In this document: positions 1-64,000 of the stretch, piece by piece | Numbering within the stretch: the stretch's first letter is position 1 | Layout of the letters: the number at the start of each line of letters is the position of its first letter | Assembly (NCBI RefSeq): GCF_000377705.1 | Contig: NZ_KB898625.1 | Location: 361,847 to 425,846, forward strand | From: Salsuginibacillus kocurii DSM 18087 | GTDB lineage: Bacteria > Bacillota > Bacilli > Bacillales > Marinococcaceae | Direction: 5' to 3' | Length of the DNA: 64,000 nt | Made by a program: the position numbers and the translations under genes | Notes under the pieces: generated by a model | Told to the model about the DNA's origin: nothing | What the model saw: the letters and a program-made list of their open reading frames with translations, nothing else | The model's database searches: none

Positions 1-2
1 AA

Positions 3-376
3 ACGAAAAAGCTGACGAGACAGCTAGTTACGATAGCAACAGCTGATTCATCCAATTGGGATATAAAGAGATTTGAAAAGGCACAGGAAGAAGCTGAAGC
101 AGTGGGCAATTGTCCACTTTATGGTGGGACATTAAAAGATATAAAAGCCAACCATCAACATTTATTGGATGTAGCGGCTTTAATGAGGGATGTAAATTTA
201 CGTTGCCACGATATGTTGCTGGTAAGAAGCTGACAGACAAACAAGTTGAAACGCTTTTAACTAAGGGGAAGACAGGAAAAATTAAAGGATTCAAAGGGAA
301 GAATGGTTCATTTGAAGCGCGTCTTTGCCATATAAGAGTGGTCATATTGAATTTGTTTAAGAAGAAGGAGAATTAA
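3..376 (+). pseudogene. topB: Decayed 3' end of a DNA topoisomerase III gene
   Basis: Fragments match the C-terminal zinc-binding tail of TopB-type topoisomerases. Frame 3 reads EEAEAVGNCPLYGGTLKDIK near 75-145. A second frame from about 150 reads FIGCSGFNEGCKFTLPRYVA and GKTGKIKGFKGKNG. A third frame shift near 320 would continue as PYKSGHIEFV. At least two frameshifts and the missing N-terminal catalytic domains make it non-functional, unless the gene starts left of the window and is read through, which the frameshifts argue against. TopB copies of this kind are common on conjugative elements, so this is probably debris from a mobile element at the left edge of the AT-rich island. Confidence 0.7.
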
Positions 377-488
377 ATAATCAATTGATAACTGCAATAT
401 TTGATGTATAAACATAAACCAGCACTAAAAAAATCCTTATTATTTTTTTATCGCCTCTCATAATCGTTTGATAGCTTATATAAAGCTG

Positions 489-632
489 ATTGTGATCAAC
501 CTTTTTTAAAAAACTAAACGATGATTTGTTTAGGAAGAATCCATTTTGATCAATCTTTATTCAAAATGGATTTCTTTTTATTTCTCTAAAGATGTTGTTT
601 ATAGTGTGATTTTGATCAAACTTTATTCAAAG
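489..632 (+). repeat. Three direct copies of a TGATCAANCTTTATTCAAA-type repeat
   Basis: Copies lie near 489-514 (TGTGATCAACCTTTTTTAAA), 542-569 (TTTTGATCAATCTTTATTC) and 608-632 (TTTTGATCAAACTTTATTC), about 55-65 bp apart. The middle copy forms the loop and one arm of a terminator hairpin. They may be protein-binding sites or decayed terminators; I cannot tell which. Confidence 0.5.
539..583 (+). terminator. Rho-independent terminator
   Basis: An 11-bp stem (ATCCATTTTGA with TCAAAATGGAT) and an 11-nt loop are followed by TTCTTTTTATTTC. It would end transcription coming from the topB remnant and insulate the cluster starting at 951. Confidence 0.7.
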
Positions 633-950
633 CTTCAGCTAAAATATATTCCACTAGAATAAGGCCACTTATCCATAAATTTGATAAAAGTTTAACGTAC
701 TCTACTCATAGTCCATAAAGGACTATATTTATACCATATGAGCTCACCTTATTACTAAAGAATATAAGTGTATACATAAAATATTTGTAAAATTAAAAAC
801 AAAGTGGATAAATTGATTTAATTTACAATATTTAACTCTAATATTCTTTATTCTAGTTTAATGTCAATTGCTATCACATATTATATTAATTTATTGTTAG
901 TTAATAAGTAATAATATTGAAATTATGGAATTTTTGAAAGGGGGTGTATA
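633..950. other. AT-rich intergenic region upstream of the peptide cluster
   Basis: No credible gene was seen. The stretch is very AT-rich and must hold the promoter for the peptide cluster, but no pair of -35/-10 boxes with 17-bp spacing stands out. A strong ribosome site (AAAGGGGGTG) ends at about 945. Confidence 0.5.
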
Positions 951-1037
951 ATGATGGAACTTAAAGTTAAAATCAAGCGCTTGGAAGAAAAACCAAATGT
1001 AGGATACTCAGCTGTTGCTAGCACTTTATGTGGTTAG
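951..1037 (+). CDS. Putative RiPP precursor peptide, 28 aa
   Basis: A short reading frame, ATG at 951 and TAG at 1035-1037, sits behind a very strong ribosome site (GAAAGGGGGTG, 6-7 nt spacing). The product begins MMEL, is lysine- and glutamate-rich for about 14 residues (leader-like) and ends GYSAVASTLCG, a small-residue, core-like tail with Cys27 and terminal Gly28. Right after it comes a hairpin and then an enzyme carrying a PqqD-like RiPP recognition domain, an exporter and an ornithine cyclodeaminase-family protein. That order (abundant small peptide, attenuating hairpin, modifying enzyme, exporter) is typical of ribosomally made, modified peptides. I do not recognise the family. A chance ORF or a regulatory leader peptide is the alternative. 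Confidence 0.6.
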   Translation: MMELKVKIKRLEEKPNVGYSAVASTLCG

Positions 1038-1060
1038 TATTAGAGCTAGAGTAGTCATCA

Positions 1061-1087
1061 GAGGAAGAGGGCATCTGCCCTCTTCTC
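1061..1087 (+). terminator. Attenuator-like hairpin after the precursor
   Basis: GAGGAAGAGGGCA pairs with TGCCCTCTTCTC through a 2-nt loop with one bulge, followed only by CCATTTTC. The weak tail suggests partial termination or 3'-end protection, giving more precursor than enzyme transcript, as in many RiPP operons (inference). Confidence 0.6.
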
Positions 1088-1154
1088 CCATTTTCGGAAA
1101 AAGCACCATCAGATATCTTTTAATTTGATTTCAATGAATGAAAGGAGAAGAGAA

Positions 1155-2174
1155 ATGAATACAATTGTAGAAAAAAATTTAGAGTTCCCTCGTTTACGAC
1201 ACTGCACCTTCTTGGAAGGACAGAAAGAAGACCCTATGTATATGGTAGTTGGTAAAGATTTTTTCGAATTAGAAAATACTGTTGGTGATAGAGATAAGTT
1301 TTTAGAAGTAAAGAGGTATTTTGATGGAAGGCACTCTATTGATCAAATTTCAAAAATTACTGGTGTTGCAAAAGACCATCTGACAGATATTATATCTGAG
1401 TTCAATGATTTGGGATTGATGAGAACAGAGAACGAAGAAGAGAAAAATTTTATAAAAAAAGATGATTTTATCAAGCAAATAGAAGATAGTTGTGAAATGT
1501 GGGCGAGTCAAATTGGCTATCATCAACTATTTGCTGGACTTGAAAGAAAAGAACTTAGAAAAGAAGTATTCCAAGGTTTTTTATTAGAAGTTTATCATTA
1601 CGTTAAAGGAGCGAGAAAGCATATTGCAGTTGCTTTAGCTAACTGTTCAACTGATAGAGAACAAGAGTTACTTACAGAATTTTTTGTTGATGAATACGAC
1701 CATGGTAAGCTATTGATAGAGGCTGTGGAAAAGACAGGAATTCCAAAAGATCAAACAATTAATGCACACCCTATAATTGGAACAATGTCCTTAATTAATA
1801 TGCTATCTGAGATTGGTAGGCAAAGCACTTTTGCATATATTGCTTGTACTTCTCTTTTCGAAGCAAGAGCAGAAGACTTTGAAGCTTCTAAAGCATCTTT
1901 CGAACGTCTGGCAGAATATAGTGGATTTGATAAAACAGTTGTAGATCCTGTAATAGAACATATGAGAGGAGACATTGAAGCAGATCATAATAGTTTGTTG
2001 GAAGAAGTGCTAGAGGGTATAGATTATATTAGCGCTGAAGAAGCTCATTTTACAGTCAACTGTTTACATGATTTAAAGCATTCATTTGACCAATTTCACG
2101 ACCAAATTATTGAATATTATTCAGATGTTTCTAATTATATACCAAGATTAAAAGTCGATTACTTCTCTCTATAA
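1155..2174 (+). CDS. RRE-containing heme-oxygenase-like (putative diiron) enzyme
   Basis: A 339-aa protein. I chose ATG 1155 because AAAGGAGAAG lies 5 nt upstream; an in-frame TTG at 1125 has no such site. Residues ~30-90 look like a PqqD-type winged helix (FFELEN, YFDGRHSIDQISKITG, ISEFNDLGLM), the fold used as a RiPP recognition element. Residues ~105-330 are all-helical and resemble the heme-oxygenase-like/TENA-PqqC superfamily. Candidate metal ligands form two ExxH motifs, E145-H148 (EVYH) and E275-H278 (EADH), with E180/H183 (DEYDHG) and E237 (FEARAE) between them, as in heme-oxygenase-like diiron oxidases. The fusion suggests oxidation of a peptide bound through its leader. The reaction is unknown. 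The AT-rich codon use differs from genes right of 4590. Confidence 0.7.
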   Translation: MNTIVEKNLEFPRLRHCTFLEGQKEDPMYMVVGKDFFELENTVGDRDKFLEVKRYFDGRHSIDQISKITGVAKDHLTDIISEFNDLGLMRTENEEEKNFIKKDDFIKQIEDSCEMWASQIGYHQLFAGLERKELRKEVFQGFLLEVYHYVKGARKHIAVALANCSTDREQELLTEFFVDEYDHGKLLIEAVEKTGIPKDQTINAHPIIGTMSLINMLSEIGRQSTFAYIACTSLFEARAEDFEASKASFERLAEYSGFDKTVVDPVIEHMRGDIEADHNSLLEEVLEGIDYISAEEAHFTVNCLHDLKHSFDQFHDQIIEYYSDVSNYIPRLKVDYFSL

Positions 2175-2179
2175 TAAAT

Positions 2180-2258
2180 GAGAGCTGCCTTAAAGATGCC
2201 ATTTGCTCCCCATAAAACAAACACAAACGTATTAATAAAAAAGCTAAGGGCAGCTCTC
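2180..2258 (+). promoter_or_regulatory. Inverted repeat spanning the intergenic gap before the MFS gene
   Basis: GAGAGCTGCCTTA (2180-2192) pairs with TAAGGGCAGCTCTC (2245-2258), ending 2 nt before the ATG at 2261. The right arm contains the AAGGG ribosome site, so a long stem would hide the start of the transporter gene. This may be a post-transcriptional control; only the pairing is seen. Confidence 0.5.
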
Positions 2259-2260
2259 CA

Positions 2261-3553
2261 ATGGTGGTTCTTATGTACAAACAATATAATAAAATTTTGA
2301 ACTCTTCAATCTTAAATAATAAACCTTTTTTAAAGCTTTGGGGAGGTCAAAGTGTAAGTTATATGGGAGATCAGATTTATTTGTTAGCCTTACCATTATT
2401 AGTTTATGAAATCACAGGATCTGGAAGCCAAATGGCGATTGTTTTTGGTTTTGAAATGATCCCTTTTTTATTATTTAGTTTAATTGGTGGGGTATTAACA
2501 GATAAATGGAACAAGAAAATAACACTGATTTTAGGGAATATTTTAGCCATTCTACCTCTTATGATTATTTATATGTTAAGCGCCCAAGGGGTAATTGAAG
2601 TATGGCATATATATATTATGAGTTTTATTTTATCTAGTATAGTTGCAATGACTTTACCTGCTTTTGAAGCATCTATTCCTTCTCTTGTAGATAAAAAAGA
2701 TTTAATAGGGGCTAACTCGTTAACTGAGCTGACCTTATCCCTTACTAGGATACTTGGACCAGCTATAGGTGGTGGATTGATAGCTTGGATAGGGGCAACA
2801 CAAGCAATTTTAATAAATGCTGCTACTTACCTAATTGCTTCATTGTTGATTTCCACTATTGTAATTTATCAAGTTACTAATATTTCATTCAATTCCAAAA
2901 TCAAAGACTCTCTATACGCATTTTGGGAAGGGCTATTGTATGTTCCGAAGCACAAAATCTTGAAGTGGGGTGTCTTTTTAAGTACTTCATCCAACATCAT
3001 ACTTGGAGCATACACTTCACTACTGATTTATTATATGACAAATGAATTAAATTTCACCCCTGATGTTATTGGTATAGTATTTACAGTTTCAAGCATTGCC
3101 TCTATTATTGCTGCTGCGATATTAGCAATGATTATAAAAAGCAATGAAAAAAGTGGATTAGTTATGTTGGTTAGCTTGGTTTGTCAAGGTATGGGTGTTC
3201 TTTTTGTAGGGCTTTCATTCAACTTAATAACTCTACTGATAGCTCAAGCTATTTATGTTTCTTCAGTAACTTTATACACAATCAATTGGAGATCTCTGAG
3301 ACAAACGGTAACACCTGATAATATGTTAGGAAGAGTTTCTGGGGTGTGTAGAGGAATAGCATTTGGTGGAGCAAGTTTAGGTGGATTTTTAGGCGGAATT
3401 TTCTTAAGTATGATTACTGTATCAACTCTACTTATGATAAGTGGTGTAATTGTGATTTCAATAGCTTTAATTTCAATAATAAAGGCAAATGATTTTAAAA
3501 ATATCAATATTAGCGAAGAAAATAAGGCACAATTGGAAAAGCAATCAGTTTAA
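2261..3553 (+). CDS. MFS transporter (EntS/DHA3-like), probable peptide or product exporter
   Basis: A 430-aa protein with about 12 hydrophobic segments. The N-terminal half carries FLKLWGGQSVSYMGDQIYLLALP, split here as FLKLWGGQSVSYMGD and IYLLALPLLVYE, and GGVLTDKWNKK (the MFS loop 2-3 motif), typical of the drug/siderophore exporter group. Start ATG 2261 lies behind AAGGG; ATG 2273 would also fit. It is third in the island operon, between the heme-oxygenase-like enzyme and the cyclodeaminase-family gene, so export of the modified peptide or self-immunity is likely. The substrate is inferred from context only. Confidence 0.8.
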   Translation: MVVLMYKQYNKILNSSILNNKPFLKLWGGQSVSYMGDQIYLLALPLLVYEITGSGSQMAIVFGFEMIPFLLFSLIGGVLTDKWNKKITLILGNILAILPLMIIYMLSAQGVIEVWHIYIMSFILSSIVAMTLPAFEASIPSLVDKKDLIGANSLTELTLSLTRILGPAIGGGLIAWIGATQAILINAATYLIASLLISTIVIYQVTNISFNSKIKDSLYAFWEGLLYVPKHKILKWGVFLSTSSNIILGAYTSLLIYYMTNELNFTPDVIGIVFTVSSIASIIAAAILAMIIKSNEKSGLVMLVSLVCQGMGVLFVGLSFNLITLLIAQAIYVSSVTLYTINWRSLRQTVTPDNMLGRVSGVCRGIAFGGASLGGFLGGIFLSMITVSTLLMISGVIVISIALISIIKANDFKNINISEENKAQLEKQSV

Positions 3554-3579
3554 GTAAAAGACTTTAATTAAAGAAGGGG

Positions 3580-4545
3580 ATGTCAGTAATCAGTTTACTT
3601 TTGTCCGATAAAGACATAAGAGATTTGATTTGTATAAATGAGATCATCCCTGACTTAGAAAAAGGGATGAAAAAATATCAATCTAAGGAAAATCAAAGTG
3701 AACGTGTGTTTGCGCCCCTTAGTAATATTTCAGGTGCAATGGTTCTTATGCCAGGTTTACTAGAAAATATACCCGCCTATACTGTTAAAGTTCATTCTAA
3801 ATTCTCAAACCAATCACCATCTATTAAAGGGGTAATACATCTACATGATTTGAATAACGGCAATTTACTTTCAATAATGGATTCAGCTTATATTACAGCT
3901 GTCAGAACCAGTATTGTAGGTGCAATAGGCACACATTTACTCTCACGTCATAATGCCCATAGAGTGGCTATTGTAGGCTGTGGTATTCAGGGTGAGCTAC
4001 AATTGAAATCATTATCTTTATTTCGAGATATATCGGTTGTTTATGTATTTGACCTCATATCAGAAAAAGCAGTGGCATTTGCAAATAAAGTGGGTAAAAA
4101 ATTAAACCTCACCATTATTCCTGTTTTGAGAATAGAAGAAGCCATTAAACAATCTGAAATCTTGATTTTAGCAACTTGGTCTAAAAATCCTCTTATATTC
4201 TCTAATATGTTATCTGAAGGTACTCATATAACCTCTATTGGTGCCGATCAACCCGATAAATGTGAAATAAGTGTTGAACTTATCAAGAAAGCTAAATTTA
4301 TTTGCGATGATAAGGAACTTACTACACAAATGGGTGCCATTGCAAGCGCCAATCTTAGTTCAAAAAATATTGATGGTGAAATAGGAGATATATTAAATGG
4401 TCACATTGAAGGAAGAACATTTATGAGGCAAAATACTATCCTTAGTTTAGTCGGTCTAGCTTTTCAAGATTTAGCTGTTGCTTGGAGAGTATATAATAAA
4501 GCAATAAGTGAAAATGTAGGTGAAGAATTTTTTTTACATAAATAA
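3580..4545 (+). CDS. Ornithine cyclodeaminase / mu-crystallin family protein
   Basis: A 321-aa protein of the OCD/SbnB/alanine-dehydrogenase family. Seen: the TAVRTSIVGAIGTHLLS core, the Rossmann dinucleotide motif VAIVGCGIQGELQL (near residue 125) and ITSIGADQPDKCEISVELI, all family hallmarks. Members deaminate ornithine to proline or make/break N-C bonds with NAD(P)H (SbnB in diaminopropionate synthesis). Here it may supply an unusual amino acid or reduce an imine on the peptide. The GAAGGGG ribosome site directly abuts the ATG, so the start is not certain. It is the last gene of the AT-rich island. Confidence 0.8.
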   Translation: MSVISLLLSDKDIRDLICINEIIPDLEKGMKKYQSKENQSERVFAPLSNISGAMVLMPGLLENIPAYTVKVHSKFSNQSPSIKGVIHLHDLNNGNLLSIMDSAYITAVRTSIVGAIGTHLLSRHNAHRVAIVGCGIQGELQLKSLSLFRDISVVYVFDLISEKAVAFANKVGKKLNLTIIPVLRIEEAIKQSEILILATWSKNPLIFSNMLSEGTHITSIGADQPDKCEISVELIKKAKFICDDKELTTQMGAIASANLSSKNIDGEIGDILNGHIEGRTFMRQNTILSLVGLAFQDLAVAWRVYNKAISENVGEEFFLHK

Positions 4546-4589
4546 AAGTGGGTCGTATTTATTTTAAACAGGATGATAGAGGTGTTTAA

Positions 4590-5486
4590 TTATGGTTCTC
4601 CTGCTGAAACAATCGCTGCTTCAGGCGCGACCTCTTCCAAAAATTCTGGAATCGTCGACGTATCTGAGCCGTGATGGCCTAAGTGGAGCACCTCGCTTGA
4701 TAAATCAAGGTCTTCTTCCACCATCTCCTGCTCCGTTTCTGCTTCGGCATCTCCTGTCAGTAATACATCGACTTCGCCATAAGAGAAGGTTGCCGAGAGC
4801 GAACCTTCATGCAAATCCCCGCTCAGCTCATCCGGGTTTACCACTTCAATTTCCATTCCTCCCACGTCATACGTGTCTCCGCGGCGTGGTTCTTCGTACG
4901 CTACATCTTCGGTTTCAATCGCCTCGATCACCCGCTCGAACGTATCGGTAGTCGTCGTGTCACCAGACATCCAGACTTCTTCCACCTCAAATTCTTCTAT
5001 AATCATATCCATTTGGCCAATGTGGTCGGCATGGGGGTGGCTGCCCGCTAAGATATCGATTTCTTCAATATCCTGTTCATGCAAATAATCGACGACATCC
5101 GCCCGGCTCCAATCGCCGGCGTCAAATAACACTTTGTACGTTTCTTCTTCCTCCTCTACTTCAAATAGAGTAGCATCTGCCTGGCCTGCGTCAATGAAAT
5201 GTACCGCGAGTTCGTCCAGCTCTTCGCCGGCCGCCTGCTGTTCCTCCTCTTCAATCTGCTCCTTTTCTTCCTCCTCAGCCTGCACCTCTTCTTCATCCGT
5301 TTCTGTTTCCGTAGTCGCTGGCTCTTCTTCGTTTTCTTCTTCCGGCTCTTTTTGTCCGGCCTGTTCATCTGCTTCTTCTTCGCTTTCAGGCTCTGCTTCT
5401 GGCTCCGCATCTTCTTCTGTCTCACAGCCTGCAAGCATTAAGGTTAGAAAAGCAGCACCTGGCACCAATAGATGTGTGATCTTCAA
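4590..5486 (-). CDS. ComEC-like metallo-beta-lactamase-fold lipoprotein, 3' truncated
   Basis: Translation from TTG 5486 (AGGGGGAGA 6 nt upstream) gives a short signal peptide ending LMLAGC, a lipobox, then an extremely acidic linker of about 75 residues and an MBL domain. Seen: HFIDAGQADATL, the metal-binding GSHPHADHIG, LLTGDAEAE and LHLGHHGSDTS, as in ComEC C-terminal and related exported hydrolases. The product stops at AIVSAGEP, whereas relatives continue with N-x-YGHPHP and about 25 more residues. The gene is therefore cut at its 3' end exactly where the AT-rich island begins. Activity is uncertain because the missing histidine segment often helps form the active site. Confidence 0.75.
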   Translation of the reverse strand: MKITHLLVPGAAFLTLMLAGCETEEDAEPEAEPESEEEADEQAGQKEPEEENEEEPATTETETDEEEVQAEEEEKEQIEEEEQQAAGEELDELAVHFIDAGQADATLFEVEEEEETYKVLFDAGDWSRADVVDYLHEQDIEEIDILAGSHPHADHIGQMDMIIEEFEVEEVWMSGDTTTTDTFERVIEAIETEDVAYEEPRRGDTYDVGGMEIEVVNPDELSGDLHEGSLSATFSYGEVDVLLTGDAEAETEQEMVEEDLDLSSEVLHLGHHGSDTSTIPEFLEEVAPEAAIVSAGEP

Positions 5487-5583
5487 CGTATCTCTCCCCC
5501 TATCTGTTTTTAAGCTATCAAATTCCTTTGATCCTCCACAAGGATAAACTATTAGCACGTTCCATATTTCTTTCTTTTGTTTA

Positions 5584-5606
5584 AACGTTCTTTTCTTCCT
5601 TTCTTC
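5584..5606 (+). repeat. Dispersed TTTCTTC motif, variant copy
   Basis: AACGTTC then TTTTCTTCCTTTCTTC: a copy with a small insertion, in the gap between the divergent lipoprotein and murR genes. Confidence 0.5.
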
Positions 5607-5720
5607 GGATAGTCCTTTTTTCTCTTTTTCAACTTGTCACTTTCTCTTTCTTGCTTTTTCCCTCTTGTTGTTCTCATAATATAACCATCTAGTGGAAGGA
5701 GCGGGAGGTTTAAATTTGCA

Positions 5721-6581
5721 ATGGGCGAGACAGTAATTTTAGCTAAGATCCGGGCACAGCTCACTTCCTTTTCACCAGCAGAACGAAAAGTGGCAGAGTA
5801 TATTTTAGCGCATGGAGAATTTGTGCCGACGATGACCACCAAGCAGCTGGCCGAACAAGCCAATGCGAGTGAAGCGAGTATTGTCCGGTTCTGTAAGCGT
5901 ATTGGAATGGAAAGTTTTCGAATGGTAAAGGTTGCGCTGGCTCAGGAATATTCACAAGGAGAAGCCACCATTAATAGCACCTCCTTAATTGAATCGAACG
6001 ATACACCGCATAGTTTGTTTCAAAAAGTTACTTCCTTGAATCGTATGTCCTTAGAAATGGCACCCAAAACGATTAGTTATGCTGAATTTGAAAACGCTGT
6101 TACAGCGCTGCAGGCGGCGGGCATGATCAGCATTTTTGGCGTAGGTGGTTCATACACGGCGGCTGTTGACGCTCAGTACAAATTAATGAGATTAGGGTGC
6201 CATGCAACGACCTCTTCAGATTATCACTATATGGTACCACTCGTTACGATGATGAAGCCTGAGGATGTATTAATTTGTGTGAGTATGACCGGACGCACCC
6301 ATGAAATTGTGGAGCTAGCCCGCTTCGCAAAAGAACGGAAGGTGACAGTCCTGGCCATCACTCGCCTGGATAATTCGCCGCTATATAAATTAGCAGACAT
6401 TTGCCTCTGCATTCCAGACATTGAGCTTGAACACCGGATAGGCAGCATTGCTTCTAGAACGAGCCAGTTAAATATTATCGATGCTCTCTATGTGGCTCTT
6501 TTTCATTCCATCGGCGCTGAACTAGTGGACCGTTTTGACGAATCCCGGGCTCGTGCTGATGAACATAGACAAGAGGAATAA
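5721..6581 (+). CDS. murR: RpiR-family transcriptional regulator of MurNAc catabolism
   Basis: A 286-aa protein with an N-terminal HTH_6 domain (FSPAERKVAEYILAHG, then SEASIVRFCKRIGMESF) and a C-terminal SIS sugar-phosphate-binding domain (IFGVGGSYTAAVDAQYKLMRLG; VLICVSMTGRTHEIVE). It heads the murR-murQ-murP-mupG group, so it should sense MurNAc-6-phosphate. ATG 5721 follows GGGAGG at 12 nt, slightly long. A terminator at 6580-6610 separates it from murQ, which has its own promoter and a palindrome that may be its operator. Confidence 0.85.
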   Translation: MGETVILAKIRAQLTSFSPAERKVAEYILAHGEFVPTMTTKQLAEQANASEASIVRFCKRIGMESFRMVKVALAQEYSQGEATINSTSLIESNDTPHSLFQKVTSLNRMSLEMAPKTISYAEFENAVTALQAAGMISIFGVGGSYTAAVDAQYKLMRLGCHATTSSDYHYMVPLVTMMKPEDVLICVSMTGRTHEIVELARFAKERKVTVLAITRLDNSPLYKLADICLCIPDIELEHRIGSIASRTSQLNIIDALYVALFHSIGAELVDRFDESRARADEHRQEE

Positions 6582-6610
6582 CCGTTTTGCGAGGCAAAGC
6601 GGTTTTTCTT
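6580..6610 (+). terminator. Terminator after murR
   Basis: AACCGTTTTG and CAAAGCGGTT pair (one G-T) around GAGG, followed by TTTCTT. Confidence 0.7.
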
Positions 6611-6751
6611 GTATCCTAAACCCTCTCTGTTCTAGCTCTCTTCTTATGCTCCCCTCTTTCTTTCCGTCGCATTTCATCCATGCTAGCTTTAAAATTCTTT
6701 GTTAGTCTTCCTGCCAATATGCAAGATTTTCACCGGCTAGTACGATAGATT

Positions 6752-6814
6752 TGAAATTAAATTTCATATAATAATAAATTTATATTGATTTTAACTTTCA
6801 CTATGGCATACAAT
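6752..6814 (+). promoter_or_regulatory. murQ promoter with upstream palindrome (candidate MurR site)
   Basis: A perfect 15-nt palindrome TGAAATTAAATTTCA lies at 6752-6766. Downstream, TTGATT (6785-6790) and TACAAT (6809-6814) with 18-bp spacing form a SigA-type promoter. The palindrome's position upstream of -35 is compatible with either repression or activation. Confidence 0.55.
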
Positions 6815-6862
6815 AGATATGAAAGCGGATTCAAAAATCGACATGAAGACGGAGGAATGTCT

Positions 6863-7747
6863 ATGATACATAAATTAGGAACCGAACGACGAAACGAACG
6901 CACGATGGACTTAGACGAAATGTCGATTCTAGGCATTTTAGAAACGATGAACAGCGAAGACAAAGAGGTGCCGGAAAAGATTAAAGACGTGCTGCCAGCC
7001 ATTGAAGCATTAGTCAAAGAAACGATCGCTGCCTTGAAAAAAAATGGCCGTATTTTATATGTCGGAGCGGGCACAAGTGGACGGTTAGGTGTTCTAGACG
7101 CTGTTGAGTGCCCTCCCACCTTTGGCACCGCGCCCGAAACAGTGCAAGGCTTTATTGCTGGTGGAGATCAGGCATTTACAAAAGCGAAAGAAGGAGCCGA
7201 AGATTCTCAAGAAGCAGGACGTGAGGATTTAGAGAAGGTACAACTTTCCGAAAATGATGTCGTCATTGGACTGGCAGCTAGCGGTCGCACTCCCTATGTT
7301 ATCGGCGCGTTAGCCTACGCCCGTGAAATAGGAGCAGTCACGGGAAGTATTGCCTGCAATTTGGACGCAGCGATTAGCAAGTGGGCTGACCACCCGATTG
7401 AAATAAATACAGGTCCGGAAGTGTTAACTGGCTCTACTCGTTTGAAAGCAGGAACAGCACAAAAGTTAGTGTTGAATATGATTTCCAGTGCTTCCATGAT
7501 TGGGTATGGGAAAGTGTATCAAAATTTAATGGTTGATGTGAAAGCAACAAATGAAAAGCTGGTCGCTCGCTCTCATCGTATTATCCAAGAAGCAACGGGA
7601 GTCGATGAAGCTACCGCTGTCAGCACGTTTGAAGCAGCCAACCACCATGTAAAAACTGCGATTGTAATGATATTGGCAGACGTCAGCGCCGAAGAAGCAG
7701 TGAAACGATTGGATCAAGCAGAAGGGTTTGTCCGTCAATCGATTTAA
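6863..7747 (+). CDS. murQ: N-acetylmuramic acid 6-phosphate etherase
   Basis: A 294-aa SIS-domain enzyme that cleaves the lactyl ether of MurNAc-6-P to GlcNAc-6-P and D-lactate. Seen: TERRNERTMDLDEM at the N terminus, GAGTSGRLGVLDAVECPPTFG split as GAGTSGRLGVLDA / ECPPTFG, VIGLAASGRTPYVIGAL and STRLKAGTAQKLVLNM, the family signature. ATG 6863 is preferred because ACGGAGGA ends 7 nt upstream; ATG 6857 is too close. It feeds GlcNAc-6-P to the adjacent nag genes. Confidence 0.95.
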   Translation: MIHKLGTERRNERTMDLDEMSILGILETMNSEDKEVPEKIKDVLPAIEALVKETIAALKKNGRILYVGAGTSGRLGVLDAVECPPTFGTAPETVQGFIAGGDQAFTKAKEGAEDSQEAGREDLEKVQLSENDVVIGLAASGRTPYVIGALAYAREIGAVTGSIACNLDAAISKWADHPIEINTGPEVLTGSTRLKAGTAQKLVLNMISSASMIGYGKVYQNLMVDVKATNEKLVARSHRIIQEATGVDEATAVSTFEAANHHVKTAIVMILADVSAEEAVKRLDQAEGFVRQSI

Positions 7748-7783
7748 TAATTAAATTTTTATTGCGGTAAAGGGGGAAAAGCA

Positions 7784-9145
7784 ATGAAAAAAGAAGAAGC
7801 AATTACAGAGGGGATTTTGTCGCACGTTGGCGGCGCAGACAATATTAGCTCCCTCACAAACTGTATGACCCGGGTGCGGCTCAATGTTGTCGATTATGAA
7901 AAAGTGAATATTGACGAGCTACGGGCCCTGGATGGTGTCATGGGAGTCGTAGAAGATGAAACGCTGCAAATCGTAGTCGGTCCTGGTACTGCCACAAGCG
8001 TAGCTCAATTGCTTTCAGAGAAGACGGGTTTAAAGGCTGGCGAAGCAAAAAATGATGATCACACCGCAGAGGACGTGCGAGCTGGAATCAAACAAAAACA
8101 AAACCGCCCGATTCAAAACTTTTTAAAGCGGATTGGCAGCATCTTTATTCCATTGATTCCTGCTCTAGTTGCCTCGGGTCTGATCAACGGAGGTGCAAGC
8201 TTTGCGGAAAACGCAGGCGTAGACCCGGAAACAACCTGGCTTCAGATTTTACTTGTCATTGGTAGTGGAATCTTTACGTTTTTAGGCATCCTCGTCGGTT
8301 GGAATACAGCTAAAGAGTTCGGCGGAACACCCGCGTTAGGGGCTATTGCTGGTATTTTAATTATTAATCCTGCGCTTGAAGACATTACCTTATTCGGTGA
8401 GCAGCTCGTAGCGGGACAAGGAGGCATATTTGCTGTACTCTTAGCTGCCTGGGTAATGGCAGTGGTAGAACGAACCGTTCGCAAAGGGATTCCTGCAGCT
8501 CTTGATATTATAATTACTCCATTTATTACAGTACTTGTGGTCGGTGTGGCAACGATTGTTGTATTGCAACCGATTGGTGGATTTGTCGCAGATATTGTCA
8601 TGATCGGTATTAACGGTGTGCTTGATATTGGCGGTGCTGTAGCCGGGGCCGTTCTAGCAGGTACTTTCTTGCCGCTTGTTATGGTGGGTATGCATCACGG
8701 TTTGACACCCATTCACCTTGAATTTATCGATTCCCAAGGAGCCACTCCACTGCTTGCCATCTTAGCAATGGCCGGTGCAGGGCAAGTCGGGGCTGCCATT
8801 GCCGTATTTGTTAAAACAAAAAATGAGAAGCTTAAAACGAACGTTAAAGGTGCTCTTCCCGTTGGTTTCTTAGGGATTGGCGAACCGCTTCTTTACGGGG
8901 TTACTCTTCCGCTCGGTCGACCATTCTTAACGGCGTGTTTGGGAGCATCAGTAGGCGGTGCTTTCCAAGCTCTCATGGGAACCGCAGCCCTCGGTATTGG
9001 TGTATCTGGCCTTTCACTTATTCCATTAATTGATGATGGTCAGTATCTCTCGTATTTCTTAGGACTTGTGATCTCTTACTTCTTTGGCTTCCTGTTCACC
9101 TACTTGTTTGGCTACAAAGAAGAAATGGCTGAAAATATTAAATAA
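7784..9145 (+). CDS. murP: PTS MurNAc-specific EIIBC component
   Basis: A 453-aa permease. Residues 1-85 are an EIIB domain with the phosphocysteine C27 (LTNCMTRVRL). Residues ~105-450 are the membrane EIIC domain (MHHGLTPIHLEF; GIGEPLLYGVTLPLGRPF). No EIIA domain is present, as is usual for MurP, which borrows a glucose-type EIIA. It imports and phosphorylates MurNAc at the membrane. It lies 36 bp after murQ behind AAAGGGGG. Confidence 0.9.
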   Translation: MKKEEAITEGILSHVGGADNISSLTNCMTRVRLNVVDYEKVNIDELRALDGVMGVVEDETLQIVVGPGTATSVAQLLSEKTGLKAGEAKNDDHTAEDVRAGIKQKQNRPIQNFLKRIGSIFIPLIPALVASGLINGGASFAENAGVDPETTWLQILLVIGSGIFTFLGILVGWNTAKEFGGTPALGAIAGILIINPALEDITLFGEQLVAGQGGIFAVLLAAWVMAVVERTVRKGIPAALDIIITPFITVLVVGVATIVVLQPIGGFVADIVMIGINGVLDIGGAVAGAVLAGTFLPLVMVGMHHGLTPIHLEFIDSQGATPLLAILAMAGAGQVGAAIAVFVKTKNEKLKTNVKGALPVGFLGIGEPLLYGVTLPLGRPFLTACLGASVGGAFQALMGTAALGIGVSGLSLIPLIDDGQYLSYFLGLVISYFFGFLFTYLFGYKEEMAENIK

Positions 9146-9150
9146 CAATC

Positions 9151-9191
9151 AGAGAAAGGTCCGGACTTTCTTAAAAGCCCGGGCTTTCTCC
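9151..9191 (+). other. Intergenic hairpin between murP and mupG
   Basis: GAGAAAG...CCGG and CCGG...CTTTCTC form an interrupted stem without a U-run, so it is more likely an mRNA processing or stability element than a terminator. Confidence 0.4.
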
Positions 9192-9211
9192 GATCGTAGG
9201 AGGTTAGCTTC

Positions 9212-10285
9212 ATGAGAGGCATTTCCATTTACTTAAATCAACAATCTAGCGAAGAACAATGGGCATACTTATCGCAGATGAAAGCGTATGGATTCAGTGC
9301 TATCCTTACCTCGCTGCATCTCCCTGAAGATGATCCTACTTTTTATGTGGAAGCTCTGAAAACGCTCGGTTCGCAAGCAAAGCAGCTGGACATGGAACTG
9401 ATTGCAGATGTTTCGCCTTCATCCTTAGAACACTTGGGGTTAACGTTTGAGAGTGCTCCCAACTTGCTTGATTGGGGGGTGGACGGAATTCGGGCCGACT
9501 ATGGAATCGAGCCGGAGAGTATTGCCTCACTCTCCCATAAGATGCGAATCGCCCTGAATGCGAGTACAATTACTGATTCCTTTTTACAAACATTAATAGA
9601 ACTAGGCTTAGAAACTGCCCATACAGAAGCCTGGCATAATTTCTATCCGCGTCCGGAGACAGGATTGGCTAAAGCAGAGTTGCAAGAGCAGAATGCGAAG
9701 CTGCAAGCTGCAGGGATTCGCACGCTTGCTTTCGTAGCAGGGGATGGCAAACGGCGGGGGCCTTTGCACCAAGGACTGCCAACGTTAGAGAAGCATCGCA
9801 ATGTCGCTCCATTTTCGGCGGCGCTTGAATTATGGCGAGATGCCGGGGTTGATAAGGTAATGATTGGCGACCCTGACCTCTCTGACGGAAGTGCAGAAGC
9901 GTTTCAAGCCTTTGATGAAGGTGTGGTAACGTTGGACGCAGTGTGGGAAAAACCAGGCGAAGCCGTCATGGCTATTGCTCGCCAACCACATCGACAGCGC
10001 TTAGATCCCGCTCGCGATGTCGTACGCTCTGAAACGTCGCGCTTTTACGCGAGTCAAGCCAACGTGCATATCTCTGCAGACCGAGAGGCGTCAAAAAGCA
10101 GGCTACCCGGTGCGATAACAATAGACAATGAACTATATGGACGCTATCAAGGTGAACTGCAAGTTGCCAAGGTCCACCTGCCTGCTGATGAAAAAGTGAA
10201 TGTGGTCGGCTATATTGCCGAGGAAGACCTACCCTTAATTCATATGCTGCGACCAGGAGAACACTTTCAGTTTCGTGATATGTAA
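9212..10285 (+). CDS. mupG: DUF871 family protein, probable 6-phospho-N-acetylmuramidase
   Basis: A 357-aa protein matching the MupG/DUF871 family: an N-terminal TIM-barrel (MRGISIYLNQ; ILTSLHLPEDD; WGVDGIRADYG; TAHTEAWHNFYPRPETGL) and a C-terminal cyclophilin-like part (ISADREASKSRLPGAITIDN). MupG splits MurNAc-6-P-GlcNAc disaccharide in the cytoplasm, giving MurNAc-6-P for MurQ. It ends the mur operon, with GTAGGAGG before the ATG. Confidence 0.88.
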   Translation: MRGISIYLNQQSSEEQWAYLSQMKAYGFSAILTSLHLPEDDPTFYVEALKTLGSQAKQLDMELIADVSPSSLEHLGLTFESAPNLLDWGVDGIRADYGIEPESIASLSHKMRIALNASTITDSFLQTLIELGLETAHTEAWHNFYPRPETGLAKAELQEQNAKLQAAGIRTLAFVAGDGKRRGPLHQGLPTLEKHRNVAPFSAALELWRDAGVDKVMIGDPDLSDGSAEAFQAFDEGVVTLDAVWEKPGEAVMAIARQPHRQRLDPARDVVRSETSRFYASQANVHISADREASKSRLPGAITIDNELYGRYQGELQVAKVHLPADEKVNVVGYIAEEDLPLIHMLRPGEHFQFRDM

Positions 10286-10298
10286 GAAGAACGACGTT

Positions 10299-10326
10299 TA
10301 AACGGCAGCTCCAGGCTGCCGTTTAT
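10299..10326. terminator. Terminator between convergent mupG and nagR
   Basis: AAACGGCAGC and GCTGCCGTTT form a 10-bp stem with a 5-nt loop. It lies between convergent genes and could serve both, although the U-run is short. Confidence 0.6.
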
Positions 10327-10366
10327 TCGGTTTAGAGCACGTTTGTCAGTGCAAAAAGGTTATACA

Positions 10367-11092
10367 TTATCGTGGTAAGGTTATTTGGAACGTATAATAA
10401 TCAGCCCGGTAAAAGGATTCGGTGAATTCTACGGGGTCGCCGGAGGTTAGATAAGTCGTTCGCAGCATTCGTAAAATAGGAGCTCCATCTTCTAAACCCA
10501 AATAGGAGATATGGTCCTTACTAGCCAAAGTGGCTTCAATTTTTTGTTCTGCGTGGGAAATAACTAGGCGTGCTTCTTTTTCAAGGAACGTATACAAAGA
10601 CTTTTCCCGAACATCTTCTTCTGTTAAATAAGGAACAAACTGTTCCTTCACATGAGTTCGTTCATACGCCACAGGCTGTTCATTACCTGTCCGAATACGG
10701 CGAATATGATAGACCTCCTCGCCTTCTTCCATATTCAATCTAACAGCCGTTGCGCCATCTGCATTTTCTTTCTGAAACGAAAGTAATTGGCTCCCTGGTA
10801 CTTGGCCGCGAGCTTTCATTTCTTCTGTAAAGCTAGTTAAAGACTGAAGTTTTTGTTCGATTTTTTTCTCCGCTACATACGTACCTTTTCCTTGTTCCCG
10901 AATGAGCACCCCTTCGTTTACCAGTTCGGTTACAGCTTGTCTCACCGTCATGCGGCTAATATTGTTCTCTTCTGCAACCACTCGTTCAGATGGAAGTGAG
11001 TCACCTTCCTGCCATGCTTTCGTTTCAATTTTATGCTTCATATATTCTTTCAGTTGGTAGTAAATCGGGACCGGTGACTCTTTGTTAATCAT
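10367..11092 (-). CDS. nagR: GntR/HutC-family regulator of GlcNAc use
   Basis: A 241-aa protein with an N-terminal winged helix (IYYQLKEYMKHKIETKAW; SERVVAEENNISRMTVRQAV) and a UTRA effector domain (TEEMKARGQVPGSQLLSF; FTESFYRADYYTF). NagR proteins bind GlcN-6-P or GlcNAc-6-P and repress nag genes. Its start overlaps the nagB stop by ATGA, so it is the last gene of nagA-nagB-nagR. A dre-type site overlaps the operon promoter upstream of nagA. Confidence 0.9.
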   Translation of the reverse strand: MINKESPVPIYYQLKEYMKHKIETKAWQEGDSLPSERVVAEENNISRMTVRQAVTELVNEGVLIREQGKGTYVAEKKIEQKLQSLTSFTEEMKARGQVPGSQLLSFQKENADGATAVRLNMEEGEEVYHIRRIRTGNEQPVAYERTHVKEQFVPYLTEEDVREKSLYTFLEKEARLVISHAEQKIEATLASKDHISYLGLEDGAPILRMLRTTYLTSGDPVEFTESFYRADYYTFQITLPR

Positions 11093-11844
11093 CGTACAAC
11101 CACCTTATTTAAATCTTCGGGTATAAACTGACACGCTTTTTCATCAGCGATTACGGTCACATGGGGATGCCGGTGTAGAATAGATGCCGGAAAGTCCTCC
11201 GTAACATCTCCGTACAAAAGCTGATACAGAGGTTTTGCTTTTTCTTCTCCCGCTACTAGCAGGAAAATGGCTTTTGCTTCCATGATCGTCTGCAGCCCCA
11301 TCGTTATCGCTTGTTCCGGCACCTCAGCAAGCGATGCAAAATACCTTGCATTTGCTTCTCTTGTCGATTTATCCAAATTCACAATGTGTGTCCGGCTCGA
11401 AAAAGGTGTCCCTGGTTCATTAAAACCGATATGGCCATTATTCCCTAGCCCTAAAAGCTGTAAATCGATAGGACCTTCCTGCTCAATAAGAGCTTCATAT
11501 CGTTCGCATTCAGCTTCTAAATCAATTGCTTTTCCATCAGGAAGATGGCGTTGCTGAACGGGGATGTTTGTATATTGAAATAAATGTTTCTTCATATAAA
11601 AGTGATAACTGTTAACATCCTCAGCGTGTAAACCAACATACTCATCGAGGTTAAACGTATGAACATGGGTCAACGAAATATCCTCTGCTTCTTTCATACG
11701 AACCAGTTTATCATAAAATCCAACCGGCGTCCCTCCTGTCGCTAATCCTAGCTTAACCGGATTATAACTCTGGATGGCACACATAAATTCTGCTGCTGCT
11801 TCAATGCTCATGGCATCGGGGTGTTTAACTTTTACCAGTTTCAT
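11089..11844 (-). CDS. nagB: Glucosamine-6-phosphate deaminase
   Basis: A 251-aa enzyme turning GlcN-6-P into fructose-6-P and ammonia. Seen: GLATGGTPVGFYDKLV, TFNLDEYVGLHAEDVNSYHF with the catalytic Asp, and GLGNNGHIGFNEPGTPF, the family signature with the active-site His. Its length matches Bacillus NagB. It lies 14 bp after nagA and overlaps nagR by 4 nt. Confidence 0.95.
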   Translation of the reverse strand: MKLVKVKHPDAMSIEAAAEFMCAIQSYNPVKLGLATGGTPVGFYDKLVRMKEAEDISLTHVHTFNLDEYVGLHAEDVNSYHFYMKKHLFQYTNIPVQQRHLPDGKAIDLEAECERYEALIEQEGPIDLQLLGLGNNGHIGFNEPGTPFSSRTHIVNLDKSTREANARYFASLAEVPEQAITMGLQTIMEAKAIFLLVAGEEKAKPLYQLLYGDVTEDFPASILHRHPHVTVIADEKACQFIPEDLNKVVVR

Positions 11845-11858
11845 CCATCCATCCTCCT

Positions 11859-13034
11859 TCAGCTCTCAAATACTGCAGCACCTTGAATAAAGGTCTTTTC
11901 CACGTCAAGCTGTTCAGTTAATAAAACCAAGTCAGCATCTTTTCCTGCGGCAATGTGCCCTTTTTTATGCTCAATTCCCAGCTTGCATGCTTGATTGTAA
12001 GAAGTCATCTGCACCGCTTCATTCAGCGAACAATTCGTATAAGCAAGTACATTTTTGAAACCTTCAATCATGGGTAAACTACTGCCCGCAAGCGTGCCAT
12101 CTTCTAAATATGGCGAGCCATGTTTCATGAATACCTTTTGCCCCCCAAGTTCATGGGGACCAGCTCCCATCCGTTTAGCTCGAATCGAATCAGTAATGAT
12201 CATCATTCGTTCTTTCCCTTTAGCCTGAAATGTAAGGTTCACCATATCTGGATGAACATGCACCCCATCTGCAATGATCTCTACAGTTAGGTTATCCTCT
12301 GCTAAAGCAGCTGCCGCTACCCCTGGAGCGCGGTGGTGCAGCCCGCTCATACCGTTATATAAATGCGTGACATGACTCACTCCTTCTTCCATTGCCAGAA
12401 GTGTTTCTTGATACGTCGCATCAGAATGACCGATGGAAGCAATAATGTTATTCTGCGCTAAATAGCTGGTGAGAAGATCGTCCCTTTCTCGTTCCGGTGC
12501 AAGAGTCACCAGTTTAATTTCACCATCAGCTGCCTGCTGAAATTCTTCAAACTGTGAAATCGACGGAAGTTGAATATGCTCTTCCGGCTGTGCCCCTTTT
12601 TTATTTGGATGAATAAACGGTCCTTCTAAATGAATGCCTAAAATCTGAGCCTCCTTTATCCCTTGCTGTTTATAATGGGCAGCTGCATATGACAATGCTT
12701 GCTTTGTTAGCGAAGGACTTTCAGTTAAGGTGGTCGGTAAAAAGCTTGTCGTTCCTTCCTCCGGCAAGGCCGCGCACAACTTTTTTAGTTGCTCTGGACT
12801 AGCATCCATCACATCGGCCCCAACGGCTCCGTGAATGTGCAAGTCAATCATTCCAGGGATTAAATAAGAGTTTTCCGGTGCCTTCATATGACGACAATTG
12901 TAATTTTCCTTGGCGAGTGACGTTTGCGTAATTTCTTGTATAATTCCCTCTTTTATATAAATAGAGGCATTTTCTATTGTTTCCTCTGGATTTATGATGG
13001 TCGTTCCTTCAATCACTATGCTGTTTTTTTCCAT
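11859..13034 (-). CDS. nagA: N-acetylglucosamine-6-phosphate deacetylase
   Basis: A 391-aa amidohydrolase that removes acetate from GlcNAc-6-P. Seen: PGMIDLHIHGAVGADVMD, ILGIHLEGPFIHPNKKGAQ, SIGHSDATYQ, HLYNGMSGLHHRAPG and ITDSIRAKRMGAG, covering metal and substrate residues. ATG 13034 follows CTGGAGG. It is first in the nag operon, behind a promoter overlapped by a NagR-type site. Confidence 0.95.
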   Translation of the reverse strand: MEKNSIVIEGTTIINPEETIENASIYIKEGIIQEITQTSLAKENYNCRHMKAPENSYLIPGMIDLHIHGAVGADVMDASPEQLKKLCAALPEEGTTSFLPTTLTESPSLTKQALSYAAAHYKQQGIKEAQILGIHLEGPFIHPNKKGAQPEEHIQLPSISQFEEFQQAADGEIKLVTLAPERERDDLLTSYLAQNNIIASIGHSDATYQETLLAMEEGVSHVTHLYNGMSGLHHRAPGVAAAALAEDNLTVEIIADGVHVHPDMVNLTFQAKGKERMMIITDSIRAKRMGAGPHELGGQKVFMKHGSPYLEDGTLAGSSLPMIEGFKNVLAYTNCSLNEAVQMTSYNQACKLGIEHKKGHIAAGKDADLVLLTEQLDVEKTFIQGAAVFES

Positions 13035-13069
13035 CTTTATAGCCTCCAGCTCATCATCTTATTATATTT

Positions 13070-13104
13070 ACTATAGCATGCGATGGTGTAGTTGTCTATA
13101 CCAG
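13070..13104 (-). promoter_or_regulatory. nagA promoter with overlapping NagR (dre) site
   Basis: On the minus strand, TAGACA (13098-13093) and TATAGT (13075-13070) with 17-bp spacing. The -35 lies inside CTGGTATAGACAACT (13104-13090), which matches the TGGTATAGA-type NagR operator. Confidence 0.75.
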
Positions 13105-13338
13105 TAGCAGGTTATTACTATTACTTCACGTTCCCATATTTTATTTCTTATTTACATACGAAAGGTCCATGATCACCACCTACACGATTTTCCCATCATA
13201 AAACTATGGTGATACATGAAAAAGCTACATCCTGATGTTGAATACGGGCATACTATTTCTAAAGGTCAACCATACTCTTCATTTTGCAAGACATTATTAA
13301 ATTATTTAAATTCGTTCATTTCTACATACGTTGTTAAC
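13105..13338. other. Intergenic region, no gene seen
   Basis: An 80-codon frame beginning at 13216 has no ribosome site, runs through a terminator and is not credited. Confidence 0.5.
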
Positions 13339-13357
13339 AACCTTTCTTCGTTTCTTC
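13339..13357 (+). repeat. Dispersed TTTCTTC motif copy
   Basis: AACCTTTCTTCGTTTCTTC, a full match to the motif consensus, just upstream of a terminator stem. Confidence 0.7.
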
Positions 13358-13359
13358 TC

Positions 13360-13397
13360 AAAGAAAAACTCCCTTTAAAGGAGTTTTTCTTTTTACT
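13360..13397. terminator. Bidirectional-looking terminator
   Basis: AAAGAAAAACTCC and GGAGTTTTTCTTT pair around CTTTAAA. U-runs are available in both directions. It faces the DUF35 remnant on the minus strand. Confidence 0.75.
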
Positions 13398-13401
13398 ATT
13401 A

Positions 13402-13710
13402 TTAACTAGTACCTTCAGCTGGACGTTTAAACCAGTACGCATCTTCTTTCAATTCTGATAAAACTACAGTGTCACCACTATCAGCCATACCATCTTTTAA
13501 TCTCCCTGTAAAACGAAGACCGGATGGATGTTCCACGAGTACCACCGTATAAGGAGCTTCGTCTGCAAAATTTGCTGGTGCCGCATGGATCGTTGTATGT
13601 GAATATACTATCCCTTGACCGTCAAGAGACTCGGACATCCGACACTGCGAATAAAAGAAACAATTTCTGAGGAGATCAAATAATGAATATGTTTGGGTTA
13701 CTTTCAGCAT
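13402..13710 (-). pseudogene. Fragment of a DUF35 (OB-fold, thiolase-associated) protein
   Basis: The last ~75 codons read QGIVYSHTTIHAAP, DEAPYTVVLVEHPSGLRFTGRL and LKEDAYWFKRPAE, matching the OB-fold half of DUF35 proteins, which partner thiolase-like acyl-CoA enzymes. The upstream zinc-ribbon part is reduced to FFYSQCRMSESL and its first Cys pair is lost. The nominal start overlaps the tail of an IclR remnant in another frame, so this is probably the remains of an IclR-controlled acyl-CoA operon. A short functional protein is possible but unlikely. Confidence 0.6.
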
Positions 13711-14000
13711 TGGTTGCTACAAGTATACTGAAAATACGCATGGGCAAACCGATTTCACAAAATGTAAGCTGCTCCTTGGCTAACATTTCCCCTTTAAACC
13801 TTGTCGAAATTCCAGCTAACTAAATAGCTGCATTTACTCTATTTTGTGAATTGAAAATAGGAGCAGCAACGCCCCTAAGACCTTCCTCATATTCTTCATT
13901 GTCAATTGCATATCTCTGTGACTTACTTTTACTAGTTCTTCAATTAGCTTATATTGATCAATACATAATCAAGTTAAATCCGGTACTCCCCTTGTGCTTA
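13676..14000 (-). pseudogene. Remnant of an IclR-family regulator
   Basis: On the minus strand YAIDNEEYEEGLRGVAAPIF runs on as NSQNRVNAAI, a TAG stop, then LAGISTRFKGEMLAKEQLTF. This is the IclR effector-domain signature. Upstream, EELVKVSHRD needs a frame change to join it. One internal stop and at least one frameshift show it is broken. It precedes the DUF35 fragment in the same direction. Confidence 0.75.
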
Positions 14001-14523
14001 TGGTAAAAGCGAAGCTTGAAGAGCACTTCATCAACAATTAACAGAGCCTCATTATACAAAAAAAAGGTGGCCAATGATAAATCTATCATAACCTCCACAA
14101 TTTATATCTACCTCTACTACTGGCAGTGAATACTTTTTTACATTATACATAAAGTAACATTTTAACTAGTAAAGTAAACTATTAATTTAACAATAAATAA
14201 AGCTCATTCTTTTTAAGGCAGACTCATGTTTTAACCACTATACTTAAAAAGGCGTTAACATCTAAGGTTATTTATGTTGATTCCTACTTAGACACCTATA
14301 TATAAACGTTTCTTCTTTTATTCTTTTCTTCTTATGTTTAAATTTTCGATTGAACACTTCTTATTACGTGCTGCAAGCGATCCGCCTAAAATCAATCTCT
14401 CAAGTTTCATCTTCATGGCGAACTATCCATTCCCCTCTTCCACTTTTACTCATTTATCATCAATACTTACTGTTAATTTATCACTCCCTTAAACCCGAGT
14501 GGTAATCATAGGACCTTTCAGTG
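14001..14523. other. Gene-free, AT-rich decayed stretch
   Basis: No supported gene. It contains one copy of the dispersed motif (14305) and otherwise looks like decaying sequence. Confidence 0.5.
14305..14331 (+). repeat. Dispersed TTTCTTC motif copy with longer spacer
   Basis: TATAAACGTTTCTTC is followed 8 nt later by TTTTCTTC and TTAT. Same flanks as other copies. Confidence 0.6.
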
Positions 14524-14764
14524 GTTTCTTCTCCACTCCCCCATTCCAACTATCTCCAAATCATTCGATACACAAATTACACCATCATCTTCAATATCAA
14601 TATAATCTAAGCTAACTACACAGTGTTCTTACTCTTCTGTAAACACATCCCCGGGTATTGGCGTTTCGCCCAGCAGGAAATAAGAGAGTAATGCGATCGT
14701 AAGTCCCACTAACAAAACAAAGCTTAGCCATAGATTTTTTTACGCGCTATTTTATGTTTCATGC
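14524..14764 (-). pseudogene. Broken small membrane protein gene (EpuA-like start)
   Basis: Minus-strand reading gives MKHKIARKK, a one-base slip at a run of seven A, then LWLSFVLLVGLTIALLSYFL and LGETPIPGDVFTEE, a TAA stop, then EHCVVSLDYIDIEDDGVI to WRRNH. The basic N terminus, single membrane helix and G-x-x-P-x-DVF tail resemble the EpuA/YwzB family, which is tied to the RNA polymerase beta subunit in annotation. The frameshift and internal stop indicate decay. Low certainty on family. Confidence 0.4.
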
Positions 14765-15114
14765 GCTTGGGTGACTCAGGCCCATAGTAGGTACCCTACC
14801 CTAGAAAGTCGGAGGTGTCATTCATATTATGTGCTATAAAGTAGTGTTCCCCTGTTTAGTAATTTTGTTTACCCATACTTTTCAGAATAAGATAAATTAT
14901 GATGAGGGTTCTTCTGGAATTTGCTATTGAATACTGGTATTGAGCAGGTGCTTATATGGTGAGAGAAGATACATGTTCTACACAAATTAATGTTCATTCT
15001 TGAGGTTAAGTGGCGCAAAGCGATCTTTCGTATTTTAACAACCCTGCTCTGCTAGTCACTGAGTTCGTATTTTGATGTGTTAAATATTGCTTTCTTGTTA
15101 TGATCATATATATA
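14765..15114. other. Gene-free stretch
   Basis: No credible reading frame with a ribosome site. A 60-codon minus-strand frame at 15006-15188 is not supported. Confidence 0.5.
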
Positions 15115-15133
15115 AACCTTTCTTCCTTTCTTC
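15115..15133 (+). repeat. Dispersed TTTCTTC motif copy
   Basis: AACCTTTCTTCCTTTCTTC preceded by TATA and followed by GAATG, the typical flanks. Confidence 0.7.
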
Positions 15134-15500
15134 GAATGATTATACCATTCTCCCATTTATCCTGATTAGTCATATTGCGGTACTTCACCGGCTGTTTGCA
15201 ACTGTCTAATTACGCCACTCTCCTTCTTTATAATGGTTGTCTTCAAATTAGATGGCTACTTTTTAACCAGGTGTGAAGTTGGGTATAATTACTTCACTCG
15301 GAGGTTTTTACTACAGGTACTTTTATAAGATCGGCTGCTTTTACTAAAAGTGCTGTTAATTAATTTAGTTGTGCGTAGTGCATCTTCCCTCTTCTTAAGA
15401 AGCCCAGCCTCCCCCTTTAAATGCTGATAGCCTTGTAATATTGATTGTATGGGAATTGTGCTCGTGTGATTATAAGTACTAGTAAATTCTATCATTTAAC

Positions 15501-15519
15501 AACGTTTCTTCCTTTCTTT
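15501..15519 (+). repeat. Dispersed TTTCTTC motif copy
   Basis: AACGTTTCTTCCTTTCTTT followed by ATATAT. Last base of the second half differs. Confidence 0.65.
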
Positions 15520-15546
15520 ATATATTTCTATCTATATTTATAGAAT

Positions 15547-15587
15547 GCAAAAAAACAACCGTTAAATATAACTTACAACGGTTGTTT
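15547..15587 (-). terminator. Terminator of the XRE/initiator-like gene
   Basis: AACAACCGTT and AACGGTTGTT form a 10-bp stem. On the minus strand it is followed by TTTTTTT, just past the stop at 15595. Confidence 0.85.
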
Positions 15588-15594
15588 CAAGGTA

Positions 15595-17235
15595 TTAAGC
15601 TTCTTGAACGGCCATTAGCCAATCTTTTATTTTTTCATCGTTTTTGCGATTCGGTTTTTTGATCATGCCACGTTCATACCGAGACAACGTCGTATGCGCG
15701 ATACCAATTTCCTTTGCAGCCCGTTTAATCGATAACCCTCTACTTTCTCTTGCTTCTTTCACGGTTTCTGCACTTACTTTTGGCGGGGGTGGGGGCATCG
15801 ATTCGTTAAAGTGTAACGGAATCTGCTCCACTTCTGTATAACGCACTTCTTCTGGCGCCGGTAAATCTAATTGTTCGCCCAGTTTCGACATATCTGGGAT
15901 TCCTAAAATGCTCGGAGAAGCTAGTGATGCTTTTAGATCGGCTGGAGGTAATATAATAACTTGAAGCTGCAGCCAATAATTCTGTAACCAGCCAGGGTTA
16001 CCTTTACCTATTTTTTCTTCATCGATCTCTACATAGCGCCACTCTGCTATGACTCCATCGTCTTGCAAAGTATCCAATGTTTTTTCAAAACTTTCTTTTG
16101 TACGAAAAGGTCTATCATTATTAAGTTCCATGCCCATGACAGCTAATAGCCCTCGGCCTCCCCCGATTTTATAAGGACGGCCGTAATCTTCCTGGCCTGC
16201 GCGAATACGCCATTGCCAGGAGAGGTAACGAGTCAGACGTTTATGGTACTTATGTTTATTAGGATTATATTGCAGAGCTCGTAAAGACAGCATTCCAGTT
16301 GATTTCCCCGCTCCGCGTAAATAACCGGCAAGTAAATCTGAAGGGCGAATATCACATTCGTAAATGCCTATCATTTCGTCTGTTTTTCGGTCTCTTGCGA
16401 CAGTCACATTATCTACCTGGAAAAGGCGTTTCATGCGGGCTTTCTTATAATCTGCCACTTCATCTTGATCAATTAATTGAACTTCATCTTCTTCATCCAC
16501 CCGTATCCAGATCGAAGCCAAAGCCGCTAAACGCTTCATTACTTCATCCCGGTCGCGCTTCCGAAAGGATTCGTGGCCTGTCCCATTTTTCTTTTTTTGC
16601 ATCGCTCGCAGTTTCAACACGTCTTCATGTGAAAATGGCACCATATCATGTTCGTGCTCTGCACTTTGCATCCACATGATCGAAATAATATCAAACGCAT
16701 CAGCGGTTAAATCGTCCATCGAAGTGATGGCCTGCGTCATTAACGTTTCCCATTGTTCCACCTCAGCATTATTAAGCACAAGTCCATCTTCTGTGTGCAT
16801 GTGTATTTCAGCAACATGGCGGTCACCTTTATGTTCAATTTCAACTTGGGGAACGCCGTTTTTTGCCTCGAACTGATTCATGCTAATGGCTTCTCTTAAT
16901 TTGTGATATAAAAAAGAAGAACCTGCTTCAATATTGTCTTCTTTCATAAGAGAAGCAATCAACTCTTCACGACTGCTCGGTGAAACTTCCAAATCCACAA
17001 AAGGACGCAATAAAGGTTCAATTTGTTCTTTATAACTAGCTATCTGTTCTAAGGGGACGCGGTGCTCTTCTTGAATGGTGTGTATTAAAATTCGCAGTGC
17101 CATCAAAGATTGGGAGTTCTGTTCAATTTCTTCGATAGACTCTGATATAGTAAAGACATGCTGCCATCTGCGCTGCACATCTTCAAAGTCAGAAAACATG
17201 TGGCGAGATACTGCTCGTAGTTCTTCTACTTTCAT
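15595..17235 (-). CDS. Replication-initiator-like protein with C-terminal XRE helix-turn-helix
   Basis: A 546-aa protein of no family I can name firmly. ATG 17235 follows GAAAGGAG; a TTG at 17256 overlaps that site. The middle (~190-420) has DDLTADAFDIISIMWMQSAE, basic FRKRDRDEVMKRLAALASIW and a region of paired winged-helix look resembling plasmid initiators of the TrfA/Rep_3 type. A proline run (SMPPPPPK) leads to a clear XRE domain at the C terminus (ARESRGLSIKRAAKEIGIA; TTLSRYERG). The promoter region holds the same GTGCA and AGCGA words as the iteron array at 18.4 kb. Could instead be a plasmid copy-control or phage regulator. Confidence 0.55.
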   Translation of the reverse strand: MKVEELRAVSRHMFSDFEDVQRRWQHVFTISESIEEIEQNSQSLMALRILIHTIQEEHRVPLEQIASYKEQIEPLLRPFVDLEVSPSSREELIASLMKEDNIEAGSSFLYHKLREAISMNQFEAKNGVPQVEIEHKGDRHVAEIHMHTEDGLVLNNAEVEQWETLMTQAITSMDDLTADAFDIISIMWMQSAEHEHDMVPFSHEDVLKLRAMQKKKNGTGHESFRKRDRDEVMKRLAALASIWIRVDEEDEVQLIDQDEVADYKKARMKRLFQVDNVTVARDRKTDEMIGIYECDIRPSDLLAGYLRGAGKSTGMLSLRALQYNPNKHKYHKRLTRYLSWQWRIRAGQEDYGRPYKIGGGRGLLAVMGMELNNDRPFRTKESFEKTLDTLQDDGVIAEWRYVEIDEEKIGKGNPGWLQNYWLQLQVIILPPADLKASLASPSILGIPDMSKLGEQLDLPAPEEVRYTEVEQIPLHFNESMPPPPPKVSAETVKEARESRGLSIKRAAKEIGIAHTTLSRYERGMIKKPNRKNDEKIKDWLMAVQEA

Positions 17236-17318
17236 GCCGATGACTCCTTTCAACAAAAAGGGGGTGCATTCTTGCGACCTTTATCTGGCATCATATTCCC
17301 TTTCTTATTAATTATTAT

Positions 17319-17360
17319 GGCACATTATGCACAGCGTTTCGAGCGATTTTTGCACACCTC
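17319..17360 (-). promoter_or_regulatory. Iteron-word cluster upstream of the XRE/initiator-like gene
   Basis: The plus strand shows TTATGCACAGCG, CGAGCGA and TGCACACC within 40 bp. These are the GTGCA (as TGCAC) and AGCGA words of the iteron array about 1 kb away, placed 85-125 bp before the ATG. Confidence 0.5.
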
Positions 17361-17376
17361 AATTTAACAATAATAC

Positions 17377-17395
17377 AACGTTTCTTCTTTTCTTC
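17377..17395 (+). repeat. Dispersed TTTCTTC motif copy
   Basis: AACGTTTCTTCTTTTCTTC followed by GAATA. Perfect match to the consensus. Confidence 0.75.
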
Positions 17396-17636
17396 GAATA
17401 AATGAAACTATGCTTCTACTTATTAATACACCTTAATTTAAATAATGATAGATACCTTATAATTTTCATTGTTTCGTAATTCCCATGTCTATATTGTAAC
17501 TTTTTCCGCTTAATATTTCGTTTTGATAAAATTTATTAAACTACCATGACATTTACCACAAAGGCTTTTAAGCCGCATTCGCCTTCGATAAAATACATAA
17601 AGATAGTAAATACGTGTAAGAGAAGGTAGATAGTAA

Positions 17637-18134
17637 ATGAGTACATTCAACCGAGTATTGTTTATATCTGGTTTAGCTTTACTAATAGGGGTGGGTGCAT
17701 ATTTTTACTCTTCAACCACTTCTCCCACATTTACTCAAGAAATTCATCAATTAACAGAACGTTTAGAAGTAGGAGTTAAATATACGGAAGCTGAAAACGA
17801 TAAAGTTTATATGCTCCCTTACGTTAAAAATCCGAACAATGAAGAATTAACCTTTACCCATCAACCTAATTTTATAGAGGTGCAGATGTTGAATACGAAC
17901 GGGGAGGTGGTGGAAGATGCCCTGTATCTCAAAGACAAAGAGGAAGAAAATACAATACACTCCACCCGTCTCGAACCAGGAGAGCGCTATGTGCAAAATA
18001 ATTATTATGTAATTGATCTTTCAACAGAAGCCATTAGTCTACAGCTATCCTATGATGGACAAATTGATGATGAGTTCGGCTATGTAGACTATCAAGAAGA
18101 TGTAGCCATAAATATTCAACATTTAGGTTTATAA
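17637..18134 (+). CDS. Membrane-anchored hypothetical protein
   Basis: A 165-aa protein with one N-terminal membrane segment (VLFISGLALLIGVGAYFY), then an acidic extracellular domain rich in beta-type sequence (YMLPYVKNPNNEELTF, RLEPGERYVQNNYYVIDL). The LEPGE turn recalls Ig-like modules such as BsuPI but I cannot assign a family. ATG 17637 follows AGAAGG. It is followed by a good terminator and lies between the two initiator-like genes. Confidence 0.65.
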   Translation: MSTFNRVLFISGLALLIGVGAYFYSSTTSPTFTQEIHQLTERLEVGVKYTEAENDKVYMLPYVKNPNNEELTFTHQPNFIEVQMLNTNGEVVEDALYLKDKEEENTIHSTRLEPGERYVQNNYYVIDLSTEAISLQLSYDGQIDDEFGYVDYQEDVAINIQHLGL

Positions 18135-18165
18135 CATTATATTTGAAACCATATTATAAGGAAGC

Positions 18166-18202
18166 TTAAACCCCGGTCCATTTATTGGAACGGGGTTTTT
18201 GG
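18166..18202 (+). terminator. Terminator after the anchored hypothetical protein
   Basis: AAACCCCGGTCCA and TTGGAACGGGGTTT pair, followed by TTT and GG. Confidence 0.8.
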
Positions 18203-18333
18203 TTGTGTCTATAGAATACATACTGCCATTCTGTGACAAATAATCATGCAGCTCTCGACAGGGAATGAAGATCATCCTTTTCAATAATGGTGCAACTTTG
18301 TTGCTACTAGAAAGTAAATAGTTATAAAGGTGC

Positions 18334-18344
18334 GAAGAAACGTT
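18334..18344 (-). repeat. Half copy of the dispersed motif
   Basis: GAAGAAACGTT, a single half in reverse orientation, just left of the iteron array. Confidence 0.4.
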
Positions 18345-18413
18345 GAAATAAATATATGAATGCATCTACTAATCTTTATGTTGTGCATTTTCTTTTAACC
18401 GGTGCACAATGAT

Positions 18414-18984
18414 GTGCAGTTAAGCGAAGTTACCTTGGCATTATAAAATGCACACCCTTTTGCTAATTTAGATGCGAAAAATGAAAAGGGTGCACAATTG
18501 CGAAGGTTGTTTGGCAAATCATGTGCATTACAGCGAATATAAATTGGCAACTTATTTTGCACACCCAACTATGGGGTGCATATTAGCGACCAGACAATGG
18601 CAACATGTGGAGGTGCATAATCGCGAAGCTTGGTAAGTAATGCATAGGCTAGATATGTATGTTTAAACACCAAATACGTCACCCATGTGCACTTAAGCGA
18701 CACCTCGATGGCAATTAGAAAATTTCATACCGGTGCATCTAGCGAAGTTTGGATGGCCACACCATGTGCATAGACGCGAACGTTACATGGTAACAAGGAG
18801 TGCATAAACGCGGTGTTTAGATGGCATTATGATGTGCATAAAAGCGATATGTGACTGGCAATATGGGTGCAAATAAGCGAATGTTTCCTGGCATCGGCTG
18901 TGCAAAAGAGCGACAGGGTGCACCCTTTATAAGCGACACTTCGGTGGCAATTACAAGCGAATGTTTCCTGGCAATAGAATTATG
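18414..18984 (+). repeat. Iteron array: GTGCA-AGCGA-TGGCA units
   Basis: About thirteen direct repeats with three short words at fixed offsets: GTGCA at 0, AGCGA at +9 and TGGCA at +22. Units start near 18414, 18490, 18523, 18576, 18612, 18687, 18733, 18766, 18800, 18835, 18867, 18900 and 18918. Bases between the words vary freely. Spacing of 9 and 13 bp puts the words on nearly one face of the helix. The last units degenerate, and loose words continue to the promoter of the gene at 19278 (AGCGA and TGGCA near 19108-19126). This is the layout of a plasmid origin or partition site bound by an initiator. Confidence 0.85.
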
Positions 18985-19241
18985 CACCGATCACTCTCTA
19001 TTCCTTATGTATCAAGAGATTCGCTAATTTATGAGCGAATTATACATAAAGGGATCATTTCAAAATGCACCAATTAAACCTAAATAATGGAAAAATGGGG
19101 CTGAAATAGCGACCTTAAAGTGGCAATGATTTTTTTTGAAACTTTTTTTATCCCAGTCATGCCAAGGGTTTCAAGAGTTATAAACGGTGCATTTTTCCTT
19201 AATTAAGAGCCCCCTTAGAAAATGCACCCCGTTGCTATAAT
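18985..19241 (+). promoter_or_regulatory. Origin-proximal AT-rich stretch and initiator promoter
   Basis: Between the iterons and the initiator-like gene lie T-rich tracts (19131-19149), an inverted pair TTCGCTAATTTATGAGCGAA near 19020, and loose TGCAC words. TATAAT at 19236-19241 is a -10 box without a clear -35, placing the start codon downstream at 19278. AT-rich tracts beside iterons are typical of unwinding elements (inference). Confidence 0.5.
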
Positions 19242-19277
19242 ATGAGCAAGACTATAAAGAATTGGGGGTGGTGTGAC

Positions 19278-20702
19278 ATGTGGCTAGCAAATCATAAAGG
19301 AATGGCTGGAAAAGCAACAAATTATGTAGCAGTAAGTTTTTCATTCTGGAAACAATTATTAAACAGTCAGACTGACAGTTGTGCACAAGCCCGTCACCTC
19401 ACCCATACTGATTTAGATCTTATGATTTTATTACATAAAATATGTAATACAAATGGGTATATTAAAGAAGTTACTCGTCATCAAGTCGTGCAGGCGGCTG
19501 CTGAATGGTTTGAACGTCCTCCTGGTCGTACGCAGCTCTACGTATCCTTGGAAAAGTTTGTTCAATTAGGTTTAATAACGATTAAACGTAACGAATATAC
19601 AGGTAAAGATACGATCTGTCTGCACCATTTTAAAAAAGAAGATGGTAACCTCGAGCGTTATGTCATTTTGCACCCGATCGTCTTTTCGGGCGCCTTTCAT
19701 GCTCTCACCCTAGCTGCTCGCAAAGTATATCTATTAACAGCCATGCAGCAAGGAGAAAATGACTTTATCTTTCGCCGTTTAAAGGGCGAGGCCAGCATAA
19801 TGACGCTGTTAAATAAAAATCAACCAAACCAAGTAAGATCCGTATTGAACGAGTTAAAAGGAGCGAACAAAGAAAAGATAGATTATTTGAAGACTGCTAC
19901 CATTTCAAGCAATCATCGAGGTGCAGAAAATGTTTATCTTGCCTTGTCACCTGCTTTTCTCCCTAAACTAGAGCGTGGTGCAGAAGTACGAGCTCCTCTT
20001 TCTCCTCCGCTTCGCTATCCTAAAAAAGCGAAGTTTATTAGGAATGTATTAAATGAGCTAGGAATTGGAGAATTAGAGCAAGAACTCCACCTTTTGATCG
20101 AAACTATGAAAGCCCTCGGCTACCGGGTCATTCGACAAATTTTACGAACGGTCCAGATTTTCATAAAACAGCATGGCTCCTTTCCCAAAAATTTGGCGCA
20201 TTTTATTAAAAAAGAAGCTCGACTCGCCAGAGAAAAACGTATCCTTGATTTAGCCCACAATGCGGGGATTGCAGATTATATTGCTTACAAACAAGAACAA
20301 CGGGAAGAGCGATACTTTGAATTTACAAATCGTTTTAGCTGGTATAGCGAACGTGCCATAAGCAAAATGTTTAAAAAAGCAGCTAAATATGTAAAAGATG
20401 CGTTTCCTGCACCTGGCCGTTTTCCAATTGAAAGGTATCATTATAGTGAATCGCTGACTAGTGAACCAAACGTACAATTGGCCAGGCAGAAAGCATATGC
20501 AACCAAGCTTGATCCTGTATTTTATCAAGAGTTAGAAGCCCATATGCTTGAATTTAAGTGGCCTTATATGGAACCAGCCGCAGCGGCACATTGGTTGCTG
20601 AAACGAACCGAAGAAGAAATTCATGCCGTTACTGTGCACGAAGCTCCTATGAAACTCGAAGACTTTATATTATTTGAAGTGGCGGAGACATGGGAAATAT
20701 AA
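19278..20702 (+). CDS. Probable iteron-binding replication initiator
   Basis: A 474-aa protein. I chose ATG 19278 because GGGGGTGG sits 7 nt upstream and the ATG at 19242 overlaps the -10 box. The N-terminal ~190 residues look like tandem winged helices (HTDLDLMILLHKICNTNG; RTQLYVSLEKFVQLGLITI; AARKVYLLTAMQQG). The C-terminal half is helical and basic (IKKEARLAREKRIL; YSERAISKMFKKAAKYVKDA). No family can be named with confidence. Support for an initiator role is context: the gene is preceded by the iteron array and its promoter is embedded in the same words, implying autoregulation. A terminator follows at 20702-20740. Confidence 0.6.
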   Translation: MWLANHKGMAGKATNYVAVSFSFWKQLLNSQTDSCAQARHLTHTDLDLMILLHKICNTNGYIKEVTRHQVVQAAAEWFERPPGRTQLYVSLEKFVQLGLITIKRNEYTGKDTICLHHFKKEDGNLERYVILHPIVFSGAFHALTLAARKVYLLTAMQQGENDFIFRRLKGEASIMTLLNKNQPNQVRSVLNELKGANKEKIDYLKTATISSNHRGAENVYLALSPAFLPKLERGAEVRAPLSPPLRYPKKAKFIRNVLNELGIGELEQELHLLIETMKALGYRVIRQILRTVQIFIKQHGSFPKNLAHFIKKEARLAREKRILDLAHNAGIADYIAYKQEQREERYFEFTNRFSWYSERAISKMFKKAAKYVKDAFPAPGRFPIERYHYSESLTSEPNVQLARQKAYATKLDPVFYQELEAHMLEFKWPYMEPAAAAHWLLKRTEEEIHAVTVHEAPMKLEDFILFEVAETWEI

Positions 20703-20740
20703 CCCTTCTGTAAAATACTAACAACAGAAGGGTATTTGTC
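20702..20740 (+). terminator. Terminator after the initiator-like gene
   Basis: ACCCTTCTGT and ACAGAAGGGT form a 10-bp stem, followed by ATTTGTC. Confidence 0.7.
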
Positions 20741-20821
20741 GTGCCTTTTCCACTCTTCTTTCCTTGTCATCCAACACTTTACTGCTTTACTACCTGCCGC
20801 TTCTTCTATATCTTTGTCTCC

Positions 20822-20848
20822 AACCGTTTACAAGAACGGTTTTTTTTA
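20822..20848 (+). terminator. Second terminator downstream of the initiator-like gene
   Basis: AACCGT and ACGGTT stem with loop TTACAAGA, followed by a long T run. Confidence 0.65.
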
Positions 20849-21994
20849 TGACTAATAGCGTAAATTTCCGGAATGATTTTTGTATATAAGTGTACTAGAC
20901 TGTGCATAATTAAAATAGTATCATTCATATCATTACGAGGTGCATATTTAACCGGAAACTTTCTTGTGAATTTGTATAATCTCGTGGATAAATGCCTCAT
21001 TTTTGAGAACTCGAGGGGAGGTTGCTCTCCTTTTTAATTATGTTCGATCTTTTACGTGTATTCGCGTGTCCTTTCCGATAATTTACGTTAGTAGCCGTTA
21101 AAACAAAGCGATCTTTCCTGTTTTTTATGCTATTATCTTTTGAAAGACGCTCTGTACTGGTCTTGACGAAAGGTATATAAAAGCTTCTGAATTACTATAA
21201 AAGAAGTTGAAATATAATAGTTTTCTGTATAAGAAAATAAGATATATATTGTTTCATCATTATGTTAAGACGGAGTACAAAGTACAGTTTATTTGCTAAT
21301 TCACGCTGCTGAAACTCAGTTAATAAATACCGGAATTTGATATTAGATGAGTTGATAGTAGCTTATAGACATGTTGTTCTCAGGTGGACATGCTCACTAA
21401 TGCAACTTGTATAATCAGAAGGAACATGCATTCATAAGAAGGTTTCTTCGTTTCTTCTTATATTGGAATGATTTTTTCAATCAAACATACTTCGATAATT
21501 CTTTTGAAGAATGATTACTACATAGGTGCAAGGTAATTTAAAATCTGTATTAAGATTAATAATAGGTATATTTATATATAAAGCCCATAAATTAAGTAAT
21601 AACACCTATCAATATCTGGTGGTTTTTTGCTACAGTCAGTATATTACTATGTATCTTTAGTCTCAGTTCATTGGTTACTATTCAGGTCACATCAGGAAAG
21701 GTTGCTAGAGAGCCTTTGAAACTACAATCTCAACGATTTGTTAGCTATTGTAATTTTAAAGATCAATATGTTAACCAAGAAATAGCCATAAGTCACTCGC
21801 CCAAAGACATATCCACGAGTTGCACGGGAATAGATGAAGAATGTAAGAGCTGTATTATGGTGCTTTTAAACTCTGTTTCTGCAAAAGGAAATACCTGAAC
21901 AGGTTACTCCTTTTTATACACGAAGAAACAATAATGGAGAATCTGCTTACTACAATTCTAAAAAAGAAGCTGTGAAATAAACTCTGTGGACGGC
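20849..21994. other. Gene-poor stretch
   Basis: No gene is supported. There is a lone GTGCA word near 20939 and one dispersed motif at 21439. A 75-codon plus-strand frame at 21671 lacks a ribosome site. A short coding-like tail near 21916-21979 (NNNGESAYYNSKKEAVK then stop) may be the end of a decayed gene. Confidence 0.5.
21439..21457 (+). repeat. Dispersed TTTCTTC motif copy
   Basis: AAGGTTTCTTCGTTTCTTC followed by TTATAT. Confidence 0.65.
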
Positions 21995-22035
21995 AAAAAG
22001 GAGCCAAGATGTTCAAACATCTCGGCTCCTTTTTA
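21995..22035. terminator. Strong bidirectional-looking terminator
   Basis: AAAAAGGAGCC...ATGT and ACAT...GGCTCCTTTTT form a long stem with U-runs either way. It closes the decayed frame ending near 21979. Confidence 0.75.
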
Positions 22036-22301
22036 TAGTTCATTAATTATCGGGGACTCCAGTGTCCTATAGTAGTGTGTAATGATTATAAACCAAACTT
22101 TTCCCTTTCCTTCACAACTAGATAGAGCTTGAGCAGCTATGACCGATTGCTCGGGTCAATCACGCTTTCAACCTTTAGTTCCTCCCCCTAGGGCTCTGAA
22201 TTTGCCTAAGAACAATAGATTTATGTGAAGTTTAGTTTCTGTGAGGGGTGCAACCAACTTGTTTCTGCCATTTCATATGATGCAATGGCAGAGCTTTTAT
22301 G

Positions 22302-22634
22302 TTAACTAGAATACCGATCTGGCTTCTGTACAGATAAATGATACTCCCCCCATGCCGCCATGTCATGTAGCAAATGATGAAGAGACTCCCCGTGCGAAGT
22401 TAATTTATATTCTACTTTGGGAGGAATTTCTGCGTAACTTTTACGTTCAATGAGTCCATCTTCCTGTAACTCTTTTAGTTGTTTGATTAATGTTTGATGA
22501 TGAATTTGAGGGAGTTTCCGTTTTAACTCAGCAAATCGCAATGGTCCATTAACAAGTTCCATTAAGATAACAGCTTTCCATTTTCCGCATACCACATCAA
22601 GTGTGGTTTTTATATAGATAGGCTTCGTTGTCAT
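22302..22634 (-). CDS. HxlR-family transcriptional regulator
   Basis: A 110-aa winged-helix protein. Seen: VVCGKWKAVILMELVNGPLRFAELKRKLP (split here as VVCGKWKAVILMEL and GPLRFAELKRKLP), HHQTLIKQLKELQEDGLIER and PPKVEYKLTSHG, the HxlR signature. The ATG at 22634 follows GGAGG; the longer frame back to 22742 overlaps the divergent gene and is not used. It is divergent from the STAS protein at 22726, so it may control it. HxlR proteins often sense aldehydes or redox stress. Confidence 0.85.
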   Translation of the reverse strand: MTTKPIYIKTTLDVVCGKWKAVILMELVNGPLRFAELKRKLPQIHHQTLIKQLKELQEDGLIERKSYAEIPPKVEYKLTSHGESLHHLLHDMAAWGEYHLSVQKPDRYSS

Positions 22635-22725
22635 TATGACCTCCACAGTATAAGAGAATGTACTACTTAACAGAATAGTGCAATCATGTAGAATATAACT
22701 ATAAGTTATTTTTAGGGGGTATAAA

Positions 22726-23571
22726 ATGTCGTCCAAACTCAATCATACACACAATACCATTTTGCTCGGGGAACATATCGTAGAGCACAACGAGCAATTA
22801 GCAAACCAACTTTTAGCCCAAACTACCTCGGTGCTTTTTTATATCCCACCAAACAATGAATTTGAAACCCCCTTATTAACAGAATTTCTTCAAACATTGT
22901 TTGTATCTCTTGGAAAGAATTTAACCGGGACAGAAGCCAATGCCCCCGCTCCCTGTTTTCTGGTAGACAAGTTTAAGGCATTTAATCAGCAAGAGCACGA
23001 CGATGAAGAGGGTATATTGTCGCTTAGAAAACTCTTATCTGCGATTAACCTGCTAATATGGGACCTCCTTGAAGAATGGGATAAGGAGATTACAAAGCAG
23101 GAACTTGTTCTTATTCGCAAACTGACAGAGCAGTGGCTCGAACAAATAATAAACACTTTAGCCGATGATTATATGCAAACTACTAATCGTAAAGGTGCCT
23201 CATTCCAGGATCACGAACTATCTGCCCCGATCATCCGAATCGAAAAAAATATCAGTGTGTGTCCTCTAGTAGGGAACGTTGATGAAAGACGTGCTCAGTC
23301 GATGATGGAAACCATGCTAGAAACGTGTAAGAGGCAACAAGTAAAAGCTCTAATTATTGATCTTTCAGGTCTTGGTGCACTGGATACGGTCATTGCAAGG
23401 CGAATTATTCGAATAGTTCAATCACTAAATATAATGGGTGTAGAGACGACGATTACTGGCATAAGACCTGAATTTGCCCTCCTGTACACAGATGAAGATC
23501 TAGCATTAAGTGATTTTGAGATAAAAGGTACTGTAGCAGAAGCGTTGAGTGAATTAAGAAATAAAGAATAG
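22726..23571 (+). CDS. RsbR-type STAS domain protein (stressosome co-antagonist-like)
   Basis: A 281-aa protein with a helical N-terminal half (~1-165) and a C-terminal STAS domain (~168-281): IIRIEKNISVCPLVGNVDER, ALIIDLSGLGALDTVIARRI, NIMGVETTITGIRPEFALL. The layout is that of RsbR paralogs, which sit in stressosomes and relay stress to RsbT and SigB. The DT in LDTVIARR is at the usual phosphothreonine position. No rsbS, rsbT or rsbU is nearby, so it is an orphan paralog. It has a terminator at 23640. Confidence 0.8.
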   Translation: MSSKLNHTHNTILLGEHIVEHNEQLANQLLAQTTSVLFYIPPNNEFETPLLTEFLQTLFVSLGKNLTGTEANAPAPCFLVDKFKAFNQQEHDDEEGILSLRKLLSAINLLIWDLLEEWDKEITKQELVLIRKLTEQWLEQIINTLADDYMQTTNRKGASFQDHELSAPIIRIEKNISVCPLVGNVDERRAQSMMETMLETCKRQQVKALIIDLSGLGALDTVIARRIIRIVQSLNIMGVETTITGIRPEFALLYTDEDLALSDFEIKGTVAEALSELRNKE

Positions 23572-23599
23572 AAGTTTGGAAGCCATAAATAAAGCATTA

Positions 23600-23618
23600 A
23601 ACCTTTCTTCTTTTCTTC
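23600..23618 (+). repeat. Dispersed TTTCTTC motif copy
   Basis: AACCTTTCTTCTTTTCTTC followed by TTATAC, the last plus-oriented copy before the orientation switches. Confidence 0.75.
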
Positions 23619-23639
23619 TTATACTATATAGTAATCAGA

Positions 23640-23674
23640 CTCGTGGGATATGAAATACCCACGAGCTTTTCTTT
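23640..23674 (+). terminator. Terminator after the STAS protein gene
   Basis: CTCGTGGG and CCCACGAG stem, followed by CTTTTCTTT. Confidence 0.8.
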
Positions 23675-24074
23675 GTTCCATTCATCACTCCGGCCGCTAT
23701 GTGGGCTTACGAACCGTTAAAGCATATCCGAAAGAAGGAATACTTAAAAACATAAGCATCATTAACTTAACAAGTACTATAGCAATCGAGAGAATAAAAA
23801 TAGTAGCCCCTGAGATTAATTTAGAAAATAAGTAACAGTAAAGCCAGCATAGAGCTATATTAATTGAATGAACGGTTAGGTTGGCCCTTAAGGTATTAAG
23901 CTTACTGACTTGCTTCCCAAAAGACTTTAACTCAATCTAGCTAGAATCGCGAATTGTACATAAGTAATCTCACTTGGCCGAAAAGCAAAAAAACAATCTA
24001 TAATAACAGTAAGCCCTATACAAAAGGTGAAACAGATAATAGGAACCTCGCTTTATAGCAACCTACATACATAT

Positions 24075-24093
24075 GAAGATTCGAAGAAACGTT
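24075..24093 (-). repeat. Dispersed TTTCTTC motif copy, reverse
   Basis: GAAGATTCGAAGAAACGTT followed by TATT, the complement of the consensus. Confidence 0.65.
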
Positions 24094-24463
24094 TATTTCA
24101 TCCTTGATTCGTTTCCTTTTCCCTTGTACGAAGCAATAGAAAGCACTTTTTAGAACGGATTCCTAAGCTTGCTGACCCATCGTAAAAGCAGTCGGTTCCT
24201 CCCATTTCTAAGATATAAAAGAAACGACAGAAGAGTCGCAAACGCACCAGGCGATTATTACTATAAAATAGAATAAGAGAAGTAGAGGATACAAGGAAAC
24301 AGATGAGCTGTTCCCTTGGTCATGAACAACAACATGAAACTGAGCAGATAAAATCTCAACGATGAAGCTAGATAGTAAAATCAAGGGGGATCTGGCACAC
24401 CATAGCAGCAAAAAAAAGGGGGGCACTAAAAAATAGAATATGTTTAGGGAACAATATAGAAGG

Positions 24464-24486
24464 GAAGAAACGAAGAAACGAAGAAG
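24464..24486 (-). repeat. Dispersed motif, triple copy, reverse
   Basis: GAAGAAAC three times in tandem (GAAGAAACGAAGAAAC then GAAGAAG), an 8-bp period. Confidence 0.7.
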
Positions 24487-24563
24487 TCAACCAAATTTAA
24501 TATAATTTAACTAGTTGGTAAGTATAAAGGGGAGACGGCTAGCATAACCACTAGCTACAAAAA

Positions 24564-24591
24564 AGAAGAAAACAAGACACGAAGAAACGTT
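24564..24591 (-). repeat. Dispersed TTTCTTC motif copy, reverse, longer spacer
   Basis: AGAAGAAAAC, 8 nt, then GAAGAAACGTT. It mirrors the spaced copy at 14305. Confidence 0.6.
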
Positions 24592-25131
24592 GTAATCTTC
24601 GAAGGATAAAAAGGAACAAGGATAGCATCGTTATAGTAGCCATAATTCAACTATGGAATCCTAACAAAATCATCTTTCTCTGTGATCTCTAGCGCACCGG
24701 GTTAATTATCTATATAAGAAGCTTTTCTGCCTTCTTGGTTACAGGTGAGAAAATCGGCGAGGCACTTTGGTATTCTGAAAAAAATGTCATGGAGAAGTGA
24801 TGAGGCGGGGAGCGTGTGCTGACTCTAGGCATACATGCAGGAGCTTTACTCATTCAGTTAGGTCCATCGTATTGAAAGACATTATAAAGAAGCAAAAATA
24901 ATCATTAGGTGGTTGATGTGATAATAATTTATATAAACAAACAGCCTTAGTATTTTAAGCAAAACTAAACCCCAGTAAAATTTTTAACTGTTATGGAGCA
25001 TCTGGGTATGAATATTATCCATAGGTTGGAACCCTGGAATCTTAAAGTAAGAAAACAAAGCTTGCTAACTCCCGGGGGCTGTTAAATTTGCTGACGATTA
25101 CACTTTATAAAAATAGAAATGTTTATACAAA

Positions 25132-25147
25132 GAAAAGAAGAAACGTT
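25132..25147 (-). repeat. Dispersed TTTCTTC motif copy, reverse
   Basis: GAAAAGAAGAAACGTT followed by TAAAAC. Confidence 0.65.
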
Positions 25148-25635
25148 TAAAACAATAATCAATGATTGGTATATAAGAAGGTTAATTTACTTCTTCCTCC
25201 CGCAAGCGTATTCATCTTATCATCAACTATGTATCTATTAGTGGGTGTTTGTCTGAAGGTAATGGTGATTGTAAAGCACTTAAAATTCAAAAGCTAATCA
25301 CGTCGTTAAGAGCTCCTTTTTCCTTCATGTTCAGAAAAGAAAGCTTAGTTCCCGTGAGCGAATACAAAACAATACGTAGTGAGATATAGGAAATTTAAGT
25401 TTCCGGTTATGAAGAATTTGCTATACTACTAGAAACATAAAACCCATTAAACTTATTGGGGTAAACAAGATAAGAGAAAGGTCCGGAAGCCCATCCGTTG
25501 AGTATGAAGTTTTAATAGGTATTAACTCAACTAAACATATTGTACTCACTCAACCTCCTTCTAGCTGAGATCATTAGCGAAGGGGGTTGTTTACATTCGC
25601 AGTAGGAAGGGCATAAAATATATGACACCATTGTA

Positions 25636-25683
25636 TTGACAGAGGGAAAAAGTAGGTGTACTATTTATCCTGAATTAAGGATA
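25636..25683 (+). promoter_or_regulatory. marR promoter and operator
   Basis: TTGACA (25636-25641), 17 bp, TACTAT (25659-25664), then TATCCTGAATTAAGGATA (25666-25683), an inverted repeat that reappears as TATCCTTAATTCAGAATA before the quinone reductase gene. It resembles the MhqR-type box TATCTCGAATTCGAGATA. Confidence 0.8.
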
Positions 25684-25785
25684 GTTTGGAGAGAAAGCTT
25701 ATCCATGGGAAAGGGAGCAGAGTTGAAGGGGTGACGACTACCCTCTGGGACTAAGCTTATGTCTTCGTTAAAGGAATGAATCTAC

Positions 25786-26211
25786 ATGAATGAACATCGT
25801 GCACTCAAACTTTGGGTCGTTTGGTCACGCGCCCACTCGGTCGTAGTTGACCGCTTAAAAGCGGATGTCCGCGATTCGAAATTGAATTTTACTGAATTCG
25901 CGGTGCTAGAACTTTTAGAGCATAAAGGTCCACAGCCCATTCAGCATATTAGCGAACAAATTCTGATCGCAAGCGGAAGCATTACGTATGTGGTGGATAA
26001 GTTAGAAAAAAAAGGACTACTTTCACGAAATCCTTGTCCGAACGACCGGCGCATTATTTATGCAGATATTACCAGCACAGGTTCTGAGCTAATGCAGGCC
26101 ATCTTTCCGAAGCATCAACGTGAAATTGAAAGTATTTTTGAGGTCCTTAGTGAAAAGGAACAGGAAGAAATGATCCGCATGCTGAAAAAAATCGGGTTTG
26201 AAAATGAATAA
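25786..26211 (+). CDS. MarR-family regulator, MhqR-like
   Basis: A 141-aa winged-helix regulator. LNFTEFAVLELLEHKGPQPIQ, QILIASGSITYVVDKLEKKG and NPCPNDRRIIYADIT match the MarR fold and are close to MhqR/YkvE-type sensors of quinones and electrophiles. A single Cys sits in the wing region (PCPNDRR). It sits between two copies of one palindrome and upstream of wrbA, so it probably represses itself and wrbA. Confidence 0.85.
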   Translation: MNEHRALKLWVVWSRAHSVVVDRLKADVRDSKLNFTEFAVLELLEHKGPQPIQHISEQILIASGSITYVVDKLEKKGLLSRNPCPNDRRIIYADITSTGSELMQAIFPKHQREIESIFEVLSEKEQEEMIRMLKKIGFENE

Positions 26212-26290
26212 GACCGGGTAGATGAATTCATGGAAGTTCAAATTAAGCATAGTCTTATACAGTGAACTTTCCTGAATCAAGTGAAGGCTG

Positions 26291-26338
26291 AAAGATCGGA
26301 ACGTAAGTAACATAGTTAAACGTCCACGATCTTTTTTT
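26291..26338 (+). terminator. Terminator after marR
   Basis: AAAGATCG and CGATCTTT stem followed by TTTT. Confidence 0.65.
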
Positions 26339-26346
26339 AGCCCCGA

Positions 26347-26364
26347 TATCCTTAATTCAGAATA
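26347..26364 (+). promoter_or_regulatory. Second MarR operator, upstream of wrbA
   Basis: TATCCTTAATTCAGAATA differs at one base from the reverse complement of the marR operator at 25666-25683. Confidence 0.75.
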
Positions 26365-26395
26365 TCTTAACATAGGATGTTAAGGAGTGGAGCAG

Positions 26396-27058
26396 ATGGC
26401 AGGCTTTTTGAAAAAACTATTTGGAAAGGAACGTGATGAAGAAATGGCACAAGTAAAAGTGGCAGTAATTTATTATAGTTCTACCGGTACAAATTACGAA
26501 ATGGCGAAATGGGCAGAGGAAGGTGCCAAGCAGGCAGGTGCTGAAGTGAAACTGCTGCGCGTCCCGGAAACTGCGCCGGAAGAAGCGATTGAGCAGAATG
26601 AAGCGTGGAAAAAGCACCTTGAAGATACAAAAGGCGTAACAGAAGTGAATCTAGATGATCTTGAATGGGCAGATGCGTATATCTTCAGCGTACCGACCCG
26701 TTTTGGAAACGTGCCGGCCCAATTTAAGAACTTTGTGGATACCACAGGCGGCCTCTGGTTTGAAGGCAAGCTTATCAACAAAGTCGTAAGCGCGATGTCT
26801 TCTGCGATGAACTCCCACGGTGGCCAGGAAGCAACCATTAAAAACCTTTACACGACGATGATGCACTGGGGTGCAATCATCGCTCCTCCTGGATACAGTG
26901 ATCAGTCCGTATTTACTGCAGGAGGCAACCCTTACGGAACTAGCGTAACTGTTGACCAAGACGGTAACATGCAAGAAGACGTCAAGGATGCGGTGATGCA
27001 TCAGGCAAAACGTACCGCTACGGTTGCCCAATGGGTAAAAGCAGGGCAGGAAGGCTAA
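26396..27058 (+). CDS. wrbA: NAD(P)H:quinone oxidoreductase, WrbA type
   Basis: A 220-aa flavodoxin-fold protein. VAVIYYSSTGTNYEMAKWAE (FMN phosphate loop), FSVPTRFGNVPAQFKNFVD, SSAMNSHGGQEATIKNLY and GGNPYGTS are WrbA signatures. It reduces quinones by two electrons, avoiding semiquinones. ATG 26396 follows AAGGAG by 8 nt; ATG 26444 (MAQVKVAVIYYS) would remove a 16-residue basic extension that most relatives lack. Control by the neighbouring MarR protein is likely from the shared operator. Confidence 0.9.
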   Translation: MAGFLKKLFGKERDEEMAQVKVAVIYYSSTGTNYEMAKWAEEGAKQAGAEVKLLRVPETAPEEAIEQNEAWKKHLEDTKGVTEVNLDDLEWADAYIFSVPTRFGNVPAQFKNFVDTTGGLWFEGKLINKVVSAMSSAMNSHGGQEATIKNLYTTMMHWGAIIAPPGYSDQSVFTAGGNPYGTSVTVDQDGNMQEDVKDAVMHQAKRTATVAQWVKAGQEG

Positions 27059-27088
27059 ACAACTCTGTTCAGCCGCCGATAAAAATTG

Positions 27089-27125
27089 GAAAGCCAGCCG
27101 CGATCAGTGCGGCTGGCTTCTTTTA
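27089..27125 (+). terminator. Terminator after wrbA
   Basis: GAAAGCCAGCCGC and GCGGCTGGCTTC stem followed by TTTT. Confidence 0.85.
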
Positions 27126-27193
27126 GCGTTGCAAATGTTTCTGCAAGAAGAACTACTAGAGCCACGTTCTCCCTATTTTGACAGGCCTCGTTT

Positions 27194-27219
27194 AAGAATG
27201 TTTCACGTAAAACATTCTT
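27194..27219. promoter_or_regulatory. Candidate parS (ParB/Spo0J) site
   Basis: TGTTTCACGTAAAACA at 27199-27214 differs at one base from the bacterial parS TGTTTCACGTGAAACA. The palindrome extends outward with AAGAA and TTCTT. It lies in a gap between wrbA and a hypothetical gene. parS sites cluster around oriC, and the rRNA operon at the right edge fits an origin-proximal location. Confidence 0.75.
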
Positions 27220-27360
27220 CTCCAACCCTCGTCACAAGGGCTAATAGGCGGGAAAAATGCAAGATTTCCTGATTTGTCATTTTTGCCTGTGCTGCGCCCG
27301 TTTCTTTTTTTGTATAGGTATGATAGGTTGTAGATTGGTAGTAGGTGTAAAGGAGAGTGG

Positions 27361-28032
27361 GAGATGGAGCAACTGTGGAAATGGATGCGCTTCTTGTTCG
27401 GATCGCCCACGAGTCAGCGCCGTTTTCATATGATGATGTATAAGGCTGCGGTGACGCTTTACGTTTCGGCCTTGCTTGTGCTGAGTGGACAAGCTGTATT
27501 TGCAGATGGGGGATGGGCTTCGGTCGTCGTTTTTGCGGTATTATTTCCGATTATCTTCCGGATTGTAAATGGTGCCAATCGCCGCATGCTTTATGGAGAA
27601 GACGGCAGGCCGGCGTCGGGGCTTAGACTAAGTGTTTTTATGGGTCTTCCGGTTGTCGTTATTTTTGCGCTTGTGGTTTTATTTGATGGCGGTGGAACTG
27701 AAGGCGTAACCATAGAGGTTGGCGCAGAGTCGATTGATGCGGAGTTAGCTGCACTGCACGGACCGCAGTTGATTCATGCGATTGAAGTGAGTGAAGATGC
27801 AGCTGGGACTCTCACGTATGAAGCAGCGGTAGAAGAGGGTACGATTGTGCTATTTACAGAGCAGGAGGAAGAGGCTCATGGCGTTGTCGAGCTCTCTGGA
27901 GAGGAAACAGGCGAATTAACGCTTCCAGCTGGAGAGCATGAAGTCTACGTTTCTTCTGAAAAAGCAGAAGGAGTTGCTTTAACGATTGCGATCCCTGATG
28001 GGGTAGATGTGATCGAAGAAGACAGTGACTAA
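27361..28032 (+). CDS. Membrane protein of unknown function with acidic C-terminal domain
   Basis: ATG at 27364 (222 aa) follows AAAGGAGAGTGGGAG. Three hydrophobic segments (AAVTLYVSALLVLSG, SVVVFAVLFPIIFRI, VFMGLPVVVIFALVVLF) are followed by a ~110-residue acidic, beta-rich domain (PQLIHAIEVSEDAAG, TIVLFTEQEEEAHG, GEHEVYVSSEKAEG) that should face outside. No family recognised. It is 119 bp before htpX in the same direction and could be co-transcribed. Confidence 0.6.
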   Translation, partial: EMEQLWKWMRFLFGSPTSQRRFHMMMYKAAVTLYVSALLVLSGQAVFADGGWASVVVFAVLFPIIFRIVNGANRRMLYGEDGRPASGLRLSVFMGLPVVVIFALVVLFDGGGTEGVTIEVGAESIDAELAALHGPQLIHAIEVSEDAAGTLTYEAAVEEGTIVLFTEQEEEAHGVVELSGEETGELTLPAGEHEVYVSSEKAEGVALTIAIPDGVDVIEEDSD

Positions 28033-28151
28033 AACGTTGTACGTGATAAAGAAGCCAACGATGGGATCGCACAAGGTGGGCAAAGGAAGAGAAGATGGTC
28101 TGCCTGGCCTTTTTATGATAAAGTAGATTTTGTAGTTAAGGGGGTTTAGGG

Positions 28152-29048
28152 ATGGGTAAACGTATTTTGTTGTTTGTACTAACAAATATATTGGTGTTAA
28201 CGACGGTAGTGATTGTTTGGTCGTTGATTACGACATTTACAAACATTGATGCTTCGTACGTGGATGCCGGCGGCGGAATTGATGTGATTTCGCTTGGTGT
28301 GTTCAGTTTGGTGCTCGGGTTTGCGGGGGCTTTTATCTCGCTGGCGATGTCACGGTTTATTGCGAAGCAGGCGATGAAGGTGAAGGTGCTTGACCCGGAA
28401 GCGTCACTTAGCCCGACCGAGAGAAAAGTGGTTGAGAAGGTGCACCGGATGTCTCGCAATGCAGGGCTGGTTCATATGCCGGAGGTCGGTATTTATCAAA
28501 ATAAAGAAGTGAACGCTTTTGCAACAGGCCCGACGAAGAAGCGCTCGCTTGTGGCGGTATCGACTGGCCTCTTGGAGACGATGGATGATGATGCTGTAGA
28601 AGGCGTAATCGCCCATGAAGTAGCACACGTTACAAATGGCGATATGGTAACGATGACGTTACTGCAGGGAATTATTAATACGTTTGTGGTCTTCTTGTCG
28701 CGTGTGGCTGCGGTGATTGTTTCACGTTTTGTGCGTAGTGAAATGCAGGGCATTGTCCGTTTTATTGCGATTATTATCTTTCAGATTCTCTTTTCCATTC
28801 TCGGAAGCATTGTCGTTATGGCATTCTCGCGCTACCGCGAGTTCCATGCTGACAAGGGTGGTGCAGATTTAGCCGGGAAAGATAAAATGGCGCATGCGCT
28901 TCGTTCCTTGAAGAATTATGTGGGACGCGTGGATGAAAGCCAGGACTCTATGCAAACAATGAAAATCAACGGCAAAGGCAAAGTGCAAAAGCTGTTTTCT
29001 TCGCACCCGGATTTGGATGAGCGTATCCGCCGCCTGGAAGCGAAGTAA
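28152..29048 (+). CDS. htpX: Membrane-bound zinc metalloprotease HtpX
   Basis: A 298-aa M48 protease. Two N-terminal membrane helices, the catalytic HEVAH at 155-159, two further helices ([31 protein letters not shown]) and the third zinc ligand in [15 protein letters not shown]. It ends with [14 protein letters not shown], the family's tail. HtpX degrades misfolded membrane proteins under envelope stress. RBS AAGGGGGTT. Confidence 0.95.
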
Positions 29049-29068
29049 TCATAAACGCAGAAGAAAGA

Positions 29069-29099
29069 GATCCGCCTATTGTGGGTGGGTCTTTTTTTG
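29069..29099 (+). terminator. Terminator after htpX
   Basis: GATCCGCC and GGTGGGTC stem followed by seven T. Confidence 0.8.
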
Positions 29100-29173
29100 T
29101 CGCTGAAGGTCAGGGCGCGGTCTATCTTAATTGCGTGGATCGTTATTATGAAGAATGATTGGTGCGTTGAAAG

Positions 29174-29192
29174 GAAGATTCGAAGAAAGGTT
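29174..29192 (-). repeat. Dispersed TTTCTTC motif copy, reverse
   Basis: GAAGATTCGAAGAAAGGTT followed by TATAC, nearly identical to the copy at 24075. Confidence 0.65.
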
Positions 29193-29337
29193 TATACATC
29201 TTTTTGGTGCATGTTATTTTATCAGGGTAGACGCATTAAAAGCGTTTAAAAGTGGCTTCACTTCTTTATCCGTTTAACGTTGCAAAGGAATGTCAGAAAA
29301 GATAGAATAGTTAAAGTCTATGAAAGGGGAGAGACAA

Positions 29338-30309
29338 ATGAATATTCTGCAGACAATCGGGCAAACAATGAGCAAGTATTTTGCCCTGATTGTGATTATC
29401 GTATCTGTGATTGCGTTTCTAGCACCGGACGCATTTATATGGATTGCTCCTTATATCACATTATTACTAGGGATAATTATGTTTGGTATGGGGCTTACGA
29501 TGAAATTATCTGATTTTACAATTGTTATGAAAAAACCGGTGCCGGTTATTATCGGACTGGCAGCGCAATTTATTATTATGCCTGCGGCGGCATTTTTGAT
29601 TGCGGTGGCCATGAATTTACCGCCTGAATTGGCGGCGGGACTCGTACTTGTCGGAGCTTGTCCAGGGGGAACGGCTTCGAATGTCATGGTTTACTTGTCA
29701 CGTGGTGATGTCCCGGTCTCGGTAGCCATGACCAGTGTATCAACCATTTGTGCTCCGATTTTAACACCGGTCGCATTTTTACTGTTGGCAGGTCAGTGGC
29801 TGCCAATTGGGGTCGGTGATATGGTGCTGTCGATCGTGCAAGTGATTATCATACCTATTGCGCTGGGGATCCTGGTACGCAGCTTTGCGCCTGTTGCGGT
29901 AGAAAAAAGTACCAACGCCTTGCCACTCGTGTCCGTGGTAGCAATTATGGCGATTGTAGCGGCGGTGGTCGGCCAAAATCAGGAGAACTTGGTGACAAGC
30001 GGAATAGCTGTATTTACAGCTGTTATTTTACACAATTCCTTTGGTCTGCTGCTCGGCTATGTTACCGCGAAACTATGCGGGTTAGATGAAACAAAGCGGC
30101 GTGCCATATCCATTGAAGTCGGGATGCAAAATTCAGGTCTTGGGGCGAGCCTGGCGACTGCTCATTTCACTCCTCTTGCAGCCTTGCCGAGCGCCATCTT
30201 TTCCGTATGGCACAACATTTCCGGACCGGTGCTTGTATCACTTTGGAATCGTTCAAAAAATGAGCATCCTCCTGATGAAACCGAGCAAACGAAGTCTTAT
30301 ACTTCGTAG
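29338..30309 (+). CDS. Bile acid:sodium symporter (BASS) family transporter
   Basis: A 323-aa protein with about ten membrane segments. FGMGLTMKLSDFTIVMKKP, ACPGGTASNVMVYLSRGDV, SVSTICAPILTPVAFLLL and EVGMQNSGLGASLATAHF are BASS signatures with the sodium-site residues. ATG 29338 follows AAAGGGGAG; an ATG at 29320 overlaps that site. Bacterial members move bile acids, pantoate, pyruvate or other organic acids with sodium; the substrate here is unknown. Confidence 0.9.
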   Translation: MNILQTIGQTMSKYFALIVIIVSVIAFLAPDAFIWIAPYITLLLGIIMFGMGLTMKLSDFTIVMKKPVPVIIGLAAQFIIMPAAAFLIAVAMNLPPELAAGLVLVGACPGGTASNVMVYLSRGDVPVSVAMTSVSTICAPILTPVAFLLLAGQWLPIGVGDMVLSIVQVIIIPIALGILVRSFAPVAVEKSTNALPLVSVVAIMAIVAAVVGQNQENLVTSGIAVFTAVILHNSFGLLLGYVTAKLCGLDETKRRAISIEVGMQNSGLGASLATAHFTPLAALPSAIFSVWHNISGPVLVSLWNRSKNEHPPDETEQTKSYTS

Positions 30310-30330
30310 CCTGAGGAGGACGAGTTGTTA

Positions 30331-30359
30331 AAAGCCCGCGAACAGCGGGCTATTTTTTT
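30331..30359 (+). terminator. Terminator after the BASS transporter
   Basis: AGCCCGC and GCGGGCT stem with loop GAACA, followed by ATTTTTTT. Confidence 0.85.
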
Positions 30360-30603
30360 ACCGCAAATAGGTATCTGTAATCTAAAAAAATAACGTGGCT
30401 ATAAGTCGTAATAAGTTTAGATCTTGACTCTGAATTATAATGTAGGAGGGGAGGTAAAGTTGATATTTCTGAAAAATCAACTTTTCATACTGAAGATGAA
30501 GAAGAAATAGAAGATTTCATTATTTTAAAGTACTCAGAGGAGGTTTTTTACCTTCTCTTGTATTGATAACATGGTGAAGAGATTTGTTTTGGGGTGATTT
30601 TCC
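30360..30603 (+). other. Intergenic region with a start-less coding remnant
   Basis: A frame from ~30456 to a TGA at ~30568 reads KVDISEKSTFHTEDEEEIED then FIILKYSEEVFY, protein-like and acidic, but has no start codon although GGAGGGGAGG lies just before. It may be a decayed small gene related to the next one. Confidence 0.3.
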
Positions 30604-31089
30604 ATTAAAAGTGTTATTTTTTTATTTTTAATATTGTCTTTAATCGCTTGTACTACAGATGAAGTGAGTATAAATGATCAATTAACGATGGAGCATGGTG
30701 GTCATAGCTATGAAGTTGAAGTCCAAAGTATAACGGATATAACGGAGGAACAAAGAAGTTTTGATGTTCAAGAAGGGTATCGTATGGTTAATATTGTGGT
30801 AGATGTTGAAAATACGGGATCTGAGATTATGTTTATCGACATAGATTTTTATGATGATATATCTTTAGACCATCCTGACACCAACAATAATATAAGTGAT
30901 CCATATGTTATTGATGAGGAAGAAGATATTACTCCTAATGTAGTAGAAATTAGAGATGAAGAGCTTGCACCCAATGAACAAACGACAATAGAATTTCCAT
31001 TAGTTATTAGGGAGGAAATGGAATCTTATCATTTTAACTTTCATGGTGAACTATTGAGATTTTCGAAGGAAGATATTGATACAACGTGA
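30604..31089 (+). CDS. DUF4352-like lipoprotein with ATT start
   Basis: The mature part reads HGGHSYEVEVQSITDI, YRMVNIVVDVENTGSEIMF and APNEQTTIEFPLVI, an Ig-like DUF4352-type exposed domain. The complete lipoprotein signal (KSVIFLFLILSLIAC with lipobox LIAC) is in frame only if translation starts at ATT 30604, 7 nt after GGGGTG. Starting at the in-frame TTG 30634 would remove most of the hydrophobic segment. Either a rare ATT start is used or a former ATG has mutated and the gene is silenced. 161 aa from ATT. Confidence 0.6.
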   Translation: MKSVIFLFLILSLIACTTDEVSINDQLTMEHGGHSYEVEVQSITDITEEQRSFDVQEGYRMVNIVVDVENTGSEIMFIDIDFYDDISLDHPDTNNNISDPYVIDEEEDITPNVVEIRDEELAPNEQTTIEFPLVIREEMESYHFNFHGELLRFSKEDIDTT

Positions 31090-31425
31090 ATGAATTCATG
31101 TTAACTTCTGAAAGGATGCTAATGCGCATTATGCATAGATAGAAAGTGGAGCATGCAAAGCTTACAACGTAATGGGTTCTGTTAAGTTTAATTGGTTATC
31201 TCGTTTAAAAGAGGTTTTGCAAACGATTTAGAGCAAGGACCATAGAAATCGGCTAATTCAGTGTTTTTAATATATTGCCGCTGTCCACCAGGACATGCAA
31301 GATAACCATATAAGCTAAAATGGGCCAGTAATAGATAGGGGTATGGAAGGGAAGCTCGAATAATAGCAAGCAAAGAGAAGCGATTTCTGGTACGCTTAAA
31401 CCATACTAGAAGAGGAGGACAACGA
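31090..31425. other. Intergenic region upstream of ywbE
   Basis: No gene seen. A 129-codon minus-strand frame across ywbE is a shadow. Confidence 0.5.
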
Positions 31426-31626
31426 ATGAGCCAGTCAGACGGTACTAAGCGAGCGCAGGTGAGCCGCGGCCAGGAAGTAGATATTGTATTAAAAAAAGAC
31501 CAGCGCAGTGGAAAATTGACGCGTGGGGTAGTGAAAGATTTATTAACGAACGCACCGACCCATCCCCATGGCATCAAAGTACGTTTAGAGGATGGGCAAG
31601 TAGGGCGCGTGAAAAGAATTTATTAA
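31426..31626 (+). CDS. ywbE: YwbE family small protein
   Basis: A 66-aa basic protein. RAQVSRGQEVDIVLKKDQRS, GKLTRGVVKDLLTNAPTHPH and GIKVRLEDGQVGRVKRI match the conserved YwbE family, a small SH3/KOW-like fold of unknown role in Bacillales. Start follows AGAGGAGG. Single gene. Confidence 0.9.
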   Translation: MSQSDGTKRAQVSRGQEVDIVLKKDQRSGKLTRGVVKDLLTNAPTHPHGIKVRLEDGQVGRVKRIY

Positions 31627-31658
31627 GTGTTAGTAATGAAAAAAAGTAAGGAAAGAAG

Positions 31659-32879
31659 TTATGCATCAAGTTTGTTTTCTTCGTTCGAAGAAACGTTCAT
31701 AGATTCAAAACTTCTAAATCGAACCATCGCAATAATGCCAAGCAACGGTCCAATGGCGAGCAGGGAAAAAGTAAAATGCCAGTCAATGAGTTGAGATGCG
31801 AACGGAATAAATTGAATTGAGCCGATCGTAATTAAAAAGCCGACACACATTTGAAAGGTCAGAGCCGTACCAACGTAAGAAGCTTCCGCAAATTCGGAGA
31901 CGGCAGCTGAAAATTGCGCCGAATCCGCGATTACAAATACGCCCCAAAAGACTGCGAGCAAAGTGGTGAGCCAGATTGGCTGGCCAAAGGAGAACCCGAT
32001 AAGCACAGCACAAAGGCCGCTGCCAGCCATAGCTACAATGGTAGCCCGCGCGCGTCCGTATTTTTCCGCAAACAACCCACCAGCAATCGAACCAATCACG
32101 CCCGCAACTCCGATAGCTACAAATCCGACAAAAACCCCAAGCAGGGGAGAACTATCTGGGTTGTGAGCGAGAAAGCTGGTGCTTAAAAACAAAGGCAGCC
32201 ACGTCCACATCGCATACAATTCCCACATATGGCCGAAATAGCCATAGTTGGCGAGCATCACCGGGCGATTGCGAAAAACGAGCGCAAGACGTTTAAAGGA
32301 AAAAGGTTCATTTCCGGCCGCGGCAGCAGCTGGGTCTTTTACCATGAACCACATCATGGCTGCTGCCAGGAAGGCAAGTATGGAACTAATTAGAATAACG
32401 ACTTCCCAGCTCACACCTGCAACTAGGGCATTTATTAAATGCGGAAAAGCTGACCCGAGAGTGAGCGCCCCAATGACAATACCAATTGCCAGTCCTCGCT
32501 TTTGCGGAAACCATTGTGCGACGAGCTTGACTGAAGTGGGATAAACACCGGCAAGCGTAATGCCCGTCAACACCCGCAACGCAAGCGCTATGTAAGGTGA
32601 TTCAGTAACAAGCAGGCCTAAATTAATGAGAGCACCACTAAATGCACACCACGAAAAGATGATACGAACATTTAGCCGGTCACTCAAGCCATAATAAGCG
32701 CTAATAAAGGTGCCAACCACAAAACCGATAGGAACGGCTGAAGATAACAAGCCTTCAAAAGCCGGGCTGAGCCCCCATATTTCTGCTAGATCGGGTGCGA
32801 CTGCGGTAGCGCTAAACCAAAGACTGAGAGCAAAAAACACAGAGACGGATATCCAAGCAAGCACCGACCAAGCATGCAT
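31659..32879 (-). CDS. MFS transporter
   Basis: A 406-aa protein with 12 predicted membrane segments. WFSATAVAPDLAEIWGLS, GLSDRLNVRIIFSWCAFSG, YPTSVKLVAQWFPQKRGLAIG and GLFAEKYGRARATIVAMAGS are MFS motifs of the CynX/NimT-like or nitrate/sugar-phosphate type groups. ATG 32879 follows GGGAGG. The substrate is unknown. The 3' coding end contains a half copy of the dispersed motif (31687-31697). Confidence 0.8.
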   Translation of the reverse strand: MHAWSVLAWISVSVFFALSLWFSATAVAPDLAEIWGLSPAFEGLLSSAVPIGFVVGTFISAYYGLSDRLNVRIIFSWCAFSGALINLGLLVTESPYIALALRVLTGITLAGVYPTSVKLVAQWFPQKRGLAIGIVIGALTLGSAFPHLINALVAGVSWEVVILISSILAFLAAAMMWFMVKDPAAAAAGNEPFSFKRLALVFRNRPVMLANYGYFGHMWELYAMWTWLPLFLSTSFLAHNPDSSPLLGVFVGFVAIGVAGVIGSIAGGLFAEKYGRARATIVAMAGSGLCAVLIGFSFGQPIWLTTLLAVFWGVFVIADSAQFSAAVSEFAEASYVGTALTFQMCVGFLITIGSIQFIPFASQLIDWHFTFSLLAIGPLLGIIAMVRFRSFESMNVSSNEENKLDA

Positions 32880-33120
32880 GCAGCTTCCTCCCTTCATTCC
32901 AAATGATCGAATCGTTTCAATAAATAAAAAGATTACTTGTGCAGAACTTAATATGTAACTGATGAATAAAAGCTAGAAGGTGCTAGAGGGAAAGTTTTCC
33001 TTATGGGCCCGCCAGCGTTTGAAATATATAGGAAATAAAAAGATGTGTAGGACGAGTGTATCATAGTTTTGGAGAGGAACGAGAGGAAATGAAGCCTACG
33101 TTTGTCAGTCATTGGTATAA
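32880..33120. other. Intergenic region
   Basis: No gene seen between the MFS start and the structured-RNA candidate. Confidence 0.5.
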
Positions 33121-33370
33121 CGGGAGCTACTCAAGTACACTGTGCGACCGAGCACCAAAAAACCCTGTCCACCGTGGACAGGGTCAGAGCGGGGGTGATG
33201 AGCACGGAAACTCATCAAGGCAGGGGCCAGTGCCTTTTTACCGTAGGAGGCCCGCCGTCTTTGTATGTTGGCGACGGATGTGCCAACACGCGCCGGCTGC
33301 AAGGGGAGACCCTTTGTATGTGCGCATGAGGCTAGTGCCTCCTTGTCTACTAGTTTCCCATATTTTTTTA
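33121..33370 (+). ncRNA. Candidate structured RNA, about 240 nt
   Basis: A GC-rich block in AT-rich surroundings packed with complementary arms. Closing pairs GGGA (33122) with TCCC (33356) and CTA/TAG. Hairpins: CCCTGTCC/GGACAGGG (33163-33183), GATGAG/CTCATC (33197-33216), GGCA/TGCC (33220-33234), long-range GGAGGC/GCCTCC (33246-33342), GTTGGC/GCCAAC (33267-33287) and CAAGGG-GAGA-CCCTTTG with a GNRA loop (~33300). It ends at ATATTTTTTTAAC. Overlapping reading frames are not convincing. I could not match it to tmRNA, RNase P, SRP, 6S or a riboswitch I know. Confidence 0.6.
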
Positions 33371-33536
33371 ACTCAAAACTTTTAAATTACATAAAATTAA
33401 AAGCAATAAAATAAAAACAGCTGAATCACTTGATCGTTAGGAAGAGCGTGCTGGTCAAAGTAGAAGAAGGTAAGAATAAGAAAAGGTGTTGTTTAAGAGA
33501 GAGTTTAATAGGTTTGACAGAGCCGATAAAAAAAGT
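33371..33536. other. Intergenic region between two RNA candidates
   Basis: AT-rich, no gene seen; holds the start of the promoter at 33537. Confidence 0.5.
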
Positions 33537-33565
33537 TTGACAGGACTGATGGTTCCGTGTATAGT
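33537..33565 (+). promoter_or_regulatory. Strong SigA promoter of the second RNA
   Basis: TTGACA (33537-33542), 17 bp, TATAGT (33560-33565). Transcription would start near 33572. No protein-coding frame follows before the terminator at 33891. Confidence 0.8.
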
Positions 33566-33571
33566 ATATGT

Positions 33572-33923
33572 ATTGCTTTTTCGAACGAACATCACTGAAT
33601 GTTTAGTGTCTATTTTAAACCTCAAACGCTAAACTCACCCTGTGTGGCGCTTTTAATAAGCTTTTGCTGGTTGTGTAAGCTAGTTAAACTAAAGTTAAGA
33701 TAAACGTATTATTTGAAAGTGCCCGCCTTATCTGCACTGGCGCGACCTTGGAGTCGTAAGAACGGAAGAGAGGCAGGGCTTTCGTTAGTTAAGGAACGAG
33801 AAATTGGGTCTACCGCGGCAATTGGTGATGACCCGTCCGAAGCAATCAACCGAGGGCAGCACCGGTAGCTGGCCTTTCCATACTTAATGTGAGACTTTCC
33901 TGGAATGGAAAGTCTCTTTTTTA
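33572..33923 (+). ncRNA. Candidate stand-alone RNA, about 350 nt, promoter to terminator
   Basis: Bounded by a near-consensus promoter and a strong terminator, with no credible ORF inside. The 3' half is GC-rich and foldable: GCCCGCCT/AGGCAGGGC (33722-33780) encloses CGAC/GTCG; CGTT/AACG near 33783-33797; CTACCG/CGGTAG (~33810-33868) encloses a GGGT/ACCC-containing domain (GGGTCTACCGCGG). It superficially recalls a T-box antiterminator but lacks the UGGN bulge and has no downstream gene before the terminator. Family unknown. Confidence 0.6.
33891..33923 (+). terminator. Terminator of the 350-nt RNA
   Basis: GAGACTTTCC and GGAAAGTCTC stem with a 6-nt loop followed by seven T. Confidence 0.9.
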
Positions 33924-34101
33924 TTGGTACGATAAAACTCGCAGGTGGTAAGACTCCGTGTTTTTGGTAAGAGAATGACAGAGTGGAATAGGCAGTCCTG
34001 CTTTAGCTAAAATCTCATCCAGCCTTGATTTAACTAGATAAAGGTACTGTTACTTGAGTTCAGTAATAAATGAGAAAGTGAGCTGGTTGAAAAAAAGGTG
34101 A

Positions 34102-34237
34102 TTGACGCTGTTGAGTTTCTGTCGTAAGATAATTATTGAAAATGATTCTCATTATCAAATGAATAATTGTATGCATGCATATATCACCCTCCTGTGGAGA
34201 GGGCTTTCTTTTCACCAATAACTGATAATGATTATCA
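34102..34237 (+). promoter_or_regulatory. Iron-regulated promoter with two Fur boxes
   Basis: TTGACG (34102-34107), 17 bp, TAAGAT (34125-34130). Just downstream TTGAAAATGATTCTCATTAT (34136 on) and further TGATAATGATTATCA (34223-34237) match the 19-bp Fur consensus, the second almost perfectly. Confidence 0.88.
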
Positions 34238-34274
34238 ATATCTTTTATTTTACAATAGTTCAGGAGGGCATAAA

Positions 34275-35285
34275 ATGAAAAAGTTTCAATTAACGATTTG
34301 TGCGGCAAGTGTGTTGGTATTAGCAGCTTGTGGTGCAGACGAGCAAGAAGAAGCGAGTACAGCTGAAGGAGAAGAAGGAATGGCTGATGAGGCGAGCGCT
34401 GATGAGAATACAGATGAAGATACGGCGGAGGGAACGCGCACGATTGAACATGCGATGGGTGAAGCCGAAGTTCCTGAAGAGCCGGAACGTATTGTTGCGT
34501 TAACGGGTGACGCACTGGAAGCTTTGCTCTCGGTAGGAATTACGCCGGTTGGTGCGACTGAAGCGATGGGTGAAGATGAATGGTATCCGCATTTGGAAGA
34601 CCAAATGGAAGGTGTAACCAATGTGGGGGAAATGGGAGAGCCTGATTTAGAAGCCATCCAAGCGCTGGAACCAGACTTGATTTTAGGGAACCAAAATCGT
34701 CAAGAAGAGTCGTATGAAGTACTTAATGAAATTGCCCCTACCGTTTTTACAGAAACATATTTTGGCACGTGGAAAGAAGACTTTGAACTATATACAGAAG
34801 CGGCGAATGAAGCAGAAGCTGGAGAAGAAGTAATGGCAGAGTGGGAAGAACGTGCGTTCGACCTTTCCGATACGTTAGCTGCTGAAGAGAAGCTCGACCA
34901 GGAAGTAGGAGTTGTCCGCTTCACTGCAGGTCAGGGACGCTATTTTTACAATGATAGTTATGCCGTCAGTATTTTGCAGGAGCTAGGGTTTGAGCGGCCG
35001 GAATTGCATGACGAGGATGAAGGCTTTGTGGAAAACATAACACAAGAACGCATTCCAGAGATGGATGCAGATCTTCTCTTCTACTTTGTATTAGATGATG
35101 GAGACGGCGAAGGCTATGAGTTTGCTGATGAGTGGATGGAGACTGATCTGTTTCAACGCTTAGAAGCTTATCAAGAGGACCAAGTACACGAAGTAAATCA
35201 AGACTATTGGAACATGACGTACGGCATTCTGTCCGCAGATTATGTACTTGAAGATGTGGAAGAACTCGTATTGAACGAAGACTAG
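34275..35285 (+). CDS. Iron-siderophore ABC transporter, substrate-binding lipoprotein
   Basis: A 336-aa protein: signal peptide ending VLVLAAC (lipobox), an acidic Glu/Asp linker of ~45 residues, then a class III periplasmic-binding fold (PERIVALTGDALEALLSVGI, DLEAIQALEPDLILGNQ, GVVRFTAGQGRYFYNDSYAV). The pattern fits ferric siderophore binders of the YfiY/FecB type. ATG 34275 follows CAGGAGGG. Behind two Fur boxes and before two FecCD permeases and an ATPase, so it captures a ferric siderophore outside the membrane. Confidence 0.9.
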   Translation: MKKFQLTICAASVLVLAACGADEQEEASTAEGEEGMADEASADENTDEDTAEGTRTIEHAMGEAEVPEEPERIVALTGDALEALLSVGITPVGATEAMGEDEWYPHLEDQMEGVTNVGEMGEPDLEAIQALEPDLILGNQNRQEESYEVLNEIAPTVFTETYFGTWKEDFELYTEAANEAEAGEEVMAEWEERAFDLSDTLAAEEKLDQEVGVVRFTAGQGRYFYNDSYAVSILQELGFERPELHDEDEGFVENITQERIPEMDADLLFYFVLDDGDGEGYEFADEWMETDLFQRLEAYQEDQVHEVNQDYWNMTYGILSADYVLEDVEELVLNED

Positions 35286-35333
35286 TCCCCGTGATCGAGG
35301 CAGAGCAGCGGCAGTGAAAAGGAGTTCATCGAA

Positions 35334-36335
35334 ATGGCACGGCAGACGTTAGCAAAACTTGCAGGATTAGTGGTTGCACTCACGATAACATGTTTCTTAT
35401 TTATGATCAGTCTAGGCTATGGCTACACGCCGACGACGATTGGAATGGTGTTTGAAGCGTATCAGGCAAATGATGGTTCAGCTGAACACTCCGTCATCAC
35501 AACGATGCGCATGCCGCGAGCGCTGCTTGCTGTGCTCGTAGGAGCGGCGCTTGCCGTCTCCGGGTTAATCATGCAGGCTCTTACGCGGAATCCAATGGCT
35601 TCACCGGGCATATTAGGCGTGAATGCTGGTGCCAGCCTGGCTGTCGTCATCGCGGTAACGATGTTCTCTGTTAGTTCACTTAGTGGCTACATGTGGTTTG
35701 CTTTTGCCGGAGCTTTCATTGCAGCGATTACTGTTTATGCATTAGGTGCTTCGGGGCCTGAAGGGCTCACCCCGTTAAAAATGACACTGGCGGGCGCGGC
35801 CCTGGCCGCTCTCTTTTCCTCTTTTACTTCTTTCTTTTTAATTTTAAATGAGCAGACACTTGATCAAGTGTTGTTCTGGTTATCTGGCTCGGTGGAAGGA
35901 AGAGGGATGGAAGTGATTGGTCCGGTGCTGCCTTTTCTCCTACTCGGTTTCGTGCTCTCGTTGTTTATGGGTGTGAAGATCAACGCCCTTTCGGTAGGTG
36001 AAGATGTGGCAAAAGGGCTCGGACAGCGGACGTGGGTGGTAAAAGGGGCAGGTCTTTTCATCGTTGTGCTGTTATCAGGGGGTGCGGTGGCGATGGCGGG
36101 TCCGATCGGTTTTATCGGGCTTATTATTCCTCATATTACGCGAGGTTTAGTTGGTGTCGACCATCGCTGGTTGATTCCGTATTGCGCTGTACTGGGTGCT
36201 GCTCTTTTGCTCGCTTCTGATATTGCAGCCCGCTTCATTCTTTACCCGACCGAAGTTCCTGTCGGTGTCGCGACAGCTGTGGTCGGTGCTCCTTTCTTCA
36301 TTTATTTAGCACGAAAGGGAGTGATGAAAGGATGA
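35334..36335 (+). CDS. FecCD-family siderophore ABC permease 1
   Basis: A 333-aa permease with ~9-10 membrane helices. TTMRMPRALLAVLVGAALAV, GLIMQALTRNPMASPGILGV and GPIGFIGLIIPHITRGLVG are FecCD signatures, including the ATPase-coupling loop. It overlaps the second permease by ATGA (36332-36335), so the two are translationally coupled and form a heterodimer. Confidence 0.93.
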   Translation: MARQTLAKLAGLVVALTITCFLFMISLGYGYTPTTIGMVFEAYQANDGSAEHSVITTMRMPRALLAVLVGAALAVSGLIMQALTRNPMASPGILGVNAGASLAVVIAVTMFSVSSLSGYMWFAFAGAFIAAITVYALGASGPEGLTPLKMTLAGAALAALFSSFTSFFLILNEQTLDQVLFWLSGSVEGRGMEVIGPVLPFLLLGFVLSLFMGVKINALSVGEDVAKGLGQRTWVVKGAGLFIVVLLSGGAVAMAGPIGFIGLIIPHITRGLVGVDHRWLIPYCAVLGAALLLASDIAARFILYPTEVPVGVATAVVGAPFFIYLARKGVMKG

Positions 36336-37375
36336 AGTCGCGTACATATCAGACCTTTCGTGCCAATCGGATGAAGTTCTCCTTTATAGCTGAAAGGAAA
36401 GCTTTGTTTATTATGGCACTGCTTAATGTGATGTTAGTAGGGCTTGTCATTGTCAGCCTTGGGTCTGGATCGATAGATATTCCTTTTCAAGAAGTTGTAG
36501 CTGCCCTGTTTGGTTTTGGTTCCGACAGTCATCAGTTGACGATTTTTACGATTCGTATGCCGAGGGTGCTGCTAGGTATTCTTGTCGGTGTTGGTTTGGC
36601 TTTGTCAGGCGCGATTTTACAGGGAATGATCCGCAATCCGCTGGCCGCCCCCGATATTATTGGGGTGACAAGCGGAGCTACACTATTTGCTGTCTTATAT
36701 ATTTCCGTATTTAGTGCCACGTTAAGTATTCAGTTTTTACCGTTGTTTGCTTTTGCCGGCGCCCTTTTAGCGGTAGTGCTTTTATATTTGCTAGCTTGGA
36801 AAGATGGGGTAAGCCCGATTCGGCTGATTTTAGTAGGGATCGGCTTAACGGCCCTGCTTGGGGCGGGGCGGACATTTATGGTGATATTTAGTCCCATCTG
36901 GCAGTCGAGCCAGGCTTATACTTGGACGACAGGTAGCTTGCATGCTTCACAATGGATGGAGGTCCAAATTATCGCTGGTTGGCTGGTTGTCCTCATCCCA
37001 CTGTTGATTCTAATGGTTCGGGCTTTGAATCTGCAGGCGGTGAGTGAGGAGATTACAATAGGTCTCGGCGGGCGTTTGCAATGGCAGCGCGCGGGCTTAA
37101 TCGCACTGGCCGCCTGTTTTGCCGGGATCGCGGTAGCCTTTGGTGGCGGAATTGGTTTTGTTGGCTTAATGGCACCTCACATGGCACGAAAACTGGTAGG
37201 CTCTTCCTTCGGGCAGCTTTTGCCGGTTGCGGCTTTGTTAGGCGCATTAATTGTTGTGTTGGCTGACTGGATTGGGCGGACTTGGTTTGCGCCTACTGAT
37301 ATTCCAGTCGGGGTCTTCACAGCAATGATTGGCGCTCCCTTCTTTATTTATCTATTTGTGCGCATGAAAAAATAA
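36332..37375 (+). CDS. FecCD-family siderophore ABC permease 2
   Basis: A 347-aa permease; TIRMPRVLLGILVGVGLALS, GAILQGMIRNPLAAPDIIGV and GGIGFVGLMAPHMARKLVG give the family. It has a 25-residue basic cytoplasmic lead before the first helix. It partners the preceding permease; the next gene is the ATPase. Confidence 0.93.
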   Translation: MKSRTYQTFRANRMKFSFIAERKALFIMALLNVMLVGLVIVSLGSGSIDIPFQEVVAALFGFGSDSHQLTIFTIRMPRVLLGILVGVGLALSGAILQGMIRNPLAAPDIIGVTSGATLFAVLYISVFSATLSIQFLPLFAFAGALLAVVLLYLLAWKDGVSPIRLILVGIGLTALLGAGRTFMVIFSPIWQSSQAYTWTTGSLHASQWMEVQIIAGWLVVLIPLLILMVRALNLQAVSEEITIGLGGRLQWQRAGLIALAACFAGIAVAFGGGIGFVGLMAPHMARKLVGSSFGQLLPVAALLGALIVVLADWIGRTWFAPTDIPVGVFTAMIGAPFFIYLFVRMKK

Positions 37376-37396
37376 ATGCAGAAAGGAACATCAGCT

Positions 37397-38215
37397 ATGT
37401 CAACCATTGAAACGAAGGACCTGACGCTAGCCTATGGTGAAACGACGATCATTGATTCGCTCGATTTAAAAGTGCCTCCTGGAGAAATTACTGTGTTTAT
37501 TGGTAGTAACGGCAGTGGAAAATCGACGTTGTTACGAGCGATGGCACGGCTTTTGAAGCCAAAGCAGGGCGCTGTCGTACTAGACGGAAAAGCGGTGGCA
37601 GACTCGAGTACAAAAGAAGTAGCGAAACAAATGGCGATTTTGCCGCAAGGACCGACTGCTCCAGCTGAATTAAGCGTGTTTCAACTTGTTAAATTAGGTC
37701 GGTACCCGCATCAAAATTTATTTAATCAATGGTCAAAAGAAGATGAAGAGCATGTATTCGAGGCACTCCGGATGGTGCAGCTTGAAGACCTGGCTGAGCG
37801 GACGGTGGCAACGTTGTCCGGCGGCCAGCGGCAGCGGGCTTGGATCGCTATGACATTAGCGCAGGACACAGACCTTCTATTATTAGATGAGCCAACAACC
37901 TATTTAGATTTAAACCATCAAATTGAAATTTTAGATATCCTGTATGATTTAAACCGAGAAAGCGGCCGAACCGTAGTGATGGTGCTTCACGACTTGAATT
38001 TGGCTGCCCGTTATGCTGATCACATGGTAGCTGTAAGCAACCAAACTGTTTACCAAAGCGGCACGCCTAATGAAATTATGACAAAGGAGGTGATAGGTGA
38101 CGTGTTCGATATGCCCTGTATGGTAAGCGCTGATCCGTTATTTGGCACCCCGATGTGTATTCCATTTGGCAAACGAAAAGCAAACGCCCAAGCAGTGGAA
38201 AACCGAACGGGCTGA
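37397..38215 (+). CDS. Siderophore ABC transporter ATPase
   Basis: A 272-aa FhuC/YusV-type ATPase: Walker A GSNGSGKST, Q-loop ILPQGPTAP, signature LSGGQRQRAW, Walker B LLLLDEPTTYLD, H-loop VLHDLN. ATG 37397 follows GAAAGGA; the ATG at 37376 directly abuts the previous stop and lacks a site. It powers the two FecCD permeases. A terminator follows at 38289. Confidence 0.94.
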   Translation: MSTIETKDLTLAYGETTIIDSLDLKVPPGEITVFIGSNGSGKSTLLRAMARLLKPKQGAVVLDGKAVADSSTKEVAKQMAILPQGPTAPAELSVFQLVKLGRYPHQNLFNQWSKEDEEHVFEALRMVQLEDLAERTVATLSGGQRQRAWIAMTLAQDTDLLLLDEPTTYLDLNHQIEILDILYDLNRESGRTVVMVLHDLNLAARYADHMVAVSNQTVYQSGTPNEIMTKEVIGDVFDMPCMVSADPLFGTPMCIPFGKRKANAQAVENRTG

Positions 38216-38288
38216 TTGTTTTTCTACTATGTAGCCTACTTTCTCATGCTGCATATGCTACACCCTCCCCACCTGTTATATCATATAG

Positions 38289-38332
38289 AAAGGACAGGTT
38301 TCCCGTCGCCGCGGGGAGCCTGTCCTTTTTTA
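38289..38332 (+). terminator. Terminator after the siderophore operon
   Basis: AAAGGACAGG and CCTGTCCTTT stem, with an inner CCCG/CGGGG pair, followed by TTT. Confidence 0.85.
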
Positions 38333-38423
38333 CACCGTAAAAATATATAAATCGTTGAAGGAAAAGGTATACGTGCAACGAAGGCTCACCCTACGCCGCA
38401 GGCTTGGCTTTGCCAAGTTTTCT

Positions 38424-39053
38424 TTAAATCTCGAGCTTCGGCAAGAAGATCCAAAGTGGTTTGATTCCTCTTTTATTTAAAAAGAGCTTAGTATCTGTGA
38501 GTAAATGCGAGGCGTAGCCTGCTGCGCCGGCTGTAAGGAGCACCTGCATATTAAGGACAAGGCTTGCTTCATAGCACATATAACTCCATAGCGCGAGCCC
38601 AAAGAGAGAATGGGTGAAACCGCGGTGGGATGAAAAAGCAGCTAGTATGAGAAAGAGACTAAGCGTGAGCAGTGCCGGCTGCATATCTAAATAGATGCCT
38701 GTTCCTCCGATGAGAAATGCCGTGCACAGAAGCAAGGTCTTACGCGAGATTGCTTTTTTTGGAAAAATAACTAAAGCGGCCCCTATTGTCACTAAAAGCC
38801 AGGTTTCATATGGCTGAGCCGGCCAAAAGGCAGCGATGATCAAGAGAATGCCGACCAAAGCGAGAATGCGGTGAATCCGCTCTGGGTTGAGTGTGATCCG
38901 GTTGGTGAACGTGCTATTGGTATCGAGGTCGGGAGCGAGCGCAGATAAAGAGGCCGCCGCAATGGAGACCCCTGCTATCAGCGGGTCTTGTTCGAGAAAG
39001 CCGATATAACTTCCCACCACGCCTCCGATAAATACGTGGGTCGTCCCCTTCAT
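38424..39053 (-). CDS. YdjM/DUF457-type membrane-bound metal-dependent hydrolase
   Basis: A 209-aa membrane protein: THVFIGGVVGSYIGF at the N terminus, SALAPDLDTNST, SSHRGFTHSLFGLALW and GYASHLLTDTKLFLN provide the conserved His/Asp residues of the YdjM (LexA-regulated, membrane-bound metal-dependent hydrolase) family. Its role is unknown. Single gene, facing the siderophore operon. Confidence 0.85.
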   Translation of the reverse strand: MKGTTHVFIGGVVGSYIGFLEQDPLIAGVSIAAASLSALAPDLDTNSTFTNRITLNPERIHRILALVGILLIIAAFWPAQPYETWLLVTIGAALVIFPKKAISRKTLLLCTAFLIGGTGIYLDMQPALLTLSLFLILAAFSSHRGFTHSLFGLALWSYMCYEASLVLNMQVLLTAGAAGYASHLLTDTKLFLNKRGIKPLWIFLPKLEI

Positions 39054-39365
39054 CTTATCCCTCCTGTTATGTAAATGTCTTCGTTTTTATGGATGGGAAT
39101 CTTAAGTATAAGCGAGAATACCAGTGCCTGCAAGAGAAAAATCGAACATATGTTCAAGGAGGGCGCGGGATAAAAATGGGTGCTCAATGTCACTTGATAA
39201 ACGTAATAGGTAAATACGTTACATTCCAGGGGATTACATAACATCCGCAGACAAATACGTAACATTCGTCTGTTAAGGTAAGAGTCTCCCACCGCGAATT
39301 TTCATTACTGGGTTCCCATAATTTAATAAGTTTCATATGTTAAATAATAATTTAATGAAATTCTA
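39054..39365. other. Intergenic region with AAATACGTNACATT repeats
   Basis: AAATACGTTACATTC (39211) and AAATACGTAACATTC (39252) plus a looser ATTACATAACATCC (39233) occur within 60 bp. An 80-codon minus-strand frame here has no ribosome site and is not credited. Confidence 0.45.
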
Positions 39366-39405
39366 TCACTGGCGCTCACTGAACTTCACTGACGTTCACT
39401 GAGCA
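39366..39405. repeat. Four tandem 10-bp repeats, TCACTGNNNN
   Basis: TCACTGGCGC, TCACTGAACT, TCACTGACGT and TCACTGAGCA in exact 10-bp register, about 100 bp upstream of the amidohydrolase gene. One repeat per helical turn suggests a multi-site protein-binding array. Confidence 0.65.
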
Positions 39406-39507
39406 TTCTAATCTCTTCTAAACGCCGATAAACGACTTTGGTGAATTTTTCCCGGCATGATACTCTTTTTCACAGTTAACTTTTAGCGAAAGAGGAGTGA
39501 GAGATTG

Positions 39508-40590
39508 ATGGGAAACACTAAAGAAAACGCCAATTTAGGGCTAATTGATACAGATATCCATGAACGGGTGATGTATGAAGAGCTGCTTCCTTATTTGGAT
39601 CAGCCGTGGCGTCGTTACATTACCGATGCCCATTGGATTCAAGAAAAACACATGCCTTATACGCAGCCAGCTGTTGCAGGGGTTGACCGAGCGGACGCTC
39701 GAGTGCCGGACGGCCGTCCGGCTGGAACGGACCTAGGGTTTATGCAAGAGCAGCTGTTAGATTCACTCGGTCATGAAATCGGTGTGTTAACTGGCGCGCT
39801 TGATCCGTCACCGTCATCAATGCACGGGTGGTATGAAATGGCGACAGCGTTGGCGTCTGCCTATAACGATTGGCAGATTGACAAGTGGTTGGATAAAGAT
39901 GAGCGTCTCTATGGTTCAGTTCATATTGCCGCGCAGGACCCTGCTGCTGCAGTGAAAGAAATCGAACGTGTCGGCAGTCATCCGAAAATGGTTCAAATCT
40001 TGCTGCCAATCGATGATATTCTCTGGGGCGACGCGTATTACCATCCAATTTTTGAAGCAGCGGAAAAGCATGACCTAATGGTCGGCATGCATCACAATGA
40101 ACCGCCGCTTCATTACGGAAAATGGCCAAAATATTTCATTGAGTGGCACACACTGATCCCGGTTTCGCACATGAATCAGGTGACCAACTTAGTCTTTAAC
40201 GGAGTATTTGAAAAATTCCCGAAGCTTAAGGTAATGATGATTGAAGGCGGCTTTACCTATGTGCCGTTCCTCATGCGGAAAATGGATCAGCAATATAAAG
40301 ATTTGCGTCACGAAGTACCGTGGGTAAACCAAATGCCAAGCAAAACGATTAGAGAGCATTTCTGTTTTACGACGCAGCCGCTTGAAGAAATGACGAAAAA
40401 AGAATTTATGCAGATTCTTGAACAAATGGGAAGCGAGGAGATTGTTTCGTTCTCCACCGATTACCCGCACTGGGACTATGATTCACCGACCGAAGCTCTG
40501 CCGCCGAAATTGGATGAAGAGCTGATGAGGAAATTGTTATCCGAAAACGCGCGGAATTTTTATCCGAAGCTGCAAAAGAAGGAGGGCTAA
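39508..40590 (+). CDS. Amidohydrolase 2 family (ACMSD-like) metal-dependent hydrolase
   Basis: A 360-aa TIM-barrel enzyme. LIDTDIHERVMYEELLPYLD carries the N-terminal DxH metal motif, LMVGMHHNEPPLHYG and KVMMIEGGFTYVPFLMRKMD follow, and VSFSTDYPHWDYDSPTEALP holds the metal-binding Asp. This is the amidohydrolase_2 group, which includes decarboxylases such as ACMSD. It is translated with a Rieske ferredoxin and a ferredoxin reductase directly downstream, so it may act on a product of an oxygenase reaction. The substrate is unknown. The start is the ATG after AGGAG. Confidence 0.85.
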   Translation: MGNTKENANLGLIDTDIHERVMYEELLPYLDQPWRRYITDAHWIQEKHMPYTQPAVAGVDRADARVPDGRPAGTDLGFMQEQLLDSLGHEIGVLTGALDPSPSSMHGWYEMATALASAYNDWQIDKWLDKDERLYGSVHIAAQDPAAAVKEIERVGSHPKMVQILLPIDDILWGDAYYHPIFEAAEKHDLMVGMHHNEPPLHYGKWPKYFIEWHTLIPVSHMNQVTNLVFNGVFEKFPKLKVMMIEGGFTYVPFLMRKMDQQYKDLRHEVPWVNQMPSKTIREHFCFTTQPLEEMTKKEFMQILEQMGSEEIVSFSTDYPHWDYDSPTEALPPKLDEELMRKLLSENARNFYPKLQKKEG

Positions 40591-40593
40591 GCT

Positions 40594-40962
40594 GTGAAAG
40601 AAGCTGTGAAAGAAATTGTATGTCAGGAAGAAGACTTGCAACCAGGTGAAATGATGTCGGCTACGTTTGGCCGCCATGACGTTGTTGTCTGTCGGGCGTC
40701 CGACGGCCATTATTACGCGTTCCTTGACCGCTGTATTCACCAGGGAGCGGAACTTTCAAAAGGGAAAATCTGCGGAGCGCCGGAACCAACCGATGAACTC
40801 GGCGAATATAACTTTCAGCGCGAAGGCGACATTCTGCGCTGCCCGTGGCATGGACGCGAATTTGACATTAAAAACAATGGCTGCATGTTAGCCAATGAAA
40901 AATTGAAACTGCGAAACTTTAAAGTGGTCGTGGAAGATGGGCAGGTAGCGCTTACTAAATAA
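40594..40962 (+). CDS. Rieske [2Fe-2S] ferredoxin-like protein
   Basis: A 122-aa protein. RCIHQGAELSKG (C47, H49) and CPWHGREFDI (C83, H86) are the two Rieske motifs, with a 33-residue stretch between them. The length fits a stand-alone ferredoxin rather than an oxygenase alpha subunit. It starts at GTG 40594, 3 nt after the amidohydrolase stop, and is followed by a ferredoxin reductase, suggesting an electron chain. No oxygenase terminal subunit is present in this window. Confidence 0.9.
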   Translation: MKEAVKEIVCQEEDLQPGEMMSATFGRHDVVVCRASDGHYYAFLDRCIHQGAELSKGKICGAPEPTDELGEYNFQREGDILRCPWHGREFDIKNNGCMLANEKLKLRNFKVVVEDGQVALTK

Positions 40963-41002
40963 GCGCCCCATCTCCATAGGCAACCAATGGGAGGGCTGAA
41001 CG

Positions 41003-41998
41003 ATGCCAACAGAAGAAGAACTATATGACATTACCATCATCGGGGGCGGTCCAACCGGGCTGTTTGCTGCCTTTTACGCCGGCATGCGGCAGATGAAAGT
41101 GAAAATTATCGACAGCATGCCGCAGCTCGGTGGCCAGCTTGCCGCGCTGTATCCAGAAAAGAATATTTATGACATTGCTGGGTTTCCAAGCGTTCGCGCT
41201 GGAAAACTGGTAGATGATCTAATTGAGCAGGCCTATGCGTTCGACCCAACTGTAGTGCTTGAAGAAACGGTGGAACTCGTGAACAAACACGAGGATGGCA
41301 CCATTACCATTCAAACAAACGCAGGCTTCCATCATTCTAAGACTGTCGTCGTCACAGCGGGCGTTGGCGCGTTCGAACCGCGGCGTTTGAAGCTAGATGA
41401 AGCGGCCCGCTTAGAAAAAAGCCGCCTTCATTACTTTGTGGATGATATGCAAAAATTCGCCGGCAAAAATGTTCTCATTTCCGGTGGAGGCGATTCCGCG
41501 TTGGATTGGGCGTTAATGCTTGAGCCGATTGCCAATCAAGTGACGCTTGTGCATCGCCGTGATAAGTTCCGCGCCCACGAACACAGCGTAGAGCTGTTGC
41601 AGAAATCAAACGTGGAAGTCTTAACACCGTACAGCTTAAAAGCGATTGACGGAACGGAAGCAGAACTGGAGCCAACCGTGCTTGAACACGTAAAAACGGG
41701 TGAAGAAAAGATTGTGCACGCGGATGATATTTTAGTAACGCACGGCTTCGTTTCTTCATTAGGCCCGATCAAATCATGGGGCTTAACCGTGGAAAAAAAT
41801 GCGCTCGTTGTCGATTCCAAAATGGAAACCAATATTGAAGGCATTTATGCGGCCGGAGATATTGCGACGTACGAAGGCAAAGTAAAACTTATTGCCACCG
41901 GCTTTGGTGAAGCGCCGCTTGCCGTTAACCATGCGAAGGCTAAAATTGACCCGGATGCCAAGCTTCAGCCAGCTCATAGTACAAGCCTGTTTGCGTAA
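41003..41998 (+). CDS. Ferredoxin-NADP(+) reductase, thioredoxin-reductase-like
   Basis: A 331-aa FAD enzyme of the YumC type. [20 protein letters not shown] (FAD site), [37 protein letters not shown] (NADPH site) and [20 protein letters not shown] are seen; no CxxC redox pair, which separates it from thioredoxin reductase. It would feed electrons to the Rieske protein 40 bp upstream. RBS TGGGAGGG. Confidence 0.92.
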
Positions 41999-42261
41999 GT
42001 GACACGATAATGAGCGTACACAAAGCAAGCGCCTTGTTTTTCTTGTTTTTAAAACTGAGTCCGATAACGTTTGCTGGCGTGAACATCGATTAGCTGAAGG
42101 TTGGTTCTCGAGTCTGGCCAGTTCATCGGTAGAAAAGGTAGTTCACTTGTGCTGCCTGGCTCGTGTTGTTTTATACGAATGTCCACCCGCTCCCTTTTAC
42201 TTTCGGGAGCGGGCATGATTGGTGTGTTAGTGTATAGCTGAATTGTGATGAATGAAACGTC

Positions 42262-42312
42262 TGCACTGCGGGGACGCTTTCCTCAGGATGGCGCCCGCTT
42301 CGCTTAGGCGTT
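42262..42312. repeat. Fragment of a dispersed Bacillus-type intergenic palindrome
   Basis: CTGCGGGGACGCTTTCCTCA and CCGCTTCGCTTAGGCGTTAG are the kind of GC-rich text found in short interspersed palindromes of alkaliphilic bacilli. Recognised from memory only. Confidence 0.35.
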
Positions 42313-42367
42313 AGGCCTAATTGTTACACGAAAACAAAACTAATTTAAAAGTGGAGGAATGACACCG

Positions 42368-43258
42368 ATGAATAAAAAGTTATTGATAGGAAGTTCATTA
42401 TTCGCATTATCTATGCTAGTGGCTTGTGGAGAAGGGTCTGGCGATGGAGAGTCGAACAGTTCCATTGGCGAAGAATTAGATTACACCATTACAGGCATTG
42501 ACCCGGGAACCGGTATCATGGATATGGCCGCTGAATCGATTGATGTGTATGACCTGGGTGATGAGTGGGAAGTGCAGTCCAGCTCAGACGCGGTTATGAC
42601 AGCTGAACTGGCGAGCGCGATTGAAAATGAAGAACCAATCGTCGTAACAGGATGGCAGCCGCACTGGAAGTTCACCGAGCATGATGTGAAGTTTTTAGAA
42701 GACCCGGAATTGGTATTTGGCGATGAAAACGATGTACATACGCTCGTGCGCAACGGCCTGGAGGAAGACCTGCCAGGAGCGTACAAGCTGTTTGACCAGT
42801 TTGAATGGGAGCTTGAAGAACAAAATGAAGTCATGCTGATGGAAGAAGAAGAGGAAATGGAACCGGAAGAAGCTGCTCGCACCTGGATTGAAGATAATGA
42901 CGAACTGGTAGCGGAATGGACTGAAGGCGTTGAAGAAGGAGAGGGCGAAACGGTTGAGCTTTCTTTAGTAGAGTGGGTGGACGCGATTGCAACCACGAAT
43001 GTGATGGCCGAAGTGCTGCGTGATTTAAATTACGAGCCGGAGTTGACGCCGGTACAAATTAGCGCGATGTATGCCGGCATGGAAGGCGGCAACGTTGATG
43101 CTATGTTTGCTTCCTGGCTTCCAGCGCAGCAAACCTATTATGACGATTACGAAGAGCATTTTGAAGACTTGGGGCCAAACTCGAGCGGGACGCGCAACGG
43201 CCTTGTCGTGCCAGAGTACATGGACATTGATGAGATTGAAGATTTAGCAGCTGAATAA
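42368..43258 (+). CDS. Glycine betaine/quaternary amine-binding lipoprotein (OpuAC type)
   Basis: A 296-aa protein with a lipoprotein signal (FALSMLVAC) and an OpuAC domain: TGWQPHWKFTEHDVKFLEDP and MFASWLPAQQTYYDDYEEHF carry the tryptophans of the aromatic cage. The sequence is highly acidic. No permease or ATPase lies nearby, so it is an orphan receptor or uses another betaine transporter. ATG 42368 is preferred because GGAGG ends 10 nt upstream; the ATG at 42359 overlaps it. The adjacency to the Rieske cluster hints at a methylated-amine substrate (inference). Confidence 0.88.
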   Translation: MNKKLLIGSSLFALSMLVACGEGSGDGESNSSIGEELDYTITGIDPGTGIMDMAAESIDVYDLGDEWEVQSSSDAVMTAELASAIENEEPIVVTGWQPHWKFTEHDVKFLEDPELVFGDENDVHTLVRNGLEEDLPGAYKLFDQFEWELEEQNEVMLMEEEEEMEPEEAARTWIEDNDELVAEWTEGVEEGEGETVELSLVEWVDAIATTNVMAEVLRDLNYEPELTPVQISAMYAGMEGGNVDAMFASWLPAQQTYYDDYEEHFEDLGPNSSGTRNGLVVPEYMDIDEIEDLAAE

Positions 43259-43267
43259 ATAAATGTG

Positions 43268-43308
43268 ACGCCCTCTGTAACAGCTCTGCTGTGCAGGGGG
43301 TTTTTTGA
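43268..43308 (+). terminator. Terminator after the betaine-binding protein
   Basis: CCCTCTG and CAGGGGG with inner ACAG/CTGT pairing, followed by six T. Confidence 0.75.
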
Positions 43309-43526
43309 TGTTGGAAAGAGAAAAGAGGTGTAACTTTCCACTGTCCAAGATTAAAGTACAGCTCACTTTAATAGGTACGACCCTCTAACTGCATCATAGT
43401 CGTTCAATCTCTTGGCTTCATTGATTAATTATCAAATAGTTTATACCATAGAATCTATTTTATAATGACGTTTTATGAGCAATAAAACGAATAATATCTT
43501 TTGATTTTTTATTTACTATATGGAAT

Positions 43527-43680
43527 TTAAAAAGTGGCTGAAACGTAAGACGGCGACTCCCGGAGGATAAAGCGCAGTCTGAAGATCCACTTTTTCGCAT
43601 GGTTACCTCGAAAAAGTTAGCTGAAGACAAGCCCTCGGGAAAGCGTCCGTCTGATGTGAAGGCCACATTCATTATTCGGA
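43527..43680. repeat. Imperfect long palindrome (MITE- or bcr-like repeat)
   Basis: Left arm AAAAAGTGGCTGAAACGT and GACGGCGACTCCCGG; right arm GCCCTCGGGAAAGCGTCCGT and GAAGGCCACATT; centre GATCCACTTTTTCG with CGAAAAAGTTAGCTGAAG. Recognised as the interspersed GC-rich palindrome common in bacilli. No coding frame. Confidence 0.6.
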
Positions 43681-43873
43681 TGTTAACATCTTAATTTGAA
43701 TTATGAAATTCATTCTATGTAATAAATAAAGAGGGGAGAAATACATTCTCCCCTAAAATAAATAGACGGATGTTGAGGGCAAATAACAGTGAAATGAATG
43801 TTTCAGCAGTTTCTGAAAAAGTATAGCTAAAGAGCCTGCAGTGAATGCAGAGTAGCTCGCTCACGCACCGCCT

Positions 43874-44650
43874 TTAAGAGAACTCAATACCACCGTCAAT
43901 AAGAACAGACTGACCCGTCATATAATCAGAATCAGAAGAAGCCAGATAGGAGACGAAGTTTGCCACGTCTTCTGGTTCCTGGGTTCTTCCTAAGGTAATG
44001 CTTTCGGAAAACTGGCTGAAGGCTTCGCCGGGCTCGAGGTCCATATAGTCGACCATTTCTTTATCAATGCGCTCCCACATGGTGGTGCCAACGATCCCTG
44101 GGCAATACGCGTTCACGTTGATATCAAATTGTGCCAGTTCTTGGGCAGCGGCCTGGGTTAAGCCGCGCACAGCAAATTTAGTAGCAGAGTAAACACCTAA
44201 AAAGCTAAAGCCTTTATGGCCGGCGATACTAGAAGCATTAATGATTTTTCCACGGCCCTCTTGTTTTTTCATCTGTTCGGCTGCTGCTTGCATTCCGTAA
44301 ATGGTACCGTACACATTAATGTTGAACATCGTATCAAGATCTTTTTCGGTGACCTCGGTAAGAGGTTTAACCTGTTCAATACCGGCATTGTTAATAAAAA
44401 CGTCAACGCGTCCGTATTTTTCCACGGTTTCTTCAACCAACTTGGTCATATCTTCACGCTTACTCACATCAGCTTGAACGGCATGACTCTCATGGCCTAG
44501 CTCTCGTAGTTCTTTGGCCGCTGCCTCGGCGGTTTCGTTATCAATATCGTTAATGACGATGGCAAACCCATCTTTAGAAAGGCGTGCTGCGATCCCTTTG
44601 CCAATTCCTTGACCGGAACCTGTAATTACTGCAACTTTTTGTTCACTCAT
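43874..44650 (-). CDS. SDR oxidoreductase, acetoin/diacetyl reductase (butanediol dehydrogenase) type
   Basis: A 258-aa short-chain dehydrogenase: [15 protein letters not shown] (NAD site), [26 protein letters not shown], catalytic YSATK, and [15 protein letters not shown], which matches the meso-2,3-butanediol dehydrogenase/acetoin reductase group. It interconverts diacetyl, acetoin and 2,3-butanediol. Single gene with a good ribosome site (AAAGGAG). Confidence 0.85.
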
Positions 44651-44719
44651 GTATGAAGACTCCTTTCCAATCGAATCTACTTAGTAAAGTTCCCAATGTA
44701 AGAAAGACCTAAACGTTGA

Positions 44720-44767
44720 GAAAAGAAGAAAGGATACATGAAAAAAACAACGTTTCTTCCTTTCTTC
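44720..44767. repeat. Inverted pair of the dispersed TTTCTTC motif
   Basis: GAAAAGAAGAAAGG (reverse copy, 44720-44733) faces AACGTTTCTTCCTTTCTTC (44749-44767), the only place where two copies are inverted close together. They could also pair as a weak hairpin between galM and the SDR promoter. Confidence 0.6.
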
Positions 44768-44799
44768 CTACCTACCTTCATTCATACCTGTGTGCTCTG

Positions 44800-45825
44800 C
44801 TACCAACTAAAATGATATGACGTTTGTTTTTGATATACTTCTCCCTTTTGTAAAATAGGATCACCAAATTGCGGGAGGTGATAAGTAGCAGGTGGGTGCT
44901 GGGTTTCAAAACAGATGCCAGCATGATTGCGGTGCTGTGAGCCGTCTTCTAGCTTGTTGCCGGAGTAGCAAACAACAGCAGGGGAAGTGGTTTCAATTTT
45001 CATGGTCCGACCAGAAATCCTGTCATACAACCGAGCAAATTGGCATTGGTTATCATCTAACAGAAAAGGGTGATCGAGTCCTCCATGTGTTGTTTGAATG
45101 TGAGGATTTAAGTCGTTAAGAACCTCTCCAAGTTCCTTTCCTTCACGAAAGTCAAAAACAGAATGGTCCGCTACAGGTAAGACTTCCCCAGTAGGCAGCG
45201 ACTCGTCATTAACTTCTAAAAAAGAGGAACTCGAAAGTGTTAAATGCTGCTGGGAGATGTCACGCTTGCCATTTCCGCTTAAATTAAAATATGTATGATT
45301 GGTCAAATTACAGGGAGTGTCGGCATCAGAAGTCGCCCGGTATTCCATCGTTAACGTATTGGCAGCGGTTAATGTATAACTTACCTGGACGCTCATATTT
45401 CCTGGGTACCCTTCTTCACCGGCGGGACTGTGATAATGAAAAGTCATCACTTCCGCGTCTTTTTCGTGATGTACGTTCACCTCCCAAAATTGATGAGAAA
45501 AGCCGCAATGCCCACCGTGGAGACTGTTATTACCGTCGTTGATTGCGACTTGATAAGGACCATCAGCTAAGGCGAAACGCCCCTCTTTGATCCGACCGGC
45601 TGTGCGTCCAATTATTGCTCCGAGGTAGCCGGGATTTTCTTTGTAACTAGCCGTATCGTCATAATGAAGTACGACATTTTCAAGCTTTCCGTTCCGGTCT
45701 GGCAGTAAGATTTCTGTAATAACACACCCGTAATTAAGTGCTTTCAACCTGATACCATTGCGGTTTTCAATCGTTGTTTCTAGCACCGGCTTTCCGCCAA
45801 AGTGGGTAAGCTGTTGTTGTTTCAT
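44800..45825 (-). CDS. galM: Aldose 1-epimerase
   Basis: A 341-aa mutarotase: GYLGAIIGRTAGRIKEGRF, NNSLHGGHCGFSHQFWEV, TPCNLTNHTYFNLSG (catalytic His) and ICFETQHPPATYH (near the catalytic Glu). ATG 45825 follows AAGGGAG. It lies 95 bp after xylB in the xyl run and should speed alpha/beta xylose interconversion before XylA. Confidence 0.92.
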   Translation of the reverse strand: MKQQQLTHFGGKPVLETTIENRNGIRLKALNYGCVITEILLPDRNGKLENVVLHYDDTASYKENPGYLGAIIGRTAGRIKEGRFALADGPYQVAINDGNNSLHGGHCGFSHQFWEVNVHHEKDAEVMTFHYHSPAGEEGYPGNMSVQVSYTLTAANTLTMEYRATSDADTPCNLTNHTYFNLSGNGKRDISQQHLTLSSSSFLEVNDESLPTGEVLPVADHSVFDFREGKELGEVLNDLNPHIQTTHGGLDHPFLLDDNQCQFARLYDRISGRTMKIETTSPAVVCYSGNKLEDGSQHRNHAGICFETQHPPATYHLPQFGDPILQKGEVYQKQTSYHFSW

Positions 45826-45919
45826 CTCAACACTCCCTTTCTTAGTAGTTATGAAAATCCCCTTCTTCATTGCCGGAAAGTAGAAGAAGGGGAGAAAATG
45901 AGATAGCGAATGATTTCAC

Positions 45920-47419
45920 TTATGAGCGAAAACGTTTTAACTGCTTGGACAAGGCAGCGGTTTGCGAATAAACGTCTTGATAGAGTGGAAATAATTGCTT
46001 ATAGCGCTCTGCATTTTCCTTATTAGGATAAATGGTTCGCTCGGCTGTAACGAATGCTTCCGCGCACTCACCTAGCGATTGAAACCAGCCGCATCCGCAC
46101 GCGGCGATCATCGCTGCTCCCATACCAGGGCCTTGCTCATTTTGTAATTTAACAATCGGGGTGGCAAAGATATCAGCTTGCATTTGCAGCCATTCTTCAC
46201 TTTTGGCTCCACCGCCAATGGAAACAATTTGCTCGATCGTTTTGCCGCTTGTTTTTAAAATATGCAATGATTCATTTAAGGAAAAGGTGATTCCTTCAAG
46301 CACGGCCCGCGCAAAATCCCATTTCGTGTGTGAAGCGTGCATGCCGATAAAGGACCCGCGAATATCAGCGTCTGCGTGTGGAGAACGTTCGCCGACTAAG
46401 TAAGGCGTAAATAAGAGACCGTTAGCGCCGATTGGTACTTGGCTTGCTTTTTCCACAATCTCTTCGAAAGAGAAGTCAGGGCAGAAGGTAGATTTGAACC
46501 AGTCCAGGCTATATCCTGCTGCTAAAGTCACCCCCATCGTGTAATAAGCCTCGGCTGCCGCATGGTTAAAGTAATGAACTTTTCCTGCAAAATCTTTTGA
46601 CCCATCACTCTCATAAGAAAGGATGACGCCTGAAGTGCCGATGCTGCACATCGTCTGGCCTTCTTTCAGCACCCCTGCACCTACTGCGCCACAAGCATTG
46701 TCAGCTCCACCGGCAAAGACAGCTGTGTCTTTTGAGAGTCCGGTTTCTTCGGCAATAGCTTTTGATAGTGTGCCAACTTGTGTTTCTGAAGAAACGAGAG
46801 GAGGGAGAAGGTTCCTATCGATGTCTAATCGATTGGTAATTTCTTCGCTCCACTTCATGTTTTCAATGTCTGTTAGTAACGTTCCGGCTGCATCTGATAA
46901 GTCCATATGATATGTTTCAGTTAGACGAAAACGGACATAGTCTTTTGGCAGCAATAATGTACGAGCTTTTTGATAAAGTTGGGGTTCATGCCTTTTCACC
47001 CAGAGCAGCTTCGGTAACGTAAAGCCTTCAAGCGGCTGATTTTTGGCTAGCGCTAAAATCTCCTCGTAACCGACTATTTCTTCAATCAGCCGGCATTCTT
47101 CTGTTGTGCGTGTATCATTCCAAAGAATGGCTGGACGAAGCGGAGCCCCCTCTTCATCTACCAAGACAAGCCCATGCATTTGCCCGGAAAAACTGATGCC
47201 TTCAATATCTGCGGCCGTTACGTTCGGACGACTTAGAAGCTCTTTTAAGACATCTAATGTATGTGTCACCCAATCTTCTGGATTCTGTTCGCTGTAGCCC
47301 GGGGCAGGATGAGAGATTGGCAGGTTCGAAGCCGCTTCGGTTACAATCTCGCCTGCTTTGTTGATGACAATTCCTTTAACAGCACTTGTGCCAAGGTCAA
47401 GACCGATCACATATGCCAC
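45920..47419 (-). CDS. xylB: Xylulokinase
   Basis: A 499-aa FGGY kinase phosphorylating D-xylulose. VIGLDLGTSAVKGIV, SFSGQMHGLVLVDE, RPAILWNDTRTTEEC, VFAGGADNACGAVGAGVL and IVSIGGGAKSEEWLQMQAD are seen. I chose GTG 47419, 9 nt after GGAAGG; the in-frame GTG at 47428 abuts that site. 20 bp after xylA. Confidence 0.94.
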   Translation of the reverse strand: MAYVIGLDLGTSAVKGIVINKAGEIVTEAASNLPISHPAPGYSEQNPEDWVTHTLDVLKELLSRPNVTAADIEGISFSGQMHGLVLVDEEGAPLRPAILWNDTRTTEECRLIEEIVGYEEILALAKNQPLEGFTLPKLLWVKRHEPQLYQKARTLLLPKDYVRFRLTETYHMDLSDAAGTLLTDIENMKWSEEITNRLDIDRNLLPPLVSSETQVGTLSKAIAEETGLSKDTAVFAGGADNACGAVGAGVLKEGQTMCSIGTSGVILSYESDGSKDFAGKVHYFNHAAAEAYYTMGVTLAAGYSLDWFKSTFCPDFSFEEIVEKASQVPIGANGLLFTPYLVGERSPHADADIRGSFIGMHASHTKWDFARAVLEGITFSLNESLHILKTSGKTIEQIVSIGGGAKSEEWLQMQADIFATPIVKLQNEQGPGMGAAMIAACGCGWFQSLGECAEAFVTAERTIYPNKENAERYKQLFPLYQDVYSQTAALSKQLKRFRS

Positions 47420-47439
47420 AGTTTTCACCCTTCCACTGC

Positions 47440-48753
47440 TTAGTTTGTTTCTAGAATGTATTGATTGATAATGCCTCTAATCATTTCCTGGCGCCCAGAA
47501 ATATTTGTGATCTCTGTTTGGTGGGCATAGTCTGCCAACTTATGAAAGTCAGTATTGTTTGTAACGATATCTTGACCGATGCCTTCTTTAAAGCTGCTAT
47601 AGCGGTTTTCAATAATCGACTCTAACGCGCGGTCTTCTAGGAGACGGTGAGCGACTTTTAAACCATAGGCGAACGTATCCATTCCTACGATGTGTCCATG
47701 CAATAAATCGCTTGGATCAATAGAAGTGCGACGAACTTTAGCGTCAAAATTCAAGCCGCCATTGCCGAGGCCTCCGTTTTTCAAAATTTCATACATGCTG
47801 AGTGTGGCTGCATAAATATCGGTTGGGAACTCATCCGTATCCCAGCCCAATAGCAGGTCGCCCTGATTTGCATCAACAGAACCAAGCATATTATTGGCTC
47901 TTGCGTAATGAAGCTCGTGTTCAAATGAATGACCGGCTAATGTTGCATGGTTTGCTTCAATATTAATTTTAAAATGGTCGGTAAGATCGTATTTTTGTAA
48001 GAAAGCAAAAGCAGACGCCACATCATAATCATACTGGTGTTTTGTAGGTTCCTTTGGCTTTGGCTCAATTAAGAACTGACCTTCAAAGCCAATTTCTTTC
48101 GCATAATCGATTGCCATATGATAAAAGCGGGCAAGGTTATCCAATTCAAAACCCATATCAGTATTGAGTAACGATTCATAACCTTCGCGACCACCCCAGA
48201 AGACATAATTTTTCGCACCTAATTCTTTCCCGATCTCTAATTGTTTCTTCACTTTAGCAGCAGAATACGCAAATACGTCGGCATTGCTTGAAGTAGCCGC
48301 CCCGTGTAAAAAGCGCGGGTCAATAAACAAATTGGCTGTATTCCATAAAAGCTCCGTATTGGTATCTTTCATGTAGGAGTGCAAAACAGGCACGATTTCA
48401 TCTAACTCTTTGTTGAAGGCTTGCAAACTATCAGTCTGTGAAACCACATCCACGTCATGAAAGCAAAAAAACGGCGCACCGATTTTATCAATAAATTCAA
48501 ACGCCGCTTCCGCACGGGCTTTGGCTTGATCAATGCCTGAATAATGGTTCCATTTGTGGTTAATCGTTGCTGCGCCAAATGGGTCAGCTCCGCCTTCATT
48601 AAAAGTATGCCAATAAGCGACAGAATAACGAAGCCATTCCTTCATCGTCTTATCGCCGACTTTTTCAGTTTCGTCATAATATTTAAAAGCAAGTGGATTA
48701 GCGGAGGATCTACCTTCGAATGGAATATGAGAAACATCTGTAAAATAAGTCAT
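47440..48753 (-). CDS. xylA: Xylose isomerase
   Basis: A 437-aa group II isomerase: [24 protein letters not shown] (catalytic His and Asp), [55 protein letters not shown] and [20 protein letters not shown] (metal ligands). AAAGGGG precedes the ATG. First gene of xylA-xylB-galM, behind a XylR operator and a cre-like site. Confidence 0.96.
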
Positions 48754-48772
48754 TGAATAATCCCCTTTTCAA

Positions 48773-48822
48773 TTAGTTTGTTCACTAAACATACTAATTG
48801 AAAAAAGAAAGCGTTGTCAATA
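48773..48822 (-). promoter_or_regulatory. xylA promoter, XylR operator and cre-like site
   Basis: The operator TTAGTTTGTT-CACTA-AACATACTAA (48773-48797) matches the Bacillus xyl box with one mismatch. On the minus strand TTGACA near 48820 and TAGTAT form a promoter overlapping it. TGACAACGCTTTCT (about 48806-48819) is cre-like, so CcpA repression is probable. Confidence 0.85.
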
Positions 48823-48841
48823 GATTGTTTAATGGTTAAAT

Positions 48842-49066
48842 GAAATAAAAGTTGTAATGTAAAAGTGATGCTAGTTTCCCGTAATTTTTCGCAATCACAA
48901 ATATAGGAGTAAGAGAAGAGAAAAGGAAGGACGAGGGCCATTATAGGAGAGGAATTAAAAGATGTTTCAGAGATAAAAAAATCTCATGCCAGCGCATAAG
49001 GTTTGACTTACACCTATGCTATGCTGCCATGAGAAGAGAATGCAGAGAAATAGGATAGTTCACTTA
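48842..49066. other. Gap between xylA promoter and xylR
   Basis: No gene seen. A 63-codon minus-strand frame is unsupported. Confidence 0.4.
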
Positions 49067-50245
49067 TTAATCAATCGACATTTTATGATGAGATAAGAAG
49101 TTACTTAGGGAAAAAGCAGCTGAACCAAGCGCACAAGAGTAAGCGCCTAAATGAGAGAATGTAACTTCAAGAGATTGTTGATGTTGGGGGAGCAAACGTT
49201 GCTCAATTACACGGTCCACCGGGTTCGCAATCCAGCTTTCAAGCTTGGAGAACCGATTGCCAATAATGATTTGTTTTGGATTAAAGACGTTTACAATATT
49301 GGTGATGCCAAGACCAATATAATCACCAATTGTATTTAATAAGTTAAGCACTTCTCCGTTTCCTTCATGGGCAGCTGCACAGAGGAGTTCGAGCGTAATA
49401 TCATAGTTTTCATTAAAGGTGGAAAGCGACGTGGCTTGCTGCACAAGGGCACTTTCAGAAGCATACAGCTCCCAACAGCCAAGGTTGCCGCAATTACATT
49501 TTTTGCCATTTGGGTCAATTGAGATGTGTCCCATTTCACCAGCAATCCCATTTTCCCCTTTATATAATTCATTCCCGAGAATGATCCCTGTTCCGATCCC
49601 TGTGCCAATGCTAACGTAGATTAAGTTGCTTACATTTTTTCCGGCACCGTATACTTTTTCCCCATGTGCTCCCGCGTTTGCTTCGTTTTCAATAACAACA
49701 GGAAGGTTAAATGTTTGTTCTAATTCTTCTTTTAACGCGACATTATGCCAATCTAAATTAGGGGCAAAAAGAATGGTACCATTTATATCCGTGATCCCGG
49801 GTACGCCGACACCGATACCGACAATCCCATAAGGACTTGTTGGACAGCGGCTGCTCAAATACGAAATCGTGTTTTTAATTTTTTCGATAATCTCATTTCT
49901 AAGGGAAGTAGTAAACGTCATTTCCGTTTGGTCAATAATATTTCCTTGCAGGTCAGTAAGGATAGCTAAGATATAATCAACCCCGACATCTATTCCAATT
50001 GAATAGCCTGCATTTTTATTAAAATATAGCATGACTGGCTTGCGTCCACCTTTGGATTCTCCACTGCCAATTTCATAAATGAAAGATTCATTCATTAACT
50101 CGCTTACAAGCGAGGAGACGGTAGCTTTGGTAAGACCAGTCGTTTTAGATATTTGCGCGCGAGAAATAGGGGATTGTTTTTGAAGAATGTCCAAGACTAT
50201 GGATTTGTTCAATTTTTTTACTAGATTTTGATCACCAGTTTTCAT
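49067..50245 (-). CDS. xylR: Xylose repressor (ROK family)
   Basis: A 392-aa protein with an N-terminal MarR-like helix-turn-helix (SPISRAQISKTTGLTKATVS) and a ROK domain (GYSIGIDVGVDYILAILTDL; IYVSIGTGIGTGIILG; zinc loop CNCGNLGCWE). Close in layout to Bacillus XylR. The start is uncertain: ATG 50245 aligns with relatives, ATG 50263 also possible; neither has a strong ribosome site. It should repress both xylA and the rightward transporter operon in the absence of xylose. Confidence 0.93.
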   Translation of the reverse strand: MKTGDQNLVKKLNKSIVLDILQKQSPISRAQISKTTGLTKATVSSLVSELMNESFIYEIGSGESKGGRKPVMLYFNKNAGYSIGIDVGVDYILAILTDLQGNIIDQTEMTFTTSLRNEIIEKIKNTISYLSSRCPTSPYGIVGIGVGVPGITDINGTILFAPNLDWHNVALKEELEQTFNLPVVIENEANAGAHGEKVYGAGKNVSNLIYVSIGTGIGTGIILGNELYKGENGIAGEMGHISIDPNGKKCNCGNLGCWELYASESALVQQATSLSTFNENYDITLELLCAAAHEGNGEVLNLLNTIGDYIGLGITNIVNVFNPKQIIIGNRFSKLESWIANPVDRVIEQRLLPQHQQSLEVTFSHLGAYSCALGSAAFSLSNFLSHHKMSID

Positions 50246-50392
50246 TATCATCACCAGTTCCATTAGTTTTTTCAGTCAACAAACATATTATCACACTTCC
50301 TCCATAGGAAAAAACCGCGCCTCAAACAAAACTACTTACAAATACAGTCATTTTCGTTTTAGATAACCGTAGTTGTATAGTATACTAACAAA

Positions 50393-50407
50393 TGTAAACG
50401 GTTTACA
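50393..50407. promoter_or_regulatory. LacI-type palindrome or cre variant
   Basis: TGTAAACGGTTTACA, a perfect palindrome around a central G, 29 bp upstream of the -35 box of the transporter promoter. Confidence 0.6.
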
Positions 50408-50435
50408 ATTTTTTGAGAAACCTACTGATTTTCAC

Positions 50436-50498
50436 TTGACAAGTAAAAACTACTTAGCTACTATTTAAGCAAATAGTTAGTTCGATGAACAAACTTAG
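50436..50498 (+). promoter_or_regulatory. Xylo-oligosaccharide operon promoter with XylR operator
   Basis: TTGACA (50436-50441), 17 bp, TACTAT (50459-50464), then TTAGTTCGATGAACAAACTT (50477 on), a degenerate XylR box in the start region. Confidence 0.8.
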
Positions 50499-50596
50499 TC
50501 AGGTTTGAATTTTTAAGGGAGGTGAGTTTAGGGGAGAGTATTTTCTTTAATCAGCTTGTAAGCGCTGTCAAATATGTTTATTAAGGGGTGTTTAAT

Positions 50597-51997
50597 TTGA
50601 AGAAAGAATGGCTTTTTCTTTGTTTTGCTATTCCGTTGCTTACCTTATCAGCTTGTGCCGACGCTGATACGGATGCACCACAAGATGATGTAGAAGACGA
50701 TCCACCAGAAGAGACAGAGGATCCGACCGAAGCAGATGATGATGGAGAAGCGAGTGGCGGAGATGGTGAAAAAGAATTAACGCTGTGGCATATTGAAACC
50801 GGTTACGGTGAAGAAGAAATCGAAGCAGCTGTAGAACGTTTTGAAGAGGAAAATCCAGATGTCAGTGTTGAAGTGGTACAACACGAAAATGATCCATATA
50901 AAACAAACTTTAATGTTGCCGTAGGCGGAGGCGACCCACCTGATGTCTTCCATAGTTGGGGCGGCGGCTGGCTAGAAAACTTTATAAATGCAGGCCAGGT
51001 TAAAGACATAACAGATGATATTAATGAAGAGGACTATTTAGATGCCGGGTTGTCAGTGGCTACCTTTGATGATGAAATCTACGGGGCGCCACTTGCGATG
51101 GATACCGTGCTTGTTTGGTATAATGAACGCATTTTTGATGAGTACGATATTGAAATTCCAGAAACATACGATGAATTTCTAGAAATCGTTGAAATGCTAG
51201 AAAGCAACGACATTATCCCATTGTCACTTGCCAACCAGCCTAGATGGCCGGGAGCATTTTATCTCATGTACTTTGCCGAACGACTTGGCGGCGTTGAATT
51301 GTTTGACGAAGCTTTTCTTAGAGAAGGGCGCGGTTTTGATGATGAAGCGTATATTGAAGCAGGTCATATGATCCAAGAGCTTGTGGAAATGAATGCGTTC
51401 CCGGACGGCTTTAACGGAATGGACTTTGACACTGGACAGTCCCGTCAGTTGTTGTACGGCGACCGTGCAGCCATGGAAATTATGGGCGACTGGATGATTG
51501 GTGCTACAAGAGACGACGCCCCTGAGTTTGAAGAGGACCTTAATTACTTTATGTTCCCTGAGATTGAAGGTGGCGAAGGCGACGCCAGTAATATCGTTGG
51601 TGGCGTAAGCCCTGTCTTTTCAGTAGCTGAACAGAGTGAGCACCCAGAAGAAGCGGTTGAATTAGTTAAAGCACTGACAAGCCAGGAAACGGCTGAAAGT
51701 TTTGCGAATGCAGACGCTGAGATTTCTGCTGTAGAGGGTGTAGAGTATGATGACGAGTATGTTGCCGAGATGAGTGAAATTCTTGAGGAAGCGGATAACG
51801 TTCAATCTTTCTACGACCAAACGCTTCCTTCTGAATTGGCAGAAGTTCATTTAGATACGACCCAAGCATTGTTTGGTCTTTCCATTACTCCAGAAGAAGC
51901 TGCTGAAGAAATGGAAGCTGCTGCTGAAGAAATTTTGGCCGAAGATGAAGAAGTGGTACCAGAAGATGACGATGATGACGAGGAAGAGGATGAGTAA
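50597..51997 (+). CDS. Sugar ABC transporter substrate-binding lipoprotein (xylo-oligosaccharide)
   Basis: A 466-aa family 1 extracellular solute-binding protein. The lipoprotein signal (PLLTLSAC), an acidic linker, the SBP core (LTLWHIETGYGEEEIEAAVE, GGDPPDVFHSWGGGWLENF, GAPLAMDTVLVWYNERIFDE) and a long acidic tail (VPEDDDDDEEEDE) are seen. TTG 50597 is 8 nt after AAGGGG and gives a better signal peptide than the GTG at 50588. The xyl context suggests xylo-oligosaccharides. Confidence 0.9.
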   Translation: MKKEWLFLCFAIPLLTLSACADADTDAPQDDVEDDPPEETEDPTEADDDGEASGGDGEKELTLWHIETGYGEEEIEAAVERFEEENPDVSVEVVQHENDPYKTNFNVAVGGGDPPDVFHSWGGGWLENFINAGQVKDITDDINEEDYLDAGLSVATFDDEIYGAPLAMDTVLVWYNERIFDEYDIEIPETYDEFLEIVEMLESNDIIPLSLANQPRWPGAFYLMYFAERLGGVELFDEAFLREGRGFDDEAYIEAGHMIQELVEMNAFPDGFNGMDFDTGQSRQLLYGDRAAMEIMGDWMIGATRDDAPEFEEDLNYFMFPEIEGGEGDASNIVGGVSPVFSVAEQSEHPEEAVELVKALTSQETAESFANADAEISAVEGVEYDDEYVAEMSEILEEADNVQSFYDQTLPSELAEVHLDTTQALFGLSITPEEAAEEMEAAAEEILAEDEEVVPEDDDDDEEEDE

Positions 51998-52047
51998 ATA
52001 GGTAGAATATAAGTCTAATTCTGATTTCTTCATTAATTACGAGGAGA

Positions 52048-52133
52048 ACAAGAGGTTGTCCCAAAAGGTCGTTTAAGGTGTGAGAGGCAGCCAGCCTTTT
52101 TTAGCCGACTGCCTTATGGGACACCCGTTCTCT
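52048..52133. repeat. Palindromic insertion between binding protein and permease
   Basis: AGAGGTTGTCCCAAAAGG faces CTTATGGGACACCCGTTCT around a Lys/Gly-free, non-coding centre with an inner GGCAGCC...GACTGCC pair. It looks like a small mobile palindrome and may attenuate the operon. Confidence 0.5.
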
Positions 52134-52236
52134 TTACATGTAACTGCCAGCGATAAGTGGGCAGGGCCAAGAATGCTTAGGAAAGCTCCTAATAGCAAGT
52201 TGAGGTTTAAAAAGCCCGATGAAAGAGGTGAAAATC

Positions 52237-53223
52237 ATGAATCAACCAACAGAAAAAAAACTTGTGGCCACAGATACTGAAAGCCAAGCGCAACAAAAGG
52301 CCACCTCCCCAGGGTCTGCACCTAAGAAACGCCAGAAACGCTCCATTAAATTCAAAGAAGGGTGGACTATTCTTCTTTTCTTGGCACCTGCTTTAGCTGT
52401 GTATGGGCTGTATGTGGTGTATGCGATTGGTATGACGTTTTATTACAGTTTGTTTGAATGGTCAGGAATTGATCAGGATTTCAATTTTATCGGGCTGCAA
52501 AACTACGTGTTTCAATTTACAGATGGCGTATTTTGGCAATCTGTAAGTAATAACTTCCTTTTAGTGGCTGCTTCTTTGCTTACGCAACTGCCGCTTGGCT
52601 TAATTATGGCGTTGTTATTATTTGCACCGATTAAAGGGATTCGTTTTTTCCGATCTGTTTATTTTATGCCATTTTTAATGTCCACAGTCGCGATTGGTAT
52701 CCTATTTACGTACATATACGATCCCAGCTTCGGTCTAGTGAATGAGCTATTAGGCTTTGTCGGATTAGAAGCTTTGCAACGAGGATGGCTTGGCGATGAA
52801 TCAACTGCCATATGGTCAATCATTGCTGTTGTCGTTTGGCAATTTGCCCCGTTTTATATGATTCTATTCCGAGCAGCCATTGTCGGGATTCCAGAAGAAT
52901 TATATGAAGCAGCTGACATTGATGGGGCTTCTAAATTCCAGCGCTTTCGCAAAATTACTTTTCCGTTGTTAATACCGACAATTGTAACATCCTCCATTCT
53001 TTCAATTATCGGGGCGTTAAAGTATTTTGATCTGATATACGTTATGACCGGTGGTGGGCCAAACAATTCGACTCACCTGATGGCAACCTATATGTACGAT
53101 CATGCGTTTTCCTATTTTAATATGGGTTATGGGAGCAGTATTTCCTTCTCTATGTTTGTCATAGCGTTGATTGTTACGATTTTTATTCTCTTCATAGACC
53201 GGAAAAGGAAGGGGGAGTTTTAA
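52237..53223 (+). CDS. Sugar ABC permease 1 (MalF-like)
   Basis: A 328-aa inner-membrane permease, six helices, with EAADIDGASKFQRFRKITFP, the EAA coupling loop. It has a ~40-residue polar N-terminal lead. ATG 52237 follows AAAGAGGTG. It pairs with the next gene. No ATPase is encoded in the cluster, so a shared MsmX-type ATPase probably drives it (known for Bacillus). Confidence 0.92.
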   Translation: MNQPTEKKLVATDTESQAQQKATSPGSAPKKRQKRSIKFKEGWTILLFLAPALAVYGLYVVYAIGMTFYYSLFEWSGIDQDFNFIGLQNYVFQFTDGVFWQSVSNNFLLVAASLLTQLPLGLIMALLLFAPIKGIRFFRSVYFMPFLMSTVAIGILFTYIYDPSFGLVNELLGFVGLEALQRGWLGDESTAIWSIIAVVVWQFAPFYMILFRAAIVGIPEELYEAADIDGASKFQRFRKITFPLLIPTIVTSSILSIIGALKYFDLIYVMTGGGPNNSTHLMATYMYDHAFSYFNMGYGSSISFSMFVIALIVTIFILFIDRKRKGEF

Positions 53224-54048
53224 ATGGTGCTAAATATTATCAAAAAGTTCCTGCTCTATTTGTTGGCAATTGCGTTGCTCTTATTCACGGGACTTCCTTT
53301 TTTCGCCATGGTCAACACGTCGTTTAAAGAACAGCTTGAATTTATGCAGAGTCCCTGGTCCCTGCCGGAGTCCTTTAATTTGGAACAGTATATGCTGCTG
53401 TTTGAAACGGACTTCTTCACTTATTTCGGCAACAGTTTAATCGTTGTTGTCATCTCGGTGATCTTGACCATTATCTTATCGGCAATGGCCAGTTATCCGT
53501 TGGCGAGATTAAAGTTTCGATTAAGCACACCTATTTTTGTATTGTTTCTTGTCGGGATGATGATTCCGATTCATACTACGCTCGTTCCTATTTTCCAGCT
53601 CACGCAATCGATGGGGCTGTATGATTCGCTCTGGGCGCTTATCGGCCCATATGTCGCATTTGCCCTCCCGGTTTCGATTGTCATATTCACGCAGTTTTTA
53701 AAAGAGCTGCCGGTTGAACTGGAAGAGTCGGCGAAAATTGATGGCTGCGGGCATTTCACTCTTTTCTGGAAAATTTTATTCCCGTTATTAAAGCCAGCGG
53801 TTGCGACCATTACGATTTATAACTTCATTATTATGTGGAACGAATTTATTTTCGCGCTCGTTTTAACGAATTCACCTAGTAACGCTACCTTGCCATTGGG
53901 GCTGCGAGAATTTCACGGTGATTTCTCTGTGAATGTGCCGGGGATGATGGCTGCTCTTACATTAGCATCGCTTCCGCTTCTTTTGATTTACTTTATCGCT
54001 CAGGAGCGCATTGTAAAGGGAATTGCTGCTGGTTCAGTAAAAGGGTAA
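53224..54048 (+). CDS. Sugar ABC permease 2 (MalG-like)
   Basis: A 274-aa permease with six helices and the loop EESAKIDGCGHFTLFWKILF. It begins right at the end of permease 1 behind GGGGGAG. N-terminal FTGLPFFAMVNTSFKEQLEF and the C-terminal QERIVKGIAAGSVKG are typical of the MalG group. Confidence 0.93.
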   Translation: MVLNIIKKFLLYLLAIALLLFTGLPFFAMVNTSFKEQLEFMQSPWSLPESFNLEQYMLLFETDFFTYFGNSLIVVVISVILTIILSAMASYPLARLKFRLSTPIFVLFLVGMMIPIHTTLVPIFQLTQSMGLYDSLWALIGPYVAFALPVSIVIFTQFLKELPVELEESAKIDGCGHFTLFWKILFPLLKPAVATITIYNFIIMWNEFIFALVLTNSPSNATLPLGLREFHGDFSVNVPGMMAALTLASLPLLLIYFIAQERIVKGIAAGSVKG

Positions 54049-54109
54049 GTGTAAAGCTTGTCTTTCTATACCGTTGTTAAACGAAGCTTAAAACAGGGGG
54101 GAATTTTCC

Positions 54110-55717
54110 ATGTCAACGATTGAAAATCCGATTTTAACAGGGTTTAACCCAGACCCGAGTATCTGCCGGGTCGGGGAAGATTATTATATTGCTGTTTCCA
54201 CCTTTGAATGGTTTCCGGGTGTCGGAATCTATCATTCAAAGGATTTGAAAAACTGGAAGCTCGTCTCTAGGCCGCTGAACCGTCTTAGCCAGTTAAATAT
54301 GGCGGGGAACCCAGATTCGGGCGGGATTTGGGCGCCGCAATTATCATATGAAGATGGGCAATTCTGGTTGATTTATACAGATGTTAAAGTAACAGATGGC
54401 CGGTGGAAAGACTGCCATAATTATTTAGCAACGTGTGAAACGATTGCTGGCGAGTGGTCGGAACCCGTTTATTTAAACAGCTCAGGCTTTGATCCTTCCT
54501 TGTTTCATGATGATGATGGCAGGAAATATCTCGTGAACATGATGTGGGACCACCGCGTCGGGAACCATAATTTTTATGGCATCGTTCTGCAGGAATATGA
54601 TACGCAACAGCAAAAGCTGGTTGGCAAACCGGAACTCATTTTTAAAGGTACAGACATTAAGTTAACCGAGGCGCCTCACCTATATAAACTGAATGGCTAT
54701 TATTACTTGCTCACTGCAGAAGGCGGAACGCGCTTTGATCATGCTGTAACGGTCGCTCGTTCTACAACTTTACGCGGAGAGTATGAAGTTCATCCTGAGA
54801 ATCCGATACTTACGTCTTGGCCGTACCCACGTAATCCCCTTCAAAAAGCGGGGCACGCCTCCATTGTGCATACTCATACTAACGAGTGGTTCTTAGTTCA
54901 CTTAACCGGGAGGCCGCTTCCTCGCGAAGGTCAACCGGTGTTAGATCCGCGCGGGTTTTGCCCTTTGGGGAGAGAGACAGCAATTCAACGAGTGGAATGG
55001 AAAGCTGATTGGCCGTATGTTGTAGGCGGCCCGGAGCCTTCGTTAACAATTGAAGGACCGCAGCTGGCCGAAGTGAAAGTGGAGCCAGGTTACAATGAAA
55101 TGGAAACATTTAATGAGAATACGTTAAACATCCATTTTCAAACGTTGCGTATTCCGCTTGAAGAAGATACACTCTCGCTTACCGACCATCCTGGCTATCT
55201 GCGCTTATACGGAAAGGAATCGCTTACTTCCAAGTTTAAGCAGGCTTATGTAGCGAGGCGTTGGGAAGCTTTTACCTTTCAGGCAGAAACAAAAGTAACC
55301 TTTTACCCTGAAACTTTCCAGCAAGCAGCTGGACTAGTCAACTATTACAATACCGAAAACTGGACGGCTTTACAGGTCAGTTGGCATGAACAAAAAGGAA
55401 GAATTCTTGACCTGACTCAATGTGATAATTTTACATTTTCACAGCCACTAACCGGAAATGAAATTTCCATCCCAGAAGAAGTAGAAGGGGTATATCTACG
55501 CGTCGATGTAGAGACTGACCTTTACCGCTACTCTTATTCGTTTGATGGGGAGACGTGGACAGAGATACCGGTCGAATTTCATTCTTATAAGCTTTCAGAT
55601 GACTACATCCGAGGCGGCGGTTTCTTTACTGGAGCCTTTGTTGGCATGCAATGTCAGGATACGTCCGGTCAAAACGCGCACGCAGACTTTGCTTATTTTA
55701 AATACCAAGAAAAGTAA
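54110..55717 (+). CDS. xynB: Beta-xylosidase, glycoside hydrolase family 43
   Basis: A 535-aa intracellular enzyme without a signal peptide. The five-bladed propeller has catalytic D15 ([10 protein letters not shown]), D128 ([14 protein letters not shown]) and E187 ([10 protein letters not shown]). The C-terminal ~200 residues are a beta-sandwich ([39 protein letters not shown]). Length matches GH43_11. It cleaves xylobiose and longer oligomers imported by the ABC system to xylose for XylA. Confidence 0.95.
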
Positions 55718-55730
55718 TTGTAAGGTTGAG

Positions 55731-55880
55731 AAGTTTCGTTAGAGGAGGGTGTACCTAACGTGAGAATGCCCGAGGCGGCTGGAGGTTAAGTGATCCTGGT
55801 GAAGCCGCGCAGGGCGTTATCCGGAGGGGCACGGAAGGGGAGGCTTGATAGGCATCACAAGATTCCCCTCTTATAGAACT
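55731..55880. repeat. GC-rich intergenic repeat-like region
   Basis: A GC-rich, non-coding stretch with imperfect complementary segments (GCCGCGCAGGGCGTTATCC; GAGAATGCCCGAGGCGGCTG). It resembles interspersed palindromes of bacilli. Confidence 0.4.
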
Positions 55881-55887
55881 TCTTGCA

Positions 55888-55931
55888 AAAACCAGCCCCT
55901 TTCCCGTGCGCAGGAAGGGGTAGGTTTTTCG
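55888..55931 (+). terminator. Terminator of the xylosidase operon
   Basis: AAAACCAGCCCCTTTCC and GGAAGGGGTAGGTTTTT pair over a GC loop. Confidence 0.8.
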
Positions 55932-55984
55932 TTCACTTTGTAAATGGAGGAGGTCTTCTTCCTCTGGATTTAAAAGGCAAAAGG

Positions 55985-56022
55985 AAAGCCCTTGCGGAGC
56001 GAATGTACCCGCAAAGGCTTCT
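55985..56022 (-). terminator. Hairpin after the 58-aa hypothetical gene
   Basis: AAGCCCTTGCGG and CCGCAAAGGCTT pair; on the minus strand it is followed by TCCTTTTGCC. Confidence 0.6.
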
Positions 56023-56046
56023 GAAACAAGAAGGATAAATAAAGGA

Positions 56047-56223
56047 TTATAGCATTTTAATTGAAAAGTCTTTATATAATGCTTTAATTTGGGAATACGT
56101 GTTCATGGCTTTCTCTTTACTCTCAACAATGAGTTCCTCGTGTTTGCTGCCCCGTTCCGGACAAGCTACTTCATGTACATTCCCATCTTTGTCCATTGCT
56201 ACAATTCGATAACTATCTTTCAT
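56047..56223 (-). CDS. Small hypothetical protein, 58 aa
   Basis: ATG 56223 follows GGGGGG. The product (KDSYRIVAMDKDGNVHEVAC; STYSQIKALYKD-like tail) is soluble and unassigned; its first half looks like a small beta-hairpin. A TTG at 56238 is in frame but overlaps the ribosome site. Real because of start signal and following hairpin; function unknown. Confidence 0.55.
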   Translation of the reverse strand: MKDSYRIVAMDKDGNVHEVACPERGSKHEELIVESKEKAMNTYSQIKALYKDFSIKML

Positions 56224-56249
56224 CCATGATCCCCCCAAAAGTTGTTTTT

Positions 56250-56633
56250 TTAGTTACATGTACTGTAGGCACTAATCTGTTCTGCGATGTCATCAGGATC
56301 TAAACTGGAAGCTGACCACTTCTCACTTTTTTGGTCGTCTTCAAACACCATAATAGTAGGGTAAGAATCAACGTTGAATGCTTGTGATAATTCTGTATCA
56401 TTAGTTGAAATTAAGTGTATGATCTCCTGGTTATCTCGGCATTCCGAGGTGAATTCAAGTAGTACATCATAATACGGCTTTTCTTTTTCAATGAGTTGTT
56501 GATCCGAGAAAAATAAAATTGAAAGCTCCCCGCCTAGTTCATCAGGTAACACAGTGGTTTGAGAAGAGGTTGAACAACCGCCAGCTATGAGCAGAAACAA
56601 GGAAGTGAGTACGAGCATTTTTTTACGTTTCAT
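56250..56633 (-). CDS. Thioredoxin-fold-like lipoprotein lacking CxxC
   Basis: A 127-aa protein with a lipobox (FLLIAGGC), then a thioredoxin-like pattern (ELSILFFSDQQLIEKEKPYY; VDSYPTIMVFEDDQKSEKW with the cis-Pro). The usual CxxC is replaced by FSDQQL, so it is not a standard disulfide enzyme; single Cys residues remain (SECRD and the terminal TCN). Likely an extracytoplasmic binding or chaperone-like role. Confidence 0.65.
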   Translation of the reverse strand: MKRKKMLVLTSLFLLIAGGCSTSSQTTVLPDELGGELSILFFSDQQLIEKEKPYYDVLLEFTSECRDNQEIIHLISTNDTELSQAFNVDSYPTIMVFEDDQKSEKWSASSLDPDDIAEQISAYSTCN

Positions 56634-56992
56634 GTTCAACCCCGCTTCGTTCTATTGTGCCTCCAGACTGCGTTTAGATGACTTCAGTTCAAAGGCTGTT
56701 ACTATGTTACATTCCCCGTAATAAAGGTTTAAAACTTATTGTTTTACTATAAAAGAAAACAATATTTTAATAGTACAAAGGTAATTAGTTTTAGGCGCAA
56801 TCGTTTACAAACAAGCGATAGAAAGAGCGTCAATTTGCTGAGCACATGGACACTTTCTGTCTCCTGACGAGGGTGTGCTTCAGCTAGCTAGGAGTAGGTG
56901 GTATATTTATCGTGAGTATGGGCTTGGGACCATAGCTCTTGTATCACTTGAGCTCTTTATGGTTTCATATAAAAGTAAAGGAGGAGTGACAG
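56634..56992. other. Intergenic region
   Basis: Nothing supported except the ribosome site AAAGGAGGAG at its right end. Confidence 0.5.
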
Positions 56993-57373
56993 ATGCCTAG
57001 TGAACAAGACGGCGTAAAACAGTTTACCGTCGACGAATTAAAAGAAATTTACAACCGGGAGGAAGGCTCACCGGTACTAGTCGACATCCGTGAAAAAGAA
57101 GAGTATGAAGAAGGGCACATCCCCGGAGTGCCGCTTATTCCGATGACCCAAATTGAAGCACGCTTTGAGGAATTTGACCCGGAGCGCGAATATCTTTTCA
57201 TTTGCCGGAGTGGCCGCCGCAGTCATAATGTGTCCAAATACTTTAAAGCAAGAGGAATTGAACTTGCCCATAACTACGACGGCGGCATGCTTGAATGGGA
57301 TGGCCCCCTTGCCACCGGCTTAGAAAATGTACCTGAAGATGCGAAAGACCTCAGTGTGAAAAAAGGGGATTAG
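56993..57373 (+). CDS. Rhodanese-like sulfurtransferase
   Basis: A 126-aa single-domain rhodanese. VLVDIREKEEYEEGHIPGV, the active-site C71 in FICRSGRRSHNVSKYF and GGMLEWDGPLATG are typical (YtwF/PspE-like). It carries sulfane sulfur as a persulfide. A strong ribosome site precedes it and a terminator at 57413 follows. The sulfur context continues with YezD and siroheme genes. Confidence 0.92.
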   Translation: MPSEQDGVKQFTVDELKEIYNREEGSPVLVDIREKEEYEEGHIPGVPLIPMTQIEARFEEFDPEREYLFICRSGRRSHNVSKYFKARGIELAHNYDGGMLEWDGPLATGLENVPEDAKDLSVKKGD

Positions 57374-57412
57374 ACGTACTTTTCCAAGAGAGCGAAAAAC
57401 GGCGCCCCAATT

Positions 57413-57443
57413 AGCGATTCGGAAGCCCCGGATCGCTTTTTTG
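57413..57443 (+). terminator. Terminator after the rhodanese gene
   Basis: AGCGATTC and GGATCGCT stem followed by six T. Confidence 0.75.
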
Positions 57444-57464
57444 TGCCGCTATAAGATATTTGGC

Positions 57465-57653
57465 TTACGGGGCATCTACGTCGTCGATGACTCCCACTCT
57501 TCCGAATACAAGAAGTAACAGCAATATGGCGATCAATATACTCCACATTAAAGCATTTCCATCAATAGGATATTCCTCATAATAGGGAGGATAAGCTTTC
57601 TTCTTTCTGTTGTTTTTTTCGACGTTTGGGTTGGTGCGAAGACGAGAAGGCAT
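57465..57653 (-). CDS. Small single-helix membrane protein, 62 aa
   Basis: A basic N terminus (SRLRTNPNVEKNNRKKKAYP), then one membrane helix (LMWSILIAILLLLLVFG) and an acidic tail. The ribosome site AAAGGAGG lies within the end of the preceding gene (57657-57944), so the two are probably translated together. Unknown function. Confidence 0.6.
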   Translation of the reverse strand: MPSRLRTNPNVEKNNRKKKAYPPYYEEYPIDGNALMWSILIAILLLLLVFGRVGVIDDVDAP

Positions 57654-57656
57654 TCA

Positions 57657-57944
57657 CTAGTCCTCCTTTTTATTCTCTTCAAAGCGCTGAATCAGTTCAG
57701 CCACTGTCATATCTGGATTATCTTCCATAAATTTAGCAAGTGGTTCAATACCATTTTCATTATTTTCTGGAAAAGAGGGGAAGCCGCCGATTAGGTATAC
57801 GCCTACAAGAGGGTCCGTACGAAAAAGTTCAATGGAATATACATCCAGCTTTCCTGATAGAATGAGCGCCGCTGTAACAATCTCAAGGTGTTTTCCACTA
57901 AATAAATCATGAACCGAGACCGGATCTTTATAGTCTTTCCCCAT
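57657..57944 (-). CDS. Hypothetical protein, 95 aa
   Basis: ATG 57944 follows GGTGG; GTG 57956 is in frame. The product (PVSVHDLFSGKHLEIVTAAL, SIELFRTDPLVGVYLIGGFP, FMEDNPDMTVAELIQRFEEN) looks like a compact soluble protein; I do not recognise it. It is the first of a two-gene unit with the 62-aa membrane protein. Confidence 0.6.
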   Translation of the reverse strand: MGKDYKDPVSVHDLFSGKHLEIVTAALILSGKLDVYSIELFRTDPLVGVYLIGGFPSFPENNENGIEPLAKFMEDNPDMTVAELIQRFEENKKED

Positions 57945-58077
57945 AATTTCCACCACCTTTTCCTTGCTAGCCTATGCACCTTTTCTGAGAAATGTGCCAC
58001 AAAAGCCTAATACTTCATCGATCTGCCAAAAATGACGAGAAGGGAGCGGCGGTCTTTTATAAAAAACGAAGGGTCTA

Positions 58078-58106
58078 TTGACATTATGGTTTTTTCTGCA
58101 TAAAAT
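58078..58106 (+). promoter_or_regulatory. Promoter of the yezD-like gene
   Basis: TTGACA (58078-58083), 17 bp, TAAAAT (58101-58106). Confidence 0.8.
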
Positions 58107-58164
58107 GAACTTAACTTATAATCCATATAAAAATACTTGGTTATTAACGTAAGAGGTGTTCCGC

Positions 58165-58311
58165 ATGGGGGAGAAATCGGAAGAATTAGAACGTATTAAA
58201 GAGCGGCTAGCGGAACAGCTAGAAGGCTTGCAATACGGATCAATTACCATCACCGTGCAAGACGGGAAAGTCGTACAAATGGAACGGAGCGAGAAAGTTC
58301 GTTTTAAATGA
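58165..58311 (+). CDS. YezD/DUF2292 family small protein, 48 aa
   Basis: A short gene. ATG 58165 follows AAGAGGTG. The product reads EELERIKERLAEQLEGLQYG, SITITVQDGKVVQMERSEK and ends RFK, matching DUF2292 (YezD), a family often placed with sulfur-assimilation genes in Bacillales. The adjacent rhodanese and siroheme genes agree with a sulfur link. Its molecular role is unknown. It has its own promoter at 58078. Confidence 0.85.
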   Translation: MGEKSEELERIKERLAEQLEGLQYGSITITVQDGKVVQMERSEKVRFK

Positions 58312-58555
58312 GGAGAGCTCACCAATGAATGAAGGCGGCGCTTACACGGTACGTACTCAAAACGTCTTCTGTAAGGCCGCTTCTTATAGGCAAGAAAAAG
58401 GGTGAAGGTCGTACCAGGCTATAATGACTGAATATTCTTATAAAAAGAAACGTTTATACATAACGTTTCCGCGCGAGCAAGGAAAGGGGCGCGTTCCCAA
58501 CGCAGCAATGAATTGATCAGCAGCAAGCGATTAAACTTCAAAAGGAGAGAATGGG
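58312..58555. other. Intergenic region upstream of the siroheme operon
   Basis: A half copy of the dispersed motif (AAGAAACGTTTATACA near 58446) is seen. No further gene. Confidence 0.4.
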
Positions 58556-59614
58556 ATGAAACCTTGGTTAAAAGAAGTAGCACGTGGAGAGACGTTAGCG
58601 CGTCCGCTTACGTATCGTGAAAGCTATGAAGTGGCTGCTTCAATCGCCACTGGCGAAGCGACTGATGCGCAAATTGGTGCGTTTCTCGTTGCGAAACGCT
58701 TAAAAGGTGAAACGTGGGAAGAAATGCAAGGATTTGTGGATGCGTTTCGTGACTATGCAGCCTTGCTCTCTGCTGAACCGATGCGTACGTTCGATGCAGC
58801 GGGCCCATATGACGGCAGAAAGACCTTCGCTGCAACGATCCCGGTCTCTTTTTTACTAGCAGCTGCCGGTCATACAACCTATTTGCACGGCGGCCCGCCG
58901 CTGCCACCGAAATACGGAACTCCGCTTGAATCACTACTCAGCCGCCTCGGTGGCAAAATCACAGAGGGCATCATGCAAAAAGATGCACCTGTCACCTTTG
59001 TGAACAGTTCGGAGCGCCTGCAAGCGTTGGCCCGGCTCCACCACGTTCGTGAAGAAATTGGCGTGCGCTCGTTTCTCAATACAGTCGAAAAATTACTAGG
59101 ACTGTTACCGGCTCGTACACTTTTGTTTGGCGTCTTTCATAAGAAAGCGGCAGGGCCGATTATCGAGCTTGCCAAACGTCTGCCGTACGAAGAAGCGTTC
59201 ATCGTGCAAGGTGAGGAAGGGGCCGAAGACGTTCCTGTCCACCGCAAGCAAACGTTTATTTACCATGTAACTGCTAAACAGGATGTGGAGACTTTACAAG
59301 TAGAACCGGGCCATTACGGTTTTTCCTATCACCGTGATGATTTTCCACTGTATATGAAGGAAGCGGAGCACGTTGAACGGATCGAAACGATTTTAGAAGG
59401 CGATGCTGTCGAAGCTCAACTAGAGCCACTTCGAGATCAGGTACTCTTTAATACCGGGCTGAGGTTGTACTTAATCGGTGATGTGCCATCTGTAGGCGCC
59501 GGTATTGAAGTGGCTAAGATGTTATTAGAAAGTGGTTCGGGCGCGCGCCAGCTTGAGGACTGGCGCAATCACGATGCAGGCAGACAAGACCTACAACATG
59601 AGGTGAGTGTATGA
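58556..59614 (+). CDS. TrpD/YbiB-like glycosyl (phosphoribosyl) transferase family protein
   Basis: A 352-aa protein of the anthranilate phosphoribosyltransferase fold. RPLTYRESYEVAASIATGEA, IGAFLVAKRLKGETWEEMQG, TFDAAGPYDGRKTFAATIPV and the YLHGGPPLPPKYGTPLESLL stretch align with TrpD2-like proteins, but the canonical PRPP loop (GTGGD) is altered to AAGPYDG. In bacilli such TrpD-like genes sit in siroheme/nitrite operons, as here. It overlaps the next gene by ATGA. Not a tryptophan enzyme; exact role unknown. Confidence 0.78.
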   Translation: MKPWLKEVARGETLARPLTYRESYEVAASIATGEATDAQIGAFLVAKRLKGETWEEMQGFVDAFRDYAALLSAEPMRTFDAAGPYDGRKTFAATIPVSFLLAAAGHTTYLHGGPPLPPKYGTPLESLLSRLGGKITEGIMQKDAPVTFVNSSERLQALARLHHVREEIGVRSFLNTVEKLLGLLPARTLLFGVFHKKAAGPIIELAKRLPYEEAFIVQGEEGAEDVPVHRKQTFIYHVTAKQDVETLQVEPGHYGFSYHRDDFPLYMKEAEHVERIETILEGDAVEAQLEPLRDQVLFNTGLRLYLIGDVPSVGAGIEVAKMLLESGSGARQLEDWRNHDAGRQDLQHEVSV

Positions 59615-61077
59615 ACAAGGGAGAGGTTGCATTTGTCGGGGCAGGTCCGGGGGATGTGAAGCTGATTACTGTACGAGGGCAGGAGCTCTTACGCGCTGCT
59701 GACGTCGTCCTTTACGACCGGCTTGTCCATCCGCTATTGCTTGAAGAAACGCAGCCGGAGGCAGAACGAATTTATTGCGGCAAGCTGCCGGACCGTCATC
59801 ATTTACGACAAGAAACGATTCAAGAGATCTTAATTGAAAAAGCACAGCAAGGCAAGCGGGTGGTTCGACTGAAAGGCGGGGACCCCGGTGTGTTTGGTCG
59901 CGTCGGCGAAGAAACCTCGGCCCTAGATGAAGCCTCTATCTCCTATGAGGTTGTCCCCGGCATCACATCAGGGATTGCAGCCGCTACATATGCGGGTGTT
60001 CCGGTGACGCACCGCGACTACAGCACCAGTTTTACGGTGGTGACCGGCCACTCGAAAGAAGCGGCCGGCGTACCTGCTCCGGACTGGGCAGACCTTGCAG
60101 CCGGCAGTGAAACGATCGCTTTTTATATGGGTGTAAAAAACCTACCGACGATCAGCCGCGAACTGCTTAGCCATGGCAAACCAGCGGACACCCCTGTCCT
60201 GATCATTGAATGGGGAACCACCGGCCGCCAACGCACTGTGGAAGGAACCCTTGCTACGATTGTCGATACAGCGACAACTGCTTCAGTCCAAAATCCAGCT
60301 ATCACACTGGTGGGAGAGGTTTGTTCCCTTCGCAACGGAACGAGCTGGTACGAAGAAAAGCTCCATCTCGGTCGTGTTATCTGCTTTGTACCGAGCCGGG
60401 ACAGTGCTCGGACCGAGGAACTTTTACGACCCTTGCAAGAAGAAGGGGCCGAAGTGCTCAGCTTCCCACAGGAGGTGGCAGCCCCTCTCCCGGTCCCCTC
60501 TGGCTTTTGGGACCAGGTCTATGCCGCCAGCAGCCTTTCTTTTCTGGAAAAAGAAAGTGTGGTTCGCTTTTTCGACGAGATGAGAGCGGCGGGGCTGGAT
60601 GTACGCTCCCTGCCTGGACGAATTAGCGTTCCAGTTGGCGCGGAAGGGGTTTCAGATGCTCTTTATGCTCGTGGTATTACGAATATAGAAAATAGCAAGG
60701 AACGTTTTCGTTTAGATGAAGTGGTGGTTGGGAGTGAAGCGATTGAGACAGCAGCGGTGTTCTGGCGTTCACATGAATGGCGGCCAGATACACGCGGTCG
60801 TAATACACTGGACCGGCTCGTGCGTGAAGAATGGTTGAATACAGTCATTGTTGAAAGTCCTGAGGGCGCGTATCGCTTAAAGGAAGAAGTCGAAACGTTG
60901 CTTGGTCAATCGCTGGCTGTATTTTTGGCAGATAAAGACGTGCTAGCCCTGACGGAAGAAGCAGCAGACGTACTGGCGGAAGAAGGGGGCTATGCTGTAC
61001 TTGGCACAAGTGCAGAGATTTCCGGCCAGCTGCACAGCATGGCAAAGGTGCGCGAGAAAGCGATGGTGAGTGTCTGA
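59611..61077 (+). CDS. Uroporphyrinogen-III C-methyltransferase fused to HemD-like domain
   Basis: A 488-aa protein. Residues 1-245 are SUMT (CobA): VAFVGAGPGDVKLITVRGQE, YDRLVHPLLLEE, VVRLKGGDPGVFGRVGEE and VVPGITSGIAAATYAGVPVT. Residues ~250-488 have a HemD (uroporphyrinogen-III synthase)-like two-lobe pattern (RVICFVPSRDSARTEELLRP; DQVYAASSLSFLEKESVVRF), divergent from the authentic enzyme. SUMT makes precorrin-2, the siroheme precursor. It overlaps both neighbours by a few bases, so the three genes are coupled. Confidence 0.9.
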   Translation: MNKGEVAFVGAGPGDVKLITVRGQELLRAADVVLYDRLVHPLLLEETQPEAERIYCGKLPDRHHLRQETIQEILIEKAQQGKRVVRLKGGDPGVFGRVGEETSALDEASISYEVVPGITSGIAAATYAGVPVTHRDYSTSFTVVTGHSKEAAGVPAPDWADLAAGSETIAFYMGVKNLPTISRELLSHGKPADTPVLIIEWGTTGRQRTVEGTLATIVDTATTASVQNPAITLVGEVCSLRNGTSWYEEKLHLGRVICFVPSRDSARTEELLRPLQEEGAEVLSFPQEVAAPLPVPSGFWDQVYAASSLSFLEKESVVRFFDEMRAAGLDVRSLPGRISVPVGAEGVSDALYARGITNIENSKERFRLDEVVVGSEAIETAAVFWRSHEWRPDTRGRNTLDRLVREEWLNTVIVESPEGAYRLKEEVETLLGQSLAVFLADKDVLALTEEAADVLAEEGGYAVLGTSAEISGQLHSMAKVREKAMVSV

Positions 61078-61823
61078 TGGAAGCTGTTTTGTATATTGGT
61101 CATGGGACACGAGTGCCGGAAGGGAACGCCCAGCTTAAAGCATTTTGCGAAGAAGCAATGGATGCGGTGGACGTTCCAATTCAAGAAGTCTGCTATTTAG
61201 AGCTTGCCGATCCCGACATCGAAGCCGGCGTGCGGCGCGCGGTGGAGAGGGGAGCTACAGTGCTTCATGTCGTGCCTGTGCTTTTATTTAAAGCGGGTCA
61301 TGCCAAAGCAGACATTCCGGAAGAGTTGGCGCGCGTAAAGCAGCTTTACCCAGGGGTGATGTTTACCTACGGCGAGCCATTCGGGCTGCATGAAGCCATC
61401 TATCCGGTGCTTAAGCGGCGTCTGCAGGAAGCGGGCTGGCAGGAAGGAGAAGCGGCGGATGTGCTGTTTGTAGGCCGCGGGAGCAGCGACACGGAGGCGA
61501 TCGGTGAATTTTACGAGTTGTCAGCACGGTTAAAAGAAGAGCTCGGCCTGGAGCGGGTGGCACCGTGTTTTCTGGCTGCTGTTACGCCTGCCTACCGCCA
61601 AGGGCTGGAAGCGGAAGTTCACCGGACGAACAATCGCTCATTGTATGTATTGCCATACTTACTGTTTACCGGCCTATTAATGAAGGAAATGAAAGAAACG
61701 ATTGAAGAGGTGGCCGCAGAACGTGATGTTCAGCTCGCTCCTTACTTAGGCTTTGACCATGCCCTGACCGTCATTCTAAGAGAGCGGGTCGAAGCGCTGC
61801 GGGCATGCCTTCAGGTAGGGTGA
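61077..61823 (+). CDS. sirB: Sirohydrochlorin chelatase (SirB/CbiX family)
   Basis: A 248-aa protein with two CbiX-type halves. The first has AVLYIGHGTRVPEGNAQLKA and VVPVLLFKAGHAKADIPEEL, with the metal-binding His residues. The second half has VLFVGRGSSDTEAIGEFYEL and YVLPYLLFTGLLMKEM, where the usual His is replaced. It inserts iron (or cobalt) into sirohydrochlorin. The SUMT stop overlaps its ATG. No dehydrogenase (SirC) is encoded here. Confidence 0.88.
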   Translation: MEAVLYIGHGTRVPEGNAQLKAFCEEAMDAVDVPIQEVCYLELADPDIEAGVRRAVERGATVLHVVPVLLFKAGHAKADIPEELARVKQLYPGVMFTYGEPFGLHEAIYPVLKRRLQEAGWQEGEAADVLFVGRGSSDTEAIGEFYELSARLKEELGLERVAPCFLAAVTPAYRQGLEAEVHRTNNRSLYVLPYLLFTGLLMKEMKETIEEVAAERDVQLAPYLGFDHALTVILRERVEALRACLQVG

Positions 61824-61855
61824 CTCAGTCTAAAAAACTATATATAGTGTGGGGA

Positions 61856-61886
61856 AAGAGAGGTGGGGAGAGCCTCTCTTTTTTGC
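61856..61886 (+). terminator. Terminator after sirB
   Basis: AAAGAGAGG and CCTCTCTTT stem followed by TTT. Confidence 0.8.
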
Positions 61887-62005
61887 GCAGCAAATAACAC
61901 AGGGCAGCGGAGAGGGAATCGTTCATTTTTTACAGGGGGGCACACGTTTTCATACTTTCTGGAAGCTGATACACTAAGAATAAATCGATCATTAAGAGGT
62001 GGGTT

Positions 62006-62923
62006 ATGGAAACGATTCGATTAGGGAAAAGTCAAATGGAGGCACCACATCTTGCTTTAGGTTGCATGCGCATGGACGGCTTGTCCACAAAAGCAGCCGC
62101 GGGTATCATCAGCCAGGCAATGGATGCTGGCATCAACTTTTTTGACCACGCCGACATATACGGAGGCGGCGCTTCGGAGGAAATTTTCGCCGAAGCGGTG
62201 AAAGAGAGCGGAGCCAAGCGCGAAGAGATGACGCTGCAGACCAAGTGTGGCATCCGCGACGGCTACTTCGATTTTTCGAAAGAACATATTTTGAACTCCG
62301 TGGAAGGAAGCCTGCAACGCTTAAACACTGATTACATAGACATCCTGCTTCTCCACCGCCCGGACACGCTGATGGAGCCTGAGGAAGTAGCTGATGCGTT
62401 TACCCGTTTAAAAGAAAGCGGCAAAGTCCGCCACTTCGGGGTGAGCAACCACAACCCGATGCAGGTCGAATTGCTGAAAAAGTACGTCGATCAGGAACTG
62501 ATTGTCAATCAGCTGCAGTTTGGCATCATGCATACCGTCATGCTTGACGCAGGCTTGAACGTAAATATGCAGCATGAGCCAGCTGTGAATCGGGACGACA
62601 GTGTGCTCGAATACTCACGCTTAAATGAGATGACCATCCAGGCCTGGTCGCCGTTCCAGCATGAAAAGACAAAAGAAGTCTTTGTCGGCAATGACAAGTT
62701 TCCCGAGTTGAATGCTAAATTGAGCGAGCTTGCAGAGACATACGGTGTCAACGAATCCGCCATCGCCACCGCCTGGATCCTGCGCCACCCGGCTAAGATG
62801 CAGGCGGTCGTCGGCACGATGAACACGGAGCGGCTGAAAGCCATCGCCGAAGCATCTGGAGTGGCGCTCAGCCGCGAAGAATGGTACGCCGTCTACCGCG
62901 CAGCGGGGAACGTGCTGCCATGA
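62006..62923 (+). CDS. Aldo/keto reductase, YdhF type
   Basis: A 305-aa TIM-barrel NADPH oxidoreductase. INFFDHADIYGGGASEEIF gives catalytic Asp and Tyr, LQTKCGI the Lys, DILLLHRPDTLMEPEEVADA the His, and QAWSPFQ and AIATAWILRHPAKMQAVVG complete the family. Substrate unknown. ATG 62006 follows AAGAGGTGGG. Single gene before the rRNA operon. Confidence 0.92.
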   Translation: METIRLGKSQMEAPHLALGCMRMDGLSTKAAAGIISQAMDAGINFFDHADIYGGGASEEIFAEAVKESGAKREEMTLQTKCGIRDGYFDFSKEHILNSVEGSLQRLNTDYIDILLLHRPDTLMEPEEVADAFTRLKESGKVRHFGVSNHNPMQVELLKKYVDQELIVNQLQFGIMHTVMLDAGLNVNMQHEPAVNRDDSVLEYSRLNEMTIQAWSPFQHEKTKEVFVGNDKFPELNAKLSELAETYGVNESAIATAWILRHPAKMQAVVGTMNTERLKAIAEASGVALSREEWYAVYRAAGNVLP

Positions 62924-63279
62924 GGTGGAGTGGTTACTTCACCTTTTTTCTATAGTAAAACTTAGTGGCTTATCTTATTATTCCTGCGTTCGAGGGAAGT
63001 GTTTAGATCAAGCCCAGTGCAACAGCGTCTTGGCAAAATGAAAACGTGCAGCAGCTTCCGATCATGGATTGCTGCACGAATAGAAGGTAATGAATAATTA
63101 GAGGGATCAAACGAAAGCTAAAATAATTGAACATGTAGAAGGGGCGTTTTCATTTAATACGTATAGAAAGTCCTGTTCATTGCCTCCTCTTAAAGCTTCC
63201 TTACGTTGAAGAATTCGAACAGGTTTGTTGCGGTACTAAGTCCTTGCTTGGCAAGTGAAAACTAAAGAAATAAAATCTA
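62924..63279. other. Intergenic region upstream of the rRNA promoters
   Basis: A hairpin GTGCAGCA/TGCTGCAC (63046-63077) without a U-run is the only structure noticed. Confidence 0.4.
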
Positions 63280-63308
63280 TTGACTTCAATCTTTGTTGTT
63301 GGTATGAT
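63280..63308 (+). promoter_or_regulatory. rRNA operon promoter P1
   Basis: TTGACT (63280-63285), 17 bp, TATGAT (63303-63308). AGTCCTTGCTTGGC sits ~40 bp upstream of -35. Confidence 0.85.
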
Positions 63309-63495
63309 AAATTCCCTTGCTTAGGGCAGGGCAGTTACTTTGAATCTATTTGAGAGAAAAAAGAAATTCTTTAATTGATAGCTTCTTTTTTTCATTTAAA
63401 TTAATATCGGGTAAGTTATTGACTTCACTGATTTTACTTGGTAAAGTAGTAAGTCCTTGCTTGTTGAAAGGGAGCAAAAAAACGACAAAAATCTA

Positions 63496-63524
63496 TTGAC
63501 TTTAATAGAGGATGTTGGTACAAT
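63496..63524 (+). promoter_or_regulatory. rRNA operon promoter P2
   Basis: TTGACT (63496-63501), 17 bp, TACAAT (63519-63524). The same AAGTCCTTGCTTG block lies upstream, so P1 and P2 derive from a duplication. Confidence 0.85.
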
Positions 63525-63623
63525 AAACTTCCTTGCTTGATAACAAGGTGCAACACCGACTCATTGATTGTAGGAAGTTGTCATTTTCGACAAACGTTCC
63601 TGCAAAGAACAACAAAAAAGTTG

Positions 63624-63652
63624 TTGACTTGAGCTTTGGTTTTGTGTAAAAT
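63624..63652 (+). promoter_or_regulatory. rRNA operon promoter P3
   Basis: TTGACT (63624-63629), 17 bp, TAAAAT (63647-63652). The leader GCCCTTTGAAAACTGAA, usual in Bacillus rRNA leaders and carrying a boxA-like CTTTGA, follows. Confidence 0.85.
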
Positions 63653-63863
63653 AGAAATTCCGCGTTGGTAAACGCGAAAAAGAATTCGCCCTTTGAAAAC
63701 TGAATGAAAGAAAGCGCCAGTCAATTTTAATTGATAGTTTATATGAGAGCGAGTCAAATCGCTTCGATTATAAGGGCGTTCGGTTCTGTTAGTTCTTAGG
63801 AGCTAGTCGGAAGGCCTGCTACGTTCGCAACGTCCTGTTGCAACGCAGGCACTCGAACGTCCT

Positions 63864-64000
63864 GTTCTTCGGAGAGTTTGATCCTGGCTCAGGACGAACG
63901 CTGGCGGCATGCCTAATACATGCAAGTCGAGCGCGTGAAGCAGGTTGATCCCTTCGGGGTGACACCTGTGGATCGAGCGGCGGACGGGTGAGTAACACGT
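63864..64000 (+). rRNA. rrs: 16S ribosomal RNA, 5' end (runs off the window)
   Basis: GGAGAGTTTGATCCTGGCTC followed by AGGACGAACGCTGGCGGC and GTGAGTAACACGT is the universal 16S start. The mature 5' end is set by analogy with B. subtilis, to within a few bases. V1 text (GCGCGTGAAGCAGGTTGATC) is that of a Bacillaceae-like organism. The gene continues past 64000. Confidence 0.97.

Follow-up and report, generated by a model that had tools for sequence, protein, structure and literature searches.

PqqC, which has a heme-oxygenase-like fold, is not known to require a metal and carries out ring closure on a free intermediate; the fluopsin C enzymes FlcE and FlcD act on free small molecules, with no known precursor peptide or RRE. 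Heme-oxygenase-like diiron oxidases (HDOs) form a fast-growing oxidase superfamily, a review of which cites, in its accessible passages, one ribosomal-peptide example. As described for thiovarsolins (Santos-Aberturas 2019, PMC6511847), a YcaO/TfuA pair must act on precursors that contain repeats, and the proposed role of the HDO VarO is to desaturate an Arg-derived residue. For pearlins, 3-thiaglutamate and 3-thiahomoleucine made with the help of a carrier peptide, the published account (PMC9303977) has a tRNA-dependent ligase adding Cys, an MNIO (DUF692) oxidising it and a cluster protease releasing the product.

The window analysed here, a stretch of 64,000 nucleotides from Salsuginibacillus kocurii DSM 18087, carries on its forward (+) strand, where all features below lie, a 28-residue peptide gene beside a gene for an RRE-HDO fusion. 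We conclude that this pair likely represents a RiPP family in which the RRE-HDO oxidises a C-terminal Cys-Gly, the chemistry and product being predicted. No matching RiPP class was found described in the open-access literature among the matches listed, and as far as this search reaches the family has no name.

The peptide gene and its relatives

The precursor gene (951–1037) was read from the sequence as an open reading frame with an ATG start and a TAG stop, encoding the 28 residues MMELKVKIKRLEEKPNVGYSAVASTLCG behind a ribosome-binding site at 937–946 (AAAGGGGGTG). Residues 5–11 (KVKIKRL, 963–983) form a leader segment predicted by structure modelling to be a beta-strand, while Cys27-Gly28 (1029–1034) is the conserved end and the likely modification site, as judged from relatives and open reading frame statistics. 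The peptide has no match in Pfam or NCBIfam; with the same two lines of evidence behind it, we consider it a likely RiPP precursor. Precursor genes this short readily escape notice, and the family may therefore extend beyond what was found here.

The enzyme family was found in 28 loci, which record titles assign to six phyla, five besides that of the window, after removal of one locus whose HDO is cut to ∼96 residues (L025), one on the same 9,897-base contig as L021 (L073) and duplicates such as L027–L048 and L086. In 22 of the 28 loci, against 0.14 expected, an open reading frame ending in Cys-Gly precedes the enzyme gene on its own strand at a distance of at most 300 nt; two more (L016, L017) have one in divergent orientation, and three loci have peptides with the variant ends CA, CM and SG (the last at L021). 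Counting the CA and CM ends with the 24 CG loci, the penultimate residue is therefore Cys at 26 of 27 precursor-bearing loci. Conservation is not confined to the last two residues: the core extends several residues before CG (SKVxGAVLCG, SVVLMCG), and in nine Rhizobium-type precursors, a query and eight others 67–88% identical to it, the final seven residues SVVLMCG are invariant. In other loci the precursor reaches about 65–110 residues with an extra N-terminal region. At three distant HDO loci (L093, L094, L095), inspection by eye of the DNA ahead of the open frame turned up neither a CG nor an HL peptide (0/3), a weak result given that the start codons are not known, and a single-sequence query of viral contigs gave one pattern match and no relative. 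The original prediction had read the locus as a possible new RiPP system, and both the retention of a short reading frame at homologous loci and the conservation of the peptide between them bear this out; judged from sequence, a gene-encoded precursor beside an RRE-HDO enzyme has the general make-up of a RiPP family, with modification of the peptide predicted.

Between precursor and enzyme lies a hairpin (1063–1086) with a 10-pair stem and a 4-nt loop, found in stem and fold scans. It had been described as a partial terminator, of which the stem is real, but we rejected a terminator after the precursor, as the hairpin has no T-run and is not listed by the terminator scan. Taken alone the window hairpin is unremarkable, with 10 of 200 shuffles reaching its stem length and a fold z of −0.88 for the gap, and Rfam gave no match at gathering thresholds in 380–4700. 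Relatives, however, have hairpins in the same gap: for 13 of 20 gaps, no more than 2 of 200 mononucleotide shuffles equalled the stem length, a level attained by 0 of 20 control stretches taken from within the enzyme gene; the test covered 20 of the 27 precursor loci (all except L011, L016, L017, L021, L026, L063 and L072). A regulatory leader would look much the same, being a short reading frame behind a strong ribosome site with a hairpin at a conserved position after it; attenuation would then respond to cysteine or glycine supply, and the peptide would be no substrate at all. We hold this to be extremely unlikely, since residues are conserved along the peptide and its exact C-terminus is kept, longer versions with an added N-terminal region exist elsewhere, the enzyme bears an RRE-like domain, and the peptide end tracks the enzyme subtype.

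The RRE-HDO enzyme

The enzyme gene (1155–2174; 339 aa) has its own ribosome site, AAAGGAGAAGAG; translation might also begin further upstream, at an in-frame TTG (1125). Its AlphaFold model (mean pLDDT 90) combines an RRE-like beta3-alpha3 domain (residues ∼12–90, 1188–1424) with an HDO fold (residues ∼97–330, 1443–2144), the latter also indicated by an alignment with CADD, and matching CADD, PqqC, FlcD and UndA in structure comparison. Within the first domain, residues ∼18–85 are predicted as three strands and then three helices, which is the RRE layout. The start of the enzyme had been called PqqD-like; this held for the predicted fold but not at the level of sequence, since the PqqD family is absent from the 18 Pfam families listed for 27 aligned homologues at E ≤ 0.01, generic winged-helix models matching in its place. 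Because no PqqD sequence model matched, the RRE assignment is drawn solely from the predicted fold. In a model of the leader joined to the RRE-like domain, leader residues 5–11 form a strand (mean pLDDT 89 over the first ten residues), and beta3 of the domain is 9 residues long, against 5 in the enzyme-only model, though the partner strand of the leader is not visible. The six best re-aligned chains for this model were two of ThcOx, the PbtF RRE with a leader fragment and three LynD/TruD-type heterocyclases.

Alignment with CADD, read with the ligand numbering of that protein, gives six metal ligands, and the alignment of homologues agrees: E180 and H183 (1692–1703), E236 (1860–1862), and H269, D273 and H278 (1959–1988). 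The proposal that an ExxH...ExxH pair supplies the diiron ligands was right that both motifs are present, but only E180-x2-H183 contributes, E145-x2-H148 falling outside the six. The E, H, E, H, D, H set is complete in 23 of the 24 aligned CG-type enzymes, the row L088b having been left out of these alignment counts. The exception, L018, has lost four of the six ligands (E180Q, H183R, H269R, H278R) and is also the sole locus of the 28 without a precursor. The RiPP reading is supported on the enzyme side too, by a model with an RRE-like domain and an HDO fold holding a complete six-ligand diiron set.

The family is wider than originally stated, as it has a sister type with twin HDOs. Short peptides ending in Val/Ile-His-Leu were found at all six twin-HDO loci tested, three of which (L087, L091, L092) are independent of the discovery of the pattern in L061, L062 and L076 (= L088); weak matches (L064–L071, L075, L077–L083) were left out of this test, C-ending reading frames having been looked for in some of them only. 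An HDxKHxxD motif (residues 305–312, 2067–2090) is specific to the Cys-Gly type among the aligned rows: all 24 CG-type enzymes have it, and not one of the 11 twin-type enzymes, which go with HL-ending peptides, has it in full. From this split it follows that enzyme and peptide end change together.

Neighbouring genes and a proposed pathway

Downstream lie an MFS transporter, a likely exporter (2261–3553; MFS_1, E 4.5e-35; TIGR00900/EntS-like, below the curated cut-offs of those models), and an ornithine cyclodeaminase/mu-crystallin (OCD) family protein (3580–4545; OCD_Mu_crystall, E 1.7e-58) among whose relatives of solved structure are pyrroline-2-carboxylate reductase, alanine dehydrogenase and thiomorpholine-carboxylate dehydrogenase. 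An MFS gene occurs in the roughly 3.7 kb after the enzyme gene in 16 of the 28 loci, a SufS-type cysteine desulfurase in six and OCD in only six. OCD was therefore rejected as a core gene, and the four-gene set first put forward as the system is one variant around a core of peptide and RRE-HDO. A 461-aa protein that follows OCD in L009–L011 and L089 (F7) matched nothing in Pfam, NCBIfam or PDB sequences, and none of the three window proteins had a PADLOC hit at E ≤ 0.001.

We propose that the peptide is mainly a handle. The leader, a charged strand, would dock onto the RRE-like domain of the adjoining enzyme, and oxidation of the Cys-Gly end would fall to that enzyme's predicted diiron centre. 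Once Cys27 (with Gly28) is oxidised, a housekeeping peptidase may free a small Cys-derived product, which the OCD protein (the SufS-type PLP enzyme in other loci) could trim, for example by reducing a cyclic ketimine, before the MFS protein exports it. What the analysis shows is the gene pair and its spread across phyla, the intact metal ligands and the predicted folds; docking, the site and type of oxidation, release and the roles of OCD and MFS are inferred. Taken as a whole, from docking to export, this scheme is the one we favour with moderate confidence.

Alternatively, the mature product may be the modified peptide itself, whole or as its C-terminal half, exported by the MFS protein, with OCD acting on the peptide or supplying a building block. 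No recurring peptidase was found in the loci, some of which, such as L003, L007 and L060, have no recurring tailoring gene that would need a free amino-acid product, and core conservation before CG would fit a larger product. The MFS proteins, however, resemble small-molecule pumps rather than peptide ABC exporters, and OCD and SufS are families acting on amino-acid-sized substrates; we judge this reading rather unlikely. It is very unlikely, in our view, that the peptide stays in the cell as a redox or metal-binding cofactor in the manner of PQQ, with MFS and OCD genes added later. The fold relatives PqqC, CADD and TenA are enzymes of cofactor biosynthesis, and peptide and enzyme stand alone at some loci, but no dehydrogenase family recurs beside the pair in the genes scanned, and the patchy distribution (2 of 61 genomes) suggests an accessory trait. 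The handle scheme remains our preferred reading.

Relation to known systems

PQQ biosynthesis shares with this locus an HDO-like fold and a PqqD-like recognition domain, and a natural PqqCD fusion (5vrd) is among the structure matches of the enzyme, with the opposite domain order; no PqqA or PqqE family match was found among the four window genes. FlcE/FlcD of fluopsin C (PMC11363339) are another near system. Nitrilobacillins were dropped, the accessible text (PMC13060819) describing asparagine-synthetase-like and MNIO enzymes and naming no HDO.

The thiovarsolin pathway (PMC6511847, accessible text) resembles the window in having an HDO, VarO, in a ribosomal-peptide pathway, an MFS in the cluster and no cluster peptidase. 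In the window-type loci, by contrast, no modifying enzyme recurs apart from the HDO, which brings an RRE-like domain of its own, and the precursor ends in Cys-Gly; YcaO had no match in the genome of the window, in a search whose control matched in 5 of 14 genomes. Pearlins (PMC9303977, accessible text) share an RRE-aided iron oxidase acting at the C-terminal Cys of a small peptide before a small product is released, as proposed here. They differ in that here the gene itself codes for the Cys-Gly end, the oxidase belongs to the HDOs, and neither a ligase nor a peptidase is present in the window cluster; Lant_dehydr_N (PEARL ligase) had no match in the window's genome, nor in any control genome.

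HDOs with their own likely peptide-recognition domain and substrates of ∼20–110 residues make this peptide chemistry testable by two-gene co-expression, and the pairing of each peptide end (CG, HL) with its own enzyme architecture amounts to a natural specificity experiment. More speculatively, and we think it improbable, the RRE-fused diiron HDO may be the class-defining enzyme of a RiPP superfamily. It would recognise the two-residue end of a throwaway ribosomal handle, Cys-Gly in the single-HDO type and His-Leu in the twin-HDO type, and yield small sulfur- or imidazole-derived metabolites with no tRNA-dependent ligase involved. Ring closure between the Cys thiol and the oxidised alpha-carbon of Gly could, in the window, give a thiomorpholinone-like product, which the mu-crystallin-type protein, of the family that includes thiomorpholine-carboxylate dehydrogenase, would reduce ahead of MFS export. 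If true, this chemistry would be a ribosomal counterpart of isopenicillin-N-type Cys chemistry.

Cys-Gly peptides upstream of the enzyme

Within the window, the precursor ORF (951-1037, + strand; ribosome site AAAGGGGGTG) encodes 28 residues ending in STLCG and shares its strand with the genes for the enzyme (1155-2174), an MFS protein (2261-3553) and an OCD/mu-crystallin protein (3580-4545). At E<=0.001 the enzyme has 130 homologues, with 119 relatives listed at 40-68% identity over the aligned part, and a scan of genome contigs gave 25 enzyme loci that, judging from record titles, fall in Bacillota, Actinomycetota, Bacteroidota, Chloroflexota, Pseudomonadota and a cyanobacterium. Most enzyme loci show the same kind of short upstream peptide among short ORFs containing C or Y: MALKVKVKKLDKKPAFATAAVNTTMCG (locus L002), MMKITVKKVEAPAGGSKIASVTTCG (L005), MSITIKPVEKPAMSKIAGAVLCG (L009), MKIVKIKKEKIVAAVTVSICG (L024), a longer peptide ending in LKISVKRLQGADFKGSPSTITMCG (L007) and a 67-aa annotated protein of Rhizobium etli p42f that ends in SVVLMCG, a stretch invariant between it and eight homologues. 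In 22 of 28 loci a sense-strand ORF ending in CG precedes the enzyme match by 1-300 nt; the background frequency, 17 ORFs of this kind across 994,760 nt, would give 0.14. The CG peptide is encoded divergently from the enzyme at L016 and L017, and variant ends occur at L004 (CA), L014 (CM) and L021 (SG). Two CG-ending precursors have long N-terminal regions (L026, 7515-7799; L022, 7523-7855); the Sphingomonas one looks HU-like by eye, which would make it an unusual leader.

DNA differences in the precursors of close Streptomyces relatives lean synonymous (L009/L010: five synonymous changes, one changed codon). This lean is weak support, since the pair L009/L011 has two and two and more distant pairs are mixed (L009/L072: six and eight). 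Between precursor and enzyme, the hairpin stem length was reached by two or fewer of 200 mononucleotide shuffles in 13 of 20 gaps and in 0 of 20 equal control stretches within the enzyme gene; the window's own gap hairpin fails this test (10 of 200). Hairpin sequences differ between loci while the position is the same, which would fit a device keeping precursor mRNA in excess.

Fold and metal site of the enzyme

The AlphaFold model of the enzyme (27 input sequences; mean pLDDT 90) places three strands (18-39) and three helices (46-85) before a helical bundle that matches HDO-fold proteins, and profile comparison matches CADD, 3dde and mangotoxin MboA. We call the modeled N-terminal domain an RRE from its predicted fold, since a Pfam PqqD match is listed for none of the 27 aligned sequences. 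E180, H183, E236, H269, D273 and H278 align with the metal site of CADD, and all six are invariant across the 27 sequences.

The L018 enzyme carries E180Q, H183R, H269R and H278R, and no precursor was found upstream of it. This locus is a natural control with neither a metal site nor a precursor. The ligand-depleted HDO (8001-8978), seemingly a decayed or repurposed copy, adjoins a SufS-type gene that may lie outside the pathway there, since it persists beside a degenerate HDO.

We conclude that peptide and enzyme form a real and widespread family, probably of RiPPs, unnamed as far as searched. The peptide is very likely the substrate of the enzyme, and Cys27/Gly28 is probably the modification site.

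Neighboring genes and distribution

An MFS gene lies downstream within about 3.7 kb in 16 of 28 loci. OCD genes (window, L009, L010, L011, L021, L089) and SufS-type cysteine desulfurase genes (L015, L016, L018, L019, L023, L090) each occur in 6/28, and L024 has a methyltransferase neighbor. Solved relatives of the OCD protein include pyrroline-2-carboxylate reductase and thiomorpholine-carboxylate dehydrogenase; cysteine- and imine-handling partners would fit a Cys-derived product. We tentatively propose a small-molecule product that is set free and then exported. In Streptomyces loci the OCD gene is followed by a 461-aa protein (L009, 11354-12736; relatives in L010, L011 and L089) with no sequence match in Pfam, NCBIfam or PDB. 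At L012 (9551-11383), beside a CG precursor and single HDO, and at L095, an open frame roughly 610-630 aa long encodes a fused double-HDO protein with two HDO matches. The peptide and enzyme genes of R. etli p42f (L060, 3494-15032) are flanked by a HamB-like helicase on one side and Mza defence genes (MzaC, MzaE) on the other, an arrangement that resembles a defence island.

Distribution is patchy: the enzyme is present in 2 of 61 genomes searched, the window's own (3.8 Mb; window at 361847-425846 of its contig) and Alteribacillus persepolensis of the same family, and 2/392 genomes of the genus of Streptomyces natalensis and 5/297 of the family of Saccharothrix algeriensis carry strong matches (E below 1e-100). 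Directly upstream of the cluster, an apparently broken topoisomerase-like gene in several overlapping frames (window 1-420, with Toprim_Crpt matched in 110-376 and the remainder judged by eye; L096, 6096-8080) is possibly a mobile-element border. Window 5721-13034 looks like an ordinary amino-sugar cluster, with MurQ-, PTS-, NagB- and NagA-like proteins assigned by eye and an RpiR-type regulator with a SIS domain (Pfam).

A twin-HDO sister type and known systems

Some distant homologues are two adjacent HDO genes. All six such loci tested (L061, L062, L087, L088, L091, L092) have a short ORF ending in V/I-H-L 76-116 nt upstream; no ORF with this ending lies in the 300 nt preceding the enzyme in any of the 28 Cys-Gly loci. 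These peptides, a sister precursor type to Cys-Gly, include MTITKKKRTIVAVAVHL (Rhodococcus plasmid), MTIRSKKKVIVAVAVHL, ...KVTALSAVHL, ...PVLIPVHL (Robbsia), ...GTPTLIAIHL (Burkholderia) and ...GRPTLIAIHL (Sphingomonas). Asn replaces the Asp ligand D273 in 11/11 readable rows of twin-HDO enzymes, and none of the 11 has a complete HDxKHxxD motif. Neighbors are MFS and GNAT in Rhodococcus and aminotransferase, EamA and GNAT in Robbsia; the Burkholderia locus holds both peptide types together.

Among the open-access matches listed, no paper describes RRE-HDO enzymes with Cys-Gly precursors. An HDO review, in the portion consulted, cites one ribosomal-peptide case, thiovarsolin (PMC13108848), whose production, according to excerpts of its source, requires YcaO (PMC6511847), whereas no YcaO was found in the genome containing the window. 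Pearlins, as excerpted, share the C-terminal Cys logic of the Cys-Gly precursors but, unlike the RRE-HDO system, employ a ligase and an MNIO (PMC9303977).
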